A DNA stretch of 64,000 nt from positions 1 through 64,000 of the forward strand of contig JAKAXE010000003.1 in the NCBI GenBank assembly GCA_021816695.1. Direction: 5' to 3'. This document shows, piece after piece, positions 1 through 64,000 of the stretch. The position numbers and the translations under genes are program-made. The notes under the pieces were generated by a model, which made no database searches, had not been told where the DNA came from, and saw only the letters and a list, made by a program, of their open reading frames with translations. Origin of the DNA: a bacterium (GTDB lineage Bacteria; Chloroflexota; Dormibacteria; Aeolococcales; Bog-877). Position 1 is the first letter of the stretch; each line of letters opens with the position of its first letter.

Positions 1-24
1 GCTCTACCACTGAGCTACCTGGGC
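1..24 (-). tRNA. Partial tRNA (5' half only)
   Basis: Read on the minus strand, the first 24 bases of the window give a 7-nt acceptor strand (GCCCAGG), TA at positions 8-9, and a D-arm GCTC...GAGC with an AGTGGTA loop. This is the 5' end of a tRNA; the anticodon lies outside the window, so its identity cannot be read. It starts one base after the 3' end of tRNA-Tyr, so the two are very likely co-transcribed. A Thr or Gly tRNA would be typical after tRNA-Tyr, but that is a guess from other genomes. Confidence 0.8.
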
Positions 25-25
25 G

Positions 26-107
26 TGGGCGGGAGAGGATTCGAACCTCTGTAGGCGACGCCAGCTGATTTACAGTCAGCCCCGTTTGACCACTTCGGTA
101 CCCGCCC
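26..107 (-). tRNA. tRNA-Tyr (anticodon GTA)
   Basis: This is a class II tRNA with a long variable arm. The acceptor strands GGGCGGG and CCCGCCC pair perfectly, the anticodon loop is CTGTAAA (anticodon GTA) on a 5-bp stem, and the T-arm AGAGG-TTCGAAT-CCTCT is perfect. The 3' CCA is not encoded: the discriminator A is followed by one C and then the next tRNA. CCA must therefore be added after transcription, unlike the tRNA-Val gene near 27.04 kb, which encodes it. Confidence 0.96.
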
Positions 108-114
108 GCCGGCG

Positions 115-120
115 AGTATA
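115..120 (-). promoter_or_regulatory. -10 element of the tRNA-Tyr operon
   Basis: On the minus strand TATACT ends 7 nt before the first base of tRNA-Tyr, so transcription would start at or next to the mature 5' end. No convincing -35 hexamer is visible at 16-18 bp. Confidence 0.6.
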
Positions 121-166
121 CCGGGAGACGGCCCTGACCCTGTACTTCTCGGAGGTGAGCTGCGCC

Positions 167-526
167 ATGCCCGAAGATGCCCTGCCGGAGATCGATTTCG
201 ACCACTTCAGCTCAATTGAGATCCGAACCGGGGTGGTCCAGAGCGCGGTCCCATTCCCCGAGGCCCGCAAGCCGGCGATCAAGCTGGAGATCGACTTCGG
301 TCCTGTTATCGGCGTCCGTCAGTCCAGCGCCCAGCTGACCCGGCACTACCGGCCAGAGCAGCTGGTCGGAACTGAGGTGCTCGCGGTGCTCAACCTGCCA
401 CCCCGGCGGGTGGCAGGGTTCCGAAGTGAGGTCCTCATCTTGGGGATGATCAACCCTCAGGATCCCGGCGACGTGGTGCTCGTCCGGCCCGATCAGGAAG
501 GCACGCGCGGCTGGCGCCTGGGCTGA
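167..526 (+). CDS. csaA: tRNA-binding domain protein, CsaA-like
   Basis: This 119-residue protein has the size and pattern of the stand-alone tRNA-binding OB-fold proteins of the CsaA family. It opens with DFDHFSSIEIRTG, a typical strand 1 (DF..(L/V)D(I/M)R.G), and continues through EARKPAIKLEIDFG and QSSAQLT to an LPPRRVAGFRSEVLILG core. CsaA is described as a secretion-associated chaperone, and related domains bind tRNA. The ATG at 167 was chosen because GGAGG lies 11 nt upstream and homology starts there; an upstream in-frame ATG at 86 would run into the tRNA-Tyr promoter and gene. It is a single-gene unit on the plus strand. Confidence 0.85.
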   Translation: MPEDALPEIDFDHFSSIEIRTGVVQSAVPFPEARKPAIKLEIDFGPVIGVRQSSAQLTRHYRPEQLVGTEVLAVLNLPPRRVAGFRSEVLILGMINPQDPGDVVLVRPDQEGTRGWRLG

Positions 527-604
527 GCGACCTGGGGTGCGAGCTGAGGAACAGCTAACATCCCATCTGGAGGGAGGGAGTCCACCTGTGCCAAGGAGAC
601 GGCA

Positions 605-1699
605 ATGAGCATCATGCGGCGGATGTCGGACCTGTTCCAGCAGAAGGCCAACAAGGTCCTGGATCGGGCAGAGAACCCGGTCGAGGCGCTGGACCTCTCC
701 TACCAGAAGCAGATGGAGTCCCTCCAGCAGGTTCGGCGCAGCGTGGCCGACGTCCTCACGTCGGAGAAGCGGCTGGAGATCCAGGCCGCCCAGTTGCAGC
801 AGAACCAGGAGAAGCTGCAGGGACAGGCCAAGCTGGCCCTCCAGCAGGGCCGCGAGGACCTGGCCCGCCTGGCCCTCACCCGCGCCCAGGATGCCCAGAC
901 GCAGCTCCAGAGCCTCCAGGTCCAGATTGCCCAAATGAAGGATCAGGAGCAGAAGCTGGAGCTGACCGCCCAGAAGCTGCAGGCCAAGGTCGAGGCCTTC
1001 CGGACCCAGCGCGAGACCATGAAGGCGCAGTACTCGGCAGCCAAGGCCACCACCCAGGTGGGCGAAGCGGTGACCGGGCTCAGCGAGCACATGGCCGACG
1101 TGAACCTCATGATGGAGCGCGCCCAGGACAAGACCCAGCAGATGCAGGCCAGGGCCGCCGCGATCGACTCCCTGGTGGACAGCGGCACCCTGGACCAGAT
1201 CGGGATCACCTCCGGCGACGACATCGACCGCCAGCTCCAGAGCGGGCTGACCACCTCCCAGGTGGACGCCCAACTCGCGCAGCTGAAGCAGGAGGTGCTG
1301 GGCGCCCCGGTCGAGGCGCCCAAGCTGGAGGCGCCGGCGGCTGCCCCCGCACCACCTGCGGACGCGCCATCGGCCACCCCCTCGGATTCCACCAGAGCCA
1401 CCGTGGTCGTGCGCATCCAGGGTGAGGACCAATACCGGTTGGCCGTCTCCGAGCAGCCGCAGCTGGAGCCGCTGGACCGCGCCCTCTCGGACGCCATCTC
1501 GGGGCAGGACCAGGAAAGCTACCGGTCCGCTCTGGCGGCCCTCCTCAACTTCGTCCGCGCCCACGGCAGCAAGGTCCCCGCGGACGACCTGGTGTCCTCC
1601 GACGTGGTCCTGCCGTCAGAGGACATGACTCTGGAGGAGGCCACCGCGCTCCTGTCCGAGGACGGCAACGTGGTGGACGCCCCCGCCAGCCCCGCCTGA
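605..1699 (+). CDS. pspA: PspA/IM30 protein fused to a PspAA domain
   Basis: This is a phage-shock-protein A homologue of 364 residues. Residues 1-230 form the long Ala/Gln/Glu-rich coiled coil of the PspA/Vipp1/IM30 family (ESCRT-III-like membrane remodelling and envelope stress). Residues 235-264 are a Pro/Ala linker. Residues 266-357 (starting VVVRIQGEDQYRL, later PADDLVSSDVVLP and MTLEEATALL) match PspAA, a roughly 90-residue protein normally encoded separately beside pspA in actinobacteria. So two usually separate partners are fused here. AAGGAG precedes the ATG, and a TAACAT -10-like hexamer lies about 40 nt upstream. pspAB and htpX converge on it from downstream, which supports the family call. 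The domain join is continuous in frame. Confidence 0.93.
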   Translation: MSIMRRMSDLFQQKANKVLDRAENPVEALDLSYQKQMESLQQVRRSVADVLTSEKRLEIQAAQLQQNQEKLQGQAKLALQQGREDLARLALTRAQDAQTQLQSLQVQIAQMKDQEQKLELTAQKLQAKVEAFRTQRETMKAQYSAAKATTQVGEAVTGLSEHMADVNLMMERAQDKTQQMQARAAAIDSLVDSGTLDQIGITSGDDIDRQLQSGLTTSQVDAQLAQLKQEVLGAPVEAPKLEAPAAAPAPPADAPSATPSDSTRATVVVRIQGEDQYRLAVSEQPQLEPLDRALSDAISGQDQESYRSALAALLNFVRAHGSKVPADDLVSSDVVLPSEDMTLEEATALLSEDGNVVDAPASPA

Positions 1700-1701
1700 G
1701 T

Positions 1702-2277
1702 TCAGACCGGAACTCCCCAGAGGGCGTACCAGCGCTCCAGGTCCGGCTCCACCGGCAGGTCCTCCTTGGCCACCGCCGCCAAGCGCATCTCGGTGGCATT
1801 GTCCCGGCGCCGGTCGCCGGTGGGAACGAAGGGGTAGAAGGTGGCCTCCTTGTACCCGTAGATCCAGTAGACCGGCCCCGAGGCCGAGGTGAAGGGGAAG
1901 ACCGCCGCCAGAAGGCAGTCTCCCAGGCCCTCGTCCAGAAGTCCGGTGGCAACCGCGTGCAGGGCGGCCAGGGTGGTATCGAACTGCTTGCCCTCCACCA
2001 GAAGCCACTCGAACCCGAGGTCGTCCTTGACCTCACTGACCGTGAGGGCGTCCTCGGGTGCTGCCTTGTCCTGCAACCCGAGCATGGCCACCGTGTCCTG
2101 GGTCAGCTGCTGGAATCGTCCGCTGGGCAGGGAGCGGAACACCACCCCCACCCGTCCTGTGGGCTGGAGCCCGGCCGCGGTCTCCAGGGTGAGCATGGCG
2201 GTGCTCATGGCGAAGATCTTGTCCTCGTTGGACTTGGGGAGCTTGGTCCGGCCGAGTATGGAGTCGAGGAAGCCCAC
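1702..2277 (-). CDS. pspAB: PspA-associated protein PspAB
   Basis: The 191-residue protein begins GFLDSILGRTK and contains LTLETAAGLQPTG and FEWLLVEGKQFD, resembling the PspAB family that neighbours pspA and htpX in actinobacterial genomes. Its biochemical role is unknown; no membrane segment or catalytic motif is visible. It starts with GTG 9 nt after the htpX stop, so htpX-pspAB form an operon that converges on pspA: the two stop codons are 2 bp apart with no room for a terminator. The name rests on resemblance plus neighbourhood. Confidence 0.82.
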   Translation of the reverse strand: MGFLDSILGRTKLPKSNEDKIFAMSTAMLTLETAAGLQPTGRVGVVFRSLPSGRFQQLTQDTVAMLGLQDKAAPEDALTVSEVKDDLGFEWLLVEGKQFDTTLAALHAVATGLLDEGLGDCLLAAVFPFTSASGPVYWIYGYKEATFYPFVPTGDRRRDNATEMRLAAVAKEDLPVEPDLERWYALWGVPV

Positions 2278-2286
2278 ACCCCAACT

Positions 2287-3210
2287 CTAACCGGAAATCT
2301 TCGCCTCCAGCTCGCGGAGCTTGGCCAGCCGATGCTCCAGGGAGGGGTGGGTGGAGAACACCTCTGCCAGGCTCCCCTTGCCGGCGGTGATCGCGGGGAA
2401 GATCATGAAGGCGTTGGCCGACTGCACCTGGCGGAGGTCCCGGCTGGGGATCCTGGTCATGGCGCCGCTGATCTTCTGCAGCGCCGAGGCGAGTTGCGAT
2501 GGCTCCTGGGTGATGATCGCCGATCCCCGGTCGGCGGCGTATTCCCGGTAGCGGGAGAGGGCCCTGATCAGGACGAAGCTGATGGCCCAGACGACCGCCG
2601 CCACCAGGATGATGACGATCATCCCCTCACCCTCATCCGAGCCCCGCCCGCGGCCGTAGCCGCCACCGTAGCCAAAGCCGCCAAACATGCCAAACCACAT
2701 CCCGGACTGCACGATGAGGGAGGCAACAGTGGCGAAGAACCCGGCCATGGCCATGACCTTCACATCCCGGTGGATCACGTGGCTGAACTCGTGCGCCAGC
2801 ACCGCCTCCAACTCCTTGGGCTCCAGCTGGTCAAGGATGCCCGTGGTGACGGCCACCACGGCGTTCTTGGGGTTGCGGCCGGTGGCCAACGCGTTGGGGA
2901 CCCGGGACGGGATCACCGCCACCTTGGGCATGGGCATTCCGGTGAGCTGGGCCAGCCGACCCACGATGTCGTGCAGCTGGGGGTACTGCTGGGGCGTGAC
3001 GATCTGGGCATGGAGCGCGGAGAGCACCATGCGGTCCGAGAAGTAGTACTGGGCCACCAACAACACGGCCACCACCACCACGATGGTGACGATTCCGGTG
3101 TGCAGCAGCAGCAGAACCCCGACGAAGGCGAGGTAGACCACCGCCAGCAGGAAAAGCGTGAGGAACATCCGGGCCGTGAGCCCGACGTCGGTGCCCAATT
3201 TGCGTTGCAT
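2287..3210 (-). CDS. htpX: HtpX-like M48 zinc metalloprotease
   Basis: This is an integral-membrane endopeptidase that degrades damaged membrane proteins. The 307 residues show two N-terminal membrane helices (about residues 10-30 and 35-52), a zinc site HEFSH in VLAHEFSHVIHRD, a Gly/Tyr-rich insert (FGGFGYGGGYG) and a third helix (IVIILVAAVVWAISFVLI). The downstream EYAADRGSA supplies the third zinc ligand. The open frame continues about 110 codons upstream, but that stretch is low-complexity antisense to the PspA paralogue, so the ATG at 3210 was chosen; a TATATA -10 ends 8 nt before it. HtpX beside PspA partners fits joint envelope quality control. Confidence 0.95.
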   Translation of the reverse strand: MQRKLGTDVGLTARMFLTLFLLAVVYLAFVGVLLLLHTGIVTIVVVVAVLLVAQYYFSDRMVLSALHAQIVTPQQYPQLHDIVGRLAQLTGMPMPKVAVIPSRVPNALATGRNPKNAVVAVTTGILDQLEPKELEAVLAHEFSHVIHRDVKVMAMAGFFATVASLIVQSGMWFGMFGGFGYGGGYGRGRGSDEGEGMIVIILVAAVVWAISFVLIRALSRYREYAADRGSAIITQEPSQLASALQKISGAMTRIPSRDLRQVQSANAFMIFPAITAGKGSLAEVFSTHPSLEHRLAKLRELEAKISG

Positions 3211-3218
3211 GCACCCTC

Positions 3219-3242
3219 TATATACCCGTTTCCTGGGAACTG
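3219..3242 (-). promoter_or_regulatory. htpX promoter (-10) with an imperfect palindrome
   Basis: On the minus strand TATATA (3224-3219) ends 8 nt before the htpX ATG, so the mRNA would start at or within a base or two of the start codon. Just upstream lies the near-palindrome GTTTCC-T-GGGAAC (3228-3240), placed where a regulator or the -35 region would sit. The -10 is clear; the operator idea is only a suggestion. Confidence 0.5.
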
Positions 3243-3303
3243 ACGCAGAGGGACATCTTGGGGACCGCCCCGCCAACCGCGCTAGGATGGGCCGGAGCAG
3301 GTC

Positions 3304-4149
3304 GTGGAGGTGGTTCAGCCCTTGTTTGTCGATGCCCTGGTCGGCGGCTTCATCCTCGCCCTCATGGGTCTGGGGCTGCGCACCAGTGTGGGTCGTCGCC
3401 TCACTCGTCTCTTCTCCCAGCGCTCCCACGCCCTCCGGGGACGGACCGCGGATCCCCTCGAGGCCCTGGACGTCGCCTACCGCCGCCAGGCCGAGGTCCT
3501 TCAGCAAGCGAGGCGAGGGATCGCCGAGGTGGTGACCTCCCACAAGCGGCTAGAGCTCCAGGCCAAGAGGTTTCGTGAGAGCCAGGTTCGGCTCCGCGAT
3601 GAGGCCCGCCAGGCTCTCCTCTCCGGGCGCGAGGACCTAGCCAGAGTCGCCCTGACAAGGGCCCATGCCACCGCCTCCCAGCTGGCCTCCCTAGAGCTGC
3701 AGGTTGCTGAGCTGCGAGATCAGGGGGCCCGGCTGGAGCTGGCCACGGAGCGCCTGAAGACAAGAGTGGAGGGATTCCGAAGTCAGAAGGAGGTGTTCCG
3801 GGCGCAGTACTCGGCGGCCCAGGCTTCGGCGCGCATCGCCGAGTTGATCACCGGCATCTCGGGGGAGATGGGGGACGTCAGCCGGATGCTGGAGGCTGCT
3901 CGGGAGCGCACGCGGCAGATGGAGGCTCGGGCGGCAGCCACGAGCGACCTCGTGACCACCCACCACCCCGCTACCATTGGCGGAGACGAGACTGGCCGCC
4001 AGCCGGGAGCCACGGACGGAAACGCGGTCGCCGGAGCGCAGCCCAAGACGCTGCGGCCCGAGCCCCCGCACCATCCCGAAGGGGTCGCTCTGCTAAATTC
4101 CAGTTCCGCATCCACGTCAGAGCCGTCTTCACTGCCAGAGGGAGGTTGA
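3304..4149 (+). CDS. PspA/IM30 paralogue with an N-terminal membrane helix
   Basis: This 281-residue second PspA-family protein aligns with the upstream pspA along the coiled coil (ADPLEALDVAYRRQ against ENPVEALDLSYQKQ; GREDLARVALTRA against GREDLARLALTRA). It differs at both ends. Residues about 6-25 (LFVDALVGGFILALMGLGL) form a hydrophobic helix in place of the usual short amphipathic helix. The C-terminal 70 residues are a polar, low-complexity tail with no PspAA domain. The GTG start at 3304 follows GGAGCAGG, and TAGGAT lies about 20 nt upstream. It is divergent from htpX, and its stop overlaps the ribosome-binding region of the next gene. It may be a permanently membrane-tethered PspA. 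Confidence 0.85.
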   Translation: MEVVQPLFVDALVGGFILALMGLGLRTSVGRRLTRLFSQRSHALRGRTADPLEALDVAYRRQAEVLQQARRGIAEVVTSHKRLELQAKRFRESQVRLRDEARQALLSGREDLARVALTRAHATASQLASLELQVAELRDQGARLELATERLKTRVEGFRSQKEVFRAQYSAAQASARIAELITGISGEMGDVSRMLEAARERTRQMEARAAATSDLVTTHHPATIGGDETGRQPGATDGNAVAGAQPKTLRPEPPHHPEGVALLNSSSASTSEPSSLPEGG

Positions 4150-4154
4150 ACCAA

Positions 4155-4409
4155 GTGCTCCACGTCATCGCTTTCATCGTCATCGGGGTGGTCATCGGGG
4201 CCCTCTACATTCGCCAGTCGCGCGGAGCGGCCGCGACGATCCGGGTCATCGCAGGGCTGGCCGGTAGCCTCATCGGTGGCTTTGTCACCCTGGCGGTCCT
4301 AGGCAGTGGCCACACGTCCGGGAAGTACGGGAGCATTCTGGTGGCGATCGTGCTGGCGGTGATCCTCTCCGCCCTGGCGACCGCGGGCACCCGGCCCCGG
4401 ACCGCCTGA
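4155..4409 (+). CDS. Small membrane protein, GlsB/YeaQ/YmgE-like
   Basis: This 84-residue, very hydrophobic protein has three predicted membrane helices (about 2-17, 27-48 and 57-75) and a Gly-rich second helix (GLAGSLIGGFVTLAV) like the GlsB/YeaQ/YmgE stress-response family. Its function is not defined biochemically. I chose the GTG at 4155 because GGAGG (4141-4145) lies 9 nt upstream; a TTG at 4146 abuts the Shine-Dalgarno and is less likely. That Shine-Dalgarno lies inside the last codons of the membrane-anchored PspA paralogue, so the two are translationally linked and probably work together in envelope stress. Confidence 0.7.
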   Translation: MLHVIAFIVIGVVIGALYIRQSRGAAATIRVIAGLAGSLIGGFVTLAVLGSGHTSGKYGSILVAIVLAVILSALATAGTRPRTA

Positions 4410-4421
4410 TTTCGGTCCCCC

Positions 4422-5381
4422 CTAGGGACCTACCGAGAAGAACTCCTCCGCTCGACGTCGGTCCTTGGCCATCTGGGCCACCAGCTCCGCGTCGGAGCGG
4501 AACGTCTCCTGGCCCCGGATCCGCTCCAGGACCTCGGCGATCAGCTCCTGGCCGTAGAGGTCCGGGGTAGGGCCGAGGCCATGGACCTCGAACCGCCGGT
4601 CGCGCCCGGAGAAGTGGGGACGTGTGCCGACGCTTCCCACCGCCGGCCTCGGCTCTCCGCCGGAGGCCGGCCTCCAGGTCATGACGTAGACGCCGTCGGG
4701 AGGCAGGAGCTGCGCCGGGAGGGTCCTGAGGTTGGCGGTGGGAAAGCCGAGGACTCGACCCAACCCCTCTCCCCTCACCACCTCCCCCATCACCTGAAAG
4801 GGGTGGCCCGCCAGGTGCGGATACTCCGAGACCCGGCCCTCCTGGAGCAGGCGCCGCAGTTCGGAGCTGCTCACAGCCACGGTCCCGACCACCACCTGGT
4901 CGACAACCTCGAGGCCGAGCTGGTGTTCTCTGGCGTAAGCACGCACGAAGTCCACCCCCCCGCTGCCATCACGACCCAGGGAGAGCCGAGGACCGGCTGC
5001 CAGGCCGACGACCGCCAGCTGGTGGCGCAGGCGCGAGAGGAACTCCCCCGGGTCCTGCGCCCGCAGCCGGTCATTGAAAGGGATGACCAGCACCTGGTCC
5101 ACACCAGCCTCCGCCAGCAGGCGGCGGCGAAACCTGAGCGGTGTGAGAAGGCCCGGCACCGACTGCGGACGCAGGAGGTGCGCCGGATGAGGTTCGAAGG
5201 TCACCGCCACGACCATCCCCTGTGGGCCCGCCATTTGGCGCGCTGCCCGCAGGAGTCGCTGGTGGCCCAGATGCACCCCGTCGAAATTGCCCACCGCCAC
5301 CACTGCCGGCGGGCCATCATTGGGCGGGCCGTTGAGAGGGATCCCAAAGACAGCCGGGACCCCGACCCCCAAGTCAGCCAC
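4422..5381 (-). CDS. ribF: Bifunctional riboflavin kinase / FAD synthetase
   Basis: RibF makes FMN and then FAD from riboflavin and ATP. In 319 residues the nucleotidyltransferase half carries GNFDGVHLGH (31-40), FEPHPA (62-67) and VSSSELRRLL (170-179); the riboflavin-kinase half carries GFPTANL (212-218), DGVYV and a C-terminal helical region. One oddity: the usual G-x-D-F-x-F-G loop after the first Rossmann strand reads GPRLSLG (130-136), losing the Asp-Phe pair. The GTG at 5381 overlaps the truB stop by 8 bp; truB-ribF is the common bacterial order. It is the last gene of the minus-strand run that starts at secDF. Confidence 0.95.
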   Translation of the reverse strand: MADLGVGVPAVFGIPLNGPPNDGPPAVVAVGNFDGVHLGHQRLLRAARQMAGPQGMVVAVTFEPHPAHLLRPQSVPGLLTPLRFRRRLLAEAGVDQVLVIPFNDRLRAQDPGEFLSRLRHQLAVVGLAAGPRLSLGRDGSGGVDFVRAYAREHQLGLEVVDQVVVGTVAVSSSELRRLLQEGRVSEYPHLAGHPFQVMGEVVRGEGLGRVLGFPTANLRTLPAQLLPPDGVYVMTWRPASGGEPRPAVGSVGTRPHFSGRDRRFEVHGLGPTPDLYGQELIAEVLERIRGQETFRSDAELVAQMAKDRRRAEEFFSVGP

Positions 5382-6330
5382 CGACGGGGGCGATCACCTT
5401 GAGGGGCTGGAATCGCAGGCCGGCCAGGGTACCGACCGCCAGCAGCCTACCGTCCGGGCCGTGGGCTCTCACCTCCCCTCCTGCCTGCTCTCCCTGGGGG
5501 CCGCGCTGGAGCCAGGCCCCCTGGCCGCGCTGGACGGCTGCGGCGGCTCCGGGCAGGAGGTCGACCCGGGGCATCCCCTGAACAGCGGCCTCCGGAGGCA
5601 GGAGCAGCGAACGCGGGTCGTCCGCCTCCAGCAGTTGCGAGACTGACACCGCCTGCTCCAGATGAAAGGGCCCGTAGGCGGTGCGTTCCAACCACCCCAG
5701 CACTCCCCCCACGGACAACCGCTCCCCCAAATCGGTCGCCAACACCCGGAGGTAGGTGCCCTTGCCACAGACGACCTCGACCTCCGCCTCGGCCACCTCC
5801 CCCGGAGTGAAAGAAAGCACCCGGATGCTGTGGATCTCGGCTACCCTCGGCTTGCGCTCGACGGTCACCCCCTGCCGGGCCAGCTCGTACAGGTGGCGCC
5901 CCTGATGACGCACGGCGGAATGCATCGGTGGGACCTGCTCGATCCTCCCCACGAACTCCTTCAGCGCCTTCTCCACCACGGTTCGATCCAGAGCCGCGGC
6001 CGAGGAGCCAGGCCGCACCTCCCCCTCGAGATCGCCGGTGTCAGATGTCTCCCCCAGCCTGAGGCGTGCTCTGTAGGTCTTGGGTTCGCGCAGGATGTAC
6101 TCCACCAGCCGGGTGGCCCGCCCGACACAGAGCGGCAGCACCCCGGTGGCCGCCGGGTCCAAGGTCCCAGCGTGCCCGATGTGCCGTTCCCCGAGCGCCC
6201 GGCGGGCGTCCCTGATGGCGGCGAAAGAGGTGATCCCGGCGGGCTTGGCCAGGTTGAGAACCCCAGTCACCCCCGGTGGCCGGCCGGTCCGACGGAGCGG
6301 GTTGGGGATCACGTCTACCGGAGCCGTCAT
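5374..6330 (-). CDS. truB: tRNA pseudouridine(55) synthase
   Basis: TruB makes pseudouridine 55 in the T-loop of tRNAs. The 318-residue product has the catalytic motif GHAGTLDPAATGVLPL with Asp58, the KTYRARLRLG strand and the CGKGTYLRVLATDLGE motif before a PUA-like C-terminal domain. The ATG at 6330 overlaps the nrnA stop as ATGA; the longer open frame upstream is a shadow of nrnA. Its place between nrnA and ribF in the nusA-infB-rbfA cluster is classic. Confidence 0.97.
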   Translation of the reverse strand: MTAPVDVIPNPLRRTGRPPGVTGVLNLAKPAGITSFAAIRDARRALGERHIGHAGTLDPAATGVLPLCVGRATRLVEYILREPKTYRARLRLGETSDTGDLEGEVRPGSSAAALDRTVVEKALKEFVGRIEQVPPMHSAVRHQGRHLYELARQGVTVERKPRVAEIHSIRVLSFTPGEVAEAEVEVVCGKGTYLRVLATDLGERLSVGGVLGWLERTAYGPFHLEQAVSVSQLLEADDPRSLLLPPEAAVQGMPRVDLLPGAAAAVQRGQGAWLQRGPQGEQAGGEVRAHGPDGRLLAVGTLAGLRFQPLKVIAPVGG

Positions 6331-7301
6331 CCCTCGCCCTCCTCCAATACTGCAGCCCGCGCGCGCCGCAGCACCGCCTCCTCGGCCTCCAACAGGCCGG
6401 AGCGGAGCTCGGCGCCTGCTGCCCGGAAGTGGCCTCCACCGCCGAGGTCGGCCACCAGCTCGTGCGCCGCCAGCCTGCCCCGAGTCCTCAGGCTCACCTT
6501 GGTCAGCCCCTCCCCCGCCTCCTTGAACAGGACTGCGCACAGCATGGTGTCCAGAGTCTGGAGGAGGTCGATGATCCCCTCGGTCTCCTCCAGCTCCGCT
6601 CCGGCCTCGTGGAGCATCCGCTGCGTCACGGCTGTCCAGATCAGCCGGCCACCCAGCTCGTAGTGGGCGGCGCTGGCGGCCAACGCCTGGAGGCGCAGGG
6701 TGGTGGCGGGCCTCCACTTGTACGAGCGCAACGCCACGAATGCCGGGTCTGCGCCCAAGTCCACCAACTCGGCCGCAGCATGCAGGACCGGGCCTGAGGT
6801 GTTGTCGTGCCGGAACCCACCGGTGTCCGTGAAGATGGCCGCATACAGGTTAGTCGCCATGTCCGGCGTGATCTCCGCCCCCCACTGACGCAGAAGGGAC
6901 AGCACCACCATCCCGGTGGCGGCGGCCTGGCGGTCGACCACCCCGAGATCGCCGAAGCCGTCGTTGCTGATGTGGTGGTCGAAGAGGATGGTGAGAGGAG
7001 CTTCGGCGATGCGCGACCCCAGGGCACCGAAGCGCGATGGACTGCCGGCGTCGAAGGCGATCACCGTGGAGCCCGGGGACATGTCATCCCGGTTCACACG
7101 CGGGAACCCGGGTAGGTAGGCGAGCCCCTGAGGAACCGGCTTGGGGGCCAGGACGGCTACCCGCTTTCCCCGCTGGTCCAGATACTCAGCGAAGGCGAGG
7201 GCTGATCCCAAGGAATCCGCGTCTGCATCTTGGTGGGCGACCAGCGCGAAGTCGTCCTTCTCGTCCAGAGCCGCGGTGATCGCCCCCAGGCTCTCAATCA
7301 T
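6327..7301 (-). CDS. nrnA: DHH-family phosphoesterase, NrnA-like
   Basis: This 324-residue DHH/DHHA1 protein is probably a nanoRNase and/or pAp phosphatase that clears short RNAs and recycles 3'-phosphoadenosine phosphate. The DHH metal motifs are seen as AHQDADADSLGS (22-33), FDAGS, DHH (108-110) and TDTGGFR; the DHHA1 domain ends with GGGGHFRAAG. The first motif reads HQDADADS where HxxPDxDxxGS is more usual. The gene overlaps rbfA by 8 bp and truB by 4 bp, so all three are translationally coupled. The rbfA-nrnA-truB order is common in Gram-positive-type genomes. Confidence 0.93.
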   Translation of the reverse strand: MIESLGAITAALDEKDDFALVAHQDADADSLGSALAFAEYLDQRGKRVAVLAPKPVPQGLAYLPGFPRVNRDDMSPGSTVIAFDAGSPSRFGALGSRIAEAPLTILFDHHISNDGFGDLGVVDRQAAATGMVVLSLLRQWGAEITPDMATNLYAAIFTDTGGFRHDNTSGPVLHAAAELVDLGADPAFVALRSYKWRPATTLRLQALAASAAHYELGGRLIWTAVTQRMLHEAGAELEETEGIIDLLQTLDTMLCAVLFKEAGEGLTKVSLRTRGRLAAHELVADLGGGGHFRAAGAELRSGLLEAEEAVLRRARAAVLEEGEG

Positions 7302-7674
7302 CGGTGACAGCTCCGGGCTCGGACGCCAGGGAGGTGAGCAGCTGGTTCACCCGGGTGCCGCGGACGATCGAGTCGTCCAGCCGAAACTCGAGCCGGGGGA
7401 CCCGCCTGAGGTTTTCCAGCCGGTCACCAAGAAGGTGCCGGAGGTATCCGGTCATCCCCTTGAGGGCGGCCAGGTTGCGCCGCCGCTCGGCGTCGTCTCC
7501 CAGAGAGCTCACCCGTACCACCGCCACCGACAGGTCAGGGGCGCAGTCCACCTCAAGCACTGACACCAGGTTCAGCCGGGGATCCTTCACGTCTTGGGCG
7601 AGCGCCAACGCCAGCTCCTGGCGCAGCTGAGCGTTCAGCCGCTCTCGCCGGTGGCCCGGGGAGGCAGGGCTCAT
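7294..7674 (-). CDS. rbfA: 30S ribosome-binding factor A
   Basis: RbfA helps late maturation of 16S rRNA in the small subunit. The 126-residue KH-like protein has RRERLNAQLRQELALAL at the N-terminus, DVKDPRL, VSVLEVDCAPDLS and the C-terminal RRVPRLEFRLDDSIVRG hallmark. The ATG at 7674 lies 21 nt after the infB stop, and the end overlaps nrnA. Confidence 0.97.
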   Translation of the reverse strand: MSPASPGHRRERLNAQLRQELALALAQDVKDPRLNLVSVLEVDCAPDLSVAVVRVSSLGDDAERRRNLAALKGMTGYLRHLLGDRLENLRRVPRLEFRLDDSIVRGTRVNQLLTSLASEPGAVTDD

Positions 7675-7695
7675 GTGCCGACCCCGCCACCGCCA

Positions 7696-9480
7696 TCAGC
7701 GATTGCGCTGCTGCACCACATAGGACTCCAGAACGTCACCCTCAGCGAAGTCCTGGTAGGCGCCCAGGTCGATGCCGCACTCATACCCGGCGGCCACCTC
7801 GCGCACGTCGTCCTTGAACCGGCGCAGGGACTCGATCCGGGCCCGCTGCACCTCCTTGCCATCCCGCTTGACCACCACGGTTGAGCCTCTGGTGAGCTTG
7901 CCCTCGGTCACCTGGGAACCGGCGATCATGCCGCTCCGGGGCACCCGGATACGCATCTTGACCTCGGCTCGGCCCTCGAACACCTCCTCGAAGGTGGGCT
8001 CGTGCATACCCTGGATGGCCCTCTCGATGTCATCGGTGATCTGGTAGACCACGTCGTAGGTGCGGACGTCGATTCCCTGCCGCTCGGCGGCGGCCCGGGC
8101 GCCCACATCGGGCCGGACGTTGAAGCCGACCACGATCGCGTTGGCGGCCGCCGCCAGATCGACATCGGCCTCGCTTATCGGGCCAACCCCCTCATACACC
8201 AGCCGGAGTCGGACCGTCGGATCAGAGAACTTCACCAGAGTGGAGCGGAGCGCCTCCAGGGCTCCGTGGGTGTCCGCCTTCACGACCAGGTCCAGGTCGC
8301 GAAGCTGTTCCTCGCCCTGGCGGCTGAGCTCCGCCAGGCTCACCCGACGGGCGTCCACTCGCCCTTGGCGGACGGCGGCCATGGCAGCCTCGGCCCGGGC
8401 CTTCGCCTCCTTTTCGCTTGCCACCACCAGCAGCCGATCCCCCGCGACAGCCACCTCGGGCAGGCCCGCCACCTGAGCGGGCAGCCCCGGAGAGCAGCCG
8501 TCGATGCGCTGTCCGGTGTCGTCTATGAGGTCCCGGACCCGGCCGGCGACCGCCCCCACCACGAAGTGATCCTGGCGACGCAGTGTGCCCTCCTGCACCA
8601 GGACCGAGGCCACCGGCCCCCGCCCCCGGTCCATCTGCGAGTCGATCACCACGGCCTCCGCAGGGGCATTCGGATCGGCCATGGGAGGATTCAGGTCGGT
8701 CACCAGAAGGATCATCTCCAGGAGGTGGTCCAGCCCCTCGCCGGTCTTGGCTGAGACCGGGACGCTGACCACGTCCCCCCCGAAGTCCTCCACCACCACC
8801 CCGTGCTCGGCGAGCTGTTGCTTCACCCGGTCGGGATGGGCGTCCTCCAGGTCGATCTTGTTGATGGCCACCAGGATGGGAACCCCCGAATTGCGCACGT
8901 GCTGGATGGCCTCCTCGGTCTGGGGCATCACCCCGTCGTTGGCAGCCACCACCAGCACCGCCAGATCGGTGATGTTCGCGCCTCGTGCCCGCATGGCTGT
9001 GAAAGCGGCGTGGCCCGGGGTGTCGATGAAGGTGATCAGCCTCCCCTCCCGCCGCACCACCGAGGCACCGATCCGTTGGGTGATGCCACCGGCCTCCCGC
9101 GCCGCCACGTTGGACTCGCGGATGGCGTCCAGCAGGCTGGTCTTGCCGTGGTCCACATGCCCCAGAACGGTCACCACCGGGGGCCGGGGCGAAAGCCCCT
9201 TCCGGCTGTCGTCCCGCAGGACCCGCCCAGAGGCCGGCGCCTCCCGAGCGGCGGCTTCGGACAACTCGATCTCCAGGGACTCTGCCACCAGCCGAGCCGT
9301 GCCCAGATCGAGGGACTGGTTGATAGTGGCCAGGATCCCCCGCTGCAGCAGGGCCTTCGACACATCAGCGGAGGAAACCCCAAGAGCCTCGGCCAGTGAC
9401 TTGACCGTGAGATTGTCCGGGAGTTCCACCCTCTTCAGCTTCGCGATAGCACTTCCTCCTGCCCCTGGACGGGGCCCCAT
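7696..9480 (-). CDS. infB: Translation initiation factor IF-2
   Basis: IF-2 is the GTPase that places fMet-tRNA on the ribosome. It is compact here (594 residues), without the long variable N-terminus of many homologues. An IF2N domain (about 16-70) is followed by the G-domain with GHVDHGKT (107-114), [12 protein letters not shown] and VSAKTGEG, then domains II-IV. Two starts compete. The ATG at 9480 has GGAG 5 nt upstream but overlaps ylxR by 46 bp and encodes an unconserved lead-in. An ATC at 9447 lies 7 nt after a perfect AGGAGG (9460-9455) and would begin [16 protein letters not shown], which matches typical IF-2 N-termini better. The longer form is reported here. Confidence 0.97.
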
Positions 9481-9785
9481 CCAGTCTCCGGGGTTGAATG
9501 GGAGATCATACCGGCCACCAGGCCAGCCACACGGTCCGGAACTGGCACTCCGGCCGGAAGGCGCAGCGCCCTTTGCAACGCCCGCCTACGTCTGGCCGCC
9601 TCCCAGCACTCCATCTTGGCACAGATGTATGCCCCCCGTCCGGCGGCCCGCCCGCTGGTGTCCACTTCCAGCGTCTCGCCAGTCCGGCACAGCCGGATCA
9701 GCACCCACTTCGAGTGCCGCTCTCGACAGCCCACGCAGGTCCTCAGCGGCAGATGCCCCTGGGGCTCCCGCGATGACGCGGTCAC
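9435..9785 (-). CDS. ylxR: YlxR family RNA-binding protein
   Basis: YlxR (DUF448, also called RnpM) is a small RNA-binding protein typically between nusA and infB. The core [19 protein letters not shown], then [14 protein letters not shown] and [16 protein letters not shown], is fully typical. About 116 residues are given from GTG 9785; no good Shine-Dalgarno is visible, and the frame is open further upstream, so the start is uncertain. The C-terminal 15 codons overlap the infB reading frame and contain the AGGAGG that may start infB. Confidence 0.88.
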
Positions 9786-9867
9786 CGGCGCCGGCTGGGG
9801 GCTCAGATCCGCCCCCAGCCGGCACGGCGGACGGAAGGCACGATCACTGCTGGCTCCGCTCCCTGGA

Positions 9868-10845
9868 TCACGGAGCCGCCTCCGGCACCCGGATGTCGAT
9901 TCGCCACCCCGTGAGCCGGGCCGCCAGACGAGCGTTCCGGCCCTCCTTGCCGATCGCCAGGGAGAGCAGTTCGGGAGCCACCTCGACCACTGCCCGGTGC
10001 CCCTCCTCGTCCAGCCGGACGCCGACCACCGGTGCTGGGGCCAGGGCGCGAGCCACGAAGGTGGCGGCATCGTCGGCCCACTCGACGATGTCGACCTCCT
10101 CCCCCGCCAGCTCCCCCACCACGGCTCGGATCCGGGTGCTCTTGGGCCCGATGCACGCACCCTTGGGATCGAGGCCTGGCCTCAGTGATTCCACGGCGAC
10201 CTTGGACCGCACACCGGGCTCGCGGGTGACCGCCCTTATTACGACCTCGCCGGACGCGATCTCCGGAACCTCTATCTCCAGGAGGCGTCGCAGGAGGAGT
10301 GGAGAGGTGCGCGAGGCGCGAACCTCGATCATCTCCGGTCCCCCGCGGCGGGACTCCAGCAGGACAACCTTGAGGTGGCGCCCGAGCGCCAGGCGCTCAC
10401 CAGGGATCTGCTCGGCGGGGCCGAGCACCGCCTGCAGATGGCCGGCCCGCAGAAACCAGGTGCCGCCGGCCTGGCGCTCCACCACTCCGTCCACCAGCTG
10501 CCCGCGATGCTCGACTGCCTCTGCGGCCAGACGGTCACGCCTTGTTTCGTCCAGCTGCCGAGCGAGTCGTACCCGAGCAAGCCGCGCCGCCCGAGCCACC
10601 ACCTGGGGCGCCAAGGAGATAGGCTCCGCCTCCCCGCCACCGACGGACACCACCTCCACCTCACCTCCCGCGGCCAACCTCACCGCCACCTGGCCGGCGA
10701 CTGGGCTGCCCGCCTCCGCCAGCGCCTCGGAGAGGGCGAGGGACACCTCCTCCATGAGCCGCGCGGGGTCCACCCCCAGTTCCTCCCAGACCGCCGCGAG
10801 CGCCGAGTCCAGCCCCCCCGAAGAGCCGCCCCTCTGGGCCGTCAA
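9868..10845 (-). CDS. nusA: Transcription termination/antitermination factor NusA
   Basis: NusA binds RNA polymerase and modulates pausing, termination and antitermination. This is a short form of 325 residues: RNA-polymerase-binding N-domain (about 10-125), S1 domain (about 112-180, [15 protein letters not shown]), KH1 ([19 protein letters not shown]) and KH2 ([22 protein letters not shown]). It lacks the acidic C-terminal repeats of E. coli NusA. The TTG start overlaps the rimP stop as TTGA, in the conserved rimP-nusA-ylxR-infB order. Confidence 0.96.
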
Positions 10846-11336
10846 AGGTCCACCACCACCTGGACCGAAACCAGGTCGGACCGCTCCAGTTCGATCCGCT
10901 GGGGCCTGCCGCTCCGGCGCCGAGCCTCCAGCTCCAGCAGCCGGTCCGAAATCGCCGTGAGCCGCCCCTCGATGACTGCCTCCTGGCCGGAACGCGCCAC
11001 GATCACCCGGAGGCGGCGCCCAAGGCTCGCCCGCAACTCTTCCTCGGTGGCCAGCATCCGCTCAGCCCCTGGGGAGCTGACCTCCAGCGAGTAGGACTCC
11101 GGGAGCACGGCCTCGTGCACGTCGAGCACATCGGAGATGGCCAGGCTGGCGGCACCGCACTCGTCCACGGTTACCCCGCCAGGCCGGTCCACGGTCACCC
11201 GCAGGACCGCACCGCGCCGCCCACCGGCCCAGGAGAGCCCGAGCAGGGTCAGCCCGAGCTCCGAAACCGGCCCCTGCACCAGACTCCTGAGCCGGTCGGG
11301 GTCAATCTGGGAACCCGACGAGCCTTTCACCACCAA
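10842..11336 (-). CDS. rimP: Ribosome maturation factor RimP
   Basis: RimP assists 30S assembly. The 164-residue protein has the typical N-domain ([42 protein letters not shown]) and the [13 protein letters not shown] signature before a C-terminal SH3-like barrel. The start codons TTG-GTG-GTG at 11336-11328 are in tandem and no strong Shine-Dalgarno separates them, so the exact start is open. It is 18 nt downstream of secDF and overlaps nusA by 4 bp. Confidence 0.95.
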
Positions 11337-11354
11337 CCCACGGGGGGCCGGCCC

Positions 11355-13922
11355 TCAGCGCCGGGTGGCGGGGATCGCCGCTACCCGGGACCCGCCGCCC
11401 CGGCGCACCACCGCCTGGCGGTCGAGCTGCCGCCAGGCGGTGAGCAGGGTGGCGGCGTTGAAGATCGAAGAGTAGGTGCCCGAGAAGATGCCGATCAGCA
11501 GGGCGAGGACAAACCCCTGCACCGAGGCTCCTCCCAGGAGCACCAGGGTGAGCAGCACGAAGAGAACTGTCAGCGAGGTGTTCAGGGAGCGGGACATGGT
11601 CTGCGCGATCGAGAGGTTGACCACCTGATCGAAGGTCATCCGCGGCCCCTGGACCCTGAGGTTCTCCCGGATCCGGTCAAACACCACGATGGTGTCGTGG
11701 ACTGAGAATCCGACCACGGTGAGCACCGCGCTAACGAAGAGGGCATCGACCGAACCCAGCTGGCTGAAGTGCCCCAGGATGGCCCACAACCCGACCAGCA
11801 CGAAGACGTCGTGCAGCAGGGCTGCCATGGCACAGAGGGCGAACCGGCGGGCGCTGATCATGGTCTGGGAGAAGCGGAAGCCCAGGTAGACCGAGATGAG
11901 GGCGGCCGCCACCACCACCAGCAGCACCGAACTGACCACCAGGCTGCTGGCTATGGTGGGGCCCACCGTGCTCTCACTGAGGTTGAGCGACCCCGTGTGG
12001 TCCTTGGTGATCCCGAAGTGCTGGTCGAGAGCCTGGTTGATCCTCGTGAGCTCGCTGGCCGCGATCGGCTGGGTGGTGATCGAGTAGTAGTGGTTCGACT
12101 CGGCCAGCACCTGAGGATGGCTGGGCCGGTAGGTGTCGGTCACCACCTTCTGGACGGCTGCCGCGGTGGTCGGCTGGTGCAGCTGCACGCTGATGGAGTC
12201 GCCCCCGGTGAAGTCGATGCCGAGGTTGAAGCCGGCGAACAGGATGGTGATGATCCCGGGCACGATCACGATCAGGGAGGCCGCGAAGTACCAGTTTCGG
12301 TGGGTGACGACGTCGAAGCGGCTCCCCGAGCTGAAAGTGGCCTTAAGGCGGTCGGTGGGCACGATCCGGGTGTAGAGCGTGGGACGGCGGGCGAAGGCAA
12401 ACCAGCGCTGGACGTAGTGCAGCAGCGAATGGGTGATCACGATGGCCGAGAACATGCTCACGGCCACCCCGATGAACAGGGTGAGGGCGAAACCCTGCAC
12501 GTCCGCGGCCCCGAAGAAGTACAGGACGGTGCAGGTGATCATGGTGGCGATGTTGGAGTCCCGGATCGCCGGCCAGGCCCGGCGGAAACCGTACTCGACC
12601 GCCAGCTCCAGGGGCCTCCCCTGGCGCAGTTCCTCCTTGGTTCTCTCGAATATCAGCACGTTGGCATCCACGGCCATGCCCACGCTGAGGATGAAACCGG
12701 CCAGGCCGGGCAGGGTGATGACCACCGGTATGAGTTCGTAGACAGCCAGGACGATGAGGGCGTAGCAGACCAGGGCCACGCTGGCCAGGAAGCCAGGGAA
12801 GCGGTAGTAGGCGATCATGAAGATGATCACCAGGGCCAGCCCCAAGGCCCCCGCCCGAAGGCTCTGGGCGACCGACTGCCGGCCCAGGGTCGCCGACACC
12901 GTCGTCGACTGCAGGACCCCAATCTGGGCCGGTAGCGCCCCGGCGTTGATGTCGTTGACCAGCGCCTGAGCCGAGTTGAAGGTGAAGTTCCCGGTGATCT
13001 CAGTCTGGTTGCTGCTCGGCCCCTCGACGCAGGGCGCGGTCAGAACCTCGTTGTCCAGGAAGATCGCCACCTGCGCGGAAGGGGGGGGCGGGGTCGAACA
13101 CGAGCCGCCCGTCCCGGTCGTGCTGCAGAGCGGGTTGTTGGCACAGGCCTTGGTGGTGACCTGGCTCCAGACCGACGCCCCCTGGCTGTCGAAGGTGATG
13201 TCCACGGCGTAGCCGCCACCCGGATTCTGGCCCACCGCCGCCGAGGCCACCGCCGAGGCGGGAAGGTTCTTGATGATCTTCCAGTGGTAGGCGGCTCCGG
13301 TCGCCGACACCGGGTAGTAGGTGGTGCTATTGAACTGGCAGTTGGCCTGGGCATGCCCCTGGGGGAAGCAGGTGCTGGGGACGAGCTGGTTCTGGTCGAT
13401 GCAGGTCTGGGTGGTGCAGGTCCCGGGTTGACCGTTGACCGTGGGCTTTCCCGGCACCGCCACGGCGAAATGCAGCTGAGCGGTGGACCCCAGGGTCTTG
13501 AGGGCCTGGCCTATGCCCACTCCAGGGAGCTGGACCAGGATCTGATTGCTCCCTTGGGCCTGAACCTGGGTGTCGGCGACCCCCAAGGAGTTCACCCGCC
13601 GCTGGATGATGGTGAGGCTGGCCGACTGCGCCTCGGCCAGAGTCTTCCCCTTGGGGAGGCCGGTGCGGCAGCCGATCCCCGGAGGGTTGTTGGGTCCAAG
13701 GCAGATGGCGAGGGTGAGCGAGGTGCCACCCTGCAGGTCCAGACCCCTGTGGATATAGGGCTGGGCCCCCAGCAAGGCCGGGTGCTGGTTCGCCGGATAG
13801 GAGGCAGTAACTGCCTTGTGGCGCACCAAGAGGTTGTAGATCTGGGGGTAGGCGTCCACCACGATGGCCCCCACGACCAGCACGAACACGAGGCCCAGCC
13901 ACCACCGGTTGATCCGGATCAA
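11355..13922 (-). CDS. secDF: Fused SecD-SecF protein translocase subunit
   Basis: SecDF uses the proton gradient to pull secreted proteins out of SecYEG. In this 855-residue fusion, the SecD half (about 1-525) has TM1 near residues 8-28, GLDLQGGTSLTL, a large external domain, and five helices including IGVLQSTTVSATLG and GMAVDANVLIFERTKEEL. The SecF half (about 540-855) begins with RFDVVTHRNWYF, then NLGIDFTGGDSI and its own five helices, with VGFSVHDTIVVFDRIRENL. Most bacteria split these into two genes; fusions occur in Bacillus and others. It starts with TTG. No yajC is nearby. It lies 99 nt downstream of ruvB on the same strand. Confidence 0.97.
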   Translation of the reverse strand: MIRINRWWLGLVFVLVVGAIVVDAYPQIYNLLVRHKAVTASYPANQHPALLGAQPYIHRGLDLQGGTSLTLAICLGPNNPPGIGCRTGLPKGKTLAEAQSASLTIIQRRVNSLGVADTQVQAQGSNQILVQLPGVGIGQALKTLGSTAQLHFAVAVPGKPTVNGQPGTCTTQTCIDQNQLVPSTCFPQGHAQANCQFNSTTYYPVSATGAAYHWKIIKNLPASAVASAAVGQNPGGGYAVDITFDSQGASVWSQVTTKACANNPLCSTTGTGGSCSTPPPPSAQVAIFLDNEVLTAPCVEGPSSNQTEITGNFTFNSAQALVNDINAGALPAQIGVLQSTTVSATLGRQSVAQSLRAGALGLALVIIFMIAYYRFPGFLASVALVCYALIVLAVYELIPVVITLPGLAGFILSVGMAVDANVLIFERTKEELRQGRPLELAVEYGFRRAWPAIRDSNIATMITCTVLYFFGAADVQGFALTLFIGVAVSMFSAIVITHSLLHYVQRWFAFARRPTLYTRIVPTDRLKATFSSGSRFDVVTHRNWYFAASLIVIVPGIITILFAGFNLGIDFTGGDSISVQLHQPTTAAAVQKVVTDTYRPSHPQVLAESNHYYSITTQPIAASELTRINQALDQHFGITKDHTGSLNLSESTVGPTIASSLVVSSVLLVVVAAALISVYLGFRFSQTMISARRFALCAMAALLHDVFVLVGLWAILGHFSQLGSVDALFVSAVLTVVGFSVHDTIVVFDRIRENLRVQGPRMTFDQVVNLSIAQTMSRSLNTSLTVLFVLLTLVLLGGASVQGFVLALLIGIFSGTYSSIFNAATLLTAWRQLDRQAVVRRGGGSRVAAIPATRR

Positions 13923-14021
13923 GTCTTCTGAGTCCGCCGGAGTGAGTTGCTGGTCATCGCGAGTTCTAGATTCTAGCCGTCCGGGCTCGCCACTCCCGCC
14001 CGGGCCACGGGCGCCTGGCCC

Positions 14022-15071
14022 TCAATCCCCGGGGAAGAGAGGGGGCTCCGGCGGCGGAGCGACCAGATGTGGAGGTGGCGCCATCCCCAGATGGCGGTAG
14101 GCGCCGGCCGTGGCCATCCGGCCGCGGGGGGTCCGCTGCAGCAGGCCGAGCTGGAGGAGGTAGGGCTCCACCACCTCCTCCAAAGTGTGCGGCTCTTCGG
14201 AGAGAGCAGCCCCCAGGGTGCCGAGCCCCACGGGCCCGCCGCCGAAGCTCGTGCAGATGAGCCGAAGGAGGCGTCGGTCCGAGTCCTGAAGCCCCAGTGA
14301 GTCGACCTCCAAGAGCTCGAGTGCCGACTCCGTGGCCGCCCTCGTGACCGAGCCGCCGCCCCGCACCAGGGCGAAGTCGCGCACCCGGCGCAGCAGCCGG
14401 TTGGCGATCCTCGGGGTTCCCCGGGACCGGGCAGCGATCAGGGCCAGGGCCTCCTGGTCGGCCTCCAACTGGAGGAGCCGCGCGGAGCGTGAAACGATGG
14501 CCAGGAGCTGCTCTGGGGTGTAGAAGTCAAGCCGGAAGGTCGCGCCGAAGCGGTCCCGCAGCGGTGCCGACAGCATCCCCTCACGCGTGGTGGCCCCGAC
14601 TACCGTGAAGCGCTGCAGCGCCAGGCGCAGCGTCTGAGCCCCCGCCCCCTTCCCCGAAACGAAGTCGAACGCGAACTCCTCCATGGCCGGGTACAGGCTT
14701 TCCTCCACCGCCCGCTGGAGCCGGTGGACCTCGTCGACGAAGAGGATGTCACGCTCTCCCAGGCTGGTTAACAGGCTCGCCAGGGCGCCCTGATGCTCCA
14801 GGGCCGGCCCGCTGGTGACCCTGAGGTTCACCCCCATCTCGAGGGCCACGATGTTGGCTAGAGTCGTCTTCCCCAGCCCCGGCGGTCCACAGAGCAGCAG
14901 GTGCTCCACCGACTCCCCCCGCATGCGAGCAGCCTCCAGGAGGATGGCCAGCTGGTCCTTGACCTGCTCCTGGCCCACGAACTCGGAGAGTCGCTGCGGC
15001 CGCAGCTGGCGGTCGAGTTCCGGCTCGTCGGGACCGACCTCCGGCTCGTAGATTCCGTCCGGTTCGCTCAC
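14022..15071 (-). CDS. ruvB: Holliday junction helicase motor RuvB
   Basis: RuvB is the AAA+ motor that drives branch migration of Holliday junctions with RuvA. Its 349 residues carry [11 protein letters not shown], the Walker [12 protein letters not shown], the Walker B DEVHRL, sensor GATTREG and the C-terminal winged helix. The GTG start overlaps the ruvA stop (GTGA). Confidence 0.98.
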
Positions 15072-15685
15072 CGGCGCACCTCCCTGGGGCCGAGCCGCTG
15101 CAAGGCGTCCCGCACCAGGTCTTCGACGGTCTGTGCCCCCTCACCCGGGGCGGCGGCCAGGGCCGCCCGGACCGCCTCCCGCGCTTGCGGGGCGGAGAAG
15201 CCCAGCTGGACCAACGCGTCGACGGCGCGCTCCATGGGAGCCCCGTCGGCTGGTGGCCTCCCGGGAGGCGGGACGATCCCCATCTGGTCGACCGTTCCCT
15301 TCAGCTCCAGCACGATCCGCCTCGCGGTCTTGACCCCGATCCCAGGGACCGCTGCCAGCACGCCGTGGTCCTCGGCGGAGATGGCCTCGGCGAGAACTCC
15401 CCACTCGGTGCGCGAGAGGATGGCCAGCGCGGCCTTGGGACCGATGCGCTCCACCCCCAGCAGGTGGCGAAAGAACACCAGCTCTTGGGGGTCGAGGAAG
15501 CCGTATAGGGAGATGGCGTCATCCCGGACCACGGTATGGACGTCGAGTCTGACCTCCCCCACCGCGGCGCGCAGCTGGGCAGCCGTCCGCTGATGGACGA
15601 ACACCAGGTAGCCGACGCCTGCCACCTCGATCACCGCAGACTCCTCGTCGACCCGGCCCACCGAGCCCCGGAGCGAGGCGATCAA
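15068..15685 (-). CDS. ruvA: Holliday junction-binding protein RuvA
   Basis: RuvA binds the four-way junction as a tetramer and recruits RuvB. The 205-residue protein shows the N-terminal OB-fold ([29 protein letters not shown]), the two helix-hairpin-helix motifs ([16 protein letters not shown] and [20 protein letters not shown]) and a C-terminal RuvB-binding domain after a Pro-rich linker. It starts with TTG overlapping ruvC (TTGA). Confidence 0.97.
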
Positions 15686-16182
15686 GCCCGGCTCGCGGCG
15701 AGCGCCAAGCGGAGCCCGCTGGCGTGCTGGTGGCAGATCCCCACGGCGCAGGCATCGGTGACATCGTCCGGTGAGCTCGGCACCTTGGCCCCAAGAATCA
15801 GCTGGACCATACGGGCCACCTGGCGCTTATCCGCCGATCCGGACCCGGTGACCGCCCGCTTCACCTCGCCCGGGGTGTACTCGGCCACAGGTAGCCCGTG
15901 GCGCGCGGCGGCGCAGAGCAGGACGCCCCGGGCCTGGCTGACCGCCATCGCCGTGGAGACGTTCCGCTGGAAGAACAGCCTCTCGACCGCCACCACCTCG
16001 GCACCGGCCATCGCCACCAACTCCTCCGCCTGTTGGAACAGCGCCAGCAGACGCTGCGGCTCGCCCTGCTGGGCCTCGGTGGTGAGGCAGCCGGACCCTC
16101 GCAACCGCAGCCGCCCTCCCCCACCGTCCACCAGCGCCCAGCCGGTCAGGGCCAGGCCGGGGTCAAGCCCCAGAACCAGCAA
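15682..16182 (-). CDS. ruvC: Holliday junction resolvase RuvC
   Basis: RuvC is the RNase H-fold nuclease that cuts Holliday junctions. The 166 residues include the first catalytic Asp in LGLDPGLALTGWA, the Glu in VVAVERLFFQRN, and the C-terminal acidic pair in SADKRQVARMV and SPDDVTDACAVGI. The TTG start is supported by GGAGG 7 nt upstream. It sits 26 nt after yebC. Confidence 0.97.
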   Translation of the reverse strand: MLVLGLDPGLALTGWALVDGGGGRLRLRGSGCLTTEAQQGEPQRLLALFQQAEELVAMAGAEVVAVERLFFQRNVSTAMAVSQARGVLLCAAARHGLPVAEYTPGEVKRAVTGSGSADKRQVARMVQLILGAKVPSSPDDVTDACAVGICHQHASGLRLALAASRA

Positions 16183-16208
16183 CTTCCCGCCTCCGAGCGC
16201 CCGGCAGG

Positions 16209-16952
16209 TCAGACCTCGGCCAGGACGTCGTCGGGAAGGATGGCGTTGCAGTGGACCTCGCGCACGTCGTCGTGCTCCTCCAGCGCCTCCAGCAGCCTGA
16301 CCACCGCCGCGGCATGTTTGGCCTCCACCTCGACGGGGTTGGTGGCCTGCATCGTCACTTCGGCCCGCTCTACCACTCGCCCGGCATCCAGCAAGGCCTG
16401 GCGGAGCTCCTCCAGCCGCTCGGGGGCCACGTAGACCTCCACCAGGTCCCCCTCCACCTGGACGTCATCGGCCCCCAGTTCGATCGCCTCCAGCGCCAGC
16501 TGCTCAGGGTCCTGGCCCTTGGGCTCGACCACTATCAGCCCGGTACGGTTGAACATCCAAGCCACGGAATTGGTCTCGCCAAGGCTACCCCCGGAGCGGG
16601 TGAACAGGTTGCGCAGCCCGGCCACCGTCCGGTTGCGGTTGTCGGTCAGGGCGTCAACCAAGATCGCGACCCCGCCGGGGCCGTAGCCCTCGTAGCGGAT
16701 CTCCTCGATGGCCGCGCCCTGGAGCTCACCGGTGCCGCGCTTGATGGCCCGCTCGATGTTGTCGGCGGGCATGTTGACCTCTCGGGCCTTCTGGATGGCC
16801 AGGCGCAGGCGGAAGTTACCGGCCGGGTCACCGCCCCCTTCCCGAGCGGCCACTGTGATCTCACTGGCCACCTTGGTGAAGGTCTGCCCCTTCCGGGCGT
16901 CGACCACCGCCTTCTTGTGCTTGATCCCCGCCCACTTGGAGTGCCCTGACAC
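16209..16952 (-). CDS. yebC: YebC/PmpR-type regulator or ribosome-associated protein
   Basis: This 247-residue member of the YebC/TACO1 family begins SGHSKWAGIKHKKAVVDARKGQTF, the family signature, and has GGDPAGNFRLRLAIQKAREVNMP and YEGYGPGGVAI. The family has been described both as transcriptional regulators and, more recently, as factors that relieve ribosome stalling. GTG is preceded by GGAGGTAGG. It is the first gene of the yebC-ruvCAB run. Confidence 0.97.
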   Translation of the reverse strand: MSGHSKWAGIKHKKAVVDARKGQTFTKVASEITVAAREGGGDPAGNFRLRLAIQKAREVNMPADNIERAIKRGTGELQGAAIEEIRYEGYGPGGVAILVDALTDNRNRTVAGLRNLFTRSGGSLGETNSVAWMFNRTGLIVVEPKGQDPEQLALEAIELGADDVQVEGDLVEVYVAPERLEELRQALLDAGRVVERAEVTMQATNPVEVEAKHAAAVVRLLEALEEHDDVREVHCNAILPDDVLAEV

Positions 16953-17053
16953 CGCCTACCTCCGTCGCCTGCCCCGCCCGGGGCGGCTGGCGCGAACATG
17001 CATTCCCTGAAGTGTACCGCTGCCCTCAAGCCTAGCAGTCCGCGGAGCAGACT

Positions 17054-18274
17054 TCAGGGCCGGCCCGCCTCCGGAAGAACGAGCCTCACGACCCGCCTCG
17101 GGCCCACCCTAAGGATGGTTCCCGAGGAGAACTCCACGGGCTCCGGAGCTGCGGGGAGCCGGTGGTCTCCCAGCCTCACCGCGCCCTGGCTGAGAAGCCG
17201 CAACCCCGCGCTGCGAGAACTCGCCATCCCCGCCCGGACCAGCAGATCCCGGGGGTCCACGGGGCCAGGTGGTACCACCACCTCGACGATCTCCGAGGGC
17301 AGCTCCTTGAAACGGAAGCGCCGGAGAAACTCCTGGGCCGCCTGCTCAGCGGCCTCCTCACCGTGAAACTCGGCCACCACCCGTCTCGCCATCAGCTCCT
17401 TCAGGTCGCGGGGAAGGACCGTACCGGTGCCCAGCTTCCGGGCCAACTCCCGCGACTCGACCAGCGGAGTTGAGGTCGCCAGCTCCAGGTAGGGAACGAT
17501 CTGGGCGTCGGGTATCGACATCAGGCGACCAAACTGGTCGTCCGCGGGGTCGGCCACACCCACGGCGTTGCCCAGTGACTTGCTCATCTTGCGCTGGCCG
17601 TCAATGCCCACCAGGAGGGGCACGGTGACCACATCCTGGGGGGCCATCCCGTAGGCCAGCTGCACCTCCCGCCCCCGCAGGAGGTTGAAGAGCTGGTCGG
17701 TCCCTCCCAACTCCACGTCGGCCGCCACCGCCACCGAGTCGTACCCCTGGAGCAGCGGGTAAAGCAACTCGTGGAGTCCGATCGGCCGCTCCTCTGCCAT
17801 CCGCTGGCCGAAGTCAGATCGCTGCAGGAGCTGGGCCACAGTAGCCGTACCTGCCAGGCGCAGGACGTCTGCGAGACCGAACTGGCCGAACCACTCGCTC
17901 TGCCAGCGCACCTCCGCTCCCACCTGGTCCACCACCGTGAAGAGCTGCTCCAGGTAGGTCCTGGCGTTGGCCGCCACCTCCTCCGCAGTGAGCTGGGGTC
18001 GGGTGGCGGAGCGCCCGGTGGGGTCGCCGATGCGGGCGGTGACGTCGCCGATGATCAGGACCGGGGTGTGCCCCTGAGCCTGCCAGCGCCTCAAGAGGCG
18101 CATGGGTACGGTGTGGCCCAGGTGGATGTCCGGGGCACTGGGGTCGATTCCAAACTTTACCCTGAGGTGGTCGCCCCGCTCCACCCTTTCCCGGAGGTGG
18201 GCGGCGTCCACGCAGTCGACCACCCCCTGGAGAAGGACATCCCACTTGGCAGCGGAGGGATCGGTGGCGTCCAC
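17054..18274 (-). CDS. tyrS: Tyrosyl-tRNA synthetase
   Basis: TyrRS charges tRNA-Tyr. The 406-residue enzyme has the HIGH-type motif HLGH in FGIDPSAPDIHLGH, GDVTARIGDPTGRS, the tyrosine-site GGTDQLFNLLRGRE and the KMSKS motif KMSKSLGN, then a C-terminal S4 RNA-binding domain (LLVRAGMASSRSAGLRLLSQGAVRL). The open frame continues about 230 codons upstream over the divergent gene, so GTG 18274 was chosen from homology; its Shine-Dalgarno is weak. No T-box leader is visible in the 144-nt gap. Confidence 0.97.
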   Translation of the reverse strand: MDATDPSAAKWDVLLQGVVDCVDAAHLRERVERGDHLRVKFGIDPSAPDIHLGHTVPMRLLRRWQAQGHTPVLIIGDVTARIGDPTGRSATRPQLTAEEVAANARTYLEQLFTVVDQVGAEVRWQSEWFGQFGLADVLRLAGTATVAQLLQRSDFGQRMAEERPIGLHELLYPLLQGYDSVAVAADVELGGTDQLFNLLRGREVQLAYGMAPQDVVTVPLLVGIDGQRKMSKSLGNAVGVADPADDQFGRLMSIPDAQIVPYLELATSTPLVESRELARKLGTGTVLPRDLKELMARRVVAEFHGEEAAEQAAQEFLRRFRFKELPSEIVEVVVPPGPVDPRDLLVRAGMASSRSAGLRLLSQGAVRLGDHRLPAAPEPVEFSSGTILRVGPRRVVRLVLPEAGRP

Positions 18275-18418
18275 GCAGGGAACGTTACCGAACCGGCCAC
18301 CGGTCCAGCCGCCACCTCTCAGGACGCCACCAGCTTGGTGATCCCCGGGCGCCGGTAAACTCGCGCCCAGACGGCGCGAGACGGCCCGGCCCCGGGCGGT
18401 TCTGGGTGGAGGTCTGGT

Positions 18419-19804
18419 GTGCAGATAGAGGTCCTGGAGACGCCTGAACTGGGCGATCGCAGCTACGTGGTCGCGGACGGCCGGGAGGCGGCGGTCATCG
18501 ACCCCCAGCGCGACCTGCACCGGTTCATGGATCTCATCGAGCGTCGGGGGTGGCGGGTCCGGTTGGTCCTGGAGACTCACCTGCACAACGACTACGTCAC
18601 GGGTGGGCTGGAACTCTCGCGGCGGACCGGGGCAACCTATGTCGTGGCCGGAGGGGAAGAGGCAACCTTCGACTGCTGCCCAGCACGCGAGCAGGACACG
18701 TGGGAGCTGGGGCGGGCCCGGATCAAGGTCCTGGCCAGCCCGGGGCACACCCCTGGGCACTGCGCCTACCTCTTGCGAGGACCGGAGTCCGAGGATCTCG
18801 CGGTGTTCTCCGGCGGATCGATGCTCTTCGGTACGGTGGGCCGGACTGACCTGGTGGCACCGGACCGTACCGATGAGCTGAGCCGGCTCCAGCACCGCTC
18901 GGTGCGGCGCCTGGCCTTCGAGCTCCCAGAGTCCGTGGAGGTCCACCCCACCCACGGCTTCGGAAGCTTCTGTGCCTCATCACCCGGCAGCGGTGGCCAG
19001 CGCAGCTGGGTCGGGGAGGAGCGGCTAACCAACCTAGCCTGTCGCATCGAGGACGAGGAGGAGTTCGTCCGCACGCTCCGGTCCGGCCTCGGCGCCTATC
19101 CGAGCTACTACGCCCACATGGGGCTCCTCAACCGAGCTGGCCCGGCCGCCTTGGACCTCACCCCGCCGCTCCGGGTGACCCCGCAGGACGTTCCCTCCCG
19201 GATCACCGCCGGCGAATGGGTCGTGGATCTTCGGCCTCGCCGCGAATACGCCCGGGCGCACCTCCCCGGCACCGTGGGTGTGGAACACGACCCCAGCTAC
19301 TTCACGACCTATCTCGGGTGGGTGATCCCCTGGGGCACCCCCGTGACCCTGGCGGCGAGCTCCGAGTCGGAGCTGGCCGGCGCCCAGCGGGACCTCGCCC
19401 GCATTGGGATAGACCGACCCGCGGCCACGGTCCTCCTGCCGGCAGAGCTTGGCGACGCCGGACGCGGATTCCAGGTGGTCGGGTGGGAGGAGCTGGCAGC
19501 CGAACTGCGTTCCCCCCGGCCGCCGGCCATCCTGGACGTCCGCTCCGAGGAGGAATGGCGGGCCGGACACCTGCCCGGAGCCACCTGGATCCCCCTGGGA
19601 GACCTGGGCCGGCGCCTCGGCGACCTCCCCCAGGTACCCACCTGGGTGCATTGTCAAGCCGGCTACCGCGCCAGCGTGGCCGCCAGCCTGCTCGATCGAG
19701 CGGGCGTACCGGTGGTGCTGGTCGACGATGACTTCGGGCGGGCGGTCGCTGCAGGGCTCGCCGTGGTAGCGGGGCTCGCCCCAGATGGGAGCTCCACCGA
19801 CTGA
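18419..19804 (+). CDS. Metallo-beta-lactamase / double rhodanese sulfur-metabolism protein
   Basis: This 461-residue protein has an N-terminal metallo-hydrolase (about 1-250) and two rhodanese domains (about 265-345 and 360-450). The fold resembles ETHE1-type persulfide dioxygenases fused to rhodaneses, which oxidise or relay sulfane sulfur. The metal motif is ETHLHNDYVTG, with Tyr replacing the second His of HxHxDH; later ligands are seen in SPGHTPGHCAYL and HPTHGFGSF. The first rhodanese lacks a catalytic Cys; the second has HCQAGYRAS with a Cys. GTG 18419 follows GGTGGAGG. It is divergent from tyrS and followed by the small RNA gene. Confidence 0.88.
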   Translation: MQIEVLETPELGDRSYVVADGREAAVIDPQRDLHRFMDLIERRGWRVRLVLETHLHNDYVTGGLELSRRTGATYVVAGGEEATFDCCPAREQDTWELGRARIKVLASPGHTPGHCAYLLRGPESEDLAVFSGGSMLFGTVGRTDLVAPDRTDELSRLQHRSVRRLAFELPESVEVHPTHGFGSFCASSPGSGGQRSWVGEERLTNLACRIEDEEEFVRTLRSGLGAYPSYYAHMGLLNRAGPAALDLTPPLRVTPQDVPSRITAGEWVVDLRPRREYARAHLPGTVGVEHDPSYFTTYLGWVIPWGTPVTLAASSESELAGAQRDLARIGIDRPAATVLLPAELGDAGRGFQVVGWEELAAELRSPRPPAILDVRSEEEWRAGHLPGATWIPLGDLGRRLGDLPQVPTWVHCQAGYRASVAASLLDRAGVPVVLVDDDFGRAVAAGLAVVAGLAPDGSSTD

Positions 19805-19828
19805 CGAGCTCCTCCGGTCGGCTGCCCC

Positions 19829-19856
19829 TTGACAGCGACGTACAACGTGCTATGTT
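19829..19856 (+). promoter_or_regulatory. Strong sigma-70-type promoter of the small RNA gene
   Basis: A perfect -35 TTGACA (19829-19834) is separated by 16 bp from TATGTT (19851-19856). This is the best consensus promoter in the window. The predicted start is near 19863. It points away from the MBL gene, and no same-strand gene follows for more than 7 kb. Confidence 0.8.
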
Positions 19857-19862
19857 GGATTC

Positions 19863-20101
19863 AGGTATCCGGGTTCAGACGGAGGTGTCACGTAGTGCGT
19901 ACCGTCTGGAGCATGCTGAGGCACACTAGGGCGGAGTGAGCGGCCCCCCGGGGCCATCCCGGCGGAAGGTTTCCGCTGCTTCGCGTTGGGCCCCGGCAGA
20001 GGGCGACTCGCCACGTATTTCGTTCCGGCTTATCCGCCGGACGCGGTGCCTACAGCACCGGTGACTTATGGGAGCGGGCCAAAGTGCCCGCTCCTCTTTT
20101 T
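19863..20101 (+). ncRNA. Orphan structured small RNA, family not recognised
   Basis: Between a consensus promoter and a perfect intrinsic terminator lie about 235 nt without a plausible plus-strand reading frame. Visible hairpins include GGCCCC/GGGGCC (near 19942), GCGGAA-GGT-TTCCGC (near 19962), TCCGGC...GCCGGA (near 20024) and GGTGC-CTACA-GCACC (near 20045). A longer-range pairing GGCGGAGT (near 19931) with ACTCGCC (near 20006) would enclose a branched domain. The length would suit 6S or a regulatory RNA, but I see none of the signature sequences of SRP, tmRNA or RNase P, and no clean single 6S-like rod. The downstream gene is on the opposite strand, so this is not a leader. Confidence 0.7.
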
Positions 20102-20631
20102 GCCCTCAGCGCGTCGGCGAGGTAGTAGCGCAGGGAGGCAGGGTCCCTCACTCCTATCCGGGGTCCGGCCTCAACGGGTTGCCCCGGCATACCGGCCTCC
20201 AGCCACAGATCTGTGCTCCGGGAGCAGAGGTCCCGGCGATTGTCCGCCAGGGTAACCCCGAGGGCGCGGCAGAGGAGCGCCGGGCCGCCCACCACCTCCC
20301 CGGAGGGCCGGCGGCCGGCCCGGAGCAGGACCGCCTCGGCCTCCCCGACGGAGCCGGTCACCACGTTGAGGCAGTGATGCATCCCATAGATGAAATAGAC
20401 GTAGGCGTGACCGGCCGGTCCGTACATGGGCAGGTTACGGGGGGTGGGGCCGCGGCGGGCATGCGAGGCCGGGTCCGATTCCCCAAGGTAGGCCTCCACC
20501 TCCAAGAGTTCCAGCCTTATTGGGCCCGTCGGATCCCGCCGGACCAGCCAGCACCCCACCAGCTCCTGGGCCACCTCGGGGCTGGGGCGGGCGAAGAACT
20601 TTCGACCCAGGCGCGATCCCAGCGGGCTCAC
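20050..20631 (-). CDS. mpg: 3-methyladenine DNA glycosylase (AAG/MPG type)
   Basis: This alkyladenine glycosylase excises alkylated and deaminated purines from DNA. The 193 residues carry FFARPSPEVAQELVGCWLV, the catalytic EVEAYLGESDPASHARRG stretch and the MYGPAGHAYVYFIYGMHHCLNVV signature. GTG 20631 overlaps the pheT stop (GTGA), tying it to the phenylalanyl-tRNA synthetase operon. Its last 15-20 codons, after GVRDPASLRYYLAD, are encoded by the reverse complement of the small RNA terminator and are not conserved in the family. Confidence 0.95.
   Translation of the reverse strand: MSPLGSRLGRKFFARPSPEVAQELVGCWLVRRDPTGPIRLELLEVEAYLGESDPASHARRGPTPRNLPMYGPAGHAYVYFIYGMHHCLNVVTGSVGEAEAVLLRAGRRPSGEVVGGPALLCRALGVTLADNRRDLCSRSTDLWLEAGMPGQPVEAGPRIGVRDPASLRYYLADALRAKRGAGTLARSHKSPVL
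20070..20101 (+). terminator. Intrinsic terminator of the small RNA gene
   Basis: GGAGCGGGC and GCCCGCTCC form a perfect 9-bp GC-rich stem with a 6-nt loop, followed by TCTTTTT. There is no T-run on the other strand side, so it works in the plus direction only. It overlaps, antisense, the last codons of mpg. Confidence 0.9.
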
Positions 20632-23015
20632 CGGGCCTTCGCGCCGACCTCCAGCTCCAGCACGCGCAGCACGGCCTGCCGGGCCGCGTCCCCTTCGGCG
20701 GTCGTCAGCGTCCGCTCCGGGTGACGAAGGCGAAGCCGGAGTGTCCAGCCCTTGAGCCCCGGCCCGAGCTGGTCCCCTAAATACTCGTCGATCGGCGTTA
20801 CCTGCTCCAACCAGGGCAGCCCGAGCGCGGAGACCGCCCGCAGCGCCGGCCCCAGAAGGGCCCGGCTGGGGACGGCCACCGAGAGGTCGAGCACGAGCGC
20901 CGGCGTGCGGGGGAGGGGCGCGGCGTGGCCCGGGCGGCCTCCGGGCTTGAGCCAGCCGTCCAGGCGCAGCTCGGCCACCTCCAAGCGCCCCCGGACATCG
21001 AAGGCATCCGCCACCGGCTGAGCCACCTCGCCCACGATCCCTCGGAGCTCCGCACCGGCCCAGACCTCGGCTGCCCGAGCGCGGTGCAGTGCCGGCCATG
21101 TGACCGGCCGGAATTCCACCGCCCCCCCGCCACCGACGTTGGAGAGGGAGGCGATGAGGGCCATGAGGTGGCGCAGCCGGCTCACCCCGTCCTCCGTGGA
21201 ATCGTCCGCCAGGTCCAGGAGCGCCACCATCCAGGGCTCCTCCGGCCGCTCCTGGCCCCTCCCCCAGAAGACGGCTCCCTGCTCGAAGAGTCGGACCCTG
21301 TCCTGGCCGCGCGCCTGGTTGTGATGGGCGCTCTGGAGCAGCCCCTGCAGCAGGCCTTGGCGCAGGCTCCCCAACTGGGCGGAGAGGGGATTGGCCAGCT
21401 CCAGGTGGGCGAGGTCTCCGATGAGGCGTGGGGCCAGCCCCTCCCTCTCGCCAGACACCAGGCTAAGGCTCAGAGCTTCACTGAAACCGGCCGCCCGACA
21501 GGTTGTGGAGGCCAGGTGGGCGACCGGCTCCGCCAGCGCCTCTAAGGGTGGCGCCTGGCGGATCGGGGGGAGTGTCCCAGGCACTTCCTGGTAACCGATG
21601 ATCCGCCCGACCTCCTCAGCCAGGTCCACGGCGGTGGTGACGTCGGTGCGGTAGGGGGATGGGGTGACGAGCATCTCAGCTCCATCCTCCTGCACCTCAA
21701 ACTGGAGGCGACGAAGGGGGCTGGCAACCGCCTCCGAGCTGAGCTCCATACCCAGGATTGAGGAGATCCGCCCGGGGTCGCAGCGGATGGCAGAGGCTGG
21801 GGTTAGGGGCACGCCTCCCGCCGCCCCGGGGCCTAACGTAGCCCCCAGGTGCCGGACGGCCAGGTGGATGAAGCGATCCGCACCAGCTCTCGCCAGATGT
21901 GGCGACAGCTGGCGCTCGAATCGGCTGGAGGCCTCGGTCCTGAGACGGAGCCGCCGGGAGGTGGAGCGGAGCCTCGCCCAGTTGAAGTTGGCTGCTTCCA
22001 GAAGCACCTGACTGGTGTCCGCGCCCACCGCGGACGCCTCCCCCCCAATCAGGCCGGCCACCGCCTGGGGAGCATCGCCCACGGTGATCACCAGGGTCTC
22101 GGGGTCGAGGTCCCGCCTGACTCCGTCCAGGCAGGGGATCGACTCACCCTGCCGGCCTCGCCGCACCCCAACCTCAAGCTCCTTCTCAGACGCTGGCAGC
22201 CGGCTCAGGTCGAAGGTGTGCAGGGGTTGCCCGACCTCGAACATGACGTAGTTGGCGACATCCACGATCCCACCCAGCGATCGCTGCCCGATGGCTGCCA
22301 GGCGCCGTCGGACGAAGGCCGGCGCTGGAGTGTTGCCGAGCCCCGTCAGGACCTCAGCCAGGTAGACGGGGCAATCGGCGGACGAGTCGACGGTCACCCG
22401 GACCATGGGGCCTGAGCCTGAGCGCGCCGGCCGGCTCACATCTGGGTTCCGCAGGGCGCGCGAGAGCAGAGCCGACAGCTCCCGCGCCACGCCCCAGTGG
22501 GAGAGGCAGTCGGCGCGGTTGCTGAGAACCTCCAGCTCGTACAGGTGGTCTGCGGGATACACCCGGTCCAGCGGCATCCCGGCCTCGGCGTCGTCCGGGC
22601 TGAGTATCAGCACTCCGTCGTGCTCCGAGCCCAGCCCCAGCTCATCCGGAGCGCAGAGCATTCCCTCGCTCCAGATCCCCCGGAGCCGCTTGCGGCCGAT
22701 CTCCACCCCGATCGGAAGGCGGGTGCCGGGACGGGCCCAAGGGACGAGCGCCCCCACGAAGAGGTTGTCGGCGCCGCAGATCACCTCCCGAGGCTCCTGC
22801 CCAGGGATCGCGACATGGGCTAGGAAGAGGTGATCGCTGCCCTCCACGCGGCGCAGCCCGAACACTTCGCCCACCACCACCTGGTCCAGCCCCACCCCGT
22901 AGGCAGTGACCTTCTCTACTTCGGTGCCGCTCAGAGTGAGAAGCTCCGCGGCCCGTGCCGGCTCGACGCCCTCCAGGTCGACCATCTCCGACAGCCACTC
23001 GTGACTCACCCGCAC
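20628..23015 (-). CDS. pheT: Phenylalanyl-tRNA synthetase beta subunit
   Basis: PheT pairs with PheS as an alpha2-beta2 enzyme and holds the editing site. The 795 residues start with the B1 domain (MRVSHEWLSEMVDL), then an EMAP-like tRNA-binding domain (about 40-150), the B3/B4 editing domain (NRADCLSHWGVARELSALL), B5 and the C-terminal ferredoxin-fold anticodon-binding domain (PALVLDLSVAVPS...). GTG 23015 directly follows the pheS stop. The length is standard. Confidence 0.97.
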   Translation of the reverse strand: MRVSHEWLSEMVDLEGVEPARAAELLTLSGTEVEKVTAYGVGLDQVVVGEVFGLRRVEGSDHLFLAHVAIPGQEPREVICGADNLFVGALVPWARPGTRLPIGVEIGRKRLRGIWSEGMLCAPDELGLGSEHDGVLILSPDDAEAGMPLDRVYPADHLYELEVLSNRADCLSHWGVARELSALLSRALRNPDVSRPARSGSGPMVRVTVDSSADCPVYLAEVLTGLGNTPAPAFVRRRLAAIGQRSLGGIVDVANYVMFEVGQPLHTFDLSRLPASEKELEVGVRRGRQGESIPCLDGVRRDLDPETLVITVGDAPQAVAGLIGGEASAVGADTSQVLLEAANFNWARLRSTSRRLRLRTEASSRFERQLSPHLARAGADRFIHLAVRHLGATLGPGAAGGVPLTPASAIRCDPGRISSILGMELSSEAVASPLRRLQFEVQEDGAEMLVTPSPYRTDVTTAVDLAEEVGRIIGYQEVPGTLPPIRQAPPLEALAEPVAHLASTTCRAAGFSEALSLSLVSGEREGLAPRLIGDLAHLELANPLSAQLGSLRQGLLQGLLQSAHHNQARGQDRVRLFEQGAVFWGRGQERPEEPWMVALLDLADDSTEDGVSRLRHLMALIASLSNVGGGGAVEFRPVTWPALHRARAAEVWAGAELRGIVGEVAQPVADAFDVRGRLEVAELRLDGWLKPGGRPGHAAPLPRTPALVLDLSVAVPSRALLGPALRAVSALGLPWLEQVTPIDEYLGDQLGPGLKGWTLRLRLRHPERTLTTAEGDAARQAVLRVLELEVGAKAR

Positions 23016-24050
23016 TCAGAAGCACTCCAAGAGGCGCAGGTCGTTCTCGTACAGGTCGCGCAGGTCGCTCAATCCGTAGCGCAGGACGGCGATCCGATCG
23101 GGCCCCATGCCAAAGGCGAAGCCGCTGTAGCTCTCGGGGTCCACCCCGCCATTGCGCAGCACCTCGGGATGGACCATCCCCGACCCCAGGATCTCTATCC
23201 AGCCCTTCTGCAAACAGGTCCGGCAACCGGCCCCCTGACATACGGCGCACGCTACGTCCGCCTCCAGGCTGGGCTCCGTGTAGGGGAAGAAGCTTGCCCG
23301 CAGCCGCACCCGACGCTCCCTGCCGAACAGCGCCCGGATGGCGTATTCCAAGGTGCCCTTCAGGTCCCCCAGTGTCACCCCCCGGTCGACGCACAGCCCC
23401 TCCACCTGGTGGAAAACGGGGGTGTGGGTGGGATCGGGATTGTCCCGGCGGGCCACCTTCCCCGGGACGATGATCCGCAGCGGCGGCGGGGAAGCCAGCA
23501 TCGCCCGCATCTGGACTGGGGAGGTGTGGGTCCGGTAGAGCCAGCCACCGGCGGGCGGGCTGAGGTAGAAGGTGTCGTGGGAGTCCCGCGCGGGGTGCTC
23601 CGGAGGCATGTTGAGCAGCTGGAAGTTGTGCTGGTCGTCCTCGAGCTCGGGACCCGCCACCGACTGATAGCCCAGGAAGGCGAAGATGTCTTCGATCTCT
23701 CGAATCAGGCCCGCCACCGGGTGGGAGTGGCCCTGGCCTGGCCCCCGAAATGGGTGGCTCATGTCCACCCACTCCCCATCCTCCCGCTGCTCCTCCTCCC
23801 CGGCCGCCAACTGACGCTGCCGAGCCTCCATCGCCGAGCGCAACTGGCCGCTGGCTCGGTTGAACTCCTGGCCGAAAGCAGCACGCTCTTCAGGGGCAAG
23901 CTTCCGAAGACGCTGCCCAGCCAGGGTCACCAGACCATCTCGTCGGCCGAGGTAGCGCAGCCGCACCTCATCCAGCCGCTCCAGGCTGTCCGCCCTGGCG
24001 ATCTCCTCCAGGGCCATCGCGGTGAGCTCCTGGAGGTCGACCGGGGTCAC
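23016..24050 (-). CDS. pheS: Phenylalanyl-tRNA synthetase alpha subunit
   Basis: PheS is the catalytic subunit. The 344-residue class II core has the N-terminal coiled coil, MSHPFRGPGQGHSHP, motif 2 around RTHTSPVQMR, HQVEGLCVDRGVT and motif 3 GFAFGMGPDRIAVLRYG. A CxxC-rich insert (CAVCQGAGCRTCLQKGW) precedes the final motif, as in many bacterial PheS. GTG 24050 overlaps rplT (GTGA). Confidence 0.98.
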   Translation of the reverse strand: MTPVDLQELTAMALEEIARADSLERLDEVRLRYLGRRDGLVTLAGQRLRKLAPEERAAFGQEFNRASGQLRSAMEARQRQLAAGEEEQREDGEWVDMSHPFRGPGQGHSHPVAGLIREIEDIFAFLGYQSVAGPELEDDQHNFQLLNMPPEHPARDSHDTFYLSPPAGGWLYRTHTSPVQMRAMLASPPPLRIIVPGKVARRDNPDPTHTPVFHQVEGLCVDRGVTLGDLKGTLEYAIRALFGRERRVRLRASFFPYTEPSLEADVACAVCQGAGCRTCLQKGWIEILGSGMVHPEVLRNGGVDPESYSGFAFGMGPDRIAVLRYGLSDLRDLYENDLRLLECF

Positions 24051-24409
24051 TGCGGGGTGGTCCCCTCCTTGGCCAGCTCAACCAGCTTGGCAAAGGCCCC
24101 GGGGTCCCTGACCGCCAGCTCCGCCATCTCCTTGCGAGAGAGCATCACTCCGGCGGCACCGATGGCCGCCATGAAGCGGCTGTAGGTGATCCCGCTCTGC
24201 CGCACGGCGGCGTTGATCCGAGCGATCCAGAGGCGGCGGAAGTCGCCTTTGCGACGGCGGCGGTCACGGTACTGGTAGGCCAGCTTGTGCATGACCGCCT
24301 CATGCGCAGGCCTATAGAGGCGGTTGTGGGAGCCTGTGAGACCAGAGGCCTCCTCCAGGAGCCGCTTGTGGCGCTTGCGGGCGGTGACGCCCCGCTTCAC
24401 CCGGGCCAT
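24047..24409 (-). CDS. rplT: Ribosomal protein bL20
   Basis: The 120-residue product is typical L20: ARVKRGVTARKRHKRLL, YQYRDRRRRKGDFRRLWIARINAA and GITYSRFMAAI. It lies 3 nt after rpmI. No obvious L20-binding pseudoknot leader was identified, though it could be hidden in the infC coding region. Confidence 0.98.
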   Translation of the reverse strand: MARVKRGVTARKRHKRLLEEASGLTGSHNRLYRPAHEAVMHKLAYQYRDRRRRKGDFRRLWIARINAAVRQSGITYSRFMAAIGAAGVMLSRKEMAELAVRDPGAFAKLVELAKEGTTPQ

Positions 24410-24412
24410 CGC

Positions 24413-24616
24413 TCAACCCTCCAGGTAGGGCGCGTTGCGCCGCACCACCTTGGCGTCCCCGGCGTCGACCACCTTCATCTGAGCGTAGCCCCGCTTGCGC
24501 TTGGCTGACTTGTGCTCCAGCAGATGGGACTGGAATGCTCCCCGGCGGAGCAGCTTGCCCCCGCCCGAGACCCGAAAGCGCTTCTGGGTCCCCTTATGGC
24601 TGCGGATCTTGGGCAT
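24413..24616 (-). CDS. rpmI: Ribosomal protein bL35
   Basis: The 67-residue protein PKIRSHKGTQKRFRVSGGGK... is standard L35. Its start lies inside the end of infC: the two frames overlap by 23 bp, so rpmI is translationally coupled to infC, upstream of rplT as in most bacteria. Confidence 0.98.
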   Translation of the reverse strand: MPKIRSHKGTQKRFRVSGGGKLLRRGAFQSHLLEHKSAKRKRGYAQMKVVDAGDAKVVRRNAPYLEG

Positions 24617-25160
24617 TGTGGTTCGTCTCTCCCCTACTGGGCTTCTTCTGCATCGGATTGAGGATCATGATCATGTTGCGCCCCTCCAGGAGGGGCTGGC
24701 GCTCGACCTGGGCCACGTCCTTCACCTCTTCGGCCAGCCGCTGCAGCAGCGCCCGGCCGATTTCCTGGTGGACCAGCTCGCGGCCCCTGAACATGATAGT
24801 GAGCTTGACCTTGTCACCATCCTCCAAGAAGTGACGCACGTACCCGTACTTGGTCTGGAAATCATGGTCGCTGATCTTGGGGCGGAGCTTCATCTCCTTG
24901 AGGCGGATGGCGTTGTGCTCGCGACGAGCTTCCTTCTCCCTCTTCAGGGCCTCGAACTTGAATCGCCCATAGTCCATGAGCCGACACACCGGAGGTTGGG
25001 CCTGGGGCGCCACCTCCACCAGGTCAAGCCCCCTCTCCTGGGCAAGCCGCTGGGCATCCGCCAGGGTCACGATTCCCAGCGCCTCGTCGGTCGTGTCGTC
25101 GAAGAGCCGGACCTGCGGGGTCCGGATCTGGTCGTTGATGTGCAGCTCGCGAAACGCTAT
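24594..25160 (-). CDS. infC: Translation initiation factor IF-3, ATA start
   Basis: IF-3 proofreads the start codon and the initiator tRNA. No ATG, GTG or TTG is placed correctly: the first in-frame GTG (25070) would delete the conserved N-terminus. Upstream in frame lies ATA (25160) followed by AFRELHINDQIRTPQVRLFDDT, the expected IF-3 opening, with a perfect AAAGGAGG 8 nt before it. The full protein is then 188 residues, the normal size, with QPPVCRLMDYGRFKFEALKREK and KEMKLRPKISDHDFQTK. Rare ATA/ATT/ATC starts in infC are known in other bacteria and allow IF-3 to repress itself. A three-codon ATG frame also sits directly after the Shine-Dalgarno. Confidence 0.96.
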   Translation of the reverse strand: MAFRELHINDQIRTPQVRLFDDTTDEALGIVTLADAQRLAQERGLDLVEVAPQAQPPVCRLMDYGRFKFEALKREKEARREHNAIRLKEMKLRPKISDHDFQTKYGYVRHFLEDGDKVKLTIMFRGRELVHQEIGRALLQRLAEEVKDVAQVERQPLLEGRNMIMILNPMQKKPSRGETNHNAQDPQP

Positions 25161-25176
25161 GGACGCATCCTCCTTT
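25158..25176 (-). promoter_or_regulatory. infC ribosome-binding site and ATA start (autoregulation element)
   Basis: AAAGGAGG (25176-25169), an 8-nt spacer and ATA (25160-25158). The spacer begins with an out-of-frame ATG that ends after three codons (TAG overlapping the ATA). The combination of an ideal Shine-Dalgarno with a codon that IF-3 discriminates against is the known design for IF-3 feedback. Confidence 0.8.
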
Positions 25177-25195
25177 GCTCAGGCCAGAGGGGCCG

Positions 25196-25204
25196 ATGCT
25201 AACA
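25196..25204 (-). promoter_or_regulatory. Extended -10 promoter of the infC operon
   Basis: TGT-TAGCAT on the minus strand fits TGn plus a -10 hexamer, in the 71-nt gap between thrS and infC. It would give a leader of about 25-30 nt before the ATA start. A close copy (TGT-TAGAAT) precedes alaS. Confidence 0.5.
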
Positions 25205-25231
25205 CGAACAGGGCGATGCGCCCAGTGCCAT

Positions 25232-26962
25232 TCAACCCTGGTCCTTCTCCTCGACCAGCCGCGCGACCAGCTCCTCGATCCCGAGGACGGTCTTGCTCCC
25301 GCGCCGGGTATCGCGGAGGTTGACCTGGCGTGACTCCACCTCCCGGCGTCCAACCACGGCCAGGTACGGCACCTTGGCCATCTCGCCGTCCCGGATCTGG
25401 GCCGGCATGGTCTCGCCGGAGCGCGGCGCAGAGCTCCTGATGCCCCTGGCCTCCAGAGCCGCCGCCACCTCGAGGGCGTACGGGAGCTGGTCGTCGCTCA
25501 CCGTGACCAGGCGCACCTGCTCCGGGCTCAGCCAGAAGGGAAGGGCGCCCCCGTAATGCTCCAGAAGCACCCCGAAGAACCGCTCCAGTGAACCCAACAA
25601 GGCCCGGTGAACCATGATGGGCCGGTGGGCGGCACCGTCCGCGCCGATGTACTCAAGCTGGAAGCGCTCAGGCTCGTTGAAGTCGAACTGCACCGTGCTG
25701 CACTGCCAGCGGCGGCCCATCGCGTCCCGGATATGGATGTCCACCTTGGGGCCGTAGAAGGCGCCCTCCCCGGGGTTCACCTTGAACTCCATGCCCCGTC
25801 GCCGGAGCGCGCGGTCCAGGGCCGCCTCCGCCAGATCCCACATCCGATCCTCGCCCGCAGCCTTGGCCGGCTTGGTGCTGAGGTCCACCTCCAACTCTTT
25901 GAAGCCGAACCTGGAGAGCATCGCCGAGGCCAGTTCCAGGACCCCCACGATCTCCTCCTCGGCCTGCTCCTCGGTGCAAAAGATGTGGGCGTCGTCCTGG
26001 GTGATGCCCCGGACCCGCAGCAGCCCGTGCAGGGTCCCACTGCGCTGAAAGCGGTAGACCGAGGCGATCTCGGCCAGCCGCGAAGGCAACTCCCGGTAGC
26101 TGCGGGGACGGGAGCGGTAGATGAGGATGTGGAAGGGACAGCTCATCGGCTTCACCCGGTAGCGGTCTCCCTCCACGGCGATCGGCCCGTACATCTCGTC
26201 CGCGAAGAAGCCGAGATGGCCGCTCACCTCCCAGAGCCGCTCCCGAGCCAGGTGGGGCGTGTACACGAGCTGGTAGCCGGTGCGCTGGTGCTCACGCCGC
26301 CAGTAGTCCTCCATGACGGTGCGAACCACCGCGCCCCGGGGATGCCAGAGCACCAACCCTCCGCCCAGCTCCTCGGGCAGGGAGAACAGGTCCAGCTCCC
26401 GCCCCAACCGGCGGTGGTCACGCTGGCGGGCCATCTCAAGCCGCTCCAGGTACTGGTCCAACTCCGTGGAGCTGGGGAAGGCGGTGCCGTACACCCGCTG
26501 CAGCATGGGCTGGCTCTCGTCCCCGTGCCAGTAGGCGCCCGCTGTGTGGAGCAATCGGAAGGCCGGGATGTGAGAGGCACGCTCAACGTGGGGCCCACGG
26601 CAGAGGTCGAAGAAGTCGCCGGTCCGGTAGCAGGTTATGAGCTCCCCCTCGGGGATCCTCTCGATCAGCTCCACCTTGAAGCGCTGGAAGCGGCGGCGGA
26701 ACTCCGACAGGGCGGCATCGCGATCCACCTCCATCCGCTCGTAGGCGGGGTCACGAGCCTGGATCTCCCGCATCCTTTGTTCGATGGTGGGAAGGTCGGA
26801 GTCGCTGATCCGGGCTCCCCCGGGCAACAGAAAGTCGTAGTAGAAGCCGTCCTCGATGGCCGGACCGATGGCGTACTCCGCCCCGGGGAACAGCTCGCAG
26901 ACCGCGGCCGCCATGAGATGAGCGGCGCTGTGGCGCAGCACATCCAGATCTACTCCTTCCAT
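25232..26962 (-). CDS. thrS: Threonyl-tRNA synthetase without a TGS domain
   Basis: ThrRS charges tRNA-Thr and edits Ser. The protein opens almost directly with the editing domain (HSAAHLMAAAVCELFPG; YRTGDFFDLCRGPHV), whereas family members usually begin with a roughly 60-residue TGS domain. The catalytic core is complete: MSCPFHILIYRSRPRSYRELP, motif 2 RVRGITQDDAHIF and motif 3 at HRALLGSLERFFG, then the anticodon-binding domain. The start is unclear: ATG 26974 overlaps a TAGAAT -10-like hexamer (26978-26973), ATG 26962 lies 10 nt past it, and GTG 26941 has AAGGAG upstream. I report 26962 (576 residues). Confidence 0.95.
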   Translation of the reverse strand: MEGVDLDVLRHSAAHLMAAAVCELFPGAEYAIGPAIEDGFYYDFLLPGGARISDSDLPTIEQRMREIQARDPAYERMEVDRDAALSEFRRRFQRFKVELIERIPEGELITCYRTGDFFDLCRGPHVERASHIPAFRLLHTAGAYWHGDESQPMLQRVYGTAFPSSTELDQYLERLEMARQRDHRRLGRELDLFSLPEELGGGLVLWHPRGAVVRTVMEDYWRREHQRTGYQLVYTPHLARERLWEVSGHLGFFADEMYGPIAVEGDRYRVKPMSCPFHILIYRSRPRSYRELPSRLAEIASVYRFQRSGTLHGLLRVRGITQDDAHIFCTEEQAEEEIVGVLELASAMLSRFGFKELEVDLSTKPAKAAGEDRMWDLAEAALDRALRRRGMEFKVNPGEGAFYGPKVDIHIRDAMGRRWQCSTVQFDFNEPERFQLEYIGADGAAHRPIMVHRALLGSLERFFGVLLEHYGGALPFWLSPEQVRLVTVSDDQLPYALEVAAALEARGIRSSAPRSGETMPAQIRDGEMAKVPYLAVVGRREVESRQVNLRDTRRGSKTVLGIEELVARLVEEKDQG

Positions 26963-27016
26963 CTGATCTCGCATTCTAGAGGGGGGGGCCCAATCTGGGG
27001 ACGGACGAGCGGCGGC

Positions 27017-27022
27017 TATAAT
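27017..27022 (+). promoter_or_regulatory. -10 element of tRNA-Val
   Basis: A perfect TATAAT lies 14 bp before the tRNA-Val gene. There is no obvious -35 hexamer. Confidence 0.6.
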
Positions 27023-27036
27023 CCGAACCCTCCGGA

Positions 27037-27113
27037 GGGCGCATAGCTCAGGTGGTTAGAGCGCTACCCTGACACGGTAGAGGCCCCAGGTTCGACTCCT
27101 GGTGCGCCCACCA
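27037..27113 (+). tRNA. tRNA-Val (anticodon GAC)
   Basis: The acceptor stem GGGCGCA/TGCGCCC is perfect; D-arm GCTC...GAGC, anticodon stem CTACC/GGTAG with loop CTGACAC (anticodon GAC), and T-arm CCAGG-TTCGACT-CCTGG follow. The discriminator A is followed by an encoded CCA (27111-27113). Confidence 0.97.
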
Positions 27114-27367
27114 GACAGCGGCTCATGGCACCTGCCCTTCAAAGCGGTGGTTTGGCTTCCGGGGCCCGGTCCAGGGAACGAGCGCGCATATGCAGTGGTT
27201 CCGGGTGGCCAAACGCGTCCGGAACCCGGGGGCGCGAGACACTCCTGGAGAGATGGCGTCGCGCTCGGCGACGCCCTCCGCTCCCCCGGGTGACGTGGTC
27301 GTTGCCCATTGGGGCCCCAGCCGGTTGTTCAAAACAGGTCGGCCAAGTCACCCCTACCGCTGGCGGT

Positions 27368-27895
27368 CTAGTCGACGCCAGTCGCCACGAGCCTGTATAC
27401 GGCCATTGGACGGTCATGCGGCTCCGTGGCGAGCGCCCGAACGGACTCCAATCGAAAACCGTTCTTCTCCAGGATCCGCCGGGAAGGAATGTTGGCCGCC
27501 TCGGGCGCGATCACCAGCCCGGCGCCGGGATGGTGGCGCCGAACCTCGGCGACCAGGGCAGCGATCATCGCGGTTCCGAAGCCACGGCCCAGGAGGTCCG
27601 GGACGCCGATGGCGTAGTCGGCCCCCACCTCGCCGTCCCGGGCGTCCACCGCCTTTGCTTCATCCGGGTAGTCACCCCACCGATACCACTGGCACCAGCC
27701 CACGGCCTCGCCGGCAAGTAAGACCATGCACAACTTGGTCGCTGACTCCGCTCTCTCCTCGAATAGGTGCGCCCCAAGCGTCTCCAGCGCCTCCTCAGCC
27801 GTCGACTCAGGAGTCCACCAACGCGCAACGTGCGGCGCGCGAAGCCAAATCTCAACAGCAGTGAGGTCTACGAGTGTCATCGGTCGGAGAGTCAC
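27368..27895 (-). CDS. GNAT acetyltransferase, AAC(6')-like
   Basis: This 175-residue GNAT protein resembles aminoglycoside 6'-N-acetyltransferases: TLRPMTLVDLTAVEIWLRAPHVARWW at the start, VGWCQWYRW, then the acetyl-CoA loop DLLGRGFGTAMIAALV and NIPSRRILEKNGF. Resistance activity cannot be read from sequence; many GNATs of this branch act on other amines. I chose GTG 27895 because GGAG lies 6 nt upstream; the frame is open further. Codon choice stands out: third positions are clearly less GC-rich than in neighbouring genes, and it lies in a loosely packed patch beside tRNA-Val, so recent transfer is plausible. Confidence 0.82.
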   Translation of the reverse strand: MTLRPMTLVDLTAVEIWLRAPHVARWWTPESTAEEALETLGAHLFEERAESATKLCMVLLAGEAVGWCQWYRWGDYPDEAKAVDARDGEVGADYAIGVPDLLGRGFGTAMIAALVAEVRRHHPGAGLVIAPEAANIPSRRILEKNGFRLESVRALATEPHDRPMAVYRLVATGVD

Positions 27896-28485
27896 GAGCG
27901 GCTCCACCGGCTCGAGACTAAAGGTTGCGGGTATCGCAAGTAGCCGATGACGGCGCTGGGAGGCAGCTGCACCGTTCGCTTCACTGGCCGCCATCCCGCT
28001 TCTGGCTGCCGACGACGACCTGCGGATCGTGGTCTGGGAGGGGGAGCGGCACCAACCCCTCGGACCCTGCTCTGTGGAGTACGCCGCGAGGAAGATGGCT
28101 CATCCCCCACCTCTTCCGCGAGGTTCCGGGCCCAGAGGCCCAGGTCCCCGGGCCGCGACCAATGGCTGGCCACAACGAGAGTCCAGGGTGCCGGAGCCAT
28201 GCCTGGCACTCTTCGCCGACGGTCGCCCGGGGGTGGCCGAATGGGGCCGCCGGCGGAGACGTGAGCTTTCCCTGCCCCTGGCGCTATGTCCGGCACAGGT
28301 GTTCGTCGAGGCGCACGGGGCGGTTCCCCGCTGAGAAAGATGGCCCCTCCGCCAGGGGATTGTCCACACCCGAAGTGGGGAAAAAGAGGATAAGTGGATT
28401 GCCGACTCCGCAACCAAAATCCCTAAGTTTCTGAGGGTTTTCGCTATTGACAGCGGGCCTTAAGCAGGGCTTAACATAGGCCCCC
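27896..28485 (+). other. About 590 bp without a supported gene
   Basis: Open frames here are Arg/Pro/Ser/Gly-rich on both strands and show no domain. The last 130 bp are relatively AT-rich for this window and hold a DnaA-box-like TTGTCCACA (28360-28368), a short inverted repeat CCCT/AGGG flanked by AAAA and TTTT (28416-28441), and the promoter of the next gene. The first part may be decayed coding sequence, but I cannot identify a parent gene. Confidence 0.5.
28447..28476 (+). promoter_or_regulatory. Promoter of the 91-residue zinc-ribbon gene
   Basis: A perfect TTGACA (28447-28452) and TTAACA (28471-28476) are separated by 18 bp. The GTG start lies 9 nt after the -10, so the mRNA is predicted to be leaderless or nearly so; no Shine-Dalgarno is present. 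Confidence 0.65.
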
Positions 28486-28761
28486 GTGACTCCTCCCCGC
28501 AGCTCCCGTCCGCCCCGCCTCTGTGCCCGCGCCGGCTGCGGTGCCCCGGTCAAGAAGCCCACCGCCAGGTACTGCAGCGTGGCCTGCTCGGCTCAGGACC
28601 CGGAGCGTCGGGCGCGGCTCCGGGAGCGGGCACGCTGCGGTCGGATACTCCCCCTGGCACGGCAACTTCCCTTGGACTTCGACGGCGAGGAGCAGAGGAT
28701 TGCGGCCCTGGCCGGAGCCCGTGAGGAGGTCCCCCAAGGGCTCTCGCGCTGGGCTGTCTGA
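28486..28761 (+). CDS. Small zinc-ribbon protein
   Basis: This 91-residue basic protein has CARAGCGAP...YCSVACSAQD, a C-x4-C / C-x3-C pattern expected to bind one zinc ion, then an Arg-rich helix (PERRARLRERARCGR). I do not recognise a named family; similar short CxxxxC...CxxxC proteins are common uncharacterised genes in this kind of genome. The consensus promoter directly in front of the GTG supports it as real. It converges with the next small gene, with 3 bp between the stops. Confidence 0.65.
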   Translation: MTPPRSSRPPRLCARAGCGAPVKKPTARYCSVACSAQDPERRARLRERARCGRILPLARQLPLDFDGEEQRIAALAGAREEVPQGLSRWAV

Positions 28762-28764
28762 GAC

Positions 28765-28947
28765 TCAGGAGATCGGCGTCCGGGGGCGGACCATGGCCTC
28801 AGCGGTGCGGATGTCAGCGGCGGTGACGGTGACCCGCAGGCTCTGCTCGCAGTGGTGACAGATCAGATGGAAGGTGGTGGGCCGGGGGATGTCCCGCGCC
28901 ACCTCCTGTCGGAAGCCACAGGCCTCGCAGCTGACCACCGCACGCAT
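28765..28947 (-). CDS. Small two-CxxC zinc-ribbon protein
   Basis: The 60-residue product MRAVVSCEACGFRQEVAR... contains CEAC and CHHC about 25 residues apart, a complete zinc-ribbon, and a short helical tail. No named family is recognised. The ATG at 28947 was chosen because the ribbon starts immediately after it; the Shine-Dalgarno is poor and the frame is open upstream into the end of the MFS gene. Both this gene and the convergent neighbour are tiny zinc-ribbons, which may be chance or a functional pair. Confidence 0.55.
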   Translation of the reverse strand: MRAVVSCEACGFRQEVARDIPRPTTFHLICHHCEQSLRVTVTAADIRTAEAMVRPRTPIS

Positions 28948-29008
28948 GGTGCCATTGAAGTCCGAGGAGCGGCGCTGAGAGCTGCCGCCAACGGACTGCC
29001 ACACGCCG

Positions 29009-30337
29009 CTACCGAGCCGTAACCGGGCGCTGACCCCAAGAACGCCCCAGCGCCAGCCCCCCAGCGGCCACCAGGCAGACCCCGAGGAAGGCAATGACGT
29101 CGCTGGCCCCCACCACGTCCGCCACTGCCCCCGCGACCAGCAGCGGCAGGGCGATGGCGAGGTTGATGAGCAAAAAGGCGCCCCCAAAGATCCTCCCCCG
29201 GGTCGTCTCCTCGGTGCCTTCCTGGATCAGCACCAGGCAGGGGATGAGCACGGCACCGAGCCCCGCCCCGAAGATCACCGCCAGCCCGATGGCCAGGGGG
29301 ACCAAGGCCCCATCCACCCCCAGCTGACGGAGGATGGGGGGAAGGACGCCCAGGACCAGCATGGCGGCCCCGGCCAGCGTCAGCCCCAGCGAAGCCCTCC
29401 TCGCCCCGCCGGCGATCCCCGGCCGCCGGCTGATGAGGGTCCCGGCCAACACCATGCCCACGGTGGCGGGCACCAGAAGGATGTAGCTGTCCTGCGGTCG
29501 GCGCAGCAGGACGTGCTGCATATAGCCGGCGGAGAGGGCAAAGATGGTGAAGACGATCACCAGGGCCAGGGTCAGCATCCCGAAGGCGAAGGGCAGAATC
29601 GGGCTCTCCCGGATCACCACCAGCACCTCGCGCACCTCTTCCACGGTTCGGCCGATCCCGCGGGAGACGGAACGGGACTCCGAGTGGGCGGCTGCCAGCC
29701 GGGCCCGGATCAGCCAGACAGCGCCCGACGCCAGGGCGAAGAGGCTGGCGCCGAAGTAGTAGGGGCCCTCCTGCCCCAGCAACCGCTGGGCCAGGGATGC
29801 CAGGGGGACGGAGACGACGATGGTCATGACGATGGTCACGGTGAACAGCGAGGTGGCCGCCGGCACGTCCTCGCGCCGCACCAAGGTGGGAATGCTGGCC
29901 GCCTCGGCGGGAGCGAAGAGCTGCCCGACACCGGCGAACACCAGGGTGATGGCATAGAGCGGCGCCGCCTGGTGCTGGGCCACTCCCGTCAATTCCAACA
30001 GGGGCACTCCCAGTACCAGGATCCCCCGGCTGAGGTTGGTCCACATCATGAGGACCTTCTTGTCGTAGCGGTCGGCGAAGATCCCGGCCGGCACCGATAG
30101 GAACACCGCGGGGATGGTGTAGGCCAGGAGGAGGGCAGCGTCGCTGAGGTACAGGTGGGTGAGCGAGTAAATGGACAGCAGGAGCGAGAAGGCGAAGAAC
30201 TTGTCCCCCAGCTGAGCCGCCACCTGCGCGCCCCAGAGGAGACGGAAATCCCTGCTGGCCAAGGCCTGACGGAAGCCGGCGGGGCCAGGAGAGGAGGGCC
30301 GCTGGGTCCCAGGGACCCTCTGGCCCACAGCCGTCAT
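29009..30337 (-). CDS. Major facilitator superfamily transporter
   Basis: This 442-residue membrane protein has about 12 helices and the MFS motif-A-like loop FADRYDKK between helices 2 and 3 (VFLSVPAGIFADRYDKKVLM). It resembles EntS/MFS-3-type drug or siderophore exporters (DFRLLWGAQVAAQLGDKFFAF near the start); the substrate is unknown. The ATG at 30337 lies exactly 7 nt after TATATT, so the mRNA is predicted to be leaderless; the frame is open further upstream over rsmA. It is 13 bp downstream of rsmA and ends the long minus-strand run. Confidence 0.88.
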   Translation of the reverse strand: MTAVGQRVPGTQRPSSPGPAGFRQALASRDFRLLWGAQVAAQLGDKFFAFSLLLSIYSLTHLYLSDAALLLAYTIPAVFLSVPAGIFADRYDKKVLMMWTNLSRGILVLGVPLLELTGVAQHQAAPLYAITLVFAGVGQLFAPAEAASIPTLVRREDVPAATSLFTVTIVMTIVVSVPLASLAQRLLGQEGPYYFGASLFALASGAVWLIRARLAAAHSESRSVSRGIGRTVEEVREVLVVIRESPILPFAFGMLTLALVIVFTIFALSAGYMQHVLLRRPQDSYILLVPATVGMVLAGTLISRRPGIAGGARRASLGLTLAGAAMLVLGVLPPILRQLGVDGALVPLAIGLAVIFGAGLGAVLIPCLVLIQEGTEETTRGRIFGGAFLLINLAIALPLLVAGAVADVVGASDVIAFLGVCLVAAGGLALGRSWGQRPVTAR

Positions 30338-30344
30338 GGGGCGG

Positions 30345-30353
30345 AATATATCA
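30345..30353 (-). promoter_or_regulatory. Extended -10 promoter built on the rsmA stop codon
   Basis: TGA-TATATT on the minus strand: the TGA is the rsmA stop codon and also the TGn of an extended -10. The hexamer ends 7 nt before the MFS ATG, so transcription should begin at the start codon. Confidence 0.6.
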
Positions 30354-31202
30354 CTGCCAGTCCCCTTCTCCCTCCCCCAGGACAGTGGCCAGCCTGACCC
30401 ACTGCTCAAGGTCGATCGCCCCCGGGCGCTGGGCGGGGTCGATCTGGGCCATCTCCAACAGCCGACCGGCCCGCTGGGGGCTCACCCCCATGGCCAGGGC
30501 TACCCCGTGCCGCAACTGCTTGCGCCGCTGCTGGAAGATGGGGCGCGCCAGCTGCATAAGAGCCTCCCGCGCCCGGCGTTCGAGCGCCCTACGGGGAACC
30601 AGCTTGACCAGGGCGCTGCTCACCTTGGGGCGCGGCCAGAAGCTCTCCGGGCCCACCTGAAGCCGGACCTCGCAGCTGGCGGCAAGCTGGACCGCCAGCG
30701 TGGCCAGGGACCACCTGCCCACTGGCGCCGCCAGCCGCAGCGCCACCTCCCGTTGGAGCAGGACATGGCAGCTGAGCGGGGCGGGCTCCATGTCCAGCAG
30801 GTGACCGAGGAGCGCACCGGTGATGCTGTAGGGCAGGTTACCCACCACGATGTAGGGCGGGCTGAGCCCCAGCTCCGCCGGGCCGACACGCAGAGCGCTC
30901 TCCTCCACCACCCGGAGCTCGGGGTGGCGGACCCGAAGCAGCCCGAGGGCCACCACCGCGCGGTGGTCCACCTCAACCCCGACCACCGTACGGCCCGCCT
31001 CCAGCAGCCCCTGGGTCAGCGAACCAAGACCCGGCCCGATCTCCAGGACGAGCGGGGGGAGAGCTGGCAGGGACGCCACGATGGCGTCCCGCACCTGCCG
31101 GTCGACCAGGAAGCTTTGTCCCCGGCCCCGCTCCGGGGAGAGGCCGAAGCGCCGGGCCACGGCCCTGGTGGTGGACTCCCGGCATAGGTCGAGCCCCCTC
31201 AC
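30351..31202 (-). CDS. rsmA: 16S rRNA dimethyladenosine transferase KsgA/RsmA
   Basis: RsmA dimethylates two adjacent adenines in helix 45 of 16S rRNA. The 283 residues show RRFGLSPERGRGQSFLVD, the SAM site LEIGPGLGSLTQGLL, the catalytic NLPYSITGALL and the C-terminal ARPIFQQRRKQLRHG. GTG 31202 overlaps the tatD stop (GTGA). Confidence 0.97.
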   Translation of the reverse strand: MRGLDLCRESTTRAVARRFGLSPERGRGQSFLVDRQVRDAIVASLPALPPLVLEIGPGLGSLTQGLLEAGRTVVGVEVDHRAVVALGLLRVRHPELRVVEESALRVGPAELGLSPPYIVVGNLPYSITGALLGHLLDMEPAPLSCHVLLQREVALRLAAPVGRWSLATLAVQLAASCEVRLQVGPESFWPRPKVSSALVKLVPRRALERRAREALMQLARPIFQQRRKQLRHGVALAMGVSPQRAGRLLEMAQIDPAQRPGAIDLEQWVRLATVLGEGEGDWQ

Positions 31203-31993
31203 GGCGGGGGAAGCTGGAAGAAGGCCCGGGCCGCGGAACTGCTCCGCTTCGCCACCAACTCCAGCTCCATTCCAAGATGGCCGGCCAGCCAGGACGCCGT
31301 CAACCGAACCAGGGCCGGATGGCACAGGCGGCCGCGAAGCGGATGAGGCGCCAGGAACGGGGAGTCGGTCTCCAGGAGCAGCAGCTCAGGGGGCACCGCC
31401 AGCACCGCCTCCCGCAGCTCCGCGGCGGACCGAAAGGTGAGGTTGCCGGCGAACGAGCAGTGGAGCTTGCGGGATACCGCTGCCTGCGCGAACCCGGCGC
31501 CCCCGCTGAAGCAGTGGAGCATGGTCGGGACCCGCGGGGAGGCGTCCAGCACCTCCAGCAGCTCCCAGCCCGCGTCTCGCTGGTGGATTACCACCGGCTT
31601 GCCGACCTCCGCGGCCAGCTCCAACATCCCCCGCAGTAGGCTGCGCTGTTCTCCTGGGTCCCAGATGGTCCCCCCATCTCGCTGGTGATAGTCCAGGCCA
31701 ACCTCACCCAGGGCCACGGCCCGCGGGTGGGCGAGGAGGTCCCGCAGTTCCCGCCTCTCCGCGCCCGAAGGGGCACGACCGTTGTTGGGGTGCCAGCCCG
31801 GGGTGAAGTAGACCCCCTGGTAGGTCTCGGCCAGCTCCCGGGCCCGGTGGTTCTCGGCCGGGGAGTCCCCACTGGTGACCATCTGCAATACCCCGGCGGC
31901 GGCGGCCGCGGAGATCGCCTCTTCGGCGGGCATCCCTCGCCTCTCCAGCTCATCCAAGTGGCAGTGGGCGTCCACCAGCTGGATCTCACCCAT
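31199..31993 (-). CDS. tatD: TatD family metal-dependent hydrolase
   Basis: TatD-type nucleases/hydrolases use two metals in a TIM barrel. The 264-residue protein has DAHCHLDE, GWHPNN, ALGEVGLDYH, VVIHQRDAG, HCFSGG and LLLLETDSPFLAPHPLRGR. The ATG overlaps rsmI by 8 bp, and the end overlaps rsmA; rsmI-tatD-rsmA is a common neighbourhood (often with metG). Confidence 0.96.
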   Translation of the reverse strand: MGEIQLVDAHCHLDELERRGMPAEEAISAAAAAGVLQMVTSGDSPAENHRARELAETYQGVYFTPGWHPNNGRAPSGAERRELRDLLAHPRAVALGEVGLDYHQRDGGTIWDPGEQRSLLRGMLELAAEVGKPVVIHQRDAGWELLEVLDASPRVPTMLHCFSGGAGFAQAAVSRKLHCSFAGNLTFRSAAELREAVLAVPPELLLLETDSPFLAPHPLRGRLCHPALVRLTASWLAGHLGMELELVAKRSSSAARAFFQLPPP

Positions 31994-32666
31994 GGCGCGC
32001 GTCTCGGGGTGGGGCCTCCACCACCACCGTGCACTCCCCGCGCGCCGGTGCCGAGCGGAACTGCGCCGCCAGCTCAGCGGCGGTGCCGAGGTGCCAGCTC
32101 TCATGCAGCTTGGAGATCTCCCGAGCCACCGCCAGCTGCCGGTCCGGCAGCAGCTCAGCTAAGAGCGAGAGGGTCGCGGGCAAGCGCTGCGGGGCCTCGA
32201 AGAAGACCAGGGCCAGGTCGGGCGCCGAGCCCAGAACCCGCGCCATCCGACCGCGGGTTCGGGGCAAAAAGCCAAGGAAGGCGAAGCGGTCGGCGCGCAG
32301 CCCAGAAGCTGCCACAGCGGCCACCACCGCCGAGGGGCCGGGGATTGCCAGCACCTGGTGGCCTGCGGCCCGCACCGCGGCCACCAGCCTTCGGCCGGGG
32401 TCGCTGATCCCCGGGGTGCCGGCGTCCGAGATCAGGGCGACGTCAACGCGGTCCAGCGCCGCGAGAACCTTCTCGATGCGCTCCGCCTCCCGTGGCGCGG
32501 GCAGGGAGATCATCTGCGGCCTTAGCCCCAGGTGGTCGAGCAGGCGGCGGCTGTGCCTGGGGTCCTCTGCGACCACCACCGGGGCGGAGCGCAGGACCTG
32601 TTCGGCGCGATGGGAGACGTCGCCCAGGTTGCCGATCGGAGTGGCCACCACGTGGAGGGTTCCCAT
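31986..32666 (-). CDS. rsmI: 16S rRNA 2'-O-methyltransferase RsmI
   Basis: RsmI methylates the 2'-OH of C1402 in 16S rRNA. The 226-residue tetrapyrrole-methylase fold starts TLHVVATPIGNLGDVSHRA and has VVVAEDPRHSRRLLDHLGL, ISDAGTPGISDPG, IPGPSAVVAAVAASGL and FLGFLPRTRG. It starts 12 nt after the dinG stop, on the same strand. Confidence 0.97.
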   Translation of the reverse strand: MGTLHVVATPIGNLGDVSHRAEQVLRSAPVVVAEDPRHSRRLLDHLGLRPQMISLPAPREAERIEKVLAALDRVDVALISDAGTPGISDPGRRLVAAVRAAGHQVLAIPGPSAVVAAVAASGLRADRFAFLGFLPRTRGRMARVLGSAPDLALVFFEAPQRLPATLSLLAELLPDRQLAVAREISKLHESWHLGTAAELAAQFRSAPARGECTVVVEAPPRDARHG

Positions 32667-32678
32667 CTGGAGGCGGCC

Positions 32679-35429
32679 TCAGGGGGTCGGCCGCGGCCCC
32701 CGCCGCGCCCGCACGAACTCCCCCACCAGCGTGCCGACCGCCTCCACCGGTTGGTCGGATATGGTCGCCCGGGGCAGGGCGTCGACGAAGCTCTGACCGT
32801 AGCGGCGCTGGTGGATCCGAGGGTCACAGACCACCACCGCGCCCCGGTCCTCCCGGCCCCGCACCAGCCGGCCGAACCCCTGCTTGAGGCGAAGCACGGC
32901 CTCCGGGAGGGAGAGCTGAGTGAAGGAGTCGGGGCGGCCCCGGGCCCGGGCCTGGAAGATGGGGTCGGAGGGCACCGGGAAGGGCAGCTTGTCGATGACG
33001 ACACACTGGAGCAGATCGCCGGGCAGGTCGATCCCCTCCCAAAAGCTGCTGGTGCCCATGAGCACGGTGCGGGGGTGGTCGCGAAAGCCGCGCAGCAGCT
33101 GGTTGCGGGTCCCGTCCAGCCCCTGGGCCAGGAGGGCGATCCCCCGGCCCTGGAGGCGTGGGCGCAGCCGGGAGGCAACCTCTCTCAGGGCGGCGTACCC
33201 GGTGAAGAGGACCAGCGTGCGCCCGCCCAGGTCGGTGGCCACCTCGTCGACCAGCCGGGCCACCACCTCAGCGTGCCGGGGGTCGTCATGGGGCGGGATC
33301 CCCCTGGGGATGCAGAGAAGCGCTTGGCTCAGGAAGTCGAACGGCGAGTCCAGCACCAGCTCCTCCCCGCCGTCGAATCCCAGCCGGTCGCGCACGTAGC
33401 GAAACGAGCCCGCCACCGCCAGGGTGGCCGAGGTGAGCACCACCGTGTCCATCCGGGAGAAGAGCTGCTCGGACAGGGTGGCTCCGATCTCATAGGGGGC
33501 GGAGCGCAGCACCGCGCGGCCCCTGGCCTCCAGCTCCGCCCAGACCACCCGCGGGCTCTCCGCCGGCTCGCCGGCCGCAGCTACCAGGGCGGAGCCCAGG
33601 AAGTCGGCGCAGCTCTGGAGGGCGTCCGCCGCCAACAGGCATTCCCGAGCGGCGTTGTCCGGTTGCGGCCAAAGCATCTCCTGCAAGGGCGCGGCTACCG
33701 CCGCCTGTCGCAGCCCTACCGCGGCCCGTTGAGCGGCCGCCTGGGCACGGCCCAGCGCGCGGGAACATCGGGTCCAGGCCGGGTCCCCGGCCAGCCGCGG
33801 GTCCAGCACCAGGGCCCCGCGGTCGCCGTCCTCGGCCCTCTTCTCCAGCAGCTGCCGCAGCTCCGCGAAGGCGCCCTGCGCCCCCTCGCGGGCCGAGCGC
33901 AGCCAGCCTCCCAGGGGAGCGTCGGCGAACCGGGGCAGCCTGTCGACCACCGCGGCGACTCTTCCTGGCCCCAGACGGTCCGACTGGGCCTGGGTGGCGG
34001 CCTCCTCGAGGTGGTGGGCCTCGTCCACCACGAGCCGCCGGGACTCGGGCAGGATGGATCCGCCGCTGTCGGCGTCGGCCAGGAGCAGGGCGTGGTTGAC
34101 GATGACCAGGTCCGCCTCGCGAGCCTCCAACCGGGCTCGAGCCATGAAGCATCGCCGGTCCCGCCAGTTGTGGCAGGCCGGCCCCAGGCAGTCGTCCACC
34201 GCCGAGCCCACCTGCTCCCACAGCTCGGGGTCGCGGCCCGCCAGCCTAAGCTCCCCCCGATCCCCGGTCTCGGTCTGCTCCGCCCAGACCACCAGGCGCA
34301 GCTGGAAGCGGAGCTCGTCGAGGTCCCGGCGCCGCCCCCCAGAGGGAGCCGAGCGAAGCCATCTCTCCAGCCGCCTCAGGCTCACGTAGTTGCCCCGGCC
34401 CTTGAGCACCACGGCCCTCACCGGCAGGGGCCGCGCCGCCTCCAGCGCAGGCAGGTCCTTCCCCACCAGCTGCTCCTGGAGGGTGATGGTGTGGGTGGAG
34501 ATGAGAACGCGGTCCCCGGTGCGGTTGGCCCACTCGCGCGCCGGGTGGAGGTAGGCGAGGGACTTGCCAACCCCGGTGCCGGCCTCAACCAGTAGCCGGA
34601 GCTCCCGGTTGAAGGCCTGGGTCACCGCCACCGCCATCTGCTGCTGCTCCTCGCGAAGCTCAAAGGAGGGATCGGCCGCCGCCAGCACTCCACCCTCAGC
34701 GAAGTCCGCGGCCACCTCGGAAGGGTCGAGCCGACCCCCGGGGTGCGGGCTGGGCGGCGCGGGACGGGACGGCGGCCGGACCGTGAGCCGGTCTTCGACG
34801 CCCGGCCCTGTGGGCTGAAGCTGGCTGGCCATGAACTCGCCCGTCGCCCATCCGCTCCCAGTGGCCATCGCCGCCAGGCGGGCCCTCAAGCCGGGTGTCA
34901 GATTGCGCATCTCCTCCACCAGCCGCCAGAGGAGAAGCCTGGTGGTATCCGCATCCGACAGCGCTCGGTGGGGACGGTCGTGGACCAGGCCCAATGCTTG
35001 GCCGAGCTGCTCCAGGCTGTGGCTGGGCGCGCGGGGCAAGATGATCCGGGCCAGCTCCGAGGTGTCCACGGCCGGGCGCTGGGCGAATTCGGAGGGCAGG
35101 ATAGCGGAGCAGAAGGCGAGGTCGAAGGAGACCCCGTGGCCGACCAGGACGGCTCCGCGGGCGAAATCCGCTAGCTGGGCCACCACCTCCGCAGGGCTCG
35201 GCTGACCGGCCAGGTCGTGGTCAGATAGCCCACAGAGACGCTGGATGGCGAGAGGGAGCGGCTGGCCCGGATCGGCCAGAGAGGTCAGCTGGCCCACAGG
35301 ACCCTCAGCTGTGAAGCGTACAGCCCCCACCTCGATGATCCGGTCGGACCGCGGCGATAGTCCAGTCGTCTCCAGATCGAACGCCACGTACTCAGTCCCG
35401 GGACCGAACTCCAACACTGGGACTCCCAC
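32679..35429 (-). CDS. dinG: DinG-type helicase with N-terminal DEDDh exonuclease
   Basis: This 916-residue protein joins a DnaQ-like 3'-5' exonuclease (about 10-175; FDLETTGLSPRSDRIIEVGAV) to an XPD/DinG superfamily 2 helicase with Walker A AGTGVGKSLAYLHPA and the DEAH box VVDEAHHLEEAA, ending in conserved motif VI QGFGRLVRGREDRG. The iron-sulfur region has three Cys (CLGPACHNWRDRRC), but the usual first Cys, in the NYxC motif, is Ser (GNYVSLRRLE). GTG 35429 starts 1 nt after the cmk stop; GTG 35420 is an alternative. Exonuclease-helicase fusions of this kind are typical of Gram-positive-type bacteria. Confidence 0.95.
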   Translation of the reverse strand: MGVPVLEFGPGTEYVAFDLETTGLSPRSDRIIEVGAVRFTAEGPVGQLTSLADPGQPLPLAIQRLCGLSDHDLAGQPSPAEVVAQLADFARGAVLVGHGVSFDLAFCSAILPSEFAQRPAVDTSELARIILPRAPSHSLEQLGQALGLVHDRPHRALSDADTTRLLLWRLVEEMRNLTPGLRARLAAMATGSGWATGEFMASQLQPTGPGVEDRLTVRPPSRPAPPSPHPGGRLDPSEVAADFAEGGVLAAADPSFELREEQQQMAVAVTQAFNRELRLLVEAGTGVGKSLAYLHPAREWANRTGDRVLISTHTITLQEQLVGKDLPALEAARPLPVRAVVLKGRGNYVSLRRLERWLRSAPSGGRRRDLDELRFQLRLVVWAEQTETGDRGELRLAGRDPELWEQVGSAVDDCLGPACHNWRDRRCFMARARLEAREADLVIVNHALLLADADSGGSILPESRRLVVDEAHHLEEAATQAQSDRLGPGRVAAVVDRLPRFADAPLGGWLRSAREGAQGAFAELRQLLEKRAEDGDRGALVLDPRLAGDPAWTRCSRALGRAQAAAQRAAVGLRQAAVAAPLQEMLWPQPDNAARECLLAADALQSCADFLGSALVAAAGEPAESPRVVWAELEARGRAVLRSAPYEIGATLSEQLFSRMDTVVLTSATLAVAGSFRYVRDRLGFDGGEELVLDSPFDFLSQALLCIPRGIPPHDDPRHAEVVARLVDEVATDLGGRTLVLFTGYAALREVASRLRPRLQGRGIALLAQGLDGTRNQLLRGFRDHPRTVLMGTSSFWEGIDLPGDLLQCVVIDKLPFPVPSDPIFQARARGRPDSFTQLSLPEAVLRLKQGFGRLVRGREDRGAVVVCDPRIHQRRYGQSFVDALPRATISDQPVEAVGTLVGEFVRARRGPRPTP

Positions 35430-35430
35430 T

Positions 35431-36132
35431 TCAGTTGGGCCGGCTGGTCGAGGTTTCCACCCCAAGCTCGTGGCAGCGCCGCAGGATCAGGCGGGCCACC
35501 TCCTCGGCGTCGATCGGGGCCGTGTCGATCACCATCGCCCCCTCAGGGATGGCGAGCGGAGCTGCCTCCCGGGTGCGGTCGCGGTGGTCCCGCTCGGCCA
35601 GGTCCTCGCGTACCGCGACCTCCGCGCTGGCCAGGCCGAGCCGCTCCAGCTCCGATCGGCGGCGCTCCATCCTGACCTCGAACGGGGCGTCCAGATAGAC
35701 CTTCACCTCCGCGTCAGGGAACACCGTCGAACCGGCGTCCCGGCCGACCGCCACCACGCCAGCGCCTCCCAGCCGGCGCTGCAGAGGAAGGAGGGCGGCA
35801 CGGACCGCCGGCTCGGCGGCGATTCGGGCCAGCAGGACAGCGTTTCCCGGGGCCCACAGTTCGGCGCCCAGGTCACGGCCGCCGATGCGCACCCGCCACG
35901 CTCCTTCGGGAGCCATCGGGTCCAGGTTGACCACCAGATCGAGCCCTCTGACCAGCTCCGCAGCGCCCTCGGGCCCGACCGCGCGCTCGGCCGCCACCAG
36001 CGCGAGGGCCCGGTAGAGGAGCCCGGTGTCGAGGAACGGCAGCTGCAATTCGCGGGCCACCCTCCTCCCCACCGTGGACTTCCCCACCCCGGCCGGCCCG
36101 TCGATGGTCACGGAGATGGGTGCGGACTTCAC
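35431..36132 (-). CDS. cmk: Cytidylate kinase
   Basis: Cmk phosphorylates CMP and dCMP. The 233 residues have the P-loop IDGPAGVGKSTVGRR, DTGLLYRALAL and GRDAGSTVFPDAEVKVYL (family usual GRDIGTVVFP). The ATG 36132 overlaps rluB as ATGA. Confidence 0.96.
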   Translation of the reverse strand: MKSAPISVTIDGPAGVGKSTVGRRVARELQLPFLDTGLLYRALALVAAERAVGPEGAAELVRGLDLVVNLDPMAPEGAWRVRIGGRDLGAELWAPGNAVLLARIAAEPAVRAALLPLQRRLGGAGVVAVGRDAGSTVFPDAEVKVYLDAPFEVRMERRRSELERLGLASAEVAVREDLAERDHRDRTREAAPLAIPEGAMVIDTAPIDAEEVARLILRRCHELGVETSTSRPN

Positions 36133-36848
36133 ACCAGTCCCGCCTCACGGCGCAGCCGGGTCACCTCGGCCCGGCTCAGTTCGCGCACCGCCCCCGGCGG
36201 GAGGGTGCCCAGCCGGATGCCCGCGAACTCCACCCTCTCCAGGTCGAGGACGGTGGACCCCACCTGCTCCAGGATGCGCCGCAGCTCACGGTTCCGGCCT
36301 TCCCGCAGGGTGACGAAGAGAACCTCCCCCCGGGCCTCGGGCCGGACCGCTGTGGGGTGGGTGGGGCCGTCCTCAAGCACCGGGCCCTCCCGCAGCTCCT
36401 GCAGCTGGCGGCGGGAGATCGGCTGTCCCAGGCGCACCCGGTAGGTCTTGGAGGCACCGTACCTGGGGTGGGTCAGCCTCTGCGACAGCTCGCCATCGTC
36501 GGTGAGGAAGAGAAGGCCCCGGGAGTCCCGGTCCAGACGCCCCACGGGAAAGAGACCGGCCCCGTCCGGGACCAGGTCAAGGACGGTCGGGCGGCCCTCG
36601 GGGTCCCGAACCGTGGAGACCACCCCCACGGGCTTGTTGAGCGCCAGGTACCGCCGGGGCCTCTGTTCGGACGCGACTGGCCGGCCGTCCACCTCGATCA
36701 GGTCGCGGTCCGGCTCTATCAGCTGGCCGCTCGGAGAAGCCGTGACCCGGTTCACCATGACCCGGCCCTGGCGCAAGAGTTCGTCCGCGCCCCTTCGGGA
36801 GGCGATGCCCTGACGGGCCAGCCAGCGTCCAAGCCGCTCAGCCGGCAT
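36129..36848 (-). CDS. rluB: 23S rRNA pseudouridine synthase, RluB type
   Basis: The 239-residue enzyme has an S4 domain (RLGRWLARQGIASRRGADELLRQGRVMVN), the catalytic GRLDRDSRGLLFLTDDG with its Asp, and TYRVRLGQPISRRQLQEL. RluB isomerises U2605 in E. coli numbering; the exact site here is inferred. It overlaps scpB by 11 bp. Confidence 0.94.
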   Translation of the reverse strand: MPAERLGRWLARQGIASRRGADELLRQGRVMVNRVTASPSGQLIEPDRDLIEVDGRPVASEQRPRRYLALNKPVGVVSTVRDPEGRPTVLDLVPDGAGLFPVGRLDRDSRGLLFLTDDGELSQRLTHPRYGASKTYRVRLGQPISRRQLQELREGPVLEDGPTHPTAVRPEARGEVLFVTLREGRNRELRRILEQVGSTVLDLERVEFAGIRLGTLPPGAVRELSRAEVTRLRREAGLV

Positions 36849-37410
36849 CCGCCCTCCCCACGGCCCGGCGCAACCAATCGTTGCCTCCGGCAGGCTCGAG
36901 TGGGGGAAGCTCGTCGATCGACGACAGCCCCACGACCTGCAGGAACCTCAGGGTGGTGGCGAAGAGGCGCGGGCGACCCGGCCCCTCTCCCCTCCCGACC
37001 TCGGTTATTAGGTCGTGAGCCTGAAGCCGCTCCAGCACCGCATCGCAGTTGACCCCCCGGATGGCCTCCACGCTGGCCCTGGATACCGGCTGGCGGTAGG
37101 CGACGATGGCCAGCGTCTCCAGGGCAGGGCGGGAAAGACGTCCGGCCACCTCAGGTTGAAGCGCCCTCTGAACGGCCCAGACCGCGTCCGGGTGGCTCAC
37201 CAGCTGGAGCTGATCGAGGTTGCGTTGCAGCAGAAGTCCCGTGCCCTCGAGGAGCACAGCGGCCAGCTCGGCAGCCCGCCTCACCGCCTGCCTGTCGGCC
37301 CCCAAGGCCGTCGCCAGCTCCGCCACGGCGAGCGGCTCGGCGCGGACGAAGAGGATCGCGACCAGCGCTCCGGCCAGCGCCTCCGGCTCTGACCTCGGCT
37401 CAGCCGCCAA
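36838..37410 (-). CDS. scpB: Segregation and condensation protein B
   Basis: ScpB is the winged-helix partner of ScpA in the SMC condensin. The 190-residue protein shows LAGALVAILFVRAEPLAVAELA, then LSRPALETLAIVAYRQPVSRASVEAIRGVNCD and the second winged helix ending LFATTLRFLQVVGLSSIDELP. TTG 37410 was chosen because GGTGGAG lies 7 nt upstream; the frame continues upstream over scpA. It overlaps scpA by 11 bp. Confidence 0.95.
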   Translation of the reverse strand: MAAEPRSEPEALAGALVAILFVRAEPLAVAELATALGADRQAVRRAAELAAVLLEGTGLLLQRNLDQLQLVSHPDAVWAVQRALQPEVAGRLSRPALETLAIVAYRQPVSRASVEAIRGVNCDAVLERLQAHDLITEVGRGEGPGRPRLFATTLRFLQVVGLSSIDELPPLEPAGGNDWLRRAVGRADAG

Positions 37411-38101
37411 CGGGGAGCTCCACCCTGATCGGCCCGCCACCTCGCTGCTCGCAGATCGCCAGCCCGCGGTTGAGAAGGTCAAGCAGGGCCATGAAGAGAA
37501 CCACCGCCTCCAGCCGGTCGGCGGCCGCGGCGAAGACCTGGTCGAATATGAGCTCTCCGCGGGCTCGCAGTTCCTCCAGCAGGTGAGCCGATCGGACCTC
37601 AATCGAGTAGCGCGGTGAGGTGGCCTCCATGGTCACCTGGGGAGGCAGGCGGGAGAGCACCTCTCCAAAGGCTGCCGCGAGCGCCTCTGGCTTCAGACGG
37701 ATGGTGGGACGCGGCTCCACGGGCACCCCGAGGACGCGCAGAAATGCCTTGGGGCCGGTGGCGGCGTCCGCCAGCAGCACCTCGGCGGCGGCTTTGAACA
37801 GCCGGTACTCCTCCAGGCGAAGCGCGGGGTCGGGCTCAGGGTCGGCGAGGCTGGGCAGGGGAATCTCCGCCTCCTCGGGGTCGAACCGGCCCAGCTTCAG
37901 CTCCACCAGGCGGGTCAGCTCTCGGAGCGACTCCGCCGCCCACAGCAGGTCCAGGTTGTCTCCGTCCGCCTCCACCCTAGCCCGGAGTCGGGAGCTGAGC
38001 TCCGCCAGGGAGACCTCGGTCGGGTCGAGCTCCCGCCGCTGGAGGGCTGCGGCCAGAGTGGTGAGCTCCTCCAACTGGCTAGTCTGCCCAGGGTCAGCCA
38101 T
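37400..38101 (-). CDS. scpA: Segregation and condensation protein A
   Basis: ScpA is the kleisin that bridges the SMC heads. The 233-residue protein has the N-terminal helical region (LEELTTLAAALQRRELDPTEVSLAEL), a variable acidic middle and the C-terminal winged helix (AVVLFMALLDLLNRGLAICEQ). It overlaps recN by 8 bp, before scpB. Confidence 0.93.
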   Translation of the reverse strand: MADPGQTSQLEELTTLAAALQRRELDPTEVSLAELSSRLRARVEADGDNLDLLWAAESLRELTRLVELKLGRFDPEEAEIPLPSLADPEPDPALRLEEYRLFKAAAEVLLADAATGPKAFLRVLGVPVEPRPTIRLKPEALAAAFGEVLSRLPPQVTMEATSPRYSIEVRSAHLLEELRARGELIFDQVFAAAADRLEAVVLFMALLDLLNRGLAICEQRGGGPIRVELPVGG

Positions 38102-39827
38102 CTCTTACCCCCGAGGCTGCCACCCCGGCCCCCACCGCCGCCAGCAGTTCGGCAGCATGGTTTCGCGCCGCTGCCGGGGTCGCCTCCCCGGCCAGCAGCC
38201 GCGCCAGCTCGTCGACCCGTTCCTCGCCCTCCACCGGCTCGAGATGGCTCATCGACCTCCCCTGCGACTCGGTCTTACGCACCCTGAGGTGGCGCCTGCC
38301 CCGAGCGGCGATGGTGGCCAGATGAGTGACGCAGATCACCTGGCGCTGTCCGGCCACCTGGAGCAGCAGATCACCCACCCGGTTCGCCGCCTCCCCTCCG
38401 AGCCCCTCATCAATCTCGTCAAAGACGACCGTCCCCGCCTCGGCCCGGATCGACAGCCGCGCCAGCACCGCCAGCACCACCCGGGATAGCTCGCCTCCGG
38501 AGGCGGCCTCGGTGAGCGGCCGAAAAGGATCACCACGGTTGGCCGCGAGCAGAAACTGAACTCGGTCCCAGCCGTCCGCGGCGACCCTGTAGCGGACCCC
38601 GCCCGGCCCAGTCACCCCGTTAGGATCCTCGTCCCGCCAGAGCCGGACCCGGAGCTCGGCGGCGGGCATGAGCATCTGGTGCAGGTCTCGGGTCACCTCC
38701 GCCGCTAGCTGCGCCGCGGCCCCACTTCTGATCTCGGTCAACTCCTGACAGGAGGCCGCAAGGCGTCCCCCCAACTCCTCAAGCTGGGCCCCGAGCTCAC
38801 GCAGGTCGAGGCCCGCCGTCCCCTCGACCGTGAGCAGCTGGCGGGCCGCCTCCAGGCGGCGGATGGCCTCCTCCAGAGTGCCCCCGTGGCGCCGGGCCAC
38901 CCGCTCCAACAGCTCCAGCCGCTCCTCCACCTCCTCCAGCCGGCCCTGGTCAGGGGGGAGTCGCTCGAGGTAGGACCCGAGCTGGAGCCCGAGATCGCGC
39001 AGGATGGCGAGAGCGTCCTCCGCCTGGACCCGTGAGCGGTCCAGCTCGGGGTCGATGGCGAATGCGGGCCGGCCAGCCTGCAGCTCGGCCGCGATGGCGT
39101 CCGCGGCTCCGGGGTCGGCATCGGAACCGGCCACCGCTCCGCGAAGCCGCTCCGCCGCCTCGCGGAGCCGCACCAGGTGCAGGAGCCGCTCGCGCTCCTC
39201 GCGCAGCCGATGGTCCTCCCCGGGAACCAGCCGCGCGGCCTCCAGCTCGGCCAGGTCGGAGCGGGCTGCGGCCAGGTGCGATGCTTCGGCAAGGGTGCGG
39301 TCTCGAGCGGCGGCGAGTTTCTGAGCCACCATTCGGTGGCTGCGCTCGAGTTCCGCCACCGCGGCCCGGAGCTCCAGCGCCGTCGCGCCAGCGTATCCGT
39401 CCAGCCCGGCCCTCTGGTCTGACTCGCGGAGCCAGCGGCTGGCGGTCCCCTGGCCGTGCCGCTCCACCAGCCGCTCCCCCAACTCGCGCAGCTGTGACGC
39501 CGGCACCAACCCGCCATTGATGCGGGCGGGGCTTCTCGGCCCCAGCTCCCGGGTGAGCACCAGGACCTCGGCCGGGGCCACCCCCAGGCCGGCCAGCTGC
39601 TCGGTCTGGTCGTCGGGCCAGCTGAACGTCGCCGAGACCAGCGCGCTCTCCGCCCCCTGGCGCACCATCTGTGGGTCCCCGCGGTCCCCGAGGGCCAGCC
39701 CAAGCGCCGCCAGCAGGACCGACTTGCCGGAGCCGGTCTCGCCGGTCAGCACGTTGAGCCCACCACCGAAAGCGCACTGCGCGGATTCGATGACCGCCAG
39801 CCCCCGGACGCGCAGCTCCAGCAGCAC
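38094..39827 (-). CDS. recN: DNA repair ATPase RecN
   Basis: RecN is an SMC-like protein for double-strand break repair. The 577 residues have Walker A GETGSGKSVLLAALGLALGDRG, a long coiled coil (about 150-370), the signature EAASGGELSRVVLAVL and Walker B VVFDEIDEGLGG. GTG 39827 starts 1 nt after the nadK stop; nadK-recN is a conserved pair. Confidence 0.97.
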   Translation of the reverse strand: MLLELRVRGLAVIESAQCAFGGGLNVLTGETGSGKSVLLAALGLALGDRGDPQMVRQGAESALVSATFSWPDDQTEQLAGLGVAPAEVLVLTRELGPRSPARINGGLVPASQLRELGERLVERHGQGTASRWLRESDQRAGLDGYAGATALELRAAVAELERSHRMVAQKLAAARDRTLAEASHLAAARSDLAELEAARLVPGEDHRLREERERLLHLVRLREAAERLRGAVAGSDADPGAADAIAAELQAGRPAFAIDPELDRSRVQAEDALAILRDLGLQLGSYLERLPPDQGRLEEVEERLELLERVARRHGGTLEEAIRRLEAARQLLTVEGTAGLDLRELGAQLEELGGRLAASCQELTEIRSGAAAQLAAEVTRDLHQMLMPAAELRVRLWRDEDPNGVTGPGGVRYRVAADGWDRVQFLLAANRGDPFRPLTEAASGGELSRVVLAVLARLSIRAEAGTVVFDEIDEGLGGEAANRVGDLLLQVAGQRQVICVTHLATIAARGRRHLRVRKTESQGRSMSHLEPVEGEERVDELARLLAGEATPAAARNHAAELLAAVGAGVAASGVRDG

Positions 39828-39828
39828 C

Positions 39829-40770
39829 TCAGCCGCCCGGGGTCGGGACCGAAGCTGGCTCCGCCGCTCCGGCTGGGCTCACCTCCCCGAGGTCGTCGAC
39901 CTCCAGCTTCAGCACCGTCCCGAAGCCGGTCTTGGAGCGGAGGCGTTCGAAGAAGCCCGGAGTCCCCGGCGGCTGTACCAGCTGGAGTTGGGGGCCGCGG
40001 CCGACCACGAACCGCCCCCCCGCCAGGAGTGGGCGCCACACCCTACCGTCCGCCGCCAGGGTGCCCACCCCGCGCACCAGCTCCACGCTCACATCCAGAG
40101 TGTCCGGGATGACCAGCGAGCGATGGCCCAGCGAGTGGGGATTGAGAGGCGTGACCACCAGGGCCGGGACCGCCGGGTCCAGGCTGGGGCCGCCGGCGGA
40201 GAGGGAGTAGGCGGTGGAGCCCAGGCTGGAGGCGACGATGATCCCATCCCCGTCGAACTCCCCGACCAGCTGGTGGTCGGTCCGCACCCGCATCCGGATC
40301 ACGTTGAAGGCATCCGCCCGAACCAGCACCTCGTTGACCGCCAGCGGCAGGGACGCCGTCAGCGTTCCGGCGCCGGTGAGCAGCGAGGCGGAGAGGGTGG
40401 GCCGGACGAGGGTGGCGCACCTCCCCTCGAAGTAGGCTGAGAGGGCCGCGGGCAACCCCTCCATCTCCACGCTGGTGAGGAAGCCCAGCTGGCCCCGGTT
40501 GACCCCCAGTACGGGGATCCCGAGGGGACCGGCCATCCTGGCGGCGTAGAGCAGGGTGCCGTCGCCCCCCACGGAGACCAGTAGCCGAGTCCGCCCGGCG
40601 AGGGCACTGAGCTCCTCCTCCGGAGCCGACTGCACCACCACCGGCTCCACCCCGGCCGCCCGGCAGCGGCGCTCGGCCTCCGCCACCAGAGGCGAGCTGG
40701 CGGCCTCGCGGGGGTGGAGTAGGAAGGCGACCACCTGATCGGCCGGTGGCTCCGGATTCAGCATGGCCAT
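39829..40770 (-). CDS. nadK: NAD kinase
   Basis: NadK makes NADP from NAD and ATP. The protein has LVSVGGDGTLLYAAR, GVNRGQLGFLT, the LPLAVNEVLVRADAFN motif, and DGIIVASSLGSTAYSLSAGGPSL. I chose ATG 40770 (313 residues); an upstream ATG at 40791 lies where a TAACAT -10-like hexamer falls, and no Shine-Dalgarno precedes either, so a nearly leaderless start is possible. Confidence 0.96.
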   Translation of the reverse strand: MAMLNPEPPADQVVAFLLHPREAASSPLVAEAERRCRAAGVEPVVVQSAPEEELSALAGRTRLLVSVGGDGTLLYAARMAGPLGIPVLGVNRGQLGFLTSVEMEGLPAALSAYFEGRCATLVRPTLSASLLTGAGTLTASLPLAVNEVLVRADAFNVIRMRVRTDHQLVGEFDGDGIIVASSLGSTAYSLSAGGPSLDPAVPALVVTPLNPHSLGHRSLVIPDTLDVSVELVRGVGTLAADGRVWRPLLAGGRFVVGRGPQLQLVQPPGTPGFFERLRSKTGFGTVLKLEVDDLGEVSPAGAAEPASVPTPGG

Positions 40771-40810
40771 CGAGAATGAGATGTTAGGCACTGGGCCTCT
40801 GAGGTGGGCG

Positions 40811-41242
40811 TCAGAGCGTCATCCCCACCAGCACGCCGAGGGCTGCCCCCGCCAGGACCTCGTACGGAGTGTGGCCCAAAAGCTGGCGCACCCGATCGTA
40901 CCTAAGCCCTAGGTGCTGCCGCAGGTCGTCGATCATCTGGTTCAGGATGACGCTCTGCTGCCCGGCGGCGCGCCGGACCCCGGTGGCGTCATAGACCACC
41001 ACCATGGTGAGCACCGCAGCCGCGGCAAAGACCGGCGAGGTGGTCCCCAGCCGCCGCCCCAGGAGGGTGGTGAGGCAGACGGTAAGAGCGGTGTGGGAAC
41101 TGGGCATCCCCCCGGAGGTGCCCAGCCGCCGGAGGCTTATCTGGCGCCGCTGCCAGGAGTCGGTGAGGATCTTGAGGAGCTGACCGAGAGCCCAGGCCAG
41201 CAGCGGAACCAGCAGAAATTGGTTGGAGAGCAGCCCAGCCAT
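40811..41242 (-). CDS. Divergent PAP2 family membrane protein (DUF212)
   Basis: The 143-residue membrane protein has GGMPSSHTALTVCLTT, the DUF212/YuiD signature related to the PAP2 phosphatase site, plus VYDATGVRRAAGQQSVILN and GHTPYEVLAGAALG. It is probably a membrane phosphatase-like protein of unknown substrate. It lies between xseB and nadK on the same strand. Confidence 0.9.
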   Translation of the reverse strand: MAGLLSNQFLLVPLLAWALGQLLKILTDSWQRRQISLRRLGTSGGMPSSHTALTVCLTTLLGRRLGTTSPVFAAAAVLTMVVVYDATGVRRAAGQQSVILNQMIDDLRQHLGLRYDRVRQLLGHTPYEVLAGAALGVLVGMTL

Positions 41243-41248
41243 CCGCGG

Positions 41249-41530
41249 TCAGGCTCCGCCCGCGGGCCCCTCCTCCGCGGACAGCTGGAAGGGCTGCTCG
41301 ACCAGCCCCCCCCCAGGGCTCTGCGAGAGCTGGGTGATCCGCCGCTCGGCCCCGGCCAGCAGCATGGAGCAGCGCCGCACCAGCTTCACCCCGCGTTCGT
41401 ACAGGGCGATCGCCTCCTCCAGCGCGACCTTGCCATCCTCCAGGGCCCGGAGGACCTCGTCCAGCCTGGCCAGGGCCGCCTCGTAGTCAAGCAGGTCCTC
41501 GTCGGACGCGGGACTCGGCTCATCGGTCAT
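41249..41530 (-). CDS. xseB: Exodeoxyribonuclease VII small subunit
   Basis: The 93-residue helical protein DYEAALARLDEVLRALEDGKVALEEAIALYERGVKLVRRC is a standard XseB. It overlaps xseA by 11 bp, and its product assembles with XseA into exonuclease VII. Confidence 0.95.
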   Translation of the reverse strand: MTDEPSPASDEDLLDYEAALARLDEVLRALEDGKVALEEAIALYERGVKLVRRCSMLLAGAERRITQLSQSPGGGLVEQPFQLSAEEGPAGGA

Positions 41531-42836
41531 CGGGCACCTCCTTGCTTGGCTCCACCCCTGTCACCTGGCTGCGCACCCGGCCCAGGGCCAGCTGGGTCAC
41601 CAGCCGGTCGCCGGGATTGAGCTCCCGCGGGTCGCGGACCAGCCTCCCGCCCTCCTCCTGCCAGGTTATCGAGTAGCCACGCTCTAAGACAGCGAGCGGT
41701 GAAAGCGCCAACAGCCGCCCACCCCTCCCCCGCAGCTCCTCCTGCAACCGGCCGAGCCGGGGTGCCGGACCGCGGGCAGCCAGGAGCTGGCGCCGGGACA
41801 AGAGCTGGTCCGAAAGGCGGCCGAGATGGCGGGCGGCCGCGCCCGCCAGCCGCTGGGCGGCGCGGTCCAGGTCCTGCTGGCCCTCCATGAGCCGCCGCCG
41901 CGGGGCCAGGCGCTCCAGGCGGGCGAAGGCACCGGCGAGCTGCTCAGTCCGCCCCACCAGGAAGGCGGTGCCTGCCCTCCCGAGTCGCAGGTGCCTCGCC
42001 CCCAACTCGTGGCGCAGGCTGTCTCGGTCTGGGACAGCCAGCTCGGCGGCGGCCGAGGGGGTGGGGGCGCGGCGGTCCGCCACGAAGTCGACCACCGTGG
42101 TGTCGGTCTCGTGCCCCACCCCGGTCATGACCGGGACCGGACAGCTGGCCACCGCCCGCGCCAGCTCCTCAGAGTTGAAGGCGGAGAGGTCCTCAAGGCT
42201 CCCTCCGCCCCGAACCAGCAGGACCAGCTGCGCACCCGAACGTCCGGCCACGGCCATCGCCGCCACCAGCTCGGCCACACTCCCCTCCCCCTGCACCAGG
42301 GAGGGGACGATCACCAGCTCGGTGATCGGGCAGCGGCGGCTGACCACGTGGATCACGTCCCGGACGGCCGCGCCTCGCGGGGATGTGACCACCGCGATCC
42401 GCCGGGGCAGGAATGGGAGCTTCCGCTTGCGCTCTGGGTTGAAGAGTCCCTCGGCCTCCAGGCGGGCCACCAGCTGCTGATAGGCAAGCGCCAGGGCCCC
42501 CACGCCCGCCGGCTCCAGCTGATCCAGATACAGCTGGACTTCCCCCTTGGCCGGATAGACCGAGATGCGTCCGTGGGCGATGACTCGCTGGCCAGTTTCC
42601 GGCTCGAAGGCAAGGGAGGAGCCAGCGCCGCGGAAGAGCACCGCCCGGATCGAGGCCTGGTCGGCGCGCCCCTCGCGACAGTCCTTCAGCGTGAGGTAGC
42701 GATGACCGGCCGCGGACTTGGTGCAGGTGCCGATCTCGGCCTCAACGTACACGTCCTGGAGCGCTGGGTCCTCCTCCAGGTCCGCCCGGATCAAGCTGTT
42801 GAGCTCCGCCACCTGCAGGACGCGGCGCGCCAGCAT
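41520..42836 (-). CDS. xseA: Exodeoxyribonuclease VII large subunit
   Basis: XseA degrades single-stranded DNA in both directions. The 438 residues have the N-terminal OB domain (AELNSLIRADLEEDP, VYVEAEI), the catalytic core (VVTSPRGAAVRDVIHVVSRR, LVRGGGSLEDLSAFNSEELARAVA, GVGHETDTTVVDFVADRRAPTPSAAAEL) and a coiled-coil C-terminus. ATG 42836 shares a base with the nusB stop (TGATG). Confidence 0.97.
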   Translation of the reverse strand: MLARRVLQVAELNSLIRADLEEDPALQDVYVEAEIGTCTKSAAGHRYLTLKDCREGRADQASIRAVLFRGAGSSLAFEPETGQRVIAHGRISVYPAKGEVQLYLDQLEPAGVGALALAYQQLVARLEAEGLFNPERKRKLPFLPRRIAVVTSPRGAAVRDVIHVVSRRCPITELVIVPSLVQGEGSVAELVAAMAVAGRSGAQLVLLVRGGGSLEDLSAFNSEELARAVASCPVPVMTGVGHETDTTVVDFVADRRAPTPSAAAELAVPDRDSLRHELGARHLRLGRAGTAFLVGRTEQLAGAFARLERLAPRRRLMEGQQDLDRAAQRLAGAAARHLGRLSDQLLSRRQLLAARGPAPRLGRLQEELRGRGGRLLALSPLAVLERGYSITWQEEGGRLVRDPRELNPGDRLVTQLALGRVRSQVTGVEPSKEVPDDR

Positions 42837-43240
42837 CACACCGCCTCCCTCGCCAGTCGGCCCAGAACCCCGTTGACGAAGCGGGCGGCATCCTCCCCAC
42901 CGAGCTCCTTGGCCAGCCCCACCGCCTCGTCCAGGGTCACCGCCTGGGGATCTCTGCGGCGCCAGATCAGCTCGGCGGCCCCCAGGCGGAGGACTCCTCG
43001 CTCCACCCGCCCCATCTGTTCCAACTTCCAATGGGTGGCCGCCGCCTCCAGCGCCGCATCGATCTCGACGCGGTGCTCCTGAACCAGCGCCACCAGCTCC
43101 TCCGCGAAGACTGCCGACTCGGGCGGCAGGTCATCCTCGGCGAGCTGGTAGGCGAATGCCGGACGCCAGTCCCCCCGGTCCTGATCGAGCTGGAAGACCA
43201 CCCGGAGGGCGAGCTGGCGAGCGCGGTGGCGAGGCCTCAA
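42836..43240 (-). CDS. nusB: Transcription antitermination factor NusB
   Basis: NusB works with NusE on rRNA transcription. The 134-residue protein begins RPRHRARQLALRVVFQLDQ and has RVERGVLRLGAAELIWRR, VTLDEAVGLAKELGGEDAARFVNGVLGRL. TTG 43240 overlaps the preceding stop (TTGA). Confidence 0.95.
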   Translation of the reverse strand: MRPRHRARQLALRVVFQLDQDRGDWRPAFAYQLAEDDLPPESAVFAEELVALVQEHRVEIDAALEAAATHWKLEQMGRVERGVLRLGAAELIWRRRDPQAVTLDEAVGLAKELGGEDAARFVNGVLGRLAREAV

Positions 43241-43599
43241 CCGCCGGCCAGCTCACGGACCAAGACGTTGACCTCGACGACCTCGAGCCCAAGCATCCTT
43301 TCGATGTCCCGAGACACCCGCCGCTGCAGCTCCTGCACCAGCTCCGGCAGGGTGGCCCCGGCCTCGATCGCGATGCCCAGCTCGAGCCGGATGGCCGCGC
43401 TCCCAATCATCTCCAGACGGACGCCGCGGTGCCCCGCCTGGCGGCGCAGCGGACGGGGCACGGGCACTCCCTGGAGCTCGCACATGTGGGCCACCCCCGG
43501 GGTGTCCAGCGCTGCCAGGGAGGCGATCGCGCCCACCACCTCGCTCGCCACCCGGACGCGTCCTGGGGGCTGCTCCCGGAGGGTGGGGGCGGTGGTCAC
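43237..43599 (-). CDS. Asp23/Gls24 family envelope stress protein
   Basis: This 120-residue Asp23/Gls24 protein (GRVRVASEVVGAIASLAALDTPGVA...; IGSAAIRLELGIAIEAGATLPELVQELQRRVSRDIERMLGLEVVEVNVLV) is usual between efp and nusB. Related proteins associate with the membrane or alkaline stress; the role here is unknown. Both ends overlap neighbours by 4 bp. Confidence 0.93.
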   Translation of the reverse strand: MTTAPTLREQPPGRVRVASEVVGAIASLAALDTPGVAHMCELQGVPVPRPLRRQAGHRGVRLEMIGSAAIRLELGIAIEAGATLPELVQELQRRVSRDIERMLGLEVVEVNVLVRELAGG

Positions 43600-44156
43600 G
43601 AGGCGCGCTCCAGGTAGCGGGCGCTTCGGGTGTCCACCTTGACTCGGTCTCCGACGTTCACGAAGAGCGGCACGTCGATCACCAGCCCGGTCTCCAGGGT
43701 GGCGGGCTTGAAGGTTCCCGTGGCTGTGTCCCCCTTGAAGCCGGGGTCGGTGGCGGTGACCTCCAGCACGACGGTGATCGGGACCTCGACTCCGAGGATC
43801 CGATCTTCGTGCCGGAGCAGAAAGAGAGTGTCGGACTCCCGCACATAGCGCGCGGCGGCCTCGAACAACTCCTGGCTGATCGGGAACTGCTCGTAGGTGC
43901 TGGTGTCCATGAGCACATGCTGGTCCCCGTCCCGATACAGGTATTGCACCTCCACCTTCTCGATCCGGACCCTCGGGAAGCGCTCCTCGGGACGGAACGT
44001 CTCCTCGGTCACGGCTCCGGTGTCGACATTGCGCAGTCGGGTGCGCACCACCGCGGTGCCCCGTCCCAGCTTGATGTGCTCGAAGGAGAGGACCTCCAGC
44101 AGCTGGCCGTTGCGCTCCACGGTGGTGCCGGCCCGAAGCTCTCCGGCGTTGATCAT
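43596..44156 (-). CDS. efp: Elongation factor P with Arg at the tip
   Basis: EF-P relieves ribosome stalling at proline runs. The 186-residue protein is full length with INAGELRAGTTVERNGQLLEVLSFEHIKLGRGTAVVRTRL; the residue that is Lys in most bacteria is Arg32 in the KLGRG tip. Arg-type EF-P in some proteobacteria is rhamnosylated by EarP; no EarP gene is in this window. ATG 44156 has GGAG 8 nt upstream. It is the first gene of the long run that ends at 29.0 kb and is divergent from the HD-GYP gene. Confidence 0.97.
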   Translation of the reverse strand: MINAGELRAGTTVERNGQLLEVLSFEHIKLGRGTAVVRTRLRNVDTGAVTEETFRPEERFPRVRIEKVEVQYLYRDGDQHVLMDTSTYEQFPISQELFEAAARYVRESDTLFLLRHEDRILGVEVPITVVLEVTATDPGFKGDTATGTFKPATLETGLVIDVPLFVNVGDRVKVDTRSARYLERAS

Positions 44157-44346
44157 CAGCAAGGCTCCAAAAATTGCGGTGGCCAGGGTGGCGCCGGGGC
44201 GGACCATCCCGCTCCCCACAGCCCCTGATGATCGCAGCTTAGGGGCCTTCGGTCGACAGCCCCGCCCCACCGCTCGCTACACGGTCTTCAAACACCGCAG
44301 CAGATCCTTCACCGGCGCGGCAGAGGCCTCGCCCTAGCCTTCACTC

Positions 44347-45753
44347 ATGAGCGCCACCACCCTGCGGGCCAACGTCGCCACTGAGGCCGGCGGTTCGATG
44401 CCTTCCTCGCTCGTGATCGCCTCGCTGTCCCGGGCGCTGGATCTGGCCGAGGGGGAGCCGATGGGCCACGCCCTGCGGACCTGCTGGCTGGGAATGCGGC
44501 TGGCCGACTGGGTGGGCCTCAGCCCGGATGAGCGTCAGGACCTCTTCTATGCTCTGCTCCTCAAGGATGCCGGCTGTTCGGCCAATGCCTACAGCGTGAC
44601 CCGCTGGTTCGGCGCCGACGACCTCAGCACCAAGGCCCAGTTCAAGGTTTCCGACTGGAGCAGCCAGTGGCGCTCGCTCCTGTTCGCCATCCGCCAGACG
44701 GCGCCCACTGCCCCCATCACCCGGCGCATGGCCCAGCTGGTGGCCCTGGGGGCCAAGGGGCCGGGCCTGGCCAGCGAGCTGGTGGAGGCCCGCTGCACGC
44801 GGGGAGCCGAGCTGGTGCGCCAGCTGGGCTGGGCCGAGCCTTCGGCAGAGGCCGTCTACTGCCTCGACGAGCATTGGAACGGCTCGGGTAGCCCCCGGGG
44901 CCTCAAGGGCGACGAGATCCCGGTGCTCTCCCGGATCGCCCTCCTCTGCCAGACCGCCGAGATCTTCTGGCGCCACGGCGGACGCCGCAGTGTTGAGACC
45001 GTCCTCCGCCGGCGGCGGGGAACCTGGTTCGACCCTCAGCTGGTGGATGCGGTCCTGGCCCACGCCCGCAGCGACCGCCTCTGGGAGCGTTTCGGCACCA
45101 TCAACCATCCCGAGCAGGTGGCTCCCCTGGACCCCCGCCCGCGGCGGATCTCCGGCACCTCAGTGGACGACATGTTGCGCATCGGCCAGGTGTTCGCCGG
45201 GGTGGTGGACGCCAAGTCACCATGGACGGCCACCCACTCCACCCGGACCGCTGCCCTGGCTCGACGGATGGCCGAGGTCATGGGGATGAGCCCCGAGGAG
45301 AATGACCGCATCGGGCTGGCGGCACTAGTTCACGATCTGGGCAAGCTGGCGGTCAGCAACGCCATCCTGGACAAGGCGGGGCCGCTGGACGCCGGCGAGA
45401 TGGCTCAGATGCAGAGTCACACCGCCATCACCCACCAGATCCTCTCGCCGCTCTGGCTGCTCAGCGATGTGGCCGAGATGGCCGCAGCCCACCACGAGCG
45501 GCTCGACGGCTCTGGCTACCACCGCCACCTGAGGGGTCCCGACCTCCCCTTCGGCGCCCACGTGGTGGCAGCGGCGGACGTCTTCGAAGCCCTCACTGCC
45601 GACCGGCCCTATCGGCGCGGGCTCGACAACGATGAGGCGGTCCGGCGGATGCGTCGGGAGGAGGGCCGGACCCTGGCCGCCGAGCCGGTCGCCGCCCTGG
45701 CGGAGATGGTGGAGTCAACCAGGAGCCTCCCGCCCGCCGACCCCGTCACATAA
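44347..45753 (+). CDS. Tandem HD-GYP domain protein
   Basis: This 468-residue cytoplasmic protein has two HD-GYP-like modules. The C-terminal one (about 265-455) is intact: HSTRTAALARRMAE, LVHDLGKLAV (His329-Asp330), HTAITHQIL and HHERLDGSGYHR (382-393), as expected of a cyclic-di-GMP phosphodiesterase. The N-terminal one (about 25-215) looks like a copy whose metal ligands are gone: LLKDAGCSAN in place of HDxGK, and EHWNGSGSPRGLKG in place of HHExxxGxGY. It may serve as a regulatory or dimerisation module. It is a single-gene unit, convergent with the prepilin peptidase gene (8-bp overlap). Confidence 0.88.
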   Translation: MSATTLRANVATEAGGSMPSSLVIASLSRALDLAEGEPMGHALRTCWLGMRLADWVGLSPDERQDLFYALLLKDAGCSANAYSVTRWFGADDLSTKAQFKVSDWSSQWRSLLFAIRQTAPTAPITRRMAQLVALGAKGPGLASELVEARCTRGAELVRQLGWAEPSAEAVYCLDEHWNGSGSPRGLKGDEIPVLSRIALLCQTAEIFWRHGGRRSVETVLRRRRGTWFDPQLVDAVLAHARSDRLWERFGTINHPEQVAPLDPRPRRISGTSVDDMLRIGQVFAGVVDAKSPWTATHSTRTAALARRMAEVMGMSPEENDRIGLAALVHDLGKLAVSNAILDKAGPLDAGEMAQMQSHTAITHQILSPLWLLSDVAEMAAAHHERLDGSGYHRHLRGPDLPFGAHVVAAADVFEALTADRPYRRGLDNDEAVRRMRREEGRTLAAEPVAALAEMVESTRSLPPADPVT

Positions 45754-46411
45754 AGAAGAGCACCAGCCCGCAGCCGATCACCAGAAACGGCCCGTATGGC
45801 AGGGTGTCCCGCAGCCCCAGCCGGCGGGTGGCCAGCAGGGCGATGGTCACCACCCCGCCGATGAGCGCCCCGGCGATGAGGGCCCAGAGGGTGTAGAGCG
45901 CCGTGGCGCTGAGATTCATCCCGGTGACCGCACCGATCAGCATCCCCAGCTTGACGTCCCCCCACCCGAACCCCGCCCCGCCTTGGAAGAGCGAGCTGAT
46001 GAGGGCGAAGGGGAGCAGGACTCCCCCGCCGATCAGGATCCCGAAGAGCGCGGCGAAGATGCTCAGATGGGGGCTGAAGCTGGCCAGCGCCACCGCCAGG
46101 ACGATCGCCGGGAGGCTGACCACGTCCAGGATGAGGCGGTGTTTCAGGTCGAAGCCCAGGATCTGCACCAGAACCACGATCCAGAGGCTGTGGATCAAAA
46201 GGCCTGTCCCCATGGCCTCGCTCTTGGCGAAGAAGAAGAAACCGATGAGCCCCAGGAGGGGTAGCAGGATCCGCTCGATCCGGTGGTCCTGGTCACCTGG
46301 GGTCCCGTCCACGAGACCCGCGGCCCGCTCCAGGCGGAGGGAGGCCTCGCCGGTGACCACGCCGCAGGCGAGGCCGACGGCGCCCCAGCCCAGGGCCAGG
46401 GCGGTGGTCAC
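45746..46411 (-). CDS. A24-family prepilin peptidase (peptidase core only)
   Basis: The 221-residue membrane protein has the two catalytic Asp motifs of type IV prepilin peptidases: FDLKHRLILDVVSLP and GFGWGDVKLGMLIG. It lacks the Cys-rich methyltransferase domain of PilD, as do many Gram-positive and archaeal-type enzymes. No prepilin gene is nearby, but pilM lies 3.3 kb upstream in the same gene run. GTG 46411 follows mltG by 15 nt. Confidence 0.88.
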   Translation of the reverse strand: MTTALALGWGAVGLACGVVTGEASLRLERAAGLVDGTPGDQDHRIERILLPLLGLIGFFFFAKSEAMGTGLLIHSLWIVVLVQILGFDLKHRLILDVVSLPAIVLAVALASFSPHLSIFAALFGILIGGGVLLPFALISSLFQGGAGFGWGDVKLGMLIGAVTGMNLSATALYTLWALIAGALIGGVVTIALLATRRLGLRDTLPYGPFLVIGCGLVLFFM

Positions 46412-46426
46412 GGGCGGGCCTGCAGG

Positions 46427-47452
46427 TCAGCCAAGGCCAGCCTCCTGAACCTGCTGCTGGTGCTGCGCTGCGGTGACGGCGAAGAGCATCTTGCCGTTGG
46501 GCAGTGAGACGAAGTACAGGTAGTCACTCTGGGTTGGGTGGAGCACGGCGTCCACGGCCCCCACCCCGGGGCTGTCTATCGGCCCCGGGGGCAGGCCCTG
46601 GTGGAGGTAGGTGTTGTAGGGCGAGGGGAACTGGGTGCTGAACTTCGCACCGGACTGGCCGGCGCGCGCCATCGCGTACAGGATCGTCACGTCACTCTGG
46701 AGCGGCATGCCCAGGCGCAGCCGGTTCAGGAACACTCCGGCGACGAGCGCCCGGTCCTGGCTGGTGGTGGCCTCGGCGGAGACGATCGAGGCCAGGGTGA
46801 GGGCCTGATAGGGCGTGAGGCCGATCCGGCTCGCCCCGGCGGACAGGGCGGGCGCCACCCGACGCTGGAAGTCCTGGAGCTGGAGGAGCAGGAATTGGTG
46901 GGGCGTGATGCGAGGGCTCACCTCATAGGTGTCCCCGAAGGCCATCCCCTCCCATCCCGAACCCGCGGGCGCCCCCGCCGGAGGCGAGATCCCGGAGAAG
47001 GTCCCCGAGCTCACCTGCCCCAGATAGCCGGCGGCGGAAAAGAGGCCATCCGAGGCCAGCAGGGCCGACTCCTGAAGCGCCGAGAGCCCATCCTGGACCC
47101 GCACCTCGATGGGTAGCTGGGAAGGTGGGCCCTCAAGGACCGCCACCAGCTCTGAGGGGCCCATGCCCCGGTCCAATATGAATTTGCCGGGGTGGAGCTT
47201 GAAGCCCAGCCCGCGGAGGTCCGCGTAGAGCCCGAAGAAGAATTGCGAGCGGACCACGTGGTGGCTGCCGAGGTCCTCCACCAGCCGCTGCAGGGACTCG
47301 CCGTGGCTCACAGTTATCAACACCTGCTGGCGGTGGTTGCTCTGCAGCGGCTCTAGTTCGCGCCGCCCCACCAGCGCCAGCGCTGCCAGGCCCCCCACCA
47401 GCGCCAGAAGCACAAGGATCCCCACCAGCCTCCAGGGGTGCCGCGCCATCAC
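46427..47452 (-). CDS. mltG: Endolytic transglycosylase MltG (YceG)
   Basis: MltG cuts nascent glycan strands outside the membrane. It has one N-terminal membrane helix (about 8-28), a LysM-like region, and the YceG core TPYQALTLASIVSAEATTSQDRALVAGVFLNRLRLGMPLQSDVTILYA; NTYLHQGLPPGPIDSPGVGAVDAVLHP is the standard ending. It overlaps ruvX by 4 bp; the ruvX-mltG pair is common. Confidence 0.95.
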   Translation of the reverse strand: MMARHPWRLVGILVLLALVGGLAALALVGRRELEPLQSNHRQQVLITVSHGESLQRLVEDLGSHHVVRSQFFFGLYADLRGLGFKLHPGKFILDRGMGPSELVAVLEGPPSQLPIEVRVQDGLSALQESALLASDGLFSAAGYLGQVSSGTFSGISPPAGAPAGSGWEGMAFGDTYEVSPRITPHQFLLLQLQDFQRRVAPALSAGASRIGLTPYQALTLASIVSAEATTSQDRALVAGVFLNRLRLGMPLQSDVTILYAMARAGQSGAKFSTQFPSPYNTYLHQGLPPGPIDSPGVGAVDAVLHPTQSDYLYFVSLPNGKMLFAVTAAQHQQQVQEAGLG

Positions 47453-47859
47453 GGCATGGTTCTGGCCCCGGCCAGAACCCCCTGTAAAAGGAGCGCCGCC
47501 GCGACCCGGTCTCCCACCTGCCGACGGCGCTCGCGCGAGTCGCCCTGGCGGATCATCTCGCGCTCCGCCTGGCGGGAGGTGAGCCGCTCGTCGGCGAAGC
47601 GGAGGGGGAGCCTGGTGGCCGCCGCCAAAAGGGCTCCCAAGCGGCGGGCCTCGGCCGCCTCCGGTCCCTCGGACCCGTCCATCCGAAGTGGCAACCCCAT
47701 CACCAGCTCTCCGACCTGGTTCTCGCAGGCCACCTCCACCAACCGGCGCACCAAGTCCTGGTCGCTCTTCCTGTTGATGGTCACGTGAGGCAGGGCGATA
47801 GTCCTGGTCTCATCACTCAGTGCCACCCCGAAACGGGCGGTACCGGGGTCGAGCGCCAT
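47449..47859 (-). CDS. ruvX: Holliday junction resolvase-like protein RuvX (YqgF)
   Basis: The 136-residue RNase H-fold protein starts ALDPGTARFGVALSDE and has GLPLRMDGSEGPEA, RFADERLTSRQAERE and DRVAAALLLQGVL. The family processes pre-16S rRNA 5' ends in E. coli. It follows the 573-residue gene by 39 nt. Confidence 0.93.
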   Translation of the reverse strand: MALDPGTARFGVALSDETRTIALPHVTINRKSDQDLVRRLVEVACENQVGELVMGLPLRMDGSEGPEAAEARRLGALLAAATRLPLRFADERLTSRQAEREMIRQGDSRERRRQVGDRVAAALLLQGVLAGARTMP

Positions 47860-47898
47860 CAGCCGCCCGGAGGTCGCAGGCCTGGTCGGAGCCAGCGC

Positions 47899-49620
47899 CT
47901 AGGCCCTCAGCGAGACCCGTTCGATCTGGATCCGTCCGGAGAGGAGCGGGAGCCAGGGAAGCGAGAACGGGGATTGATGGATGGTCACCGAACTGGCTCC
48001 GGGCAGCTGGGCCAGAAGGTAGGTTCTGGCGCTGCCCGGGTTCATGAACGTGACCCGGGTGCGGTATGGCGCGAGATCCACCCTGGGCGCCCAGTACCCG
48101 ACGGCGTTGGAGCTCAGGGTCAAAGTCCCGCCCGGGCCCGCGGCCACGACCACGATGGTGCCGAGGTTGGGGTGGGCGAGGAGCTCACCATCCGTGGGGA
48201 CCTTGGACTTCAAGTCCTGGAGGACGGCTGCACGGGCGGTCGAGGGGCTGTAGGCAGAGGCCGCGGCGGTCACCGAGACCGTGAGTGTCTGGGTCTGACC
48301 GGCCTGGCCCACCGTGGGCAGGGTGGGGTTGGTGACCGTGAGCTGGATCCCGTTGCCGCTGGAGTCCTGGGCGATCACATCGTGGCCGGCCATGGTCTTG
48401 AGGGTCTTCTCCACCTGGGATGTGAGGTTGGAGTCGATCGTCTGCTGCTGTTGCTGTGCTGAGGAGATGTCGGAGGAGGTGAACACCTGCTGGGTCTTGG
48501 AATCCTGGCCCCCACTCATGGCCGAGGGGTTAGCGAGGCTGAACGAGAAGGGGAAACTGCCGGAGAACGGCGGACAGATCCCATCTATGCATGCGGTCGA
48601 GCTGGCGTTTGTCCAATTCCACTGCTGTCCCGCACCAACGTTGCCTTGGGAGCCGAGGCTGTTGGAGTCAGCCTGCACAGGGAGGGGGGGTGTGGAAGTC
48701 TGGCTCGAAGCGCCCTGCCCACCTTGGCAGTGCTGAACGATGTATGTCCCGCTAGCACCGGAGGAGGTGGGCGTGAAGCCAACATTTCCAGATCCCCCGG
48801 AGACCTGGAATTCCGCTCCCGATCCTGCAAAGGAGAGGCTAATCTGACCGCCTCCCCCTCCGCCGCCCGTGTAGCAGAGGTAGAGGCTGCCGGTCGCCGG
48901 GGTGGGCGGCAGGACCTGGGTCCCGCTGGGGCTCACTGTGAAGGTCTGGGTGGCCGCTGGGGTGAGCAGGGCCTCGGTGGGGATCACGTCCAGGACCCCG
49001 GACGACTGTCCACTGAGGGTGCCCTGGATGGTCACGCTGTCGTTGATCCGGTGGGACTGCACTCCGACCAGGATCGTGGCCGAGGGGAGCAGGAACAAGA
49101 CGGCCAGCACCCCGATCACGAAAACCGCGGCCCCGGACCCGACCATCCAGTTCCGGCCCCGAGGGGAATGCCACCAGGAGCTCCAGCGGCTCTGCCCTGA
49201 GGGCTCCTCCGGCCTGGCCACCAGCTGGGAAGGGGTGCGCCGTACCAGCCCCCTGTTCGGCGATGGGGCCGGGGGAGCCTCCGGAGGCGCGGCCGCCAGC
49301 GCCGTCCCCGCGGCCACCGCGGCCGCCGTCGGCGCCGACCGCAGGGATACACCCTGCTCCAGCTGCGAGAGGGTGGTGAAGGTGGGGAATCCAGCCCGGA
49401 TAGCCAGGGCCTGGACCTGGGCGTCCCCGCTCACGATCGAGACGCGCTTCTGGAAGCCCCGGGTGTACTGGAGAAGGAGCTGCAGGTCCAGCGAAGACCG
49501 CAACGCCCGTCCGTCCGGGGGAACCACGAACACCAGGTCCCGGTCGCCCTCGGCGCGGCGGATCCGGTCCACGAGGTCGGTGATCTCGTCGGTGGGCTCG
49601 ACGTAGAGCAGCTTCGACAT
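47899..49620 (-). CDS. Membrane-anchored protein, baseplate-J-like in name only
   Basis: This 573-residue protein has a cytoplasmic N-domain (about 1-95: EPTDEITDLVDRIRRAEGDRDLVFVVPPDG), a Pro/Ala-rich linker, one membrane helix (about 160-182: VGSGAAVFVIGVLAVLFLL) and a large external Ser/Thr/Gly-rich domain with a Gly-run and six or so Cys. The N-domain resembles a stretch found in Chloroflexota and Patescibacteria proteins auto-named baseplate J/gp47; no phage context exists here. The function is unknown. It follows pilM by 61 nt, where type IV pilus loci usually place pilN and pilO, so a pilus-linked or surface-scaffold role is a reasonable guess. Confidence 0.6.
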   Translation of the reverse strand: MSKLLYVEPTDEITDLVDRIRRAEGDRDLVFVVPPDGRALRSSLDLQLLLQYTRGFQKRVSIVSGDAQVQALAIRAGFPTFTTLSQLEQGVSLRSAPTAAAVAAGTALAAAPPEAPPAPSPNRGLVRRTPSQLVARPEEPSGQSRWSSWWHSPRGRNWMVGSGAAVFVIGVLAVLFLLPSATILVGVQSHRINDSVTIQGTLSGQSSGVLDVIPTEALLTPAATQTFTVSPSGTQVLPPTPATGSLYLCYTGGGGGGGQISLSFAGSGAEFQVSGGSGNVGFTPTSSGASGTYIVQHCQGGQGASSQTSTPPLPVQADSNSLGSQGNVGAGQQWNWTNASSTACIDGICPPFSGSFPFSFSLANPSAMSGGQDSKTQQVFTSSDISSAQQQQQTIDSNLTSQVEKTLKTMAGHDVIAQDSSGNGIQLTVTNPTLPTVGQAGQTQTLTVSVTAAASAYSPSTARAAVLQDLKSKVPTDGELLAHPNLGTIVVVAAGPGGTLTLSSNAVGYWAPRVDLAPYRTRVTFMNPGSARTYLLAQLPGASSVTIHQSPFSLPWLPLLSGRIQIERVSLRA

Positions 49621-49681
49621 CTGGTTCAGTGCCTCGTCGGCATCCGCCTACCGAGCCAGGCGGCTGCGCCGATGTGCTGGC

Positions 49682-50950
49682 TCATCGGCGGATCAACCCC
49701 GTCACCCGCTGGACCATCTCCTCCCACGTCGGCCCGGGAGGCGGAGGCGCCTCGATCTCCGCCGCCGCCTGATAGGCGAGCCCCATGGGGGTGACGTCGG
49801 CCGGTCCCTGCAGCAACCCGGTGGTGTCGTGGACCGCGGGGAGCTCCTCCGCAGAGAGACGGGAGAAGCGCGGCGGTTGCAGGAAGGGGAGGTAATCGGT
49901 CCACCGCAGCACGGAGAGCTGCTCCAGGATCTCGGGAAGATAGGAACCACCCCCGAACAAGCGCACCTGACCGGGAAGTGGTTGGCCCTTGGCAAGGTCG
50001 TGGAGCACCAGCGCCACGCCCTGTGCCAGCACCTCCGCGGACTCCCCCATCGCCCGCCGCACCCTGGCCTGCTCGTCCCCTCCGAGAAGGCCCGCGGTGT
50101 GGCGCAGCTTCAAGCTCTCGGCCAGCGGCAGGGTGAGATCCAGGTCGTGGGCGAGCTTGCGGGTGAAGGCCCGCCCGCCGAGCTCGAACATCCGGGCGGA
50201 CTCCAGGACCCCTCCCCGCACCAGGGTCACCGTGGTGGTCCGGGCACCGATGTCGACCAGGACGGCACCCTGCTCTACCACCTGCGGAGTCGAGGCCAGC
50301 CGGGCGGCGGCGTAGGGTTCGGCGACCGTCTCCAAGAGCTCCAGGTCCAGCGCCTGGGCGATCTCCTCCACGGCCGCCACGTGCTGCTCGGTGGTGAAGG
50401 TGTTGAAGACGGTCAGCTCCAGCTTCTGCCCCTGGAAGCGCAGCGGATCGACCACCGCCTGTCCATCGACCTTGGCGGCGGTGATCGATGAGTGCACCAG
50501 ACGGAGCTGCTCGCCCCCGTAGGTGGCCTCCTCCTGAAGTCTGCCCTGGGCCTCCCGCAGGGCACGGCGCTGGGTCGACTCCACCAGCTCCTCCAGCTCC
50601 CGCTTGGAGACCCGCTCCTGAGCCCGACCTCGGACCTTGGACCCCTGGGTGGTCACCACTCGCACCTGGGATCCTCCGATGCCCATCACCAGCCTCGTGG
50701 GGATGACCTCGGCCATGTCCTCGGCCGCCTCCAGGGCGGCGTGACAGCCCTCCACCACCGACTCCAAATCCGGTGGTGCCGCCGGGTCCAGCTCCCCCGG
50801 GCCCTGCTCGGCCCGGCCAACCCCCAGGACGATCGCCTCCCCGGCCTCCTTCTTCACCACCAGGGCCTTGATCACCTGGGTGCCCACGTCCAGGGCGGTG
50901 ACGTGGTAGCGCTGCTGGCGGCGAGCGGTGGGCGCGGACGACGGCGGCAT
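49682..50950 (-). CDS. pilM: PilM/FtsA-like actin-fold ATPase
   Basis: The 422-residue protein has the actin-like phosphate loops VTALDVGTQVIKALVV and AVLVDIGARTTTVTLV and the adenosine motif VRLFGGGSYLPEILEQL. The 1C-type insertion region places it with PilM/FtsA rather than MreB. PilM is the inner-membrane cytoplasmic scaffold of type IV pili; FtsA anchors FtsZ. No pilN, pilO, ftsQ or ftsZ lies nearby, so either reading is open. ATG 50950 begins 1 bp after the alaS stop. Confidence 0.82.
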   Translation of the reverse strand: MPPSSAPTARRQQRYHVTALDVGTQVIKALVVKKEAGEAIVLGVGRAEQGPGELDPAAPPDLESVVEGCHAALEAAEDMAEVIPTRLVMGIGGSQVRVVTTQGSKVRGRAQERVSKRELEELVESTQRRALREAQGRLQEEATYGGEQLRLVHSSITAAKVDGQAVVDPLRFQGQKLELTVFNTFTTEQHVAAVEEIAQALDLELLETVAEPYAAARLASTPQVVEQGAVLVDIGARTTTVTLVRGGVLESARMFELGGRAFTRKLAHDLDLTLPLAESLKLRHTAGLLGGDEQARVRRAMGESAEVLAQGVALVLHDLAKGQPLPGQVRLFGGGSYLPEILEQLSVLRWTDYLPFLQPPRFSRLSAEELPAVHDTTGLLQGPADVTPMGLAYQAAAEIEAPPPPGPTWEEMVQRVTGLIRR

Positions 50951-50951
50951 C

Positions 50952-53498
50952 TCAGGCTTCCTCCGGGAGCTTTTCCAGGATGTTACGCAACTCCCGAAGG
51001 GCGGCGGCGTGCTCACCCTCTGGCAGGGTGCCCTGACCGAGCTCGGGCCTCCCACCACCGGCACCTCCGAGCGCCGAGCAAACCATCTTGGCCAGCTCAC
51101 CGGCGGCCAGACCCCGGCCGGTCAGCTGGGGCCCCAGCAGAATCAGCAGAGTCCCGCCGGCCAGGACCACCGCGCTCCCACTGGGAGCCCGCTCCGCCAG
51201 CCGCTCGCCCAGCCGACGCATCTCAGCGCGCTCCATCGGTAACGGTGAGTCGTGCGCCGGCAACTCGCCCCCCGGGAAGGGCAGGGAGATATCCCCGCCT
51301 CCGCGGCCCTGGGAGGCCTCCCGCAGTGCCCGCTCCAGCCCCCTCGCGCGGTCGCGCAGGGTCGCCACCCGGCCGGGAACCTCGGCAGGCGGGCTGCCCA
51401 GGGCGAGAGCGGTCTGATGGAGCAGCTCCCGCTGGGCCTCCCACCACCGCTCGGCAGCCGGGCCAGCTCGGAGTTCGAGGCGGCGCAGGCCCTGCCCCAC
51501 GCTTCTCTCCCCGGTGAGCACGACCGCCCCCAGCTGACCGCTGGCGGCGACGTGGGTGCCACCGCACAGCTCCCGGGAGAATCCCAGGAAGCTGACCACC
51601 CGGACCGGCTCCCGGTAGGTCTCCCCCTCGAGGGCGATGGCCCCGCTGCTCCTGGCCTCCTCCAGGGTGAGCAGCTCCACCCGCCGGGGCAGGTCCCGCC
51701 GGACAGCGTCGTTTACCCGCCTCTCCACCTGCAACACCTCCTCCGGGGTGAGCGGCCGGGACCAGCTGAAGTCGAAGGTGGCGTGGTCGGGGGTCACCAG
51801 CGACCCGCGCTGGGCCACCTCGGGACCAAGCACCAGCCTCAGCGCGGCGTTGACCAGGTGGGTGGCGGAGTGGTGCGCGGCACAGCCCAGGCGGTGGTCC
51901 GGGTCAACCTCAGCCCGGACCGCCAGCCCCGGCTTCAGCTGCCCTGAGGTGACCAGGCAGCTGAGCAGCTGAGACCGCTGCCCCCCAGGCTGGGTGTCCT
52001 CGACCTCCGCCGAGCCCCCGGTCCAGGTCAGCCGGCCTCGGTCTCCCACCTGCCCTCCGCCCTCGGGGTAGAAAGGGCTCCGATCCAGGACCACTGCTCC
52101 CCTCTCCCCCTGGTCCAGACCCTCCACTGGGCGTCCCCCGGAGAGCACCAGCTCCACTCGAGCTTCTACCTCCAGCTGCTCGTAGCCCACGAACTCGCTG
52201 GCTGGAAGGGCCGGCAGGTCGGTTCCCACGGGCCCCCGCCCCCGCTGGCGCTGCTCCTCCAGGAGCCGCTCGAAGCCCACGGTGTCGACCTCCAGCCCGC
52301 GCGAAGCCGCCAGGTCTCGGGTCAACTCGATGGGGAAGCCGAAAGTGTCGTGGAGGCGGAAGGCATCTTCCGCCGTGATCCCGGACCCCTCGGCCGCCAA
52401 GCGCAGGAACAGCCCCAGACCCCGATCGAGCACCTCGGCGAACCTGGCCTCCTCCTCAAGGAGCACTGACTCGATCTCGCCCACCTGCCCCAGGAGCTGG
52501 GGCATGGGACCCGCCAGGATCTGAGCCACCACCCGAGCGGCCGGCGCCAGCCCGCCGGTCAACCCCAGGGCCTGGGCGCTCACCAAAGCTCGGCGGACGA
52601 GGCGGCGGAGGACGTACCCCCGGCCCTCGTTCGAGGGCCGCACCCCGTCGGAGACCAGGGCGCAGGCTCCGCGCGCGTGGTCGGCGAGGATCCACAAGTG
52701 GCGGCGTCCCGCGCCCTCTCCCAGCTGATCCCGGGCCTCAGATCTACTGCGGAAGTCCTGCACCAGGGGTGAGAAGAGGTCGGTGTCGAAGATGGATGAC
52801 TTCCCCTGCACCACCCGGGTTATGCGTTCCAGCCCCATCCCGGTATCCACCCCAGGTCGGGGCAGGGGAACTGATGAGCCGTCTGGCAGGCGCTCGGAGT
52901 CCATGAACACGAGGTTCCAGATCTCCAGGTAGCGATCGCCCCGTCCCGGGGATTCCTGCGGGGCGCTGCCGAATTCCGGGCCGAGGTCGTAGTAGATCTC
53001 GCTGTCAACCCCGAAGGGGCCAGTCGGCCCCGCCTGCCAGTAGTTGTCCTCCAGGGCGACGATCCGTTCCCGGCCCACCCCGGCCACCTCTCGCCACAGG
53101 CGCTCCGACAGCTCATCCGAGGGGTGGATGCTGAAGTGCAGCCGATCGGGGTCGAGTCCCATCTCCGCCGTCAGGAACTGGTAGGCGTAGCGGATCGCCT
53201 CCTCCTTGAAATAGGACCCGAAGCTGAAGTTACCGAGCATCTCGAAGAAGGTGTCGTGCCGGGTGCTGTTGCCCACCTCCTCGATGTCCACCGCCCGGAA
53301 GGCTCGTTGGCAGGAGGTGAGCCGGGGCGCCGGTGGTTGCTTTCGCCCCAGGAAGTAAGGCTTGAAGGGCACCATGCCGGCGCCCACCAGGAGCAGGCTG
53401 GGATCGTCCTCCGGCACCAGCGAGGCGCTGGGCACCAGGAGGTGGTCCCGAGCCTGGAAGTACTCTAAAAAATGCGTGCGGATCTGCGAACTGAGCAA
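50952..53498 (-). CDS. alaS: Alanyl-tRNA synthetase
   Basis: AlaRS charges tRNA-Ala and removes mischarged Ser and Gly. The 848 residues have SSQIRTHFLEYFQARDHLLVPSASLVPEDDPSLLLVGAGM, GNFSFGSYFKEEAI, the editing HHSATHLVNAAL and the zinc motif CGGTH. The C-terminal oligomerisation domain is short. The frame is open back to TTG 53552 (overlapping the sigma gene as TTGA), but TTG 53498 gives the right N-terminus, and a TGT-TAGAAT promoter lies between the two. Confidence 0.96.
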   Translation of the reverse strand: MLSSQIRTHFLEYFQARDHLLVPSASLVPEDDPSLLLVGAGMVPFKPYFLGRKQPPAPRLTSCQRAFRAVDIEEVGNSTRHDTFFEMLGNFSFGSYFKEEAIRYAYQFLTAEMGLDPDRLHFSIHPSDELSERLWREVAGVGRERIVALEDNYWQAGPTGPFGVDSEIYYDLGPEFGSAPQESPGRGDRYLEIWNLVFMDSERLPDGSSVPLPRPGVDTGMGLERITRVVQGKSSIFDTDLFSPLVQDFRSRSEARDQLGEGAGRRHLWILADHARGACALVSDGVRPSNEGRGYVLRRLVRRALVSAQALGLTGGLAPAARVVAQILAGPMPQLLGQVGEIESVLLEEEARFAEVLDRGLGLFLRLAAEGSGITAEDAFRLHDTFGFPIELTRDLAASRGLEVDTVGFERLLEEQRQRGRGPVGTDLPALPASEFVGYEQLEVEARVELVLSGGRPVEGLDQGERGAVVLDRSPFYPEGGGQVGDRGRLTWTGGSAEVEDTQPGGQRSQLLSCLVTSGQLKPGLAVRAEVDPDHRLGCAAHHSATHLVNAALRLVLGPEVAQRGSLVTPDHATFDFSWSRPLTPEEVLQVERRVNDAVRRDLPRRVELLTLEEARSSGAIALEGETYREPVRVVSFLGFSRELCGGTHVAASGQLGAVVLTGERSVGQGLRRLELRAGPAAERWWEAQRELLHQTALALGSPPAEVPGRVATLRDRARGLERALREASQGRGGGDISLPFPGGELPAHDSPLPMERAEMRRLGERLAERAPSGSAVVLAGGTLLILLGPQLTGRGLAAGELAKMVCSALGGAGGGRPELGQGTLPEGEHAAALRELRNILEKLPEEA

Positions 53499-53527
53499 GT
53501 GGTCCCCATCCCTGGCAGGTCGGCTGG

Positions 53528-53536
53528 ATTCTAACA
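53528..53536 (-). promoter_or_regulatory. Extended -10 promoter of alaS
   Basis: TGT-TAGAAT on the minus strand, placed inside the extended alaS frame but upstream of the preferred TTG start, giving a leader of about 22 nt. It would let alaS be expressed independently of the sigma gene. Confidence 0.55.
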
Positions 53537-53548
53537 GCCACCCGGGGC

Positions 53549-54325
53549 TCAACCCTCGAGGGGCATCTCCTGCCGCAGGCGGTCGAGGGCCGCCCGCTGC
53601 AGTCGGCTGACGTGCATCTGGCTGATCCCCAGGCGCCGGGCCACCTCGGTCTGCGGCAACTGGTCCACGAAGCGGAGGATCATGATCTCCTGCTCGCGAG
53701 GGGTCAGGTGGCGCAGCGCGGTCCCCAGGACGTTCTGGAGCTCTATCCGGTCCAGGTTCTGGTCCTCGACGCCCACCCGGTCGCCGACCTCCTGGTCCTC
53801 ATCCGCCCCCTGGGCTGGCGCATCCAGGGAGACGGCACGGTGGGCCGGTCCCGCCTCCAGCGCCTGGAGCACCTCGTCCGGCTCCAGCTCCAGCTCTTTG
53901 GCGATCTCCGCCACCGTGGGGATGCGGCCAAGCCGCTGCGCCATCTCCTGCTGCACCCGGACCACCTTGGCGTAGGTCTCCTGAAGACGACGAGGAACCC
54001 TGACCGCCCAGCTCTTGTCGCGGAAGTAGCGCTTAATCTCCCCCAAGATGGTGGGGGTGGCGAAGGTGGTGAACTCCAACCCGAGGCTGGGGTCGAACCG
54101 CTCAATGGCCGAGATCAGCCCCAGGAAGCCCACCTGCTCCAGGTCCTCCAGCGGCTCGCCACGGCCAGCGAAGCGGCGGGCCAGGGAGCGCACCAGCGCC
54201 TGGTACTGGTCCACCAGCCGCTCCCGAACCTCAGGAGTGTGGTGGAGGCGGTAATCCTCGAAGAGGCGGTGCTGCAGGTCGCGGTCGTAGCGGGGGGGGC
54301 TGCTGCGGAACCCCGCCTCGGTCAC
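53549..54325 (-). CDS. sigB: RNA polymerase sigma factor, SigB/SigF group
   Basis: This 258-residue group 3 sigma factor has region 2 (DLEQVGFLGLISAIERFDPSLGLEFTTFATPTILGEIKRYFRDKSW), region 3 (AVRVPRRLQETYAKV...) and region 4 (LTPREQEIMILRFVDQLPQTEVARRLGISQMHVSRLQRAAL). SigB-type factors direct general-stress regulons and are held by an RsbW-type anti-sigma factor, which is encoded directly upstream. GTG overlaps the rsbW stop (GTGA). Confidence 0.95.
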   Translation of the reverse strand: MTEAGFRSSPPRYDRDLQHRLFEDYRLHHTPEVRERLVDQYQALVRSLARRFAGRGEPLEDLEQVGFLGLISAIERFDPSLGLEFTTFATPTILGEIKRYFRDKSWAVRVPRRLQETYAKVVRVQQEMAQRLGRIPTVAEIAKELELEPDEVLQALEAGPAHRAVSLDAPAQGADEDQEVGDRVGVEDQNLDRIELQNVLGTALRHLTPREQEIMILRFVDQLPQTEVARRLGISQMHVSRLQRAALDRLRQEMPLEG

Positions 54326-54750
54326 CGCAGTCGATACTTGGCCAGACGGACGTGCAGAAGCCCGCTCCCCACCGCCTGGAAGTCAACATCGTCGGCAAAG
54401 CAGCGGAGCATGTGGATGGCGAGATCCAACGCCTCCCGCTGGTCCCGGGTCCCGGAGGCGGCCGGGACCGGCTCACCGCGGCTGTGCAGTAGGCGCACAT
54501 CCACGCGCAGGGCATCCTCCTGGACGTCGAAGGCGATGCGCACCCGGGCATCCCTGAGGCCGGCGGCCAGCGCCACACCGATGGTGTGCTCGCAGGCCTC
54601 GGCGATGGCGATGTTGAGTTCCTCCAGCGCCTCCACCCCCAGTCCGGCCACGCTGGCCATGCCTGCCGCCGCCCGCTTGGCCACCACGATGTACTGAGGG
54701 TCGGCGGGAATCCGCAGCTCGCTCTGAGAGGCTGGCGCTGTACTCATCAC
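54322..54750 (-). CDS. rsbW: RsbW-like anti-sigma factor with a degenerate ATP site
   Basis: The 142-residue GHKL-fold protein has RIPADPQYIVVAKRAAAGMASV and an N-box-like EELNIAIAEACEHTI, the usual pattern being EACTNAxxH. The G1 motif DxGxG is not visible: the corresponding stretch reads LLHSRGEPVPAAS. It may bind the sigma factor without full kinase activity. GTG 54750 and ATG 54747 are tandem starts. No anti-anti-sigma gene (RsbV) lies in this window. Confidence 0.85.
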   Translation of the reverse strand: MMSTAPASQSELRIPADPQYIVVAKRAAAGMASVAGLGVEALEELNIAIAEACEHTIGVALAAGLRDARVRIAFDVQEDALRVDVRLLHSRGEPVPAASGTRDQREALDLAIHMLRCFADDVDFQAVGSGLLHVRLAKYRLR

Positions 54751-54758
54751 CTCAGTAC

Positions 54759-54784
54759 ATCCCCCATCGAGGGGCTCCCCAAAC
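54759..54784 (-). promoter_or_regulatory. Candidate SigB/SigF-type promoter for rsbW-sigB
   Basis: On the minus strand GTTT (54784-54781), a 16-bp spacer and GGGGAT (54764-54759) resemble the general-stress consensus GTTT-N14-17-GGGTAT. It ends 8 nt before the GTG start of rsbW, so a leaderless message is predicted, and SigB could drive its own operon. This is a by-eye match with one mismatch in the -10. Confidence 0.5.
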
Positions 54785-54987
54785 CCAAGGGCCCAGGGTA
54801 ACCCGCCGGCCTGGTTCCGATCCCTACACCACCAGGTGGGTGCGCCGCACGCGGCTTTCCACTTCCCCTCAAGGAGGCTTGTGGGCCACCAGCTCTGTTG
54901 GCGCTCCCGGGAACTTCATCACTAGGGTCGGGCGCTGGCGTTCGGCGGGGCCCCGGGCCGCCTCCAAGGTAGCAGATGAGCGCGGGC

Positions 54988-56763
54988 TCAGCTGTGGGCC
55001 GGAGGCGCCGCCAGCCTCAGCCCCACCTCGGCCAGCTGCGCCTCCGCCACCCGGGTGGGGGCGCCCGTCATGGGGTCCGCCCCCGTCTGGGTCTTGGGGA
55101 AGGCGATCACCTCGCGGATGGAGCTCTCCCCCAGCCCCACCATCACCATCCGGTCGATGCCGGCGGCGAACCCCCCATGCGGCGGGGGCCCGTAGCGAAA
55201 GGCGTCGATGAGGAACCCGAACTTGGTCGCCACCTCGGCCTCGGTGAGGCCCAGGACCGAGAATATCTCCGCCTGCTGGCGGGGATCGGTAATGCGCAGG
55301 GATCCCGACCCCAGCTCCACCCCGTTGCAGACGATGTCATAGGCCCGCGACCGTACCTTCTCGGGCTGAGTGCGCAGCATCCCCCAGTCATCTGGGTGCG
55401 GCTGGGTGAAGGGGTGGTGCATGGGGGACACCTCACCAGTCCGAGGATCGCGCTCAAAGAGGGGAAACTCGGTCACCCACAGGAAGTCGAACCGCCCCTC
55501 GGGGATCCATCCCAGCCGCCGGGCCGCGTGCAGCCGCACCTGCCCCAGGGACACCAGCGCGGTCTGCCGCGGCCCGGCCGTGAACAGCACCAGATCCCCG
55601 GTGGTCAACCCCAACTCCCGCCGAAGGCGCTCCGCCTCCGCCTCGCTGAGGAACTTGGAGATACCGCCCTCCAGACCGGCGTCGCGCTGCCAGCAGTAGG
55701 CCATCCCCTGAGCGCCATAGGTACGCGCCACATCCAGGAAGGCGCCCTCCAGCTCCCCCCGGGTCAGCTGGGTGCCGCCGGGGACGCGCAGGGCCGCCAC
55801 CGCTCCGCCCTGGTCCAGAGCCCTGCGGAACACTTGGAACTCGCTGGCGGTGAACACCTGGGATACCTCGAAGAGCTCGTGGCCGAAGCGGGTGTCTGGC
55901 TTGTCAGAGCCGTACCTGCGCATCGCCTCGGCGAAGGGGAGACGGGGCCAGGGGGTGGGGGGCGTCACCCGGAAGGCGGCCTCCCAAGCCGCTGACACCA
56001 TCTCCTCGAGCACTGAGTAGACTTCCTCCTCCTCCACGAAGGACATCTCCAGGTCGAGCTGGGTGAACTCGAACTGTCGGTCAGCCCGCAGGTCCTCGTC
56101 CCGCCAGCAACGGGCGATCTGCAAGTAGCGGTCGAAGCCGCCCACCATGGAAAGCTGCTTGTAGAGCTGGGGCGACTGCGGCAGCGCCCAGACATGGCCC
56201 GGCCAGAGCCGGCTGGGTATGAGGAAGTCGCGGGCCCCCTCGGGGGTGCTGGGGACCATGGTGGGGGTCTCGATCTCCACGAACCCGAGGCGGTCCCCAG
56301 CGTCGCGCAGCGCCTTGATGAAGCGGTGGCGGGCGCGCAGGTTGCGCTGCATCCTCGGCCGGCGGAGGTCCAGGTAGCGGTACTGGAGGCGAACGCGCTC
56401 GTCCGCCTCCGCCTCGTCGCCAACCCCAAGCGGCATCGCCTGAGCCTGGGCCAGAACCTCGCAGAGATCCACCCGCACCTCGACCGCACCGGTGGGGAGG
56501 TTGGGGTTCTCGCTTCCCTCGGGCCGCCGCGCCACCACCCCCTCGGCCCGGATCACCCATTCCAGGCGGCAGCGCTCGGCAACTTGTTTCGCCTCGGGGG
56601 CGATCTCGGGGTTGAAGGTGAGCTGGACCACCCCGGTGTGGTCCCGCAGGTCGATGAAGGTCAAGCCGCCATGGTCGCGGCGGTGGTTGACCCAACCGGC
56701 CAGAATCACCCGGCGGCCCTCGTCGGCGGCCGAGGGGGCCCCGCACATCGTTCGACCCTTCAA
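54988..56763 (-). CDS. aspS: Aspartyl-tRNA synthetase
   Basis: AspRS charges tRNA-Asp (and often tRNA-Asn in bacteria without AsnRS). The 591 residues begin with the OB anticodon-binding domain (VILAGWVNHRRDHGGLTFIDLRDHTGVVQLTF), then class II motif 2 (CWRDEDLRADRQFEFTQLD), the bacterial GAD insertion and motif 3 (GFAAGIDRMVMVG). TTG 56763 overlaps the hisS stop (TTGA); ATG 56748 is an alternative. Confidence 0.97.
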   Translation of the reverse strand: MKGRTMCGAPSAADEGRRVILAGWVNHRRDHGGLTFIDLRDHTGVVQLTFNPEIAPEAKQVAERCRLEWVIRAEGVVARRPEGSENPNLPTGAVEVRVDLCEVLAQAQAMPLGVGDEAEADERVRLQYRYLDLRRPRMQRNLRARHRFIKALRDAGDRLGFVEIETPTMVPSTPEGARDFLIPSRLWPGHVWALPQSPQLYKQLSMVGGFDRYLQIARCWRDEDLRADRQFEFTQLDLEMSFVEEEEVYSVLEEMVSAAWEAAFRVTPPTPWPRLPFAEAMRRYGSDKPDTRFGHELFEVSQVFTASEFQVFRRALDQGGAVAALRVPGGTQLTRGELEGAFLDVARTYGAQGMAYCWQRDAGLEGGISKFLSEAEAERLRRELGLTTGDLVLFTAGPRQTALVSLGQVRLHAARRLGWIPEGRFDFLWVTEFPLFERDPRTGEVSPMHHPFTQPHPDDWGMLRTQPEKVRSRAYDIVCNGVELGSGSLRITDPRQQAEIFSVLGLTEAEVATKFGFLIDAFRYGPPPHGGFAAGIDRMVMVGLGESSIREVIAFPKTQTGADPMTGAPTRVAEAQLAEVGLRLAAPPAHS

Positions 56764-58046
56764 CTCGCCCCCTCCTCGGCCGACTCACCACTGATCAGCA
56801 GGTCCCGGATGCGCACCTCAACCCCTTCCAGTGGAAGGCTCTCCTGAGTGTGACCGGCCATGCTCCGGACGGTGACCGTCCGCTCCCGAAGCTCCGATTC
56901 TCCCAGGATCAGCGCCATCCGCACCCCCGAGCGTTCGGCGAAGGAGAGCTTGGCCCGCAGCCCGCGGGACCCGGCGTCCGTCAACACCGACAGCCCGGCA
57001 CCGCGAAGGCGGTCAGCGAGGGCCACGGCTGCCTTGCGGTCAGCAGGAGGTGCGCTGAGGACCGCCACCTCAGGTCCGCCCGGCTCCGGTACCGGAGCCG
57101 AGATCATGGCCACCCTCTCCAGCCCAGCGGCGAATCCCACCCCCGGGAGCGGTGGGTACCCCAGCAGCTCCGACAGCCCGTCGTAGCGGCCCCCGCCGAA
57201 GAGCGCGTTCTGGGCCCCGGCCAGCTCCTGATGCCAGACCTCAAAGGCGGTCCGCGCGTAGTAATCCAGGCCACGGACCAGGCGGTGGTTCACTGTGAAG
57301 GGGATTCCCAGCGCCGAGAGGGCCCCCTGGACTTGCTCAAAAGCCTGCCGGCACTCGGAGCAGAGGTAGTCGATGGTCCTCGGGGCCCTGTCCAGGAGAC
57401 CTTCTCCGGCCAGCTCCTTGCTGTCCAGGACCCGCAGCGGATTGCGGCGGAGGCGCTCGCGGTCCAGCTCCGGGAGAGCCGCCATCTGCGGCTCGAAGAA
57501 CGACAGCAGCGCCGCCCGGTAGGCGGGGCGGCACTCGCGGTCTCCCAGCGAATTCAGCTGCAGGGTGGTTCCGCTGATCCCCAGCCGCTCCAGCCACCTC
57601 CAGGCCAGCCCGATGACCTCCGCGTCCACCTCCGGCTCGGAGTCCCCAAGGGCCTCGACGCCGAACTGATGGAACTGGCGGTAGCGCCCCTTGCCGGGCC
57701 GGTCGTAGCGGAACATCGGGCCGGAGTAGGAGATCCGCACCGGTAGCGGTTCCTGGCGCAGTGGGGATTCCCAGAAGGCCCGGACCACGGGAGCCGTGCC
57801 CTCCGGGCGGAGGGTCAGGGATCGCCCGCCCCGGTCGGGGAAGGTGTACATCTCGCGGGTGACGACATCAGTGGCCTCCCCGACACCCCGGACGAACAGG
57901 TCAGTCGACTCAAAGATGGGCGTCTCGATCTGCCGGTAACCGTGGGCCGCGGCCACCTGGAGCCCCGCCGCCAGCACCCGATTGAGGCGCGCCAGGGGCT
58001 CGGGCAGCAGGTCCTCCGTGCCCCGTGGTCGTGAGATTCCAGTCAC
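56760..58046 (-). CDS. hisS: Histidyl-tRNA synthetase
   Basis: HisRS charges tRNA-His. The 428-residue class II enzyme has RGTEDLLPE, TLRPEGTAPVVRA, FRYDRPGKGRYRQFHQFGVEALG, the histidine motif LVRGLDYYARTAFEV and GGGRYDGL, then the C-terminal anticodon-binding domain. It lies 35 nt after rel and overlaps aspS by 4 bp; the rel-hisS-aspS order is classic in Gram-positive-type bacteria. Confidence 0.98.
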   Translation of the reverse strand: MTGISRPRGTEDLLPEPLARLNRVLAAGLQVAAAHGYRQIETPIFESTDLFVRGVGEATDVVTREMYTFPDRGGRSLTLRPEGTAPVVRAFWESPLRQEPLPVRISYSGPMFRYDRPGKGRYRQFHQFGVEALGDSEPEVDAEVIGLAWRWLERLGISGTTLQLNSLGDRECRPAYRAALLSFFEPQMAALPELDRERLRRNPLRVLDSKELAGEGLLDRAPRTIDYLCSECRQAFEQVQGALSALGIPFTVNHRLVRGLDYYARTAFEVWHQELAGAQNALFGGGRYDGLSELLGYPPLPGVGFAAGLERVAMISAPVPEPGGPEVAVLSAPPADRKAAVALADRLRGAGLSVLTDAGSRGLRAKLSFAERSGVRMALILGESELRERTVTVRSMAGHTQESLPLEGVEVRIRDLLISGESAEEGAS

Positions 58047-58081
58047 TGCCTAGGTCAGTCTACCGAGCTTGCAGGTGGTGA

Positions 58082-60238
58082 TCACCCGGCCTCCCGGACC
58101 ACCTGGACCACGTCGCGCACCCCCTCGAGCCTCTCCAGCAGCCGACTCAGCTCGGTGAGACTGGTGACCTCGACCACCGTGGAGATCACTGCCTGGTTCC
58201 GTCCCTCCACCTCCACCGCCGCCCCGCTGAGGTTGACCTTGCTCTCAGCGATCGCGGTGGCTACGTCCCGGAGCAGCCCGGTCCGGTCCCGCCCCTCGAT
58301 CCGCAGCCGGACGGGATACACCTGGCGGCTGTCCCGGTCCCACTCCACCTCCACCAGGCGCCGAGGGTCAGCGGCGTTGACCACGTTCACGCAGTCCGCG
58401 CGGTGCACCGAGACTCCCCGGCCCCGGGTCACGTAGCCGCGAATCGGCTCTCCGGGCACCGGCTTGCAGCAGCGGGCGACCGTGGTCAGGAGGTCGGTGA
58501 GCCCCGCCACCCGGACCCCGCCGCTGGGGCTGGGGCGCGACACCAGGGGGATGGTGGGGCCGGCGACGGGCTGGGTCGCCGCCTCCTCCCCGGCGGCCCA
58601 GCGCAGCACCACCTGCCGGGCCGACAGCTCACCGTACCCCAGGGCGGCGAAGAAGTCGGGAAGCTCCGGGATCCGGAATTCGCGAGCCAGCTCCTGCAGG
58701 CGGGCCGCGGGAATGGACTGCAGCTGGGCACCGCGCATCCGCCGCAGCTCCCGATCCAGGAGCTCACGCCCTCGGGCGACGTTCTCCTCCCGCCGCTCCC
58801 GCTTGAACCACTGGCGGATCTTCTCCCGGGCGCTGCTGGTGCGGGCGAAGTTGAGCCAGTCTCGGCTGGGTCCGTGGCGCTCCGACCTGGTGGTCAGGAC
58901 CTCCACGATGTCCCCGTTCTGGAGCCGGTAGTCCAGGGGCACCATGCGCGAGTTGGCCTTGGCTCCCAGGCAGCGGTGGCCCACATCGGTGTGGATCCGA
59001 TAGGCGAAGTCTATGGCCGTGGAGCCGGCGGGCAGCGAGAGGACGTCGCCCTTGGGGGTGAAGACGAAGACCTCGTCCTGGAAGACGTCGAGCCGGACGT
59101 GCTCCACGAAGCGCTCGGCGTCCAGCACCTCCTTCTGCCACTCCAGCAGCGAGCGCAGCCAGCCGAACCCGGCGTCGAGGCGCTGATCGGCCGGGGTTCC
59201 CTCCTTGTAGTGCCAGTGGGCGGCGATCCCCTCCTCGGCGGTGCGGTGCATCTCGCGGGTGCGGATCTGGATCTCCACCGGCTCACCGGCCTCCCCCACC
59301 ACGGTGGTGTGCAGGGACTGGTAGCCATTGCCCTTGGGCATGGCGATGTAGTCCTTGAAACGCCCGGGAATCGGCTTCCAGAGTGAGTGCACCACCCCGA
59401 GGGCACCGTAGCAGGAGCGGACGTCCTCGCAGATGACCCGGAGGGCCACCAGGTCGTAGATCTCCCCGATGGAGCGGCCTCCCTGCTGCATCTTGCGGTA
59501 GACGCTGGTGATGTTCTTGGGCCGCCCGGCCACCTCGGCGACCAGCCCGTTGGCCCCCAGCTCCTGGAGCAGGCGCTCGCGGGCCAGTTCCAGGGCGGTC
59601 TCCCGCTGGCGGCGCTGGGAGAGGATCTCCTGGCGCACCCGCTCATAGTTGTCATGGTCGAGAACCGAGAAGGCGAGGTCTTCCAGCTCCGCCTTCACCT
59701 GTCCCATCCCCAGGCGGTGGGCCAGGGGGGCGTAGATGTCCATCGTCTCCTGGGCGATCCGGCGCCGACGCTCCTCGGGCAGGGGGGCGATGGTGCGCAT
59801 GTTGTGCAGCCGGTCGGCCAGTTTGATCAGGACCACCCGCAGGTCCTCGGCCATGGCGATCAACATCTTGCGGATGTTCTCGGCCTGGACCTGGGCCTGC
59901 GAATGCAGTTTGATCCGCCCCAGCTTGGTGACCCCCTGCACCAGCCGCTCCACCGACTCCCCGAACTCCTCGCGGATCTGCTCCGAACTCACGGCGGTGT
60001 CCTCCACGACATCGTGGAGGAGGGCGGCGGCCAGGGCATCTGGGTCCAGATGCATCTCGGCGAGCTGGACCGCGACGGACAGGGGATGGGTGATGTAGGG
60101 CTCCCCCGAGAGCCGCAGCTGCCCCTCGTGGGCGCGCTCCGCCAAGAGGTAGGCGCGCTCCACCGTGGCCACCTCGGCGTCCCCCAGGTAGTCCAGCCGG
60201 GCGGCGAGATCAGCGAACTGGGTGCTCAATTCAGCCAT
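58082..60238 (-). CDS. rel: Bifunctional (p)ppGpp synthetase/hydrolase
   Basis: Rel makes and destroys the alarmone (p)ppGpp. The 718 residues have an HD hydrolase domain (HDVVEDT), a synthetase domain with PGRFKDYIAMPKGNGYQSLHTTV (the RxKD form typical of bifunctional Rel), a TGS domain (VFVFTPKGDVLSLPAGSTAIDFAYRIHTDVGH), a zinc-finger-like region (CCKPVPGEPIRGYVTRGRGVSVHRADC) and a C-terminal ACT domain. The frame is open upstream over the beta-lactamase-like gene; ATG 60238 is set by homology. Confidence 0.97.
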   Translation of the reverse strand: MAELSTQFADLAARLDYLGDAEVATVERAYLLAERAHEGQLRLSGEPYITHPLSVAVQLAEMHLDPDALAAALLHDVVEDTAVSSEQIREEFGESVERLVQGVTKLGRIKLHSQAQVQAENIRKMLIAMAEDLRVVLIKLADRLHNMRTIAPLPEERRRRIAQETMDIYAPLAHRLGMGQVKAELEDLAFSVLDHDNYERVRQEILSQRRQRETALELARERLLQELGANGLVAEVAGRPKNITSVYRKMQQGGRSIGEIYDLVALRVICEDVRSCYGALGVVHSLWKPIPGRFKDYIAMPKGNGYQSLHTTVVGEAGEPVEIQIRTREMHRTAEEGIAAHWHYKEGTPADQRLDAGFGWLRSLLEWQKEVLDAERFVEHVRLDVFQDEVFVFTPKGDVLSLPAGSTAIDFAYRIHTDVGHRCLGAKANSRMVPLDYRLQNGDIVEVLTTRSERHGPSRDWLNFARTSSAREKIRQWFKRERREENVARGRELLDRELRRMRGAQLQSIPAARLQELAREFRIPELPDFFAALGYGELSARQVVLRWAAGEEAATQPVAGPTIPLVSRPSPSGGVRVAGLTDLLTTVARCCKPVPGEPIRGYVTRGRGVSVHRADCVNVVNAADPRRLVEVEWDRDSRQVYPVRLRIEGRDRTGLLRDVATAIAESKVNLSGAAVEVEGRNQAVISTVVEVTSLTELSRLLERLEGVRDVVQVVREAG

Positions 60239-60287
60239 TTTAGGGTGGACCTGAGCGCCGAGCCGCCGCCGCCGCCCGGGCGCCGGC

Positions 60288-61712
60288 TCAGGCCGGCGGC
60301 GACGGGTCCACGGCTCGGAAGCGGAGAACCTGGACCCGGAGCGGGCGGGGTGGGGCCAGCCAGCACTCAACCTCAAGCTGCCCCCCCTCGCACCGGAGCC
60401 TCCAGGTGGCACGCAGCCGACCACTGAAAACTGGCGGTGCCACCTGGAGAACAGGGCCGAGGCGCTGGCGCAGGTCGCGCAGCTCCTCGGCCCGGCGCTC
60501 AGCCGGTCGGTCCAGCAGCAGGTTGTCCGCCGCCAGCTCGGCCCAGGCCCCGGAGCCTTCGCCCTCATACAGGGAGCTGACCCTCTGCTGTACCCAGGAC
60601 CACTCCGGTGGTGTTTCCGGGGCGGCGGCCGGCACCGCCTCCGCCACCAGCTCGAGCGCCTCGAAGACCGGACGGGAGAGGGGGGCGTAGGTGAGATTGC
60701 TGAAGGCGAACACCCCAACTCCGTGCTTGGGAAGCCACTGGACATGAGAGCCGAATCCGGGCAGGCCGCCGCCGTGGTAGACCACCCTCCCCAGACGGGC
60801 CGACTCCGCCACGAACAGCCCAAGACCGTACCCCGAGGGACCGCCGCCCGGCGCCGGATGGTCCCGAGGCGGAACCACGATGTGGCCCCTCTGCATCTCC
60901 CGCCGCGAGGACGCCCGGAGCAGCGGGGAGCCCAACTCCTCGCCCACCCACGCCGAGAGCTGAAAGCCAACGTACCTGGCGAAGTCCGCCACCGTGGTCC
61001 ACAGCCCCCCCATGGCCCCGAAGGCACCGTCCCGCAATGGCGGCTCCTCCACGTACCCGGCGCCCTCCCGACGGTATCCCCGCGCCCTCCTGGTCCCCGT
61101 AAGGCTGGCAAAGTCGAACACCGAGTCCTCCATCCCCAGCGGCCGCAGCAGCACCTCTCGAGCCAGGTCGGCCAGCGGCTTTCCCGAGACGCGCTGGGCG
61201 ACCTGCCCCAGCAGCGCATACCCCAGGTTGGAGTACTCGAATGCCTCGCCGGGCCGCCGGGTGAGGGCCACACCGCCGCCGAGGAGGCGGAGGAACTCCG
61301 CATCGGCTAGCGCCAGTTGGCGATCCGCCCACGGGTCGTCCTCCACGAGGCCCGCGGTCATCGTGAGCAGGTGCCTGAGAGTTATCGACGGGTCATCTGC
61401 ACCCTCGGCGCTCAGCCCCGCAGCCTCCGGGAGGTGCCGCTCGAGCGGGTCCTCGAGCTGGAGCAGTCCGCGGTCACGGAGGGTGAGGATGCACACCGCG
61501 GTGAGGCTCTTGGTCATGGAGGCGATCCGAAAGGCGGTGCCATCCTGCACCGCCTGCCCGCCCGCATGATCCGCTAGTCCGATTTGACCCTGGTGCACCA
61601 GCCGGCCCCCGGCGACCACCCCGAAGGCCAACCCGGGGATCCCCGCCTCCTCGGCGAACCGCCGGAAGATCTCGTCCAGGCCAAGGGATGCCAGGCCCGT
61701 GGCCGCAGTCAT
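60288..61712 (-). CDS. Serine hydrolase, class C beta-lactamase family
   Basis: The 474-residue protein has the serine beta-lactamase-fold motifs SMTK (65-68), YSN (FEYSNLGYALLG, near 160) and HGGGLPGF (near 315). The C-terminal 120 residues form an extra domain. No signal peptide is evident, so a periplasmic beta-lactamase is unlikely; many such proteins are esterases or peptidases. It lies 49 nt upstream of rel on the same strand. Confidence 0.88.
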   Translation of the reverse strand: MTAATGLASLGLDEIFRRFAEEAGIPGLAFGVVAGGRLVHQGQIGLADHAGGQAVQDGTAFRIASMTKSLTAVCILTLRDRGLLQLEDPLERHLPEAAGLSAEGADDPSITLRHLLTMTAGLVEDDPWADRQLALADAEFLRLLGGGVALTRRPGEAFEYSNLGYALLGQVAQRVSGKPLADLAREVLLRPLGMEDSVFDFASLTGTRRARGYRREGAGYVEEPPLRDGAFGAMGGLWTTVADFARYVGFQLSAWVGEELGSPLLRASSRREMQRGHIVVPPRDHPAPGGGPSGYGLGLFVAESARLGRVVYHGGGLPGFGSHVQWLPKHGVGVFAFSNLTYAPLSRPVFEALELVAEAVPAAAPETPPEWSWVQQRVSSLYEGEGSGAWAELAADNLLLDRPAERRAEELRDLRQRLGPVLQVAPPVFSGRLRATWRLRCEGGQLEVECWLAPPRPLRVQVLRFRAVDPSPPA

Positions 61713-61734
61713 CCTGGACCGGTGGAAGAGAGCC

Positions 61735-62178
61735 TCATCGGCCCACTCGGGCCTCCGGCGACTGTTGGGGGGCGTCTGGTTGGAGGAACTCCAGCCGGTT
61801 GCCGAATGGATCGTGAGCGTAGAAGCGCCGAAACCCGGGGAAGTCGGGGTCCCACAAGACCTCCACGCCCCCGGTGGTCAGGCTTCCGGCCAGCTCGTCC
61901 AGCTTGTTGGTGAGTATTCCCGGGTGGGCTTTGCGGACGGCCCGGAACTCCTGCTCGACCCCCAGGTGGACCTCCAGTGAGGGTCCGCGGAACCAGGCAC
62001 CCCCCCGTGACCTCAGAACCGGAGGCTTCTCCACCTCAGTCAACTGGAGCAGACCCTGGTAGAAGCGCCGGGCATCATCCTCACCGCCGGCGGGCATCGC
62101 CAGCTGCACGTGGTGGAGGCGGAAGCCGAAGTCCTGGGCCACCGTGCGCACCTCTGGGGGTATCTCAGAATCCGGCAC
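61735..62178 (-). CDS. VOC (glyoxalase/dioxygenase) superfamily protein
   Basis: The 147-residue protein has a single vicinal-oxygen-chelate module: LHHVQLAMPAGGEDDARRFYQGLLQL, LEVHLGVEQEF and FYAHDPFGNRLEFLQ. These provide the His and Glu metal ligands. The substrate is unknown; a short distance (22 nt) separates it from the serine hydrolase. It starts with GTG. Confidence 0.85.
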   Translation of the reverse strand: MPDSEIPPEVRTVAQDFGFRLHHVQLAMPAGGEDDARRFYQGLLQLTEVEKPPVLRSRGGAWFRGPSLEVHLGVEQEFRAVRKAHPGILTNKLDELAGSLTTGGVEVLWDPDFPGFRRFYAHDPFGNRLEFLQPDAPQQSPEARVGR

Positions 62179-62315
62179 CCGAAGAGTATGTCAGACCAGG
62201 ATTTGACCTCAGACCGGCTGGGGGCTGCGACCCCCGGGTGGTCGCCCCGGGTCAGCCGTCAGAGTGCCGACGGGGCACCCGAAATTACGGGTTGGCGTGG
62301 CAGAATGGCGGGAGC

Positions 62316-62990
62316 ATGAGAGCCGACCCGTTCGACTCCCGCGCCGCCTCCCAGTTGGTGCCCCCGCGCACGTCGCAGCTGCCAGCCCTCCATGTGGAGG
62401 AGGTGGACAAATGGTTCGGCCGGAAGGTGGTCCTCCGCGGGATCGATCTCAACGTGTGGCCCGGAGAGGTGGTCGGGCTGGTGGGCGAGAACGGGTGCGG
62501 CAAGACCACGCTGCTGCGCATCTGCGCCGGGCTGGTGGCCCCGGACCGGGGCACCGTGCGGATCACGGGTCAACTGGGCTACTGCCCTCAGCAGCCCGGC
62601 CTGTTCGACCGGCTCACGGCTGACGAGCATCTGGCCTACTTCGGGGCCGGCCGCGGCCTGGGCCGGGCGGAAGCGGTAGCCGAGGGGCGGCGGATCCTTG
62701 GTTCGTTCGGCTTCCCCGCCCGGGAGCGGGCCGTCGCCGGCCAGCTCTCGGGTGGCACCCGCCAGAAGCTCAACCTGGCGCTGGCCCTCCTCGGGCGCCC
62801 GACCGTCCTCCTCCTTGACGAGCCGTACCAGGGATTCGACCACGGCGTGTACGTCAACTTCTGGGACCACGTGGACAGCTGGCGTCGCGCCGGTCAGGCC
62901 ATCCTCGTGGTCACCCACATGCTGGCGGAGCAGGACCGGGTCGACAGGGTGGTCGACCTCAGCATGACCCGGGGGGACGGCGCGGGATGA
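62316..62990 (+). CDS. ABC transporter ATP-binding protein
   Basis: The 224-residue ATPase has Walker A GENGCGKTT (57-65), a Q-loop (YCPQQPGLF), the signature LSGGTRQKL, Walker B VLLLDEPYQGFD and switch VVTHM. The closest type is the CcmA/NatA exporter group; the substrate is not evident. ATG 62316 follows GGAG; CAGAAT lies 10 nt upstream. It overlaps the permease gene by 4 bp. Confidence 0.92.
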   Translation: MRADPFDSRAASQLVPPRTSQLPALHVEEVDKWFGRKVVLRGIDLNVWPGEVVGLVGENGCGKTTLLRICAGLVAPDRGTVRITGQLGYCPQQPGLFDRLTADEHLAYFGAGRGLGRAEAVAEGRRILGSFGFPARERAVAGQLSGGTRQKLNLALALLGRPTVLLLDEPYQGFDHGVYVNFWDHVDSWRRAGQAILVVTHMLAEQDRVDRVVDLSMTRGDGAG

Positions 62991-63688
62991 GCTTCTGGCA
63001 TCACGTCCTTACCGCGGCGGAGATGCAGGGACGGCAACTGGGCCGGAGGCGCGTCTCCCTCCTCATCGTGGTGGCCCTTCCGGTGGCGCTGTATCTCAGC
63101 CAGGATGCCAGCAGCCCGGAGAACGCCATCGGCTTCGGGGCCCTGGGGGTGGCGTGGGCTCTGGCCACCACCGCCCTCTTCGCCGCCCTCTCGGCGCGCG
63201 AGTCAGAGCCCCGGCTGATCCTGTCCGGCTACCGTTCAGCGGAGCTGCTCCTGGGACGGCTGCTGGTCCTTCTCCTGGGTGGCTTCGTGCTGTGCGCGCT
63301 GGCGGCGGTGGCCATGGGACTCATCTCCAAACCGGTTTCCGAGGGCGACATGCTCGCCGCCTGCGCCCTGGTGGCGGTGATCAGCGTGCCGCTTGGCCTG
63401 GCGGTGGGAGCGGTCCTGCCCACGGATCTCGAGGGGACCCTGGTGATCATCGGAGCGGTGGGGGTTCAGCTCTCCCTGCCCCAGAACTCCGCCGCCAACC
63501 TGGCGTTGCCGCTGGACGCCCCCATCCAGTTCGCCTCACGCGCCGGAGGGTTCACGGGAAGCGCGCCTGGGCTGATGCTGCTGCAGGCCGGCCTCTACAC
63601 GGCGGCGCTGATTCTCATCTCCATGGTGGCCTGGTCCCGAAGGGTGGGCCGGCGCGGTGAGGTGGTGATCCAGGCGGAGGGCGGGTGA
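62987..63688 (+). CDS. ABC transporter permease, six-helix
   Basis: This 233-residue membrane protein has about six helices (first near 23-38) and forms an exporter with the preceding ATPase, overlapping as ATGA. It resembles small ABC-2/CcmB-like permeases but no family is certain; a dipole of conserved polar residues (SARESEPRLILSGYRSAELLLGR) lies between helices 2 and 3. Confidence 0.8.
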   Translation: MSFWHHVLTAAEMQGRQLGRRRVSLLIVVALPVALYLSQDASSPENAIGFGALGVAWALATTALFAALSARESEPRLILSGYRSAELLLGRLLVLLLGGFVLCALAAVAMGLISKPVSEGDMLAACALVAVISVPLGLAVGAVLPTDLEGTLVIIGAVGVQLSLPQNSAANLALPLDAPIQFASRAGGFTGSAPGLMLLQAGLYTAALILISMVAWSRRVGRRGEVVIQAEGG

Positions 63689-63723
63689 GCTAACCACGTC
63701 CCGTCTGGGTTCGGGCCTCTGCC

Positions 63724-64000
63724 TCAGTCCCGCTTGCGCAGCTGGGCTATCGCCAGGCCCAGCACGGTGACGCCGATCACCGCGACGATGCCCACGTCCA
63801 AGGGCAGGGGCAGGGTGTAGCTACCGATCGTCACCTGGGCGGCGTTGATGAAGGGGGCCGGGTAGCCCGAGTTGCTGAAGAGCGACACCCGGACGGGGGC
63901 GATGGCGTAGGTGACGGGATCGAAGCGGGTGAGGACCGCCATCCAGGTGGGCAGGCCCTTCAGGGGGAAGAGCGCCCCGCTCAGGAAGAGCATGGGCATC
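63724..64000 (-). CDS. ABC-2 type permease, C-terminal part
   Basis: The last 91 residues of a permease whose start lies beyond the window. MLFLSGALFPLKGLPTWMAVLTRFDPVTYAI is the hallmark ABC-2/DrrB-type exporter stretch, followed by a final helix and RKRD. It converges with the six-helix permease gene with a 35-bp gap. Confidence 0.85.
   Translation of the reverse strand, partial: MPMLFLSGALFPLKGLPTWMAVLTRFDPVTYAIAPVRVSLFSNSGYPAPFINAAQVTIGSYTLPLPLDVGIVAVIGVTVLGLAIAQLRKRD

Follow-up and report, generated by a model that had tools for sequence, protein, structure and literature searches.

A second PspA with an added, predicted membrane-anchoring helix is paired with a GlsB-like gene in one bacterial family

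The membrane is where proteins of the PspA type act, PspB and PspC being among their known anchors. The locus described here, which encodes an ordinary PspA (PspA1), a second PspA with a hydrophobic N-terminus (PspA2), and a small membrane protein, bears on how PspA is recruited to membranes and on the sites at which its polymers start: is PspA2 a permanently anchored PspA, and what could such a protein do beside a soluble one? A natural PspA with a built-in anchor, encoded next to its unanchored parent, allows one to test directly the need for reversible membrane binding by helix alpha0, and also whether polymers can grow from a fixed subunit. The pairing of PspA2 moreover suggests what GlsB-like proteins may do; these membrane proteins are linked to stress, occur widely, and have, to our knowledge, no established mechanism.

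All coordinates refer to the window, i.e. the whole stretch of 64,000 nt that was analyzed, and "family" designates the 18 genomes of the window's own family. The first 5.4 kb contain, in this order, a CsaA-like gene, pspA1 (+), pspAB (-), htpX (-), pspA2 (+), glsB-like (+), and ribF (-), where CsaA-like and ribF are what we take the two outer genes to be judging by their sequences. PspAA, PspAB, and a membrane metallopeptidase adjoin pspA, as indicated by matches to PF22743, PF22742, PF01435, and PRK02391, all over the cut-off. A PspA-PspAA fusion accompanied by PspAB and a membrane metallopeptidase is a PSP context already described by Ravi et al. 2024 (PMC11237479), who report the fusion from Actinobacteria and Chloroflexi. 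A comparable set, with PspA, a small gene, HtpX, and further genes, is found on a Rhodococcus plasmid. The unusual part of the window locus is the second PspA with its small partner, the rest being a known module.

Table 1 Features of the pspA2-glsB-like locus; positions are those of the window, except for the last two rows, which lie in other genomes.
Feature	Position	Strand	Basis or remark
pspA1, ordinary PspA fused to PspAA	605..1699	+	PF04012 88 bits, PF22743 89 bits
pspAB	1702..2277	-	PF22742 207 bits; in 18/18 family genomes
htpX, M48 zinc metalloprotease, divergent from pspA2	2287..3213	-	PRK02391 425 bits, PF01435 123 bits
-10-like TAGGAT of pspA2-glsB (inferred)	3283..3288	+	comparison of divergent htpX/pspA2 intergenic regions
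Shine-Dalgarno GGAGGTGG of pspA2	3306..3313	+	8 nt before TTG 3322
pspA2 CDS, 275 aa, TTG start (in-frame GTG at 3304 as alternative)	3322..4149	+	PF04012 77.3 bits; orthologues; Shine-Dalgarno
hydrophobic helix added at residues 2-20, predicted to be an N-out/C-in anchor	3325..3381	+	preceded by an acidic residue, followed by a basic cluster
retained alpha0-equivalent, residues 22-41, basic, amphipathic, muH 0.45	3385..3444	+	alignment, model
ESCRT-III-like core: hairpin helices 45-178, alpha4 183-213	3454..3960	+	AlphaFold2, Foldseek, alignment
degenerate tail, residues 214-275, alpha5 lost	3961..4146	+	predicted disordered; dN/dS 1.49
Shine-Dalgarno GAGGGAGG of small gene, in last pspA2 codons	4138..4145	+	invariant in seven congeners
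glsB-like CDS starting with GTG, 84 aa with three membrane helices predicted	4155..4409	+	17 homologues, model, dN/dS 0.09
ribF	4422-5381	-	
recombinase-like ORF, genus g5	L048:4615-5436	-	
recombinase-like ORF, genus g5	L052:6002-7078		

The initial annotation had announced a second PspA, and the pspA2 product indeed matches PspA_IM30 (PF04012) on the + strand with E=2e-21 and a score well over the cut-off of 33.9 bits; all 16 PspA2 orthologues match it as well. The GTG that opens the longest ORF is a less likely start than the TTG, which was preferred because the orthologues start at or near that position and because of the spacing of GGAGGTGG upstream of it. The GAGGTGG of this Shine-Dalgarno sequence is invariant in seven congeners. 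No -35 consensus was found upstream of pspA2, where a promoter scan gave nothing above chance, and sister genera have TAACAT at the place of the window's TAGGAT. The divergent region between htpX and pspA2 (3214-3321) contains a TATATACCC element that is preserved across genera. On the htpX side, the TATATA lies near the ATG, so that the htpX mRNA would have a very short leader or none. Genus g5 carries a tyrosine-recombinase-like ORF, identified by eye, which sits between htpX and pspA2 in one genome (G011) and in place of pspA2 in another (G014).

The N-termini of the 16 PspA2 orthologues share one layout, in which a few residues are followed by an uncharged run of 12-17 residues (15 in the window's genus, 12-14 in most sister genera) and then by Arg and a basic stretch. 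We estimated insertion energies and hydrophobic moments (muH) with our own simplified calculation. For its best segment, the window's helix has a muH of 0.04-0.08, whereas alpha0 reaches about 0.5 in both PspA1 and E. coli PspA, and muH is low in all 16 orthologues: the segment is hydrophobic and not amphipathic, as first annotated. According to the same simplified calculation, the insertion energy is -0.2 to -0.5 kcal/mol for the window's helix, -0.8 to 0 kcal/mol in its genus, and between about 0 and +1.8 kcal/mol in the remaining genera, most sister genera lying at +0.5 to +1.8 kcal/mol. No Lys or Arg precedes the helix in any of the 16 proteins, an Asp or Glu does so in 15, and 3-5 Lys/Arg follow within 12 residues.

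This distribution of charges is that predicted for an N-out/C-in membrane anchor. The claim that the helix spans the membrane agrees with the negative insertion energies of the window's genus, whereas spanning is doubtful in the sister genera, with their shorter uncharged runs and energies of up to +1.8 kcal/mol. Because the uncharged run is short (12-15 residues in most) and the energies are borderline, the helix may insert without spanning. A deep, non-spanning insert, by which PspA2 would bind the membrane more strongly and less reversibly and act alone, the GlsB-like protein being mechanistically unrelated, would suit the values from most sister genera; it seems unlikely to us, given the strong charge asymmetry in 16 of 16 orthologues and the low hydrophobic moment, both as in a signal anchor, and the negative energies in the window's genus. 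A cleaved signal peptide and export of PspA2 would also account for a hydrophobic N-terminus. We rejected this reading as very improbable, since the positive charges lie behind the helix and not before it, where an acidic residue is usual. If PspA2 is indeed permanently anchored, it would work differently from a recruitable PspA, as had been argued from the outset.

The hydrophobic helix had initially been placed in lieu of the amphipathic one, which proved incorrect. An alpha0-equivalent is retained at residues ~22-41, and the hydrophobic helix is an extra element in front of it. Position 27 of the PspA2 profile aligns with residue 4-5 of solved PspA/Vipp1 chains, and what follows the hydrophobic helix can be aligned with the PspA1 N-terminus; in addition, AlphaFold2 models a separate helix at 22-41, the first 40 residues having low confidence (pLDDT 52-60). 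The alignment and the modeled helix together indicate that the anchor was added, not substituted. The alpha0-equivalent, with a muH of about 0.45, is very basic, more so than that of PspA1, and is not at the N-terminus. The rest of the model shows the ESCRT-III fold, with helices at 45-100, 104-178, and 183-213, and the best Foldseek matches are Vipp1 and PspA (8qbs, E=1.6e-5, probability 1.00). The hairpin tip, GREDLARxxLTR, is nearly invariant among PspA2 proteins.

In PspA/Vipp1 filaments, alpha5 is the helix that links subunits by binding across a neighbor's hairpin tip. PspA1 has its complete motif, DDIDRQL...VEAQLxxLRQELL, as do the PspA2 proteins of G001 and most other genera. In the alignment, substitutions disrupt the motif in the window and four congeners, and early stops eliminate it from two others; PspA2 of G011 (g5) also lacks most of alpha5. 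The tip that receives alpha5 is kept in all seven congeners that lost this helix. The loss of alpha5 is secondary and occurred inside the family, so that homology to PspA stands and a PspA-like polymer function does not follow from it.

Downstream, the ribosome-binding site of the small gene meets the end of pspA2 as annotated: GAGGGAGG lies in the last codons and the TGA (4147-4149) precedes the small gene's start. The position of the pspA2 stop between GAGGGAGG and this start makes translational coupling likely. The TTG at 4146, which starts the first-listed ORF, was rejected as start codon of the small gene since the conserved ATG/GTG sits at 4155, 9 nt after GAGGGAGG; an ATG or GTG occurs there in all 17 homologues, giving a protein of 84 aa. 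A low-confidence model places its helices at 2-24, 28-52, and 58-81 (87-aa numbering). The name GlsB-like proved right, though the relation is remote. PF04226 is weakly matched by 12 of the 17 members (best E=5e-5), and the profile of the small protein extends to class-level proteins that score 37-43 bits against PF04226, clearly over its cut-off; the window's protein itself stays below the Pfam cut-off (16.4 bits against 25.3, E=0.011), and we therefore call it GlsB-like and not a member of PF04226. No relatives were found in the PDB. The subfamily (E<1e-10) occurs in the window's family and two genomes of the same order, the latter without PspA alongside; solo small membrane proteins with MLHxxAFxVIG and no PspA nearby were seen in this order at L074:1471-1779 and L075:228-533. 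The sequence CTGCTAAATTCCAGTTCCGC at 4090-4109, of which the window holds no other copy, varies little or not at all among seven congeners, including the two whose pspA2 frame stops before it, and might serve the glsB-like gene as an internal promoter or a leader.

PspA2 is present in 16 and the small gene in 17 of the 18 family genomes. One genome (G016, 64% complete) has neither, and G014 has the small gene with the recombinase-like ORF instead of pspA2. The conservation of the pair is confirmed by these 16 genomes, which represent five genera and whose PspA2 proteins are 41-87% identical to that of the window. In a tree, all PspA2 proteins form a single clade (support 99/99) that is sister to the family's PspA1, which probably reflects one old duplication; three long-branched proteins from another family of the same order fall on the PspA2 side, perhaps as an artefact. 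Scanning 400 genomes of the phylum revealed, on inspection, no PspA outside the family that aligns through the anchor, and none of the 67 non-family PspAs whose N-termini were read has an anchor-like extension: nearly all have their start codon at the canonical alpha0, one or two starts being ambiguous. Matches elsewhere in the phylum whose alignment opens at profile positions 10-19 (G438, G418, G345, G105) were discarded since all these proteins begin at the canonical alpha0, as were haloarchaeal plasmid PspAs that seemingly match the anchor, the match lying upstream of the annotated start and containing in-frame stops. A further PspA-like protein, the third in the window's own genome, is divergent and 260 aa long (L055:3511-4293, contig C15), with an N-terminal part of ~100 residues, no recognizable alpha0, and a homologous match in G004.

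Selection was estimated by a counting method within seven close congeners, with shared ancestry uncorrected. The resulting dN/dS values are 0.18 for the PspA2 core, 0.31 for alpha0, 0.57 for the anchor, 1.49 for the tail, and 0.09 for the small protein, compared with 0.04 for PspA1 (four of the seven congeners). Both members of the pair are under purifying selection, the constraint on the helix being only moderate. We think it distinctly unlikely that PspA2 is a decaying duplicate, merely upstream of a GlsB-like stress protein that would be the conserved element. Its faster evolution relative to PspA1 and to the small protein, a tail dN/dS of 1.5, the truncated tails in two family genomes, its absence from G014 while the small gene stays, and the nucleotide element conserved upstream of the small gene past the ended frame would all be compatible with decay, but the low core dN/dS, the nearly invariant hairpin tip, and the helix charge pattern kept across five genera argue against it. 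PspA2 is a real, conserved, lineage-restricted variant of PspA, for which the anchor, the pairing, and the loss of alpha5 are new; a non-exhaustive literature search found no published anchored PspA.

What could PspA2 do? Our preferred explanation, which we put a little short of an even chance, is that this anchored paralogue acts as a fixed receptor or seed for PspA1, aided by its GlsB-like partner. One duplication of the ordinary PspA would have produced PspA2, which then acquired a short hydrophobic anchor ahead of alpha0; this anchor would hold PspA2 in the cytoplasmic membrane, its PspA domain facing the cytoplasm. Its hairpin might then join the soluble PspA1 polymer, allowing assembly at the membrane without anchors of the PspC, LiaI, or YdjG/H type. 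In the window's genus, the alpha5-less PspA2 would be one-sided, receiving a neighbor's alpha5 at its hairpin tip and giving none, as would suit a seed or end subunit; this version would be limited to the window's group, because most other genera of the family have a complete alpha5. The probably co-translated GlsB-like protein may be a small membrane partner that positions or stabilizes the anchor. In eukaryotes, lipid-anchored Vps20 starts Snf7 filaments, a role analogous to the one proposed for the PspA2 seed. By this analogy, PspA1 and PspA2 could form a two-PspA ESCRT-III system, with PspA1 as the soluble polymer subunit and PspA2 as a membrane-spanning, alpha5-less seed or end subunit that replaced PspC as the family's anchor, a more specific proposal that we regard as possible though doubtful. 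The PspC domain is absent from all 18 family genomes and present in 39 of 92 other genomes of the class (Fisher p=2e-4, relatedness uncorrected). SPFH proteins occur in all 18, so that another anchor is possible.

The same features could suit a brake. PspA2 and the GlsB-like protein would then form a stress sensor keeping PspA1 non-polymerising at the membrane until HtpX/PspAB removes PspA2 upon stress and releases PspA1. The divergence of pspA2-glsB from htpX-pspAB across a short conserved intergenic region is in line with this, the loss of alpha5 would fit a brake too, HtpX is part of the known module (PMC11237479), and the Rhodococcus gene set is similar. However, no direct link ties HtpX to PspA2, and outside the window's genus alpha5 persists in most orthologues, which makes a brake rather improbable in our judgment.

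The fixed-receptor explanation can be compared with known systems. Among bacterial ESCRT-III proteins (PspA/IM30/LiaH/Vipp1), PspA2 shares the PF04012 domain, an alpha0-equivalent region, the hairpin, and alpha4, and differs in its extra hydrophobic N-terminal anchor and, in the window's genus, in the missing alpha5. The small protein resembles GlsB/YeaQ/YmgE (Transgly_assoc, PF04226) in its length of about 85 aa, its three membrane helices, and its glycine and Gly-Ser pattern, and departs from them by a signature of its own, MLHxIAFxVIG...GKYGS. Every component of the module of Ravi et al. 2024 (PMC11237479), including the PspA-PspAA fusion, is present beside pspA2, to which the window locus adds the second, anchored PspA and the GlsB-like gene, neither being named in the portion of that paper considered here. 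LiaI (PMC9239133), YdjG/H (PMC8581546), and VIA1 (PMC13051332) are anchors of PspA-type proteins. In the LiaI-LiaH and YdjG/YdjH-YdjI-PspA systems of Bacillus subtilis, small membrane proteins recruit a protein of the PspA type, much as proposed here; these anchors are separate proteins, whereas that of the window appears fused to a PspA copy, with another small membrane protein alongside. The cyanobacterial homologue of PPR, with an ESCRT-III-like hairpin and transmembrane helices, and VIA1 are likewise membrane-integral partners of Vipp1/PspA; they are described as lacking overall ESCRT sequence similarity (PMC13051332), whereas PspA2 is a full PspA paralogue.
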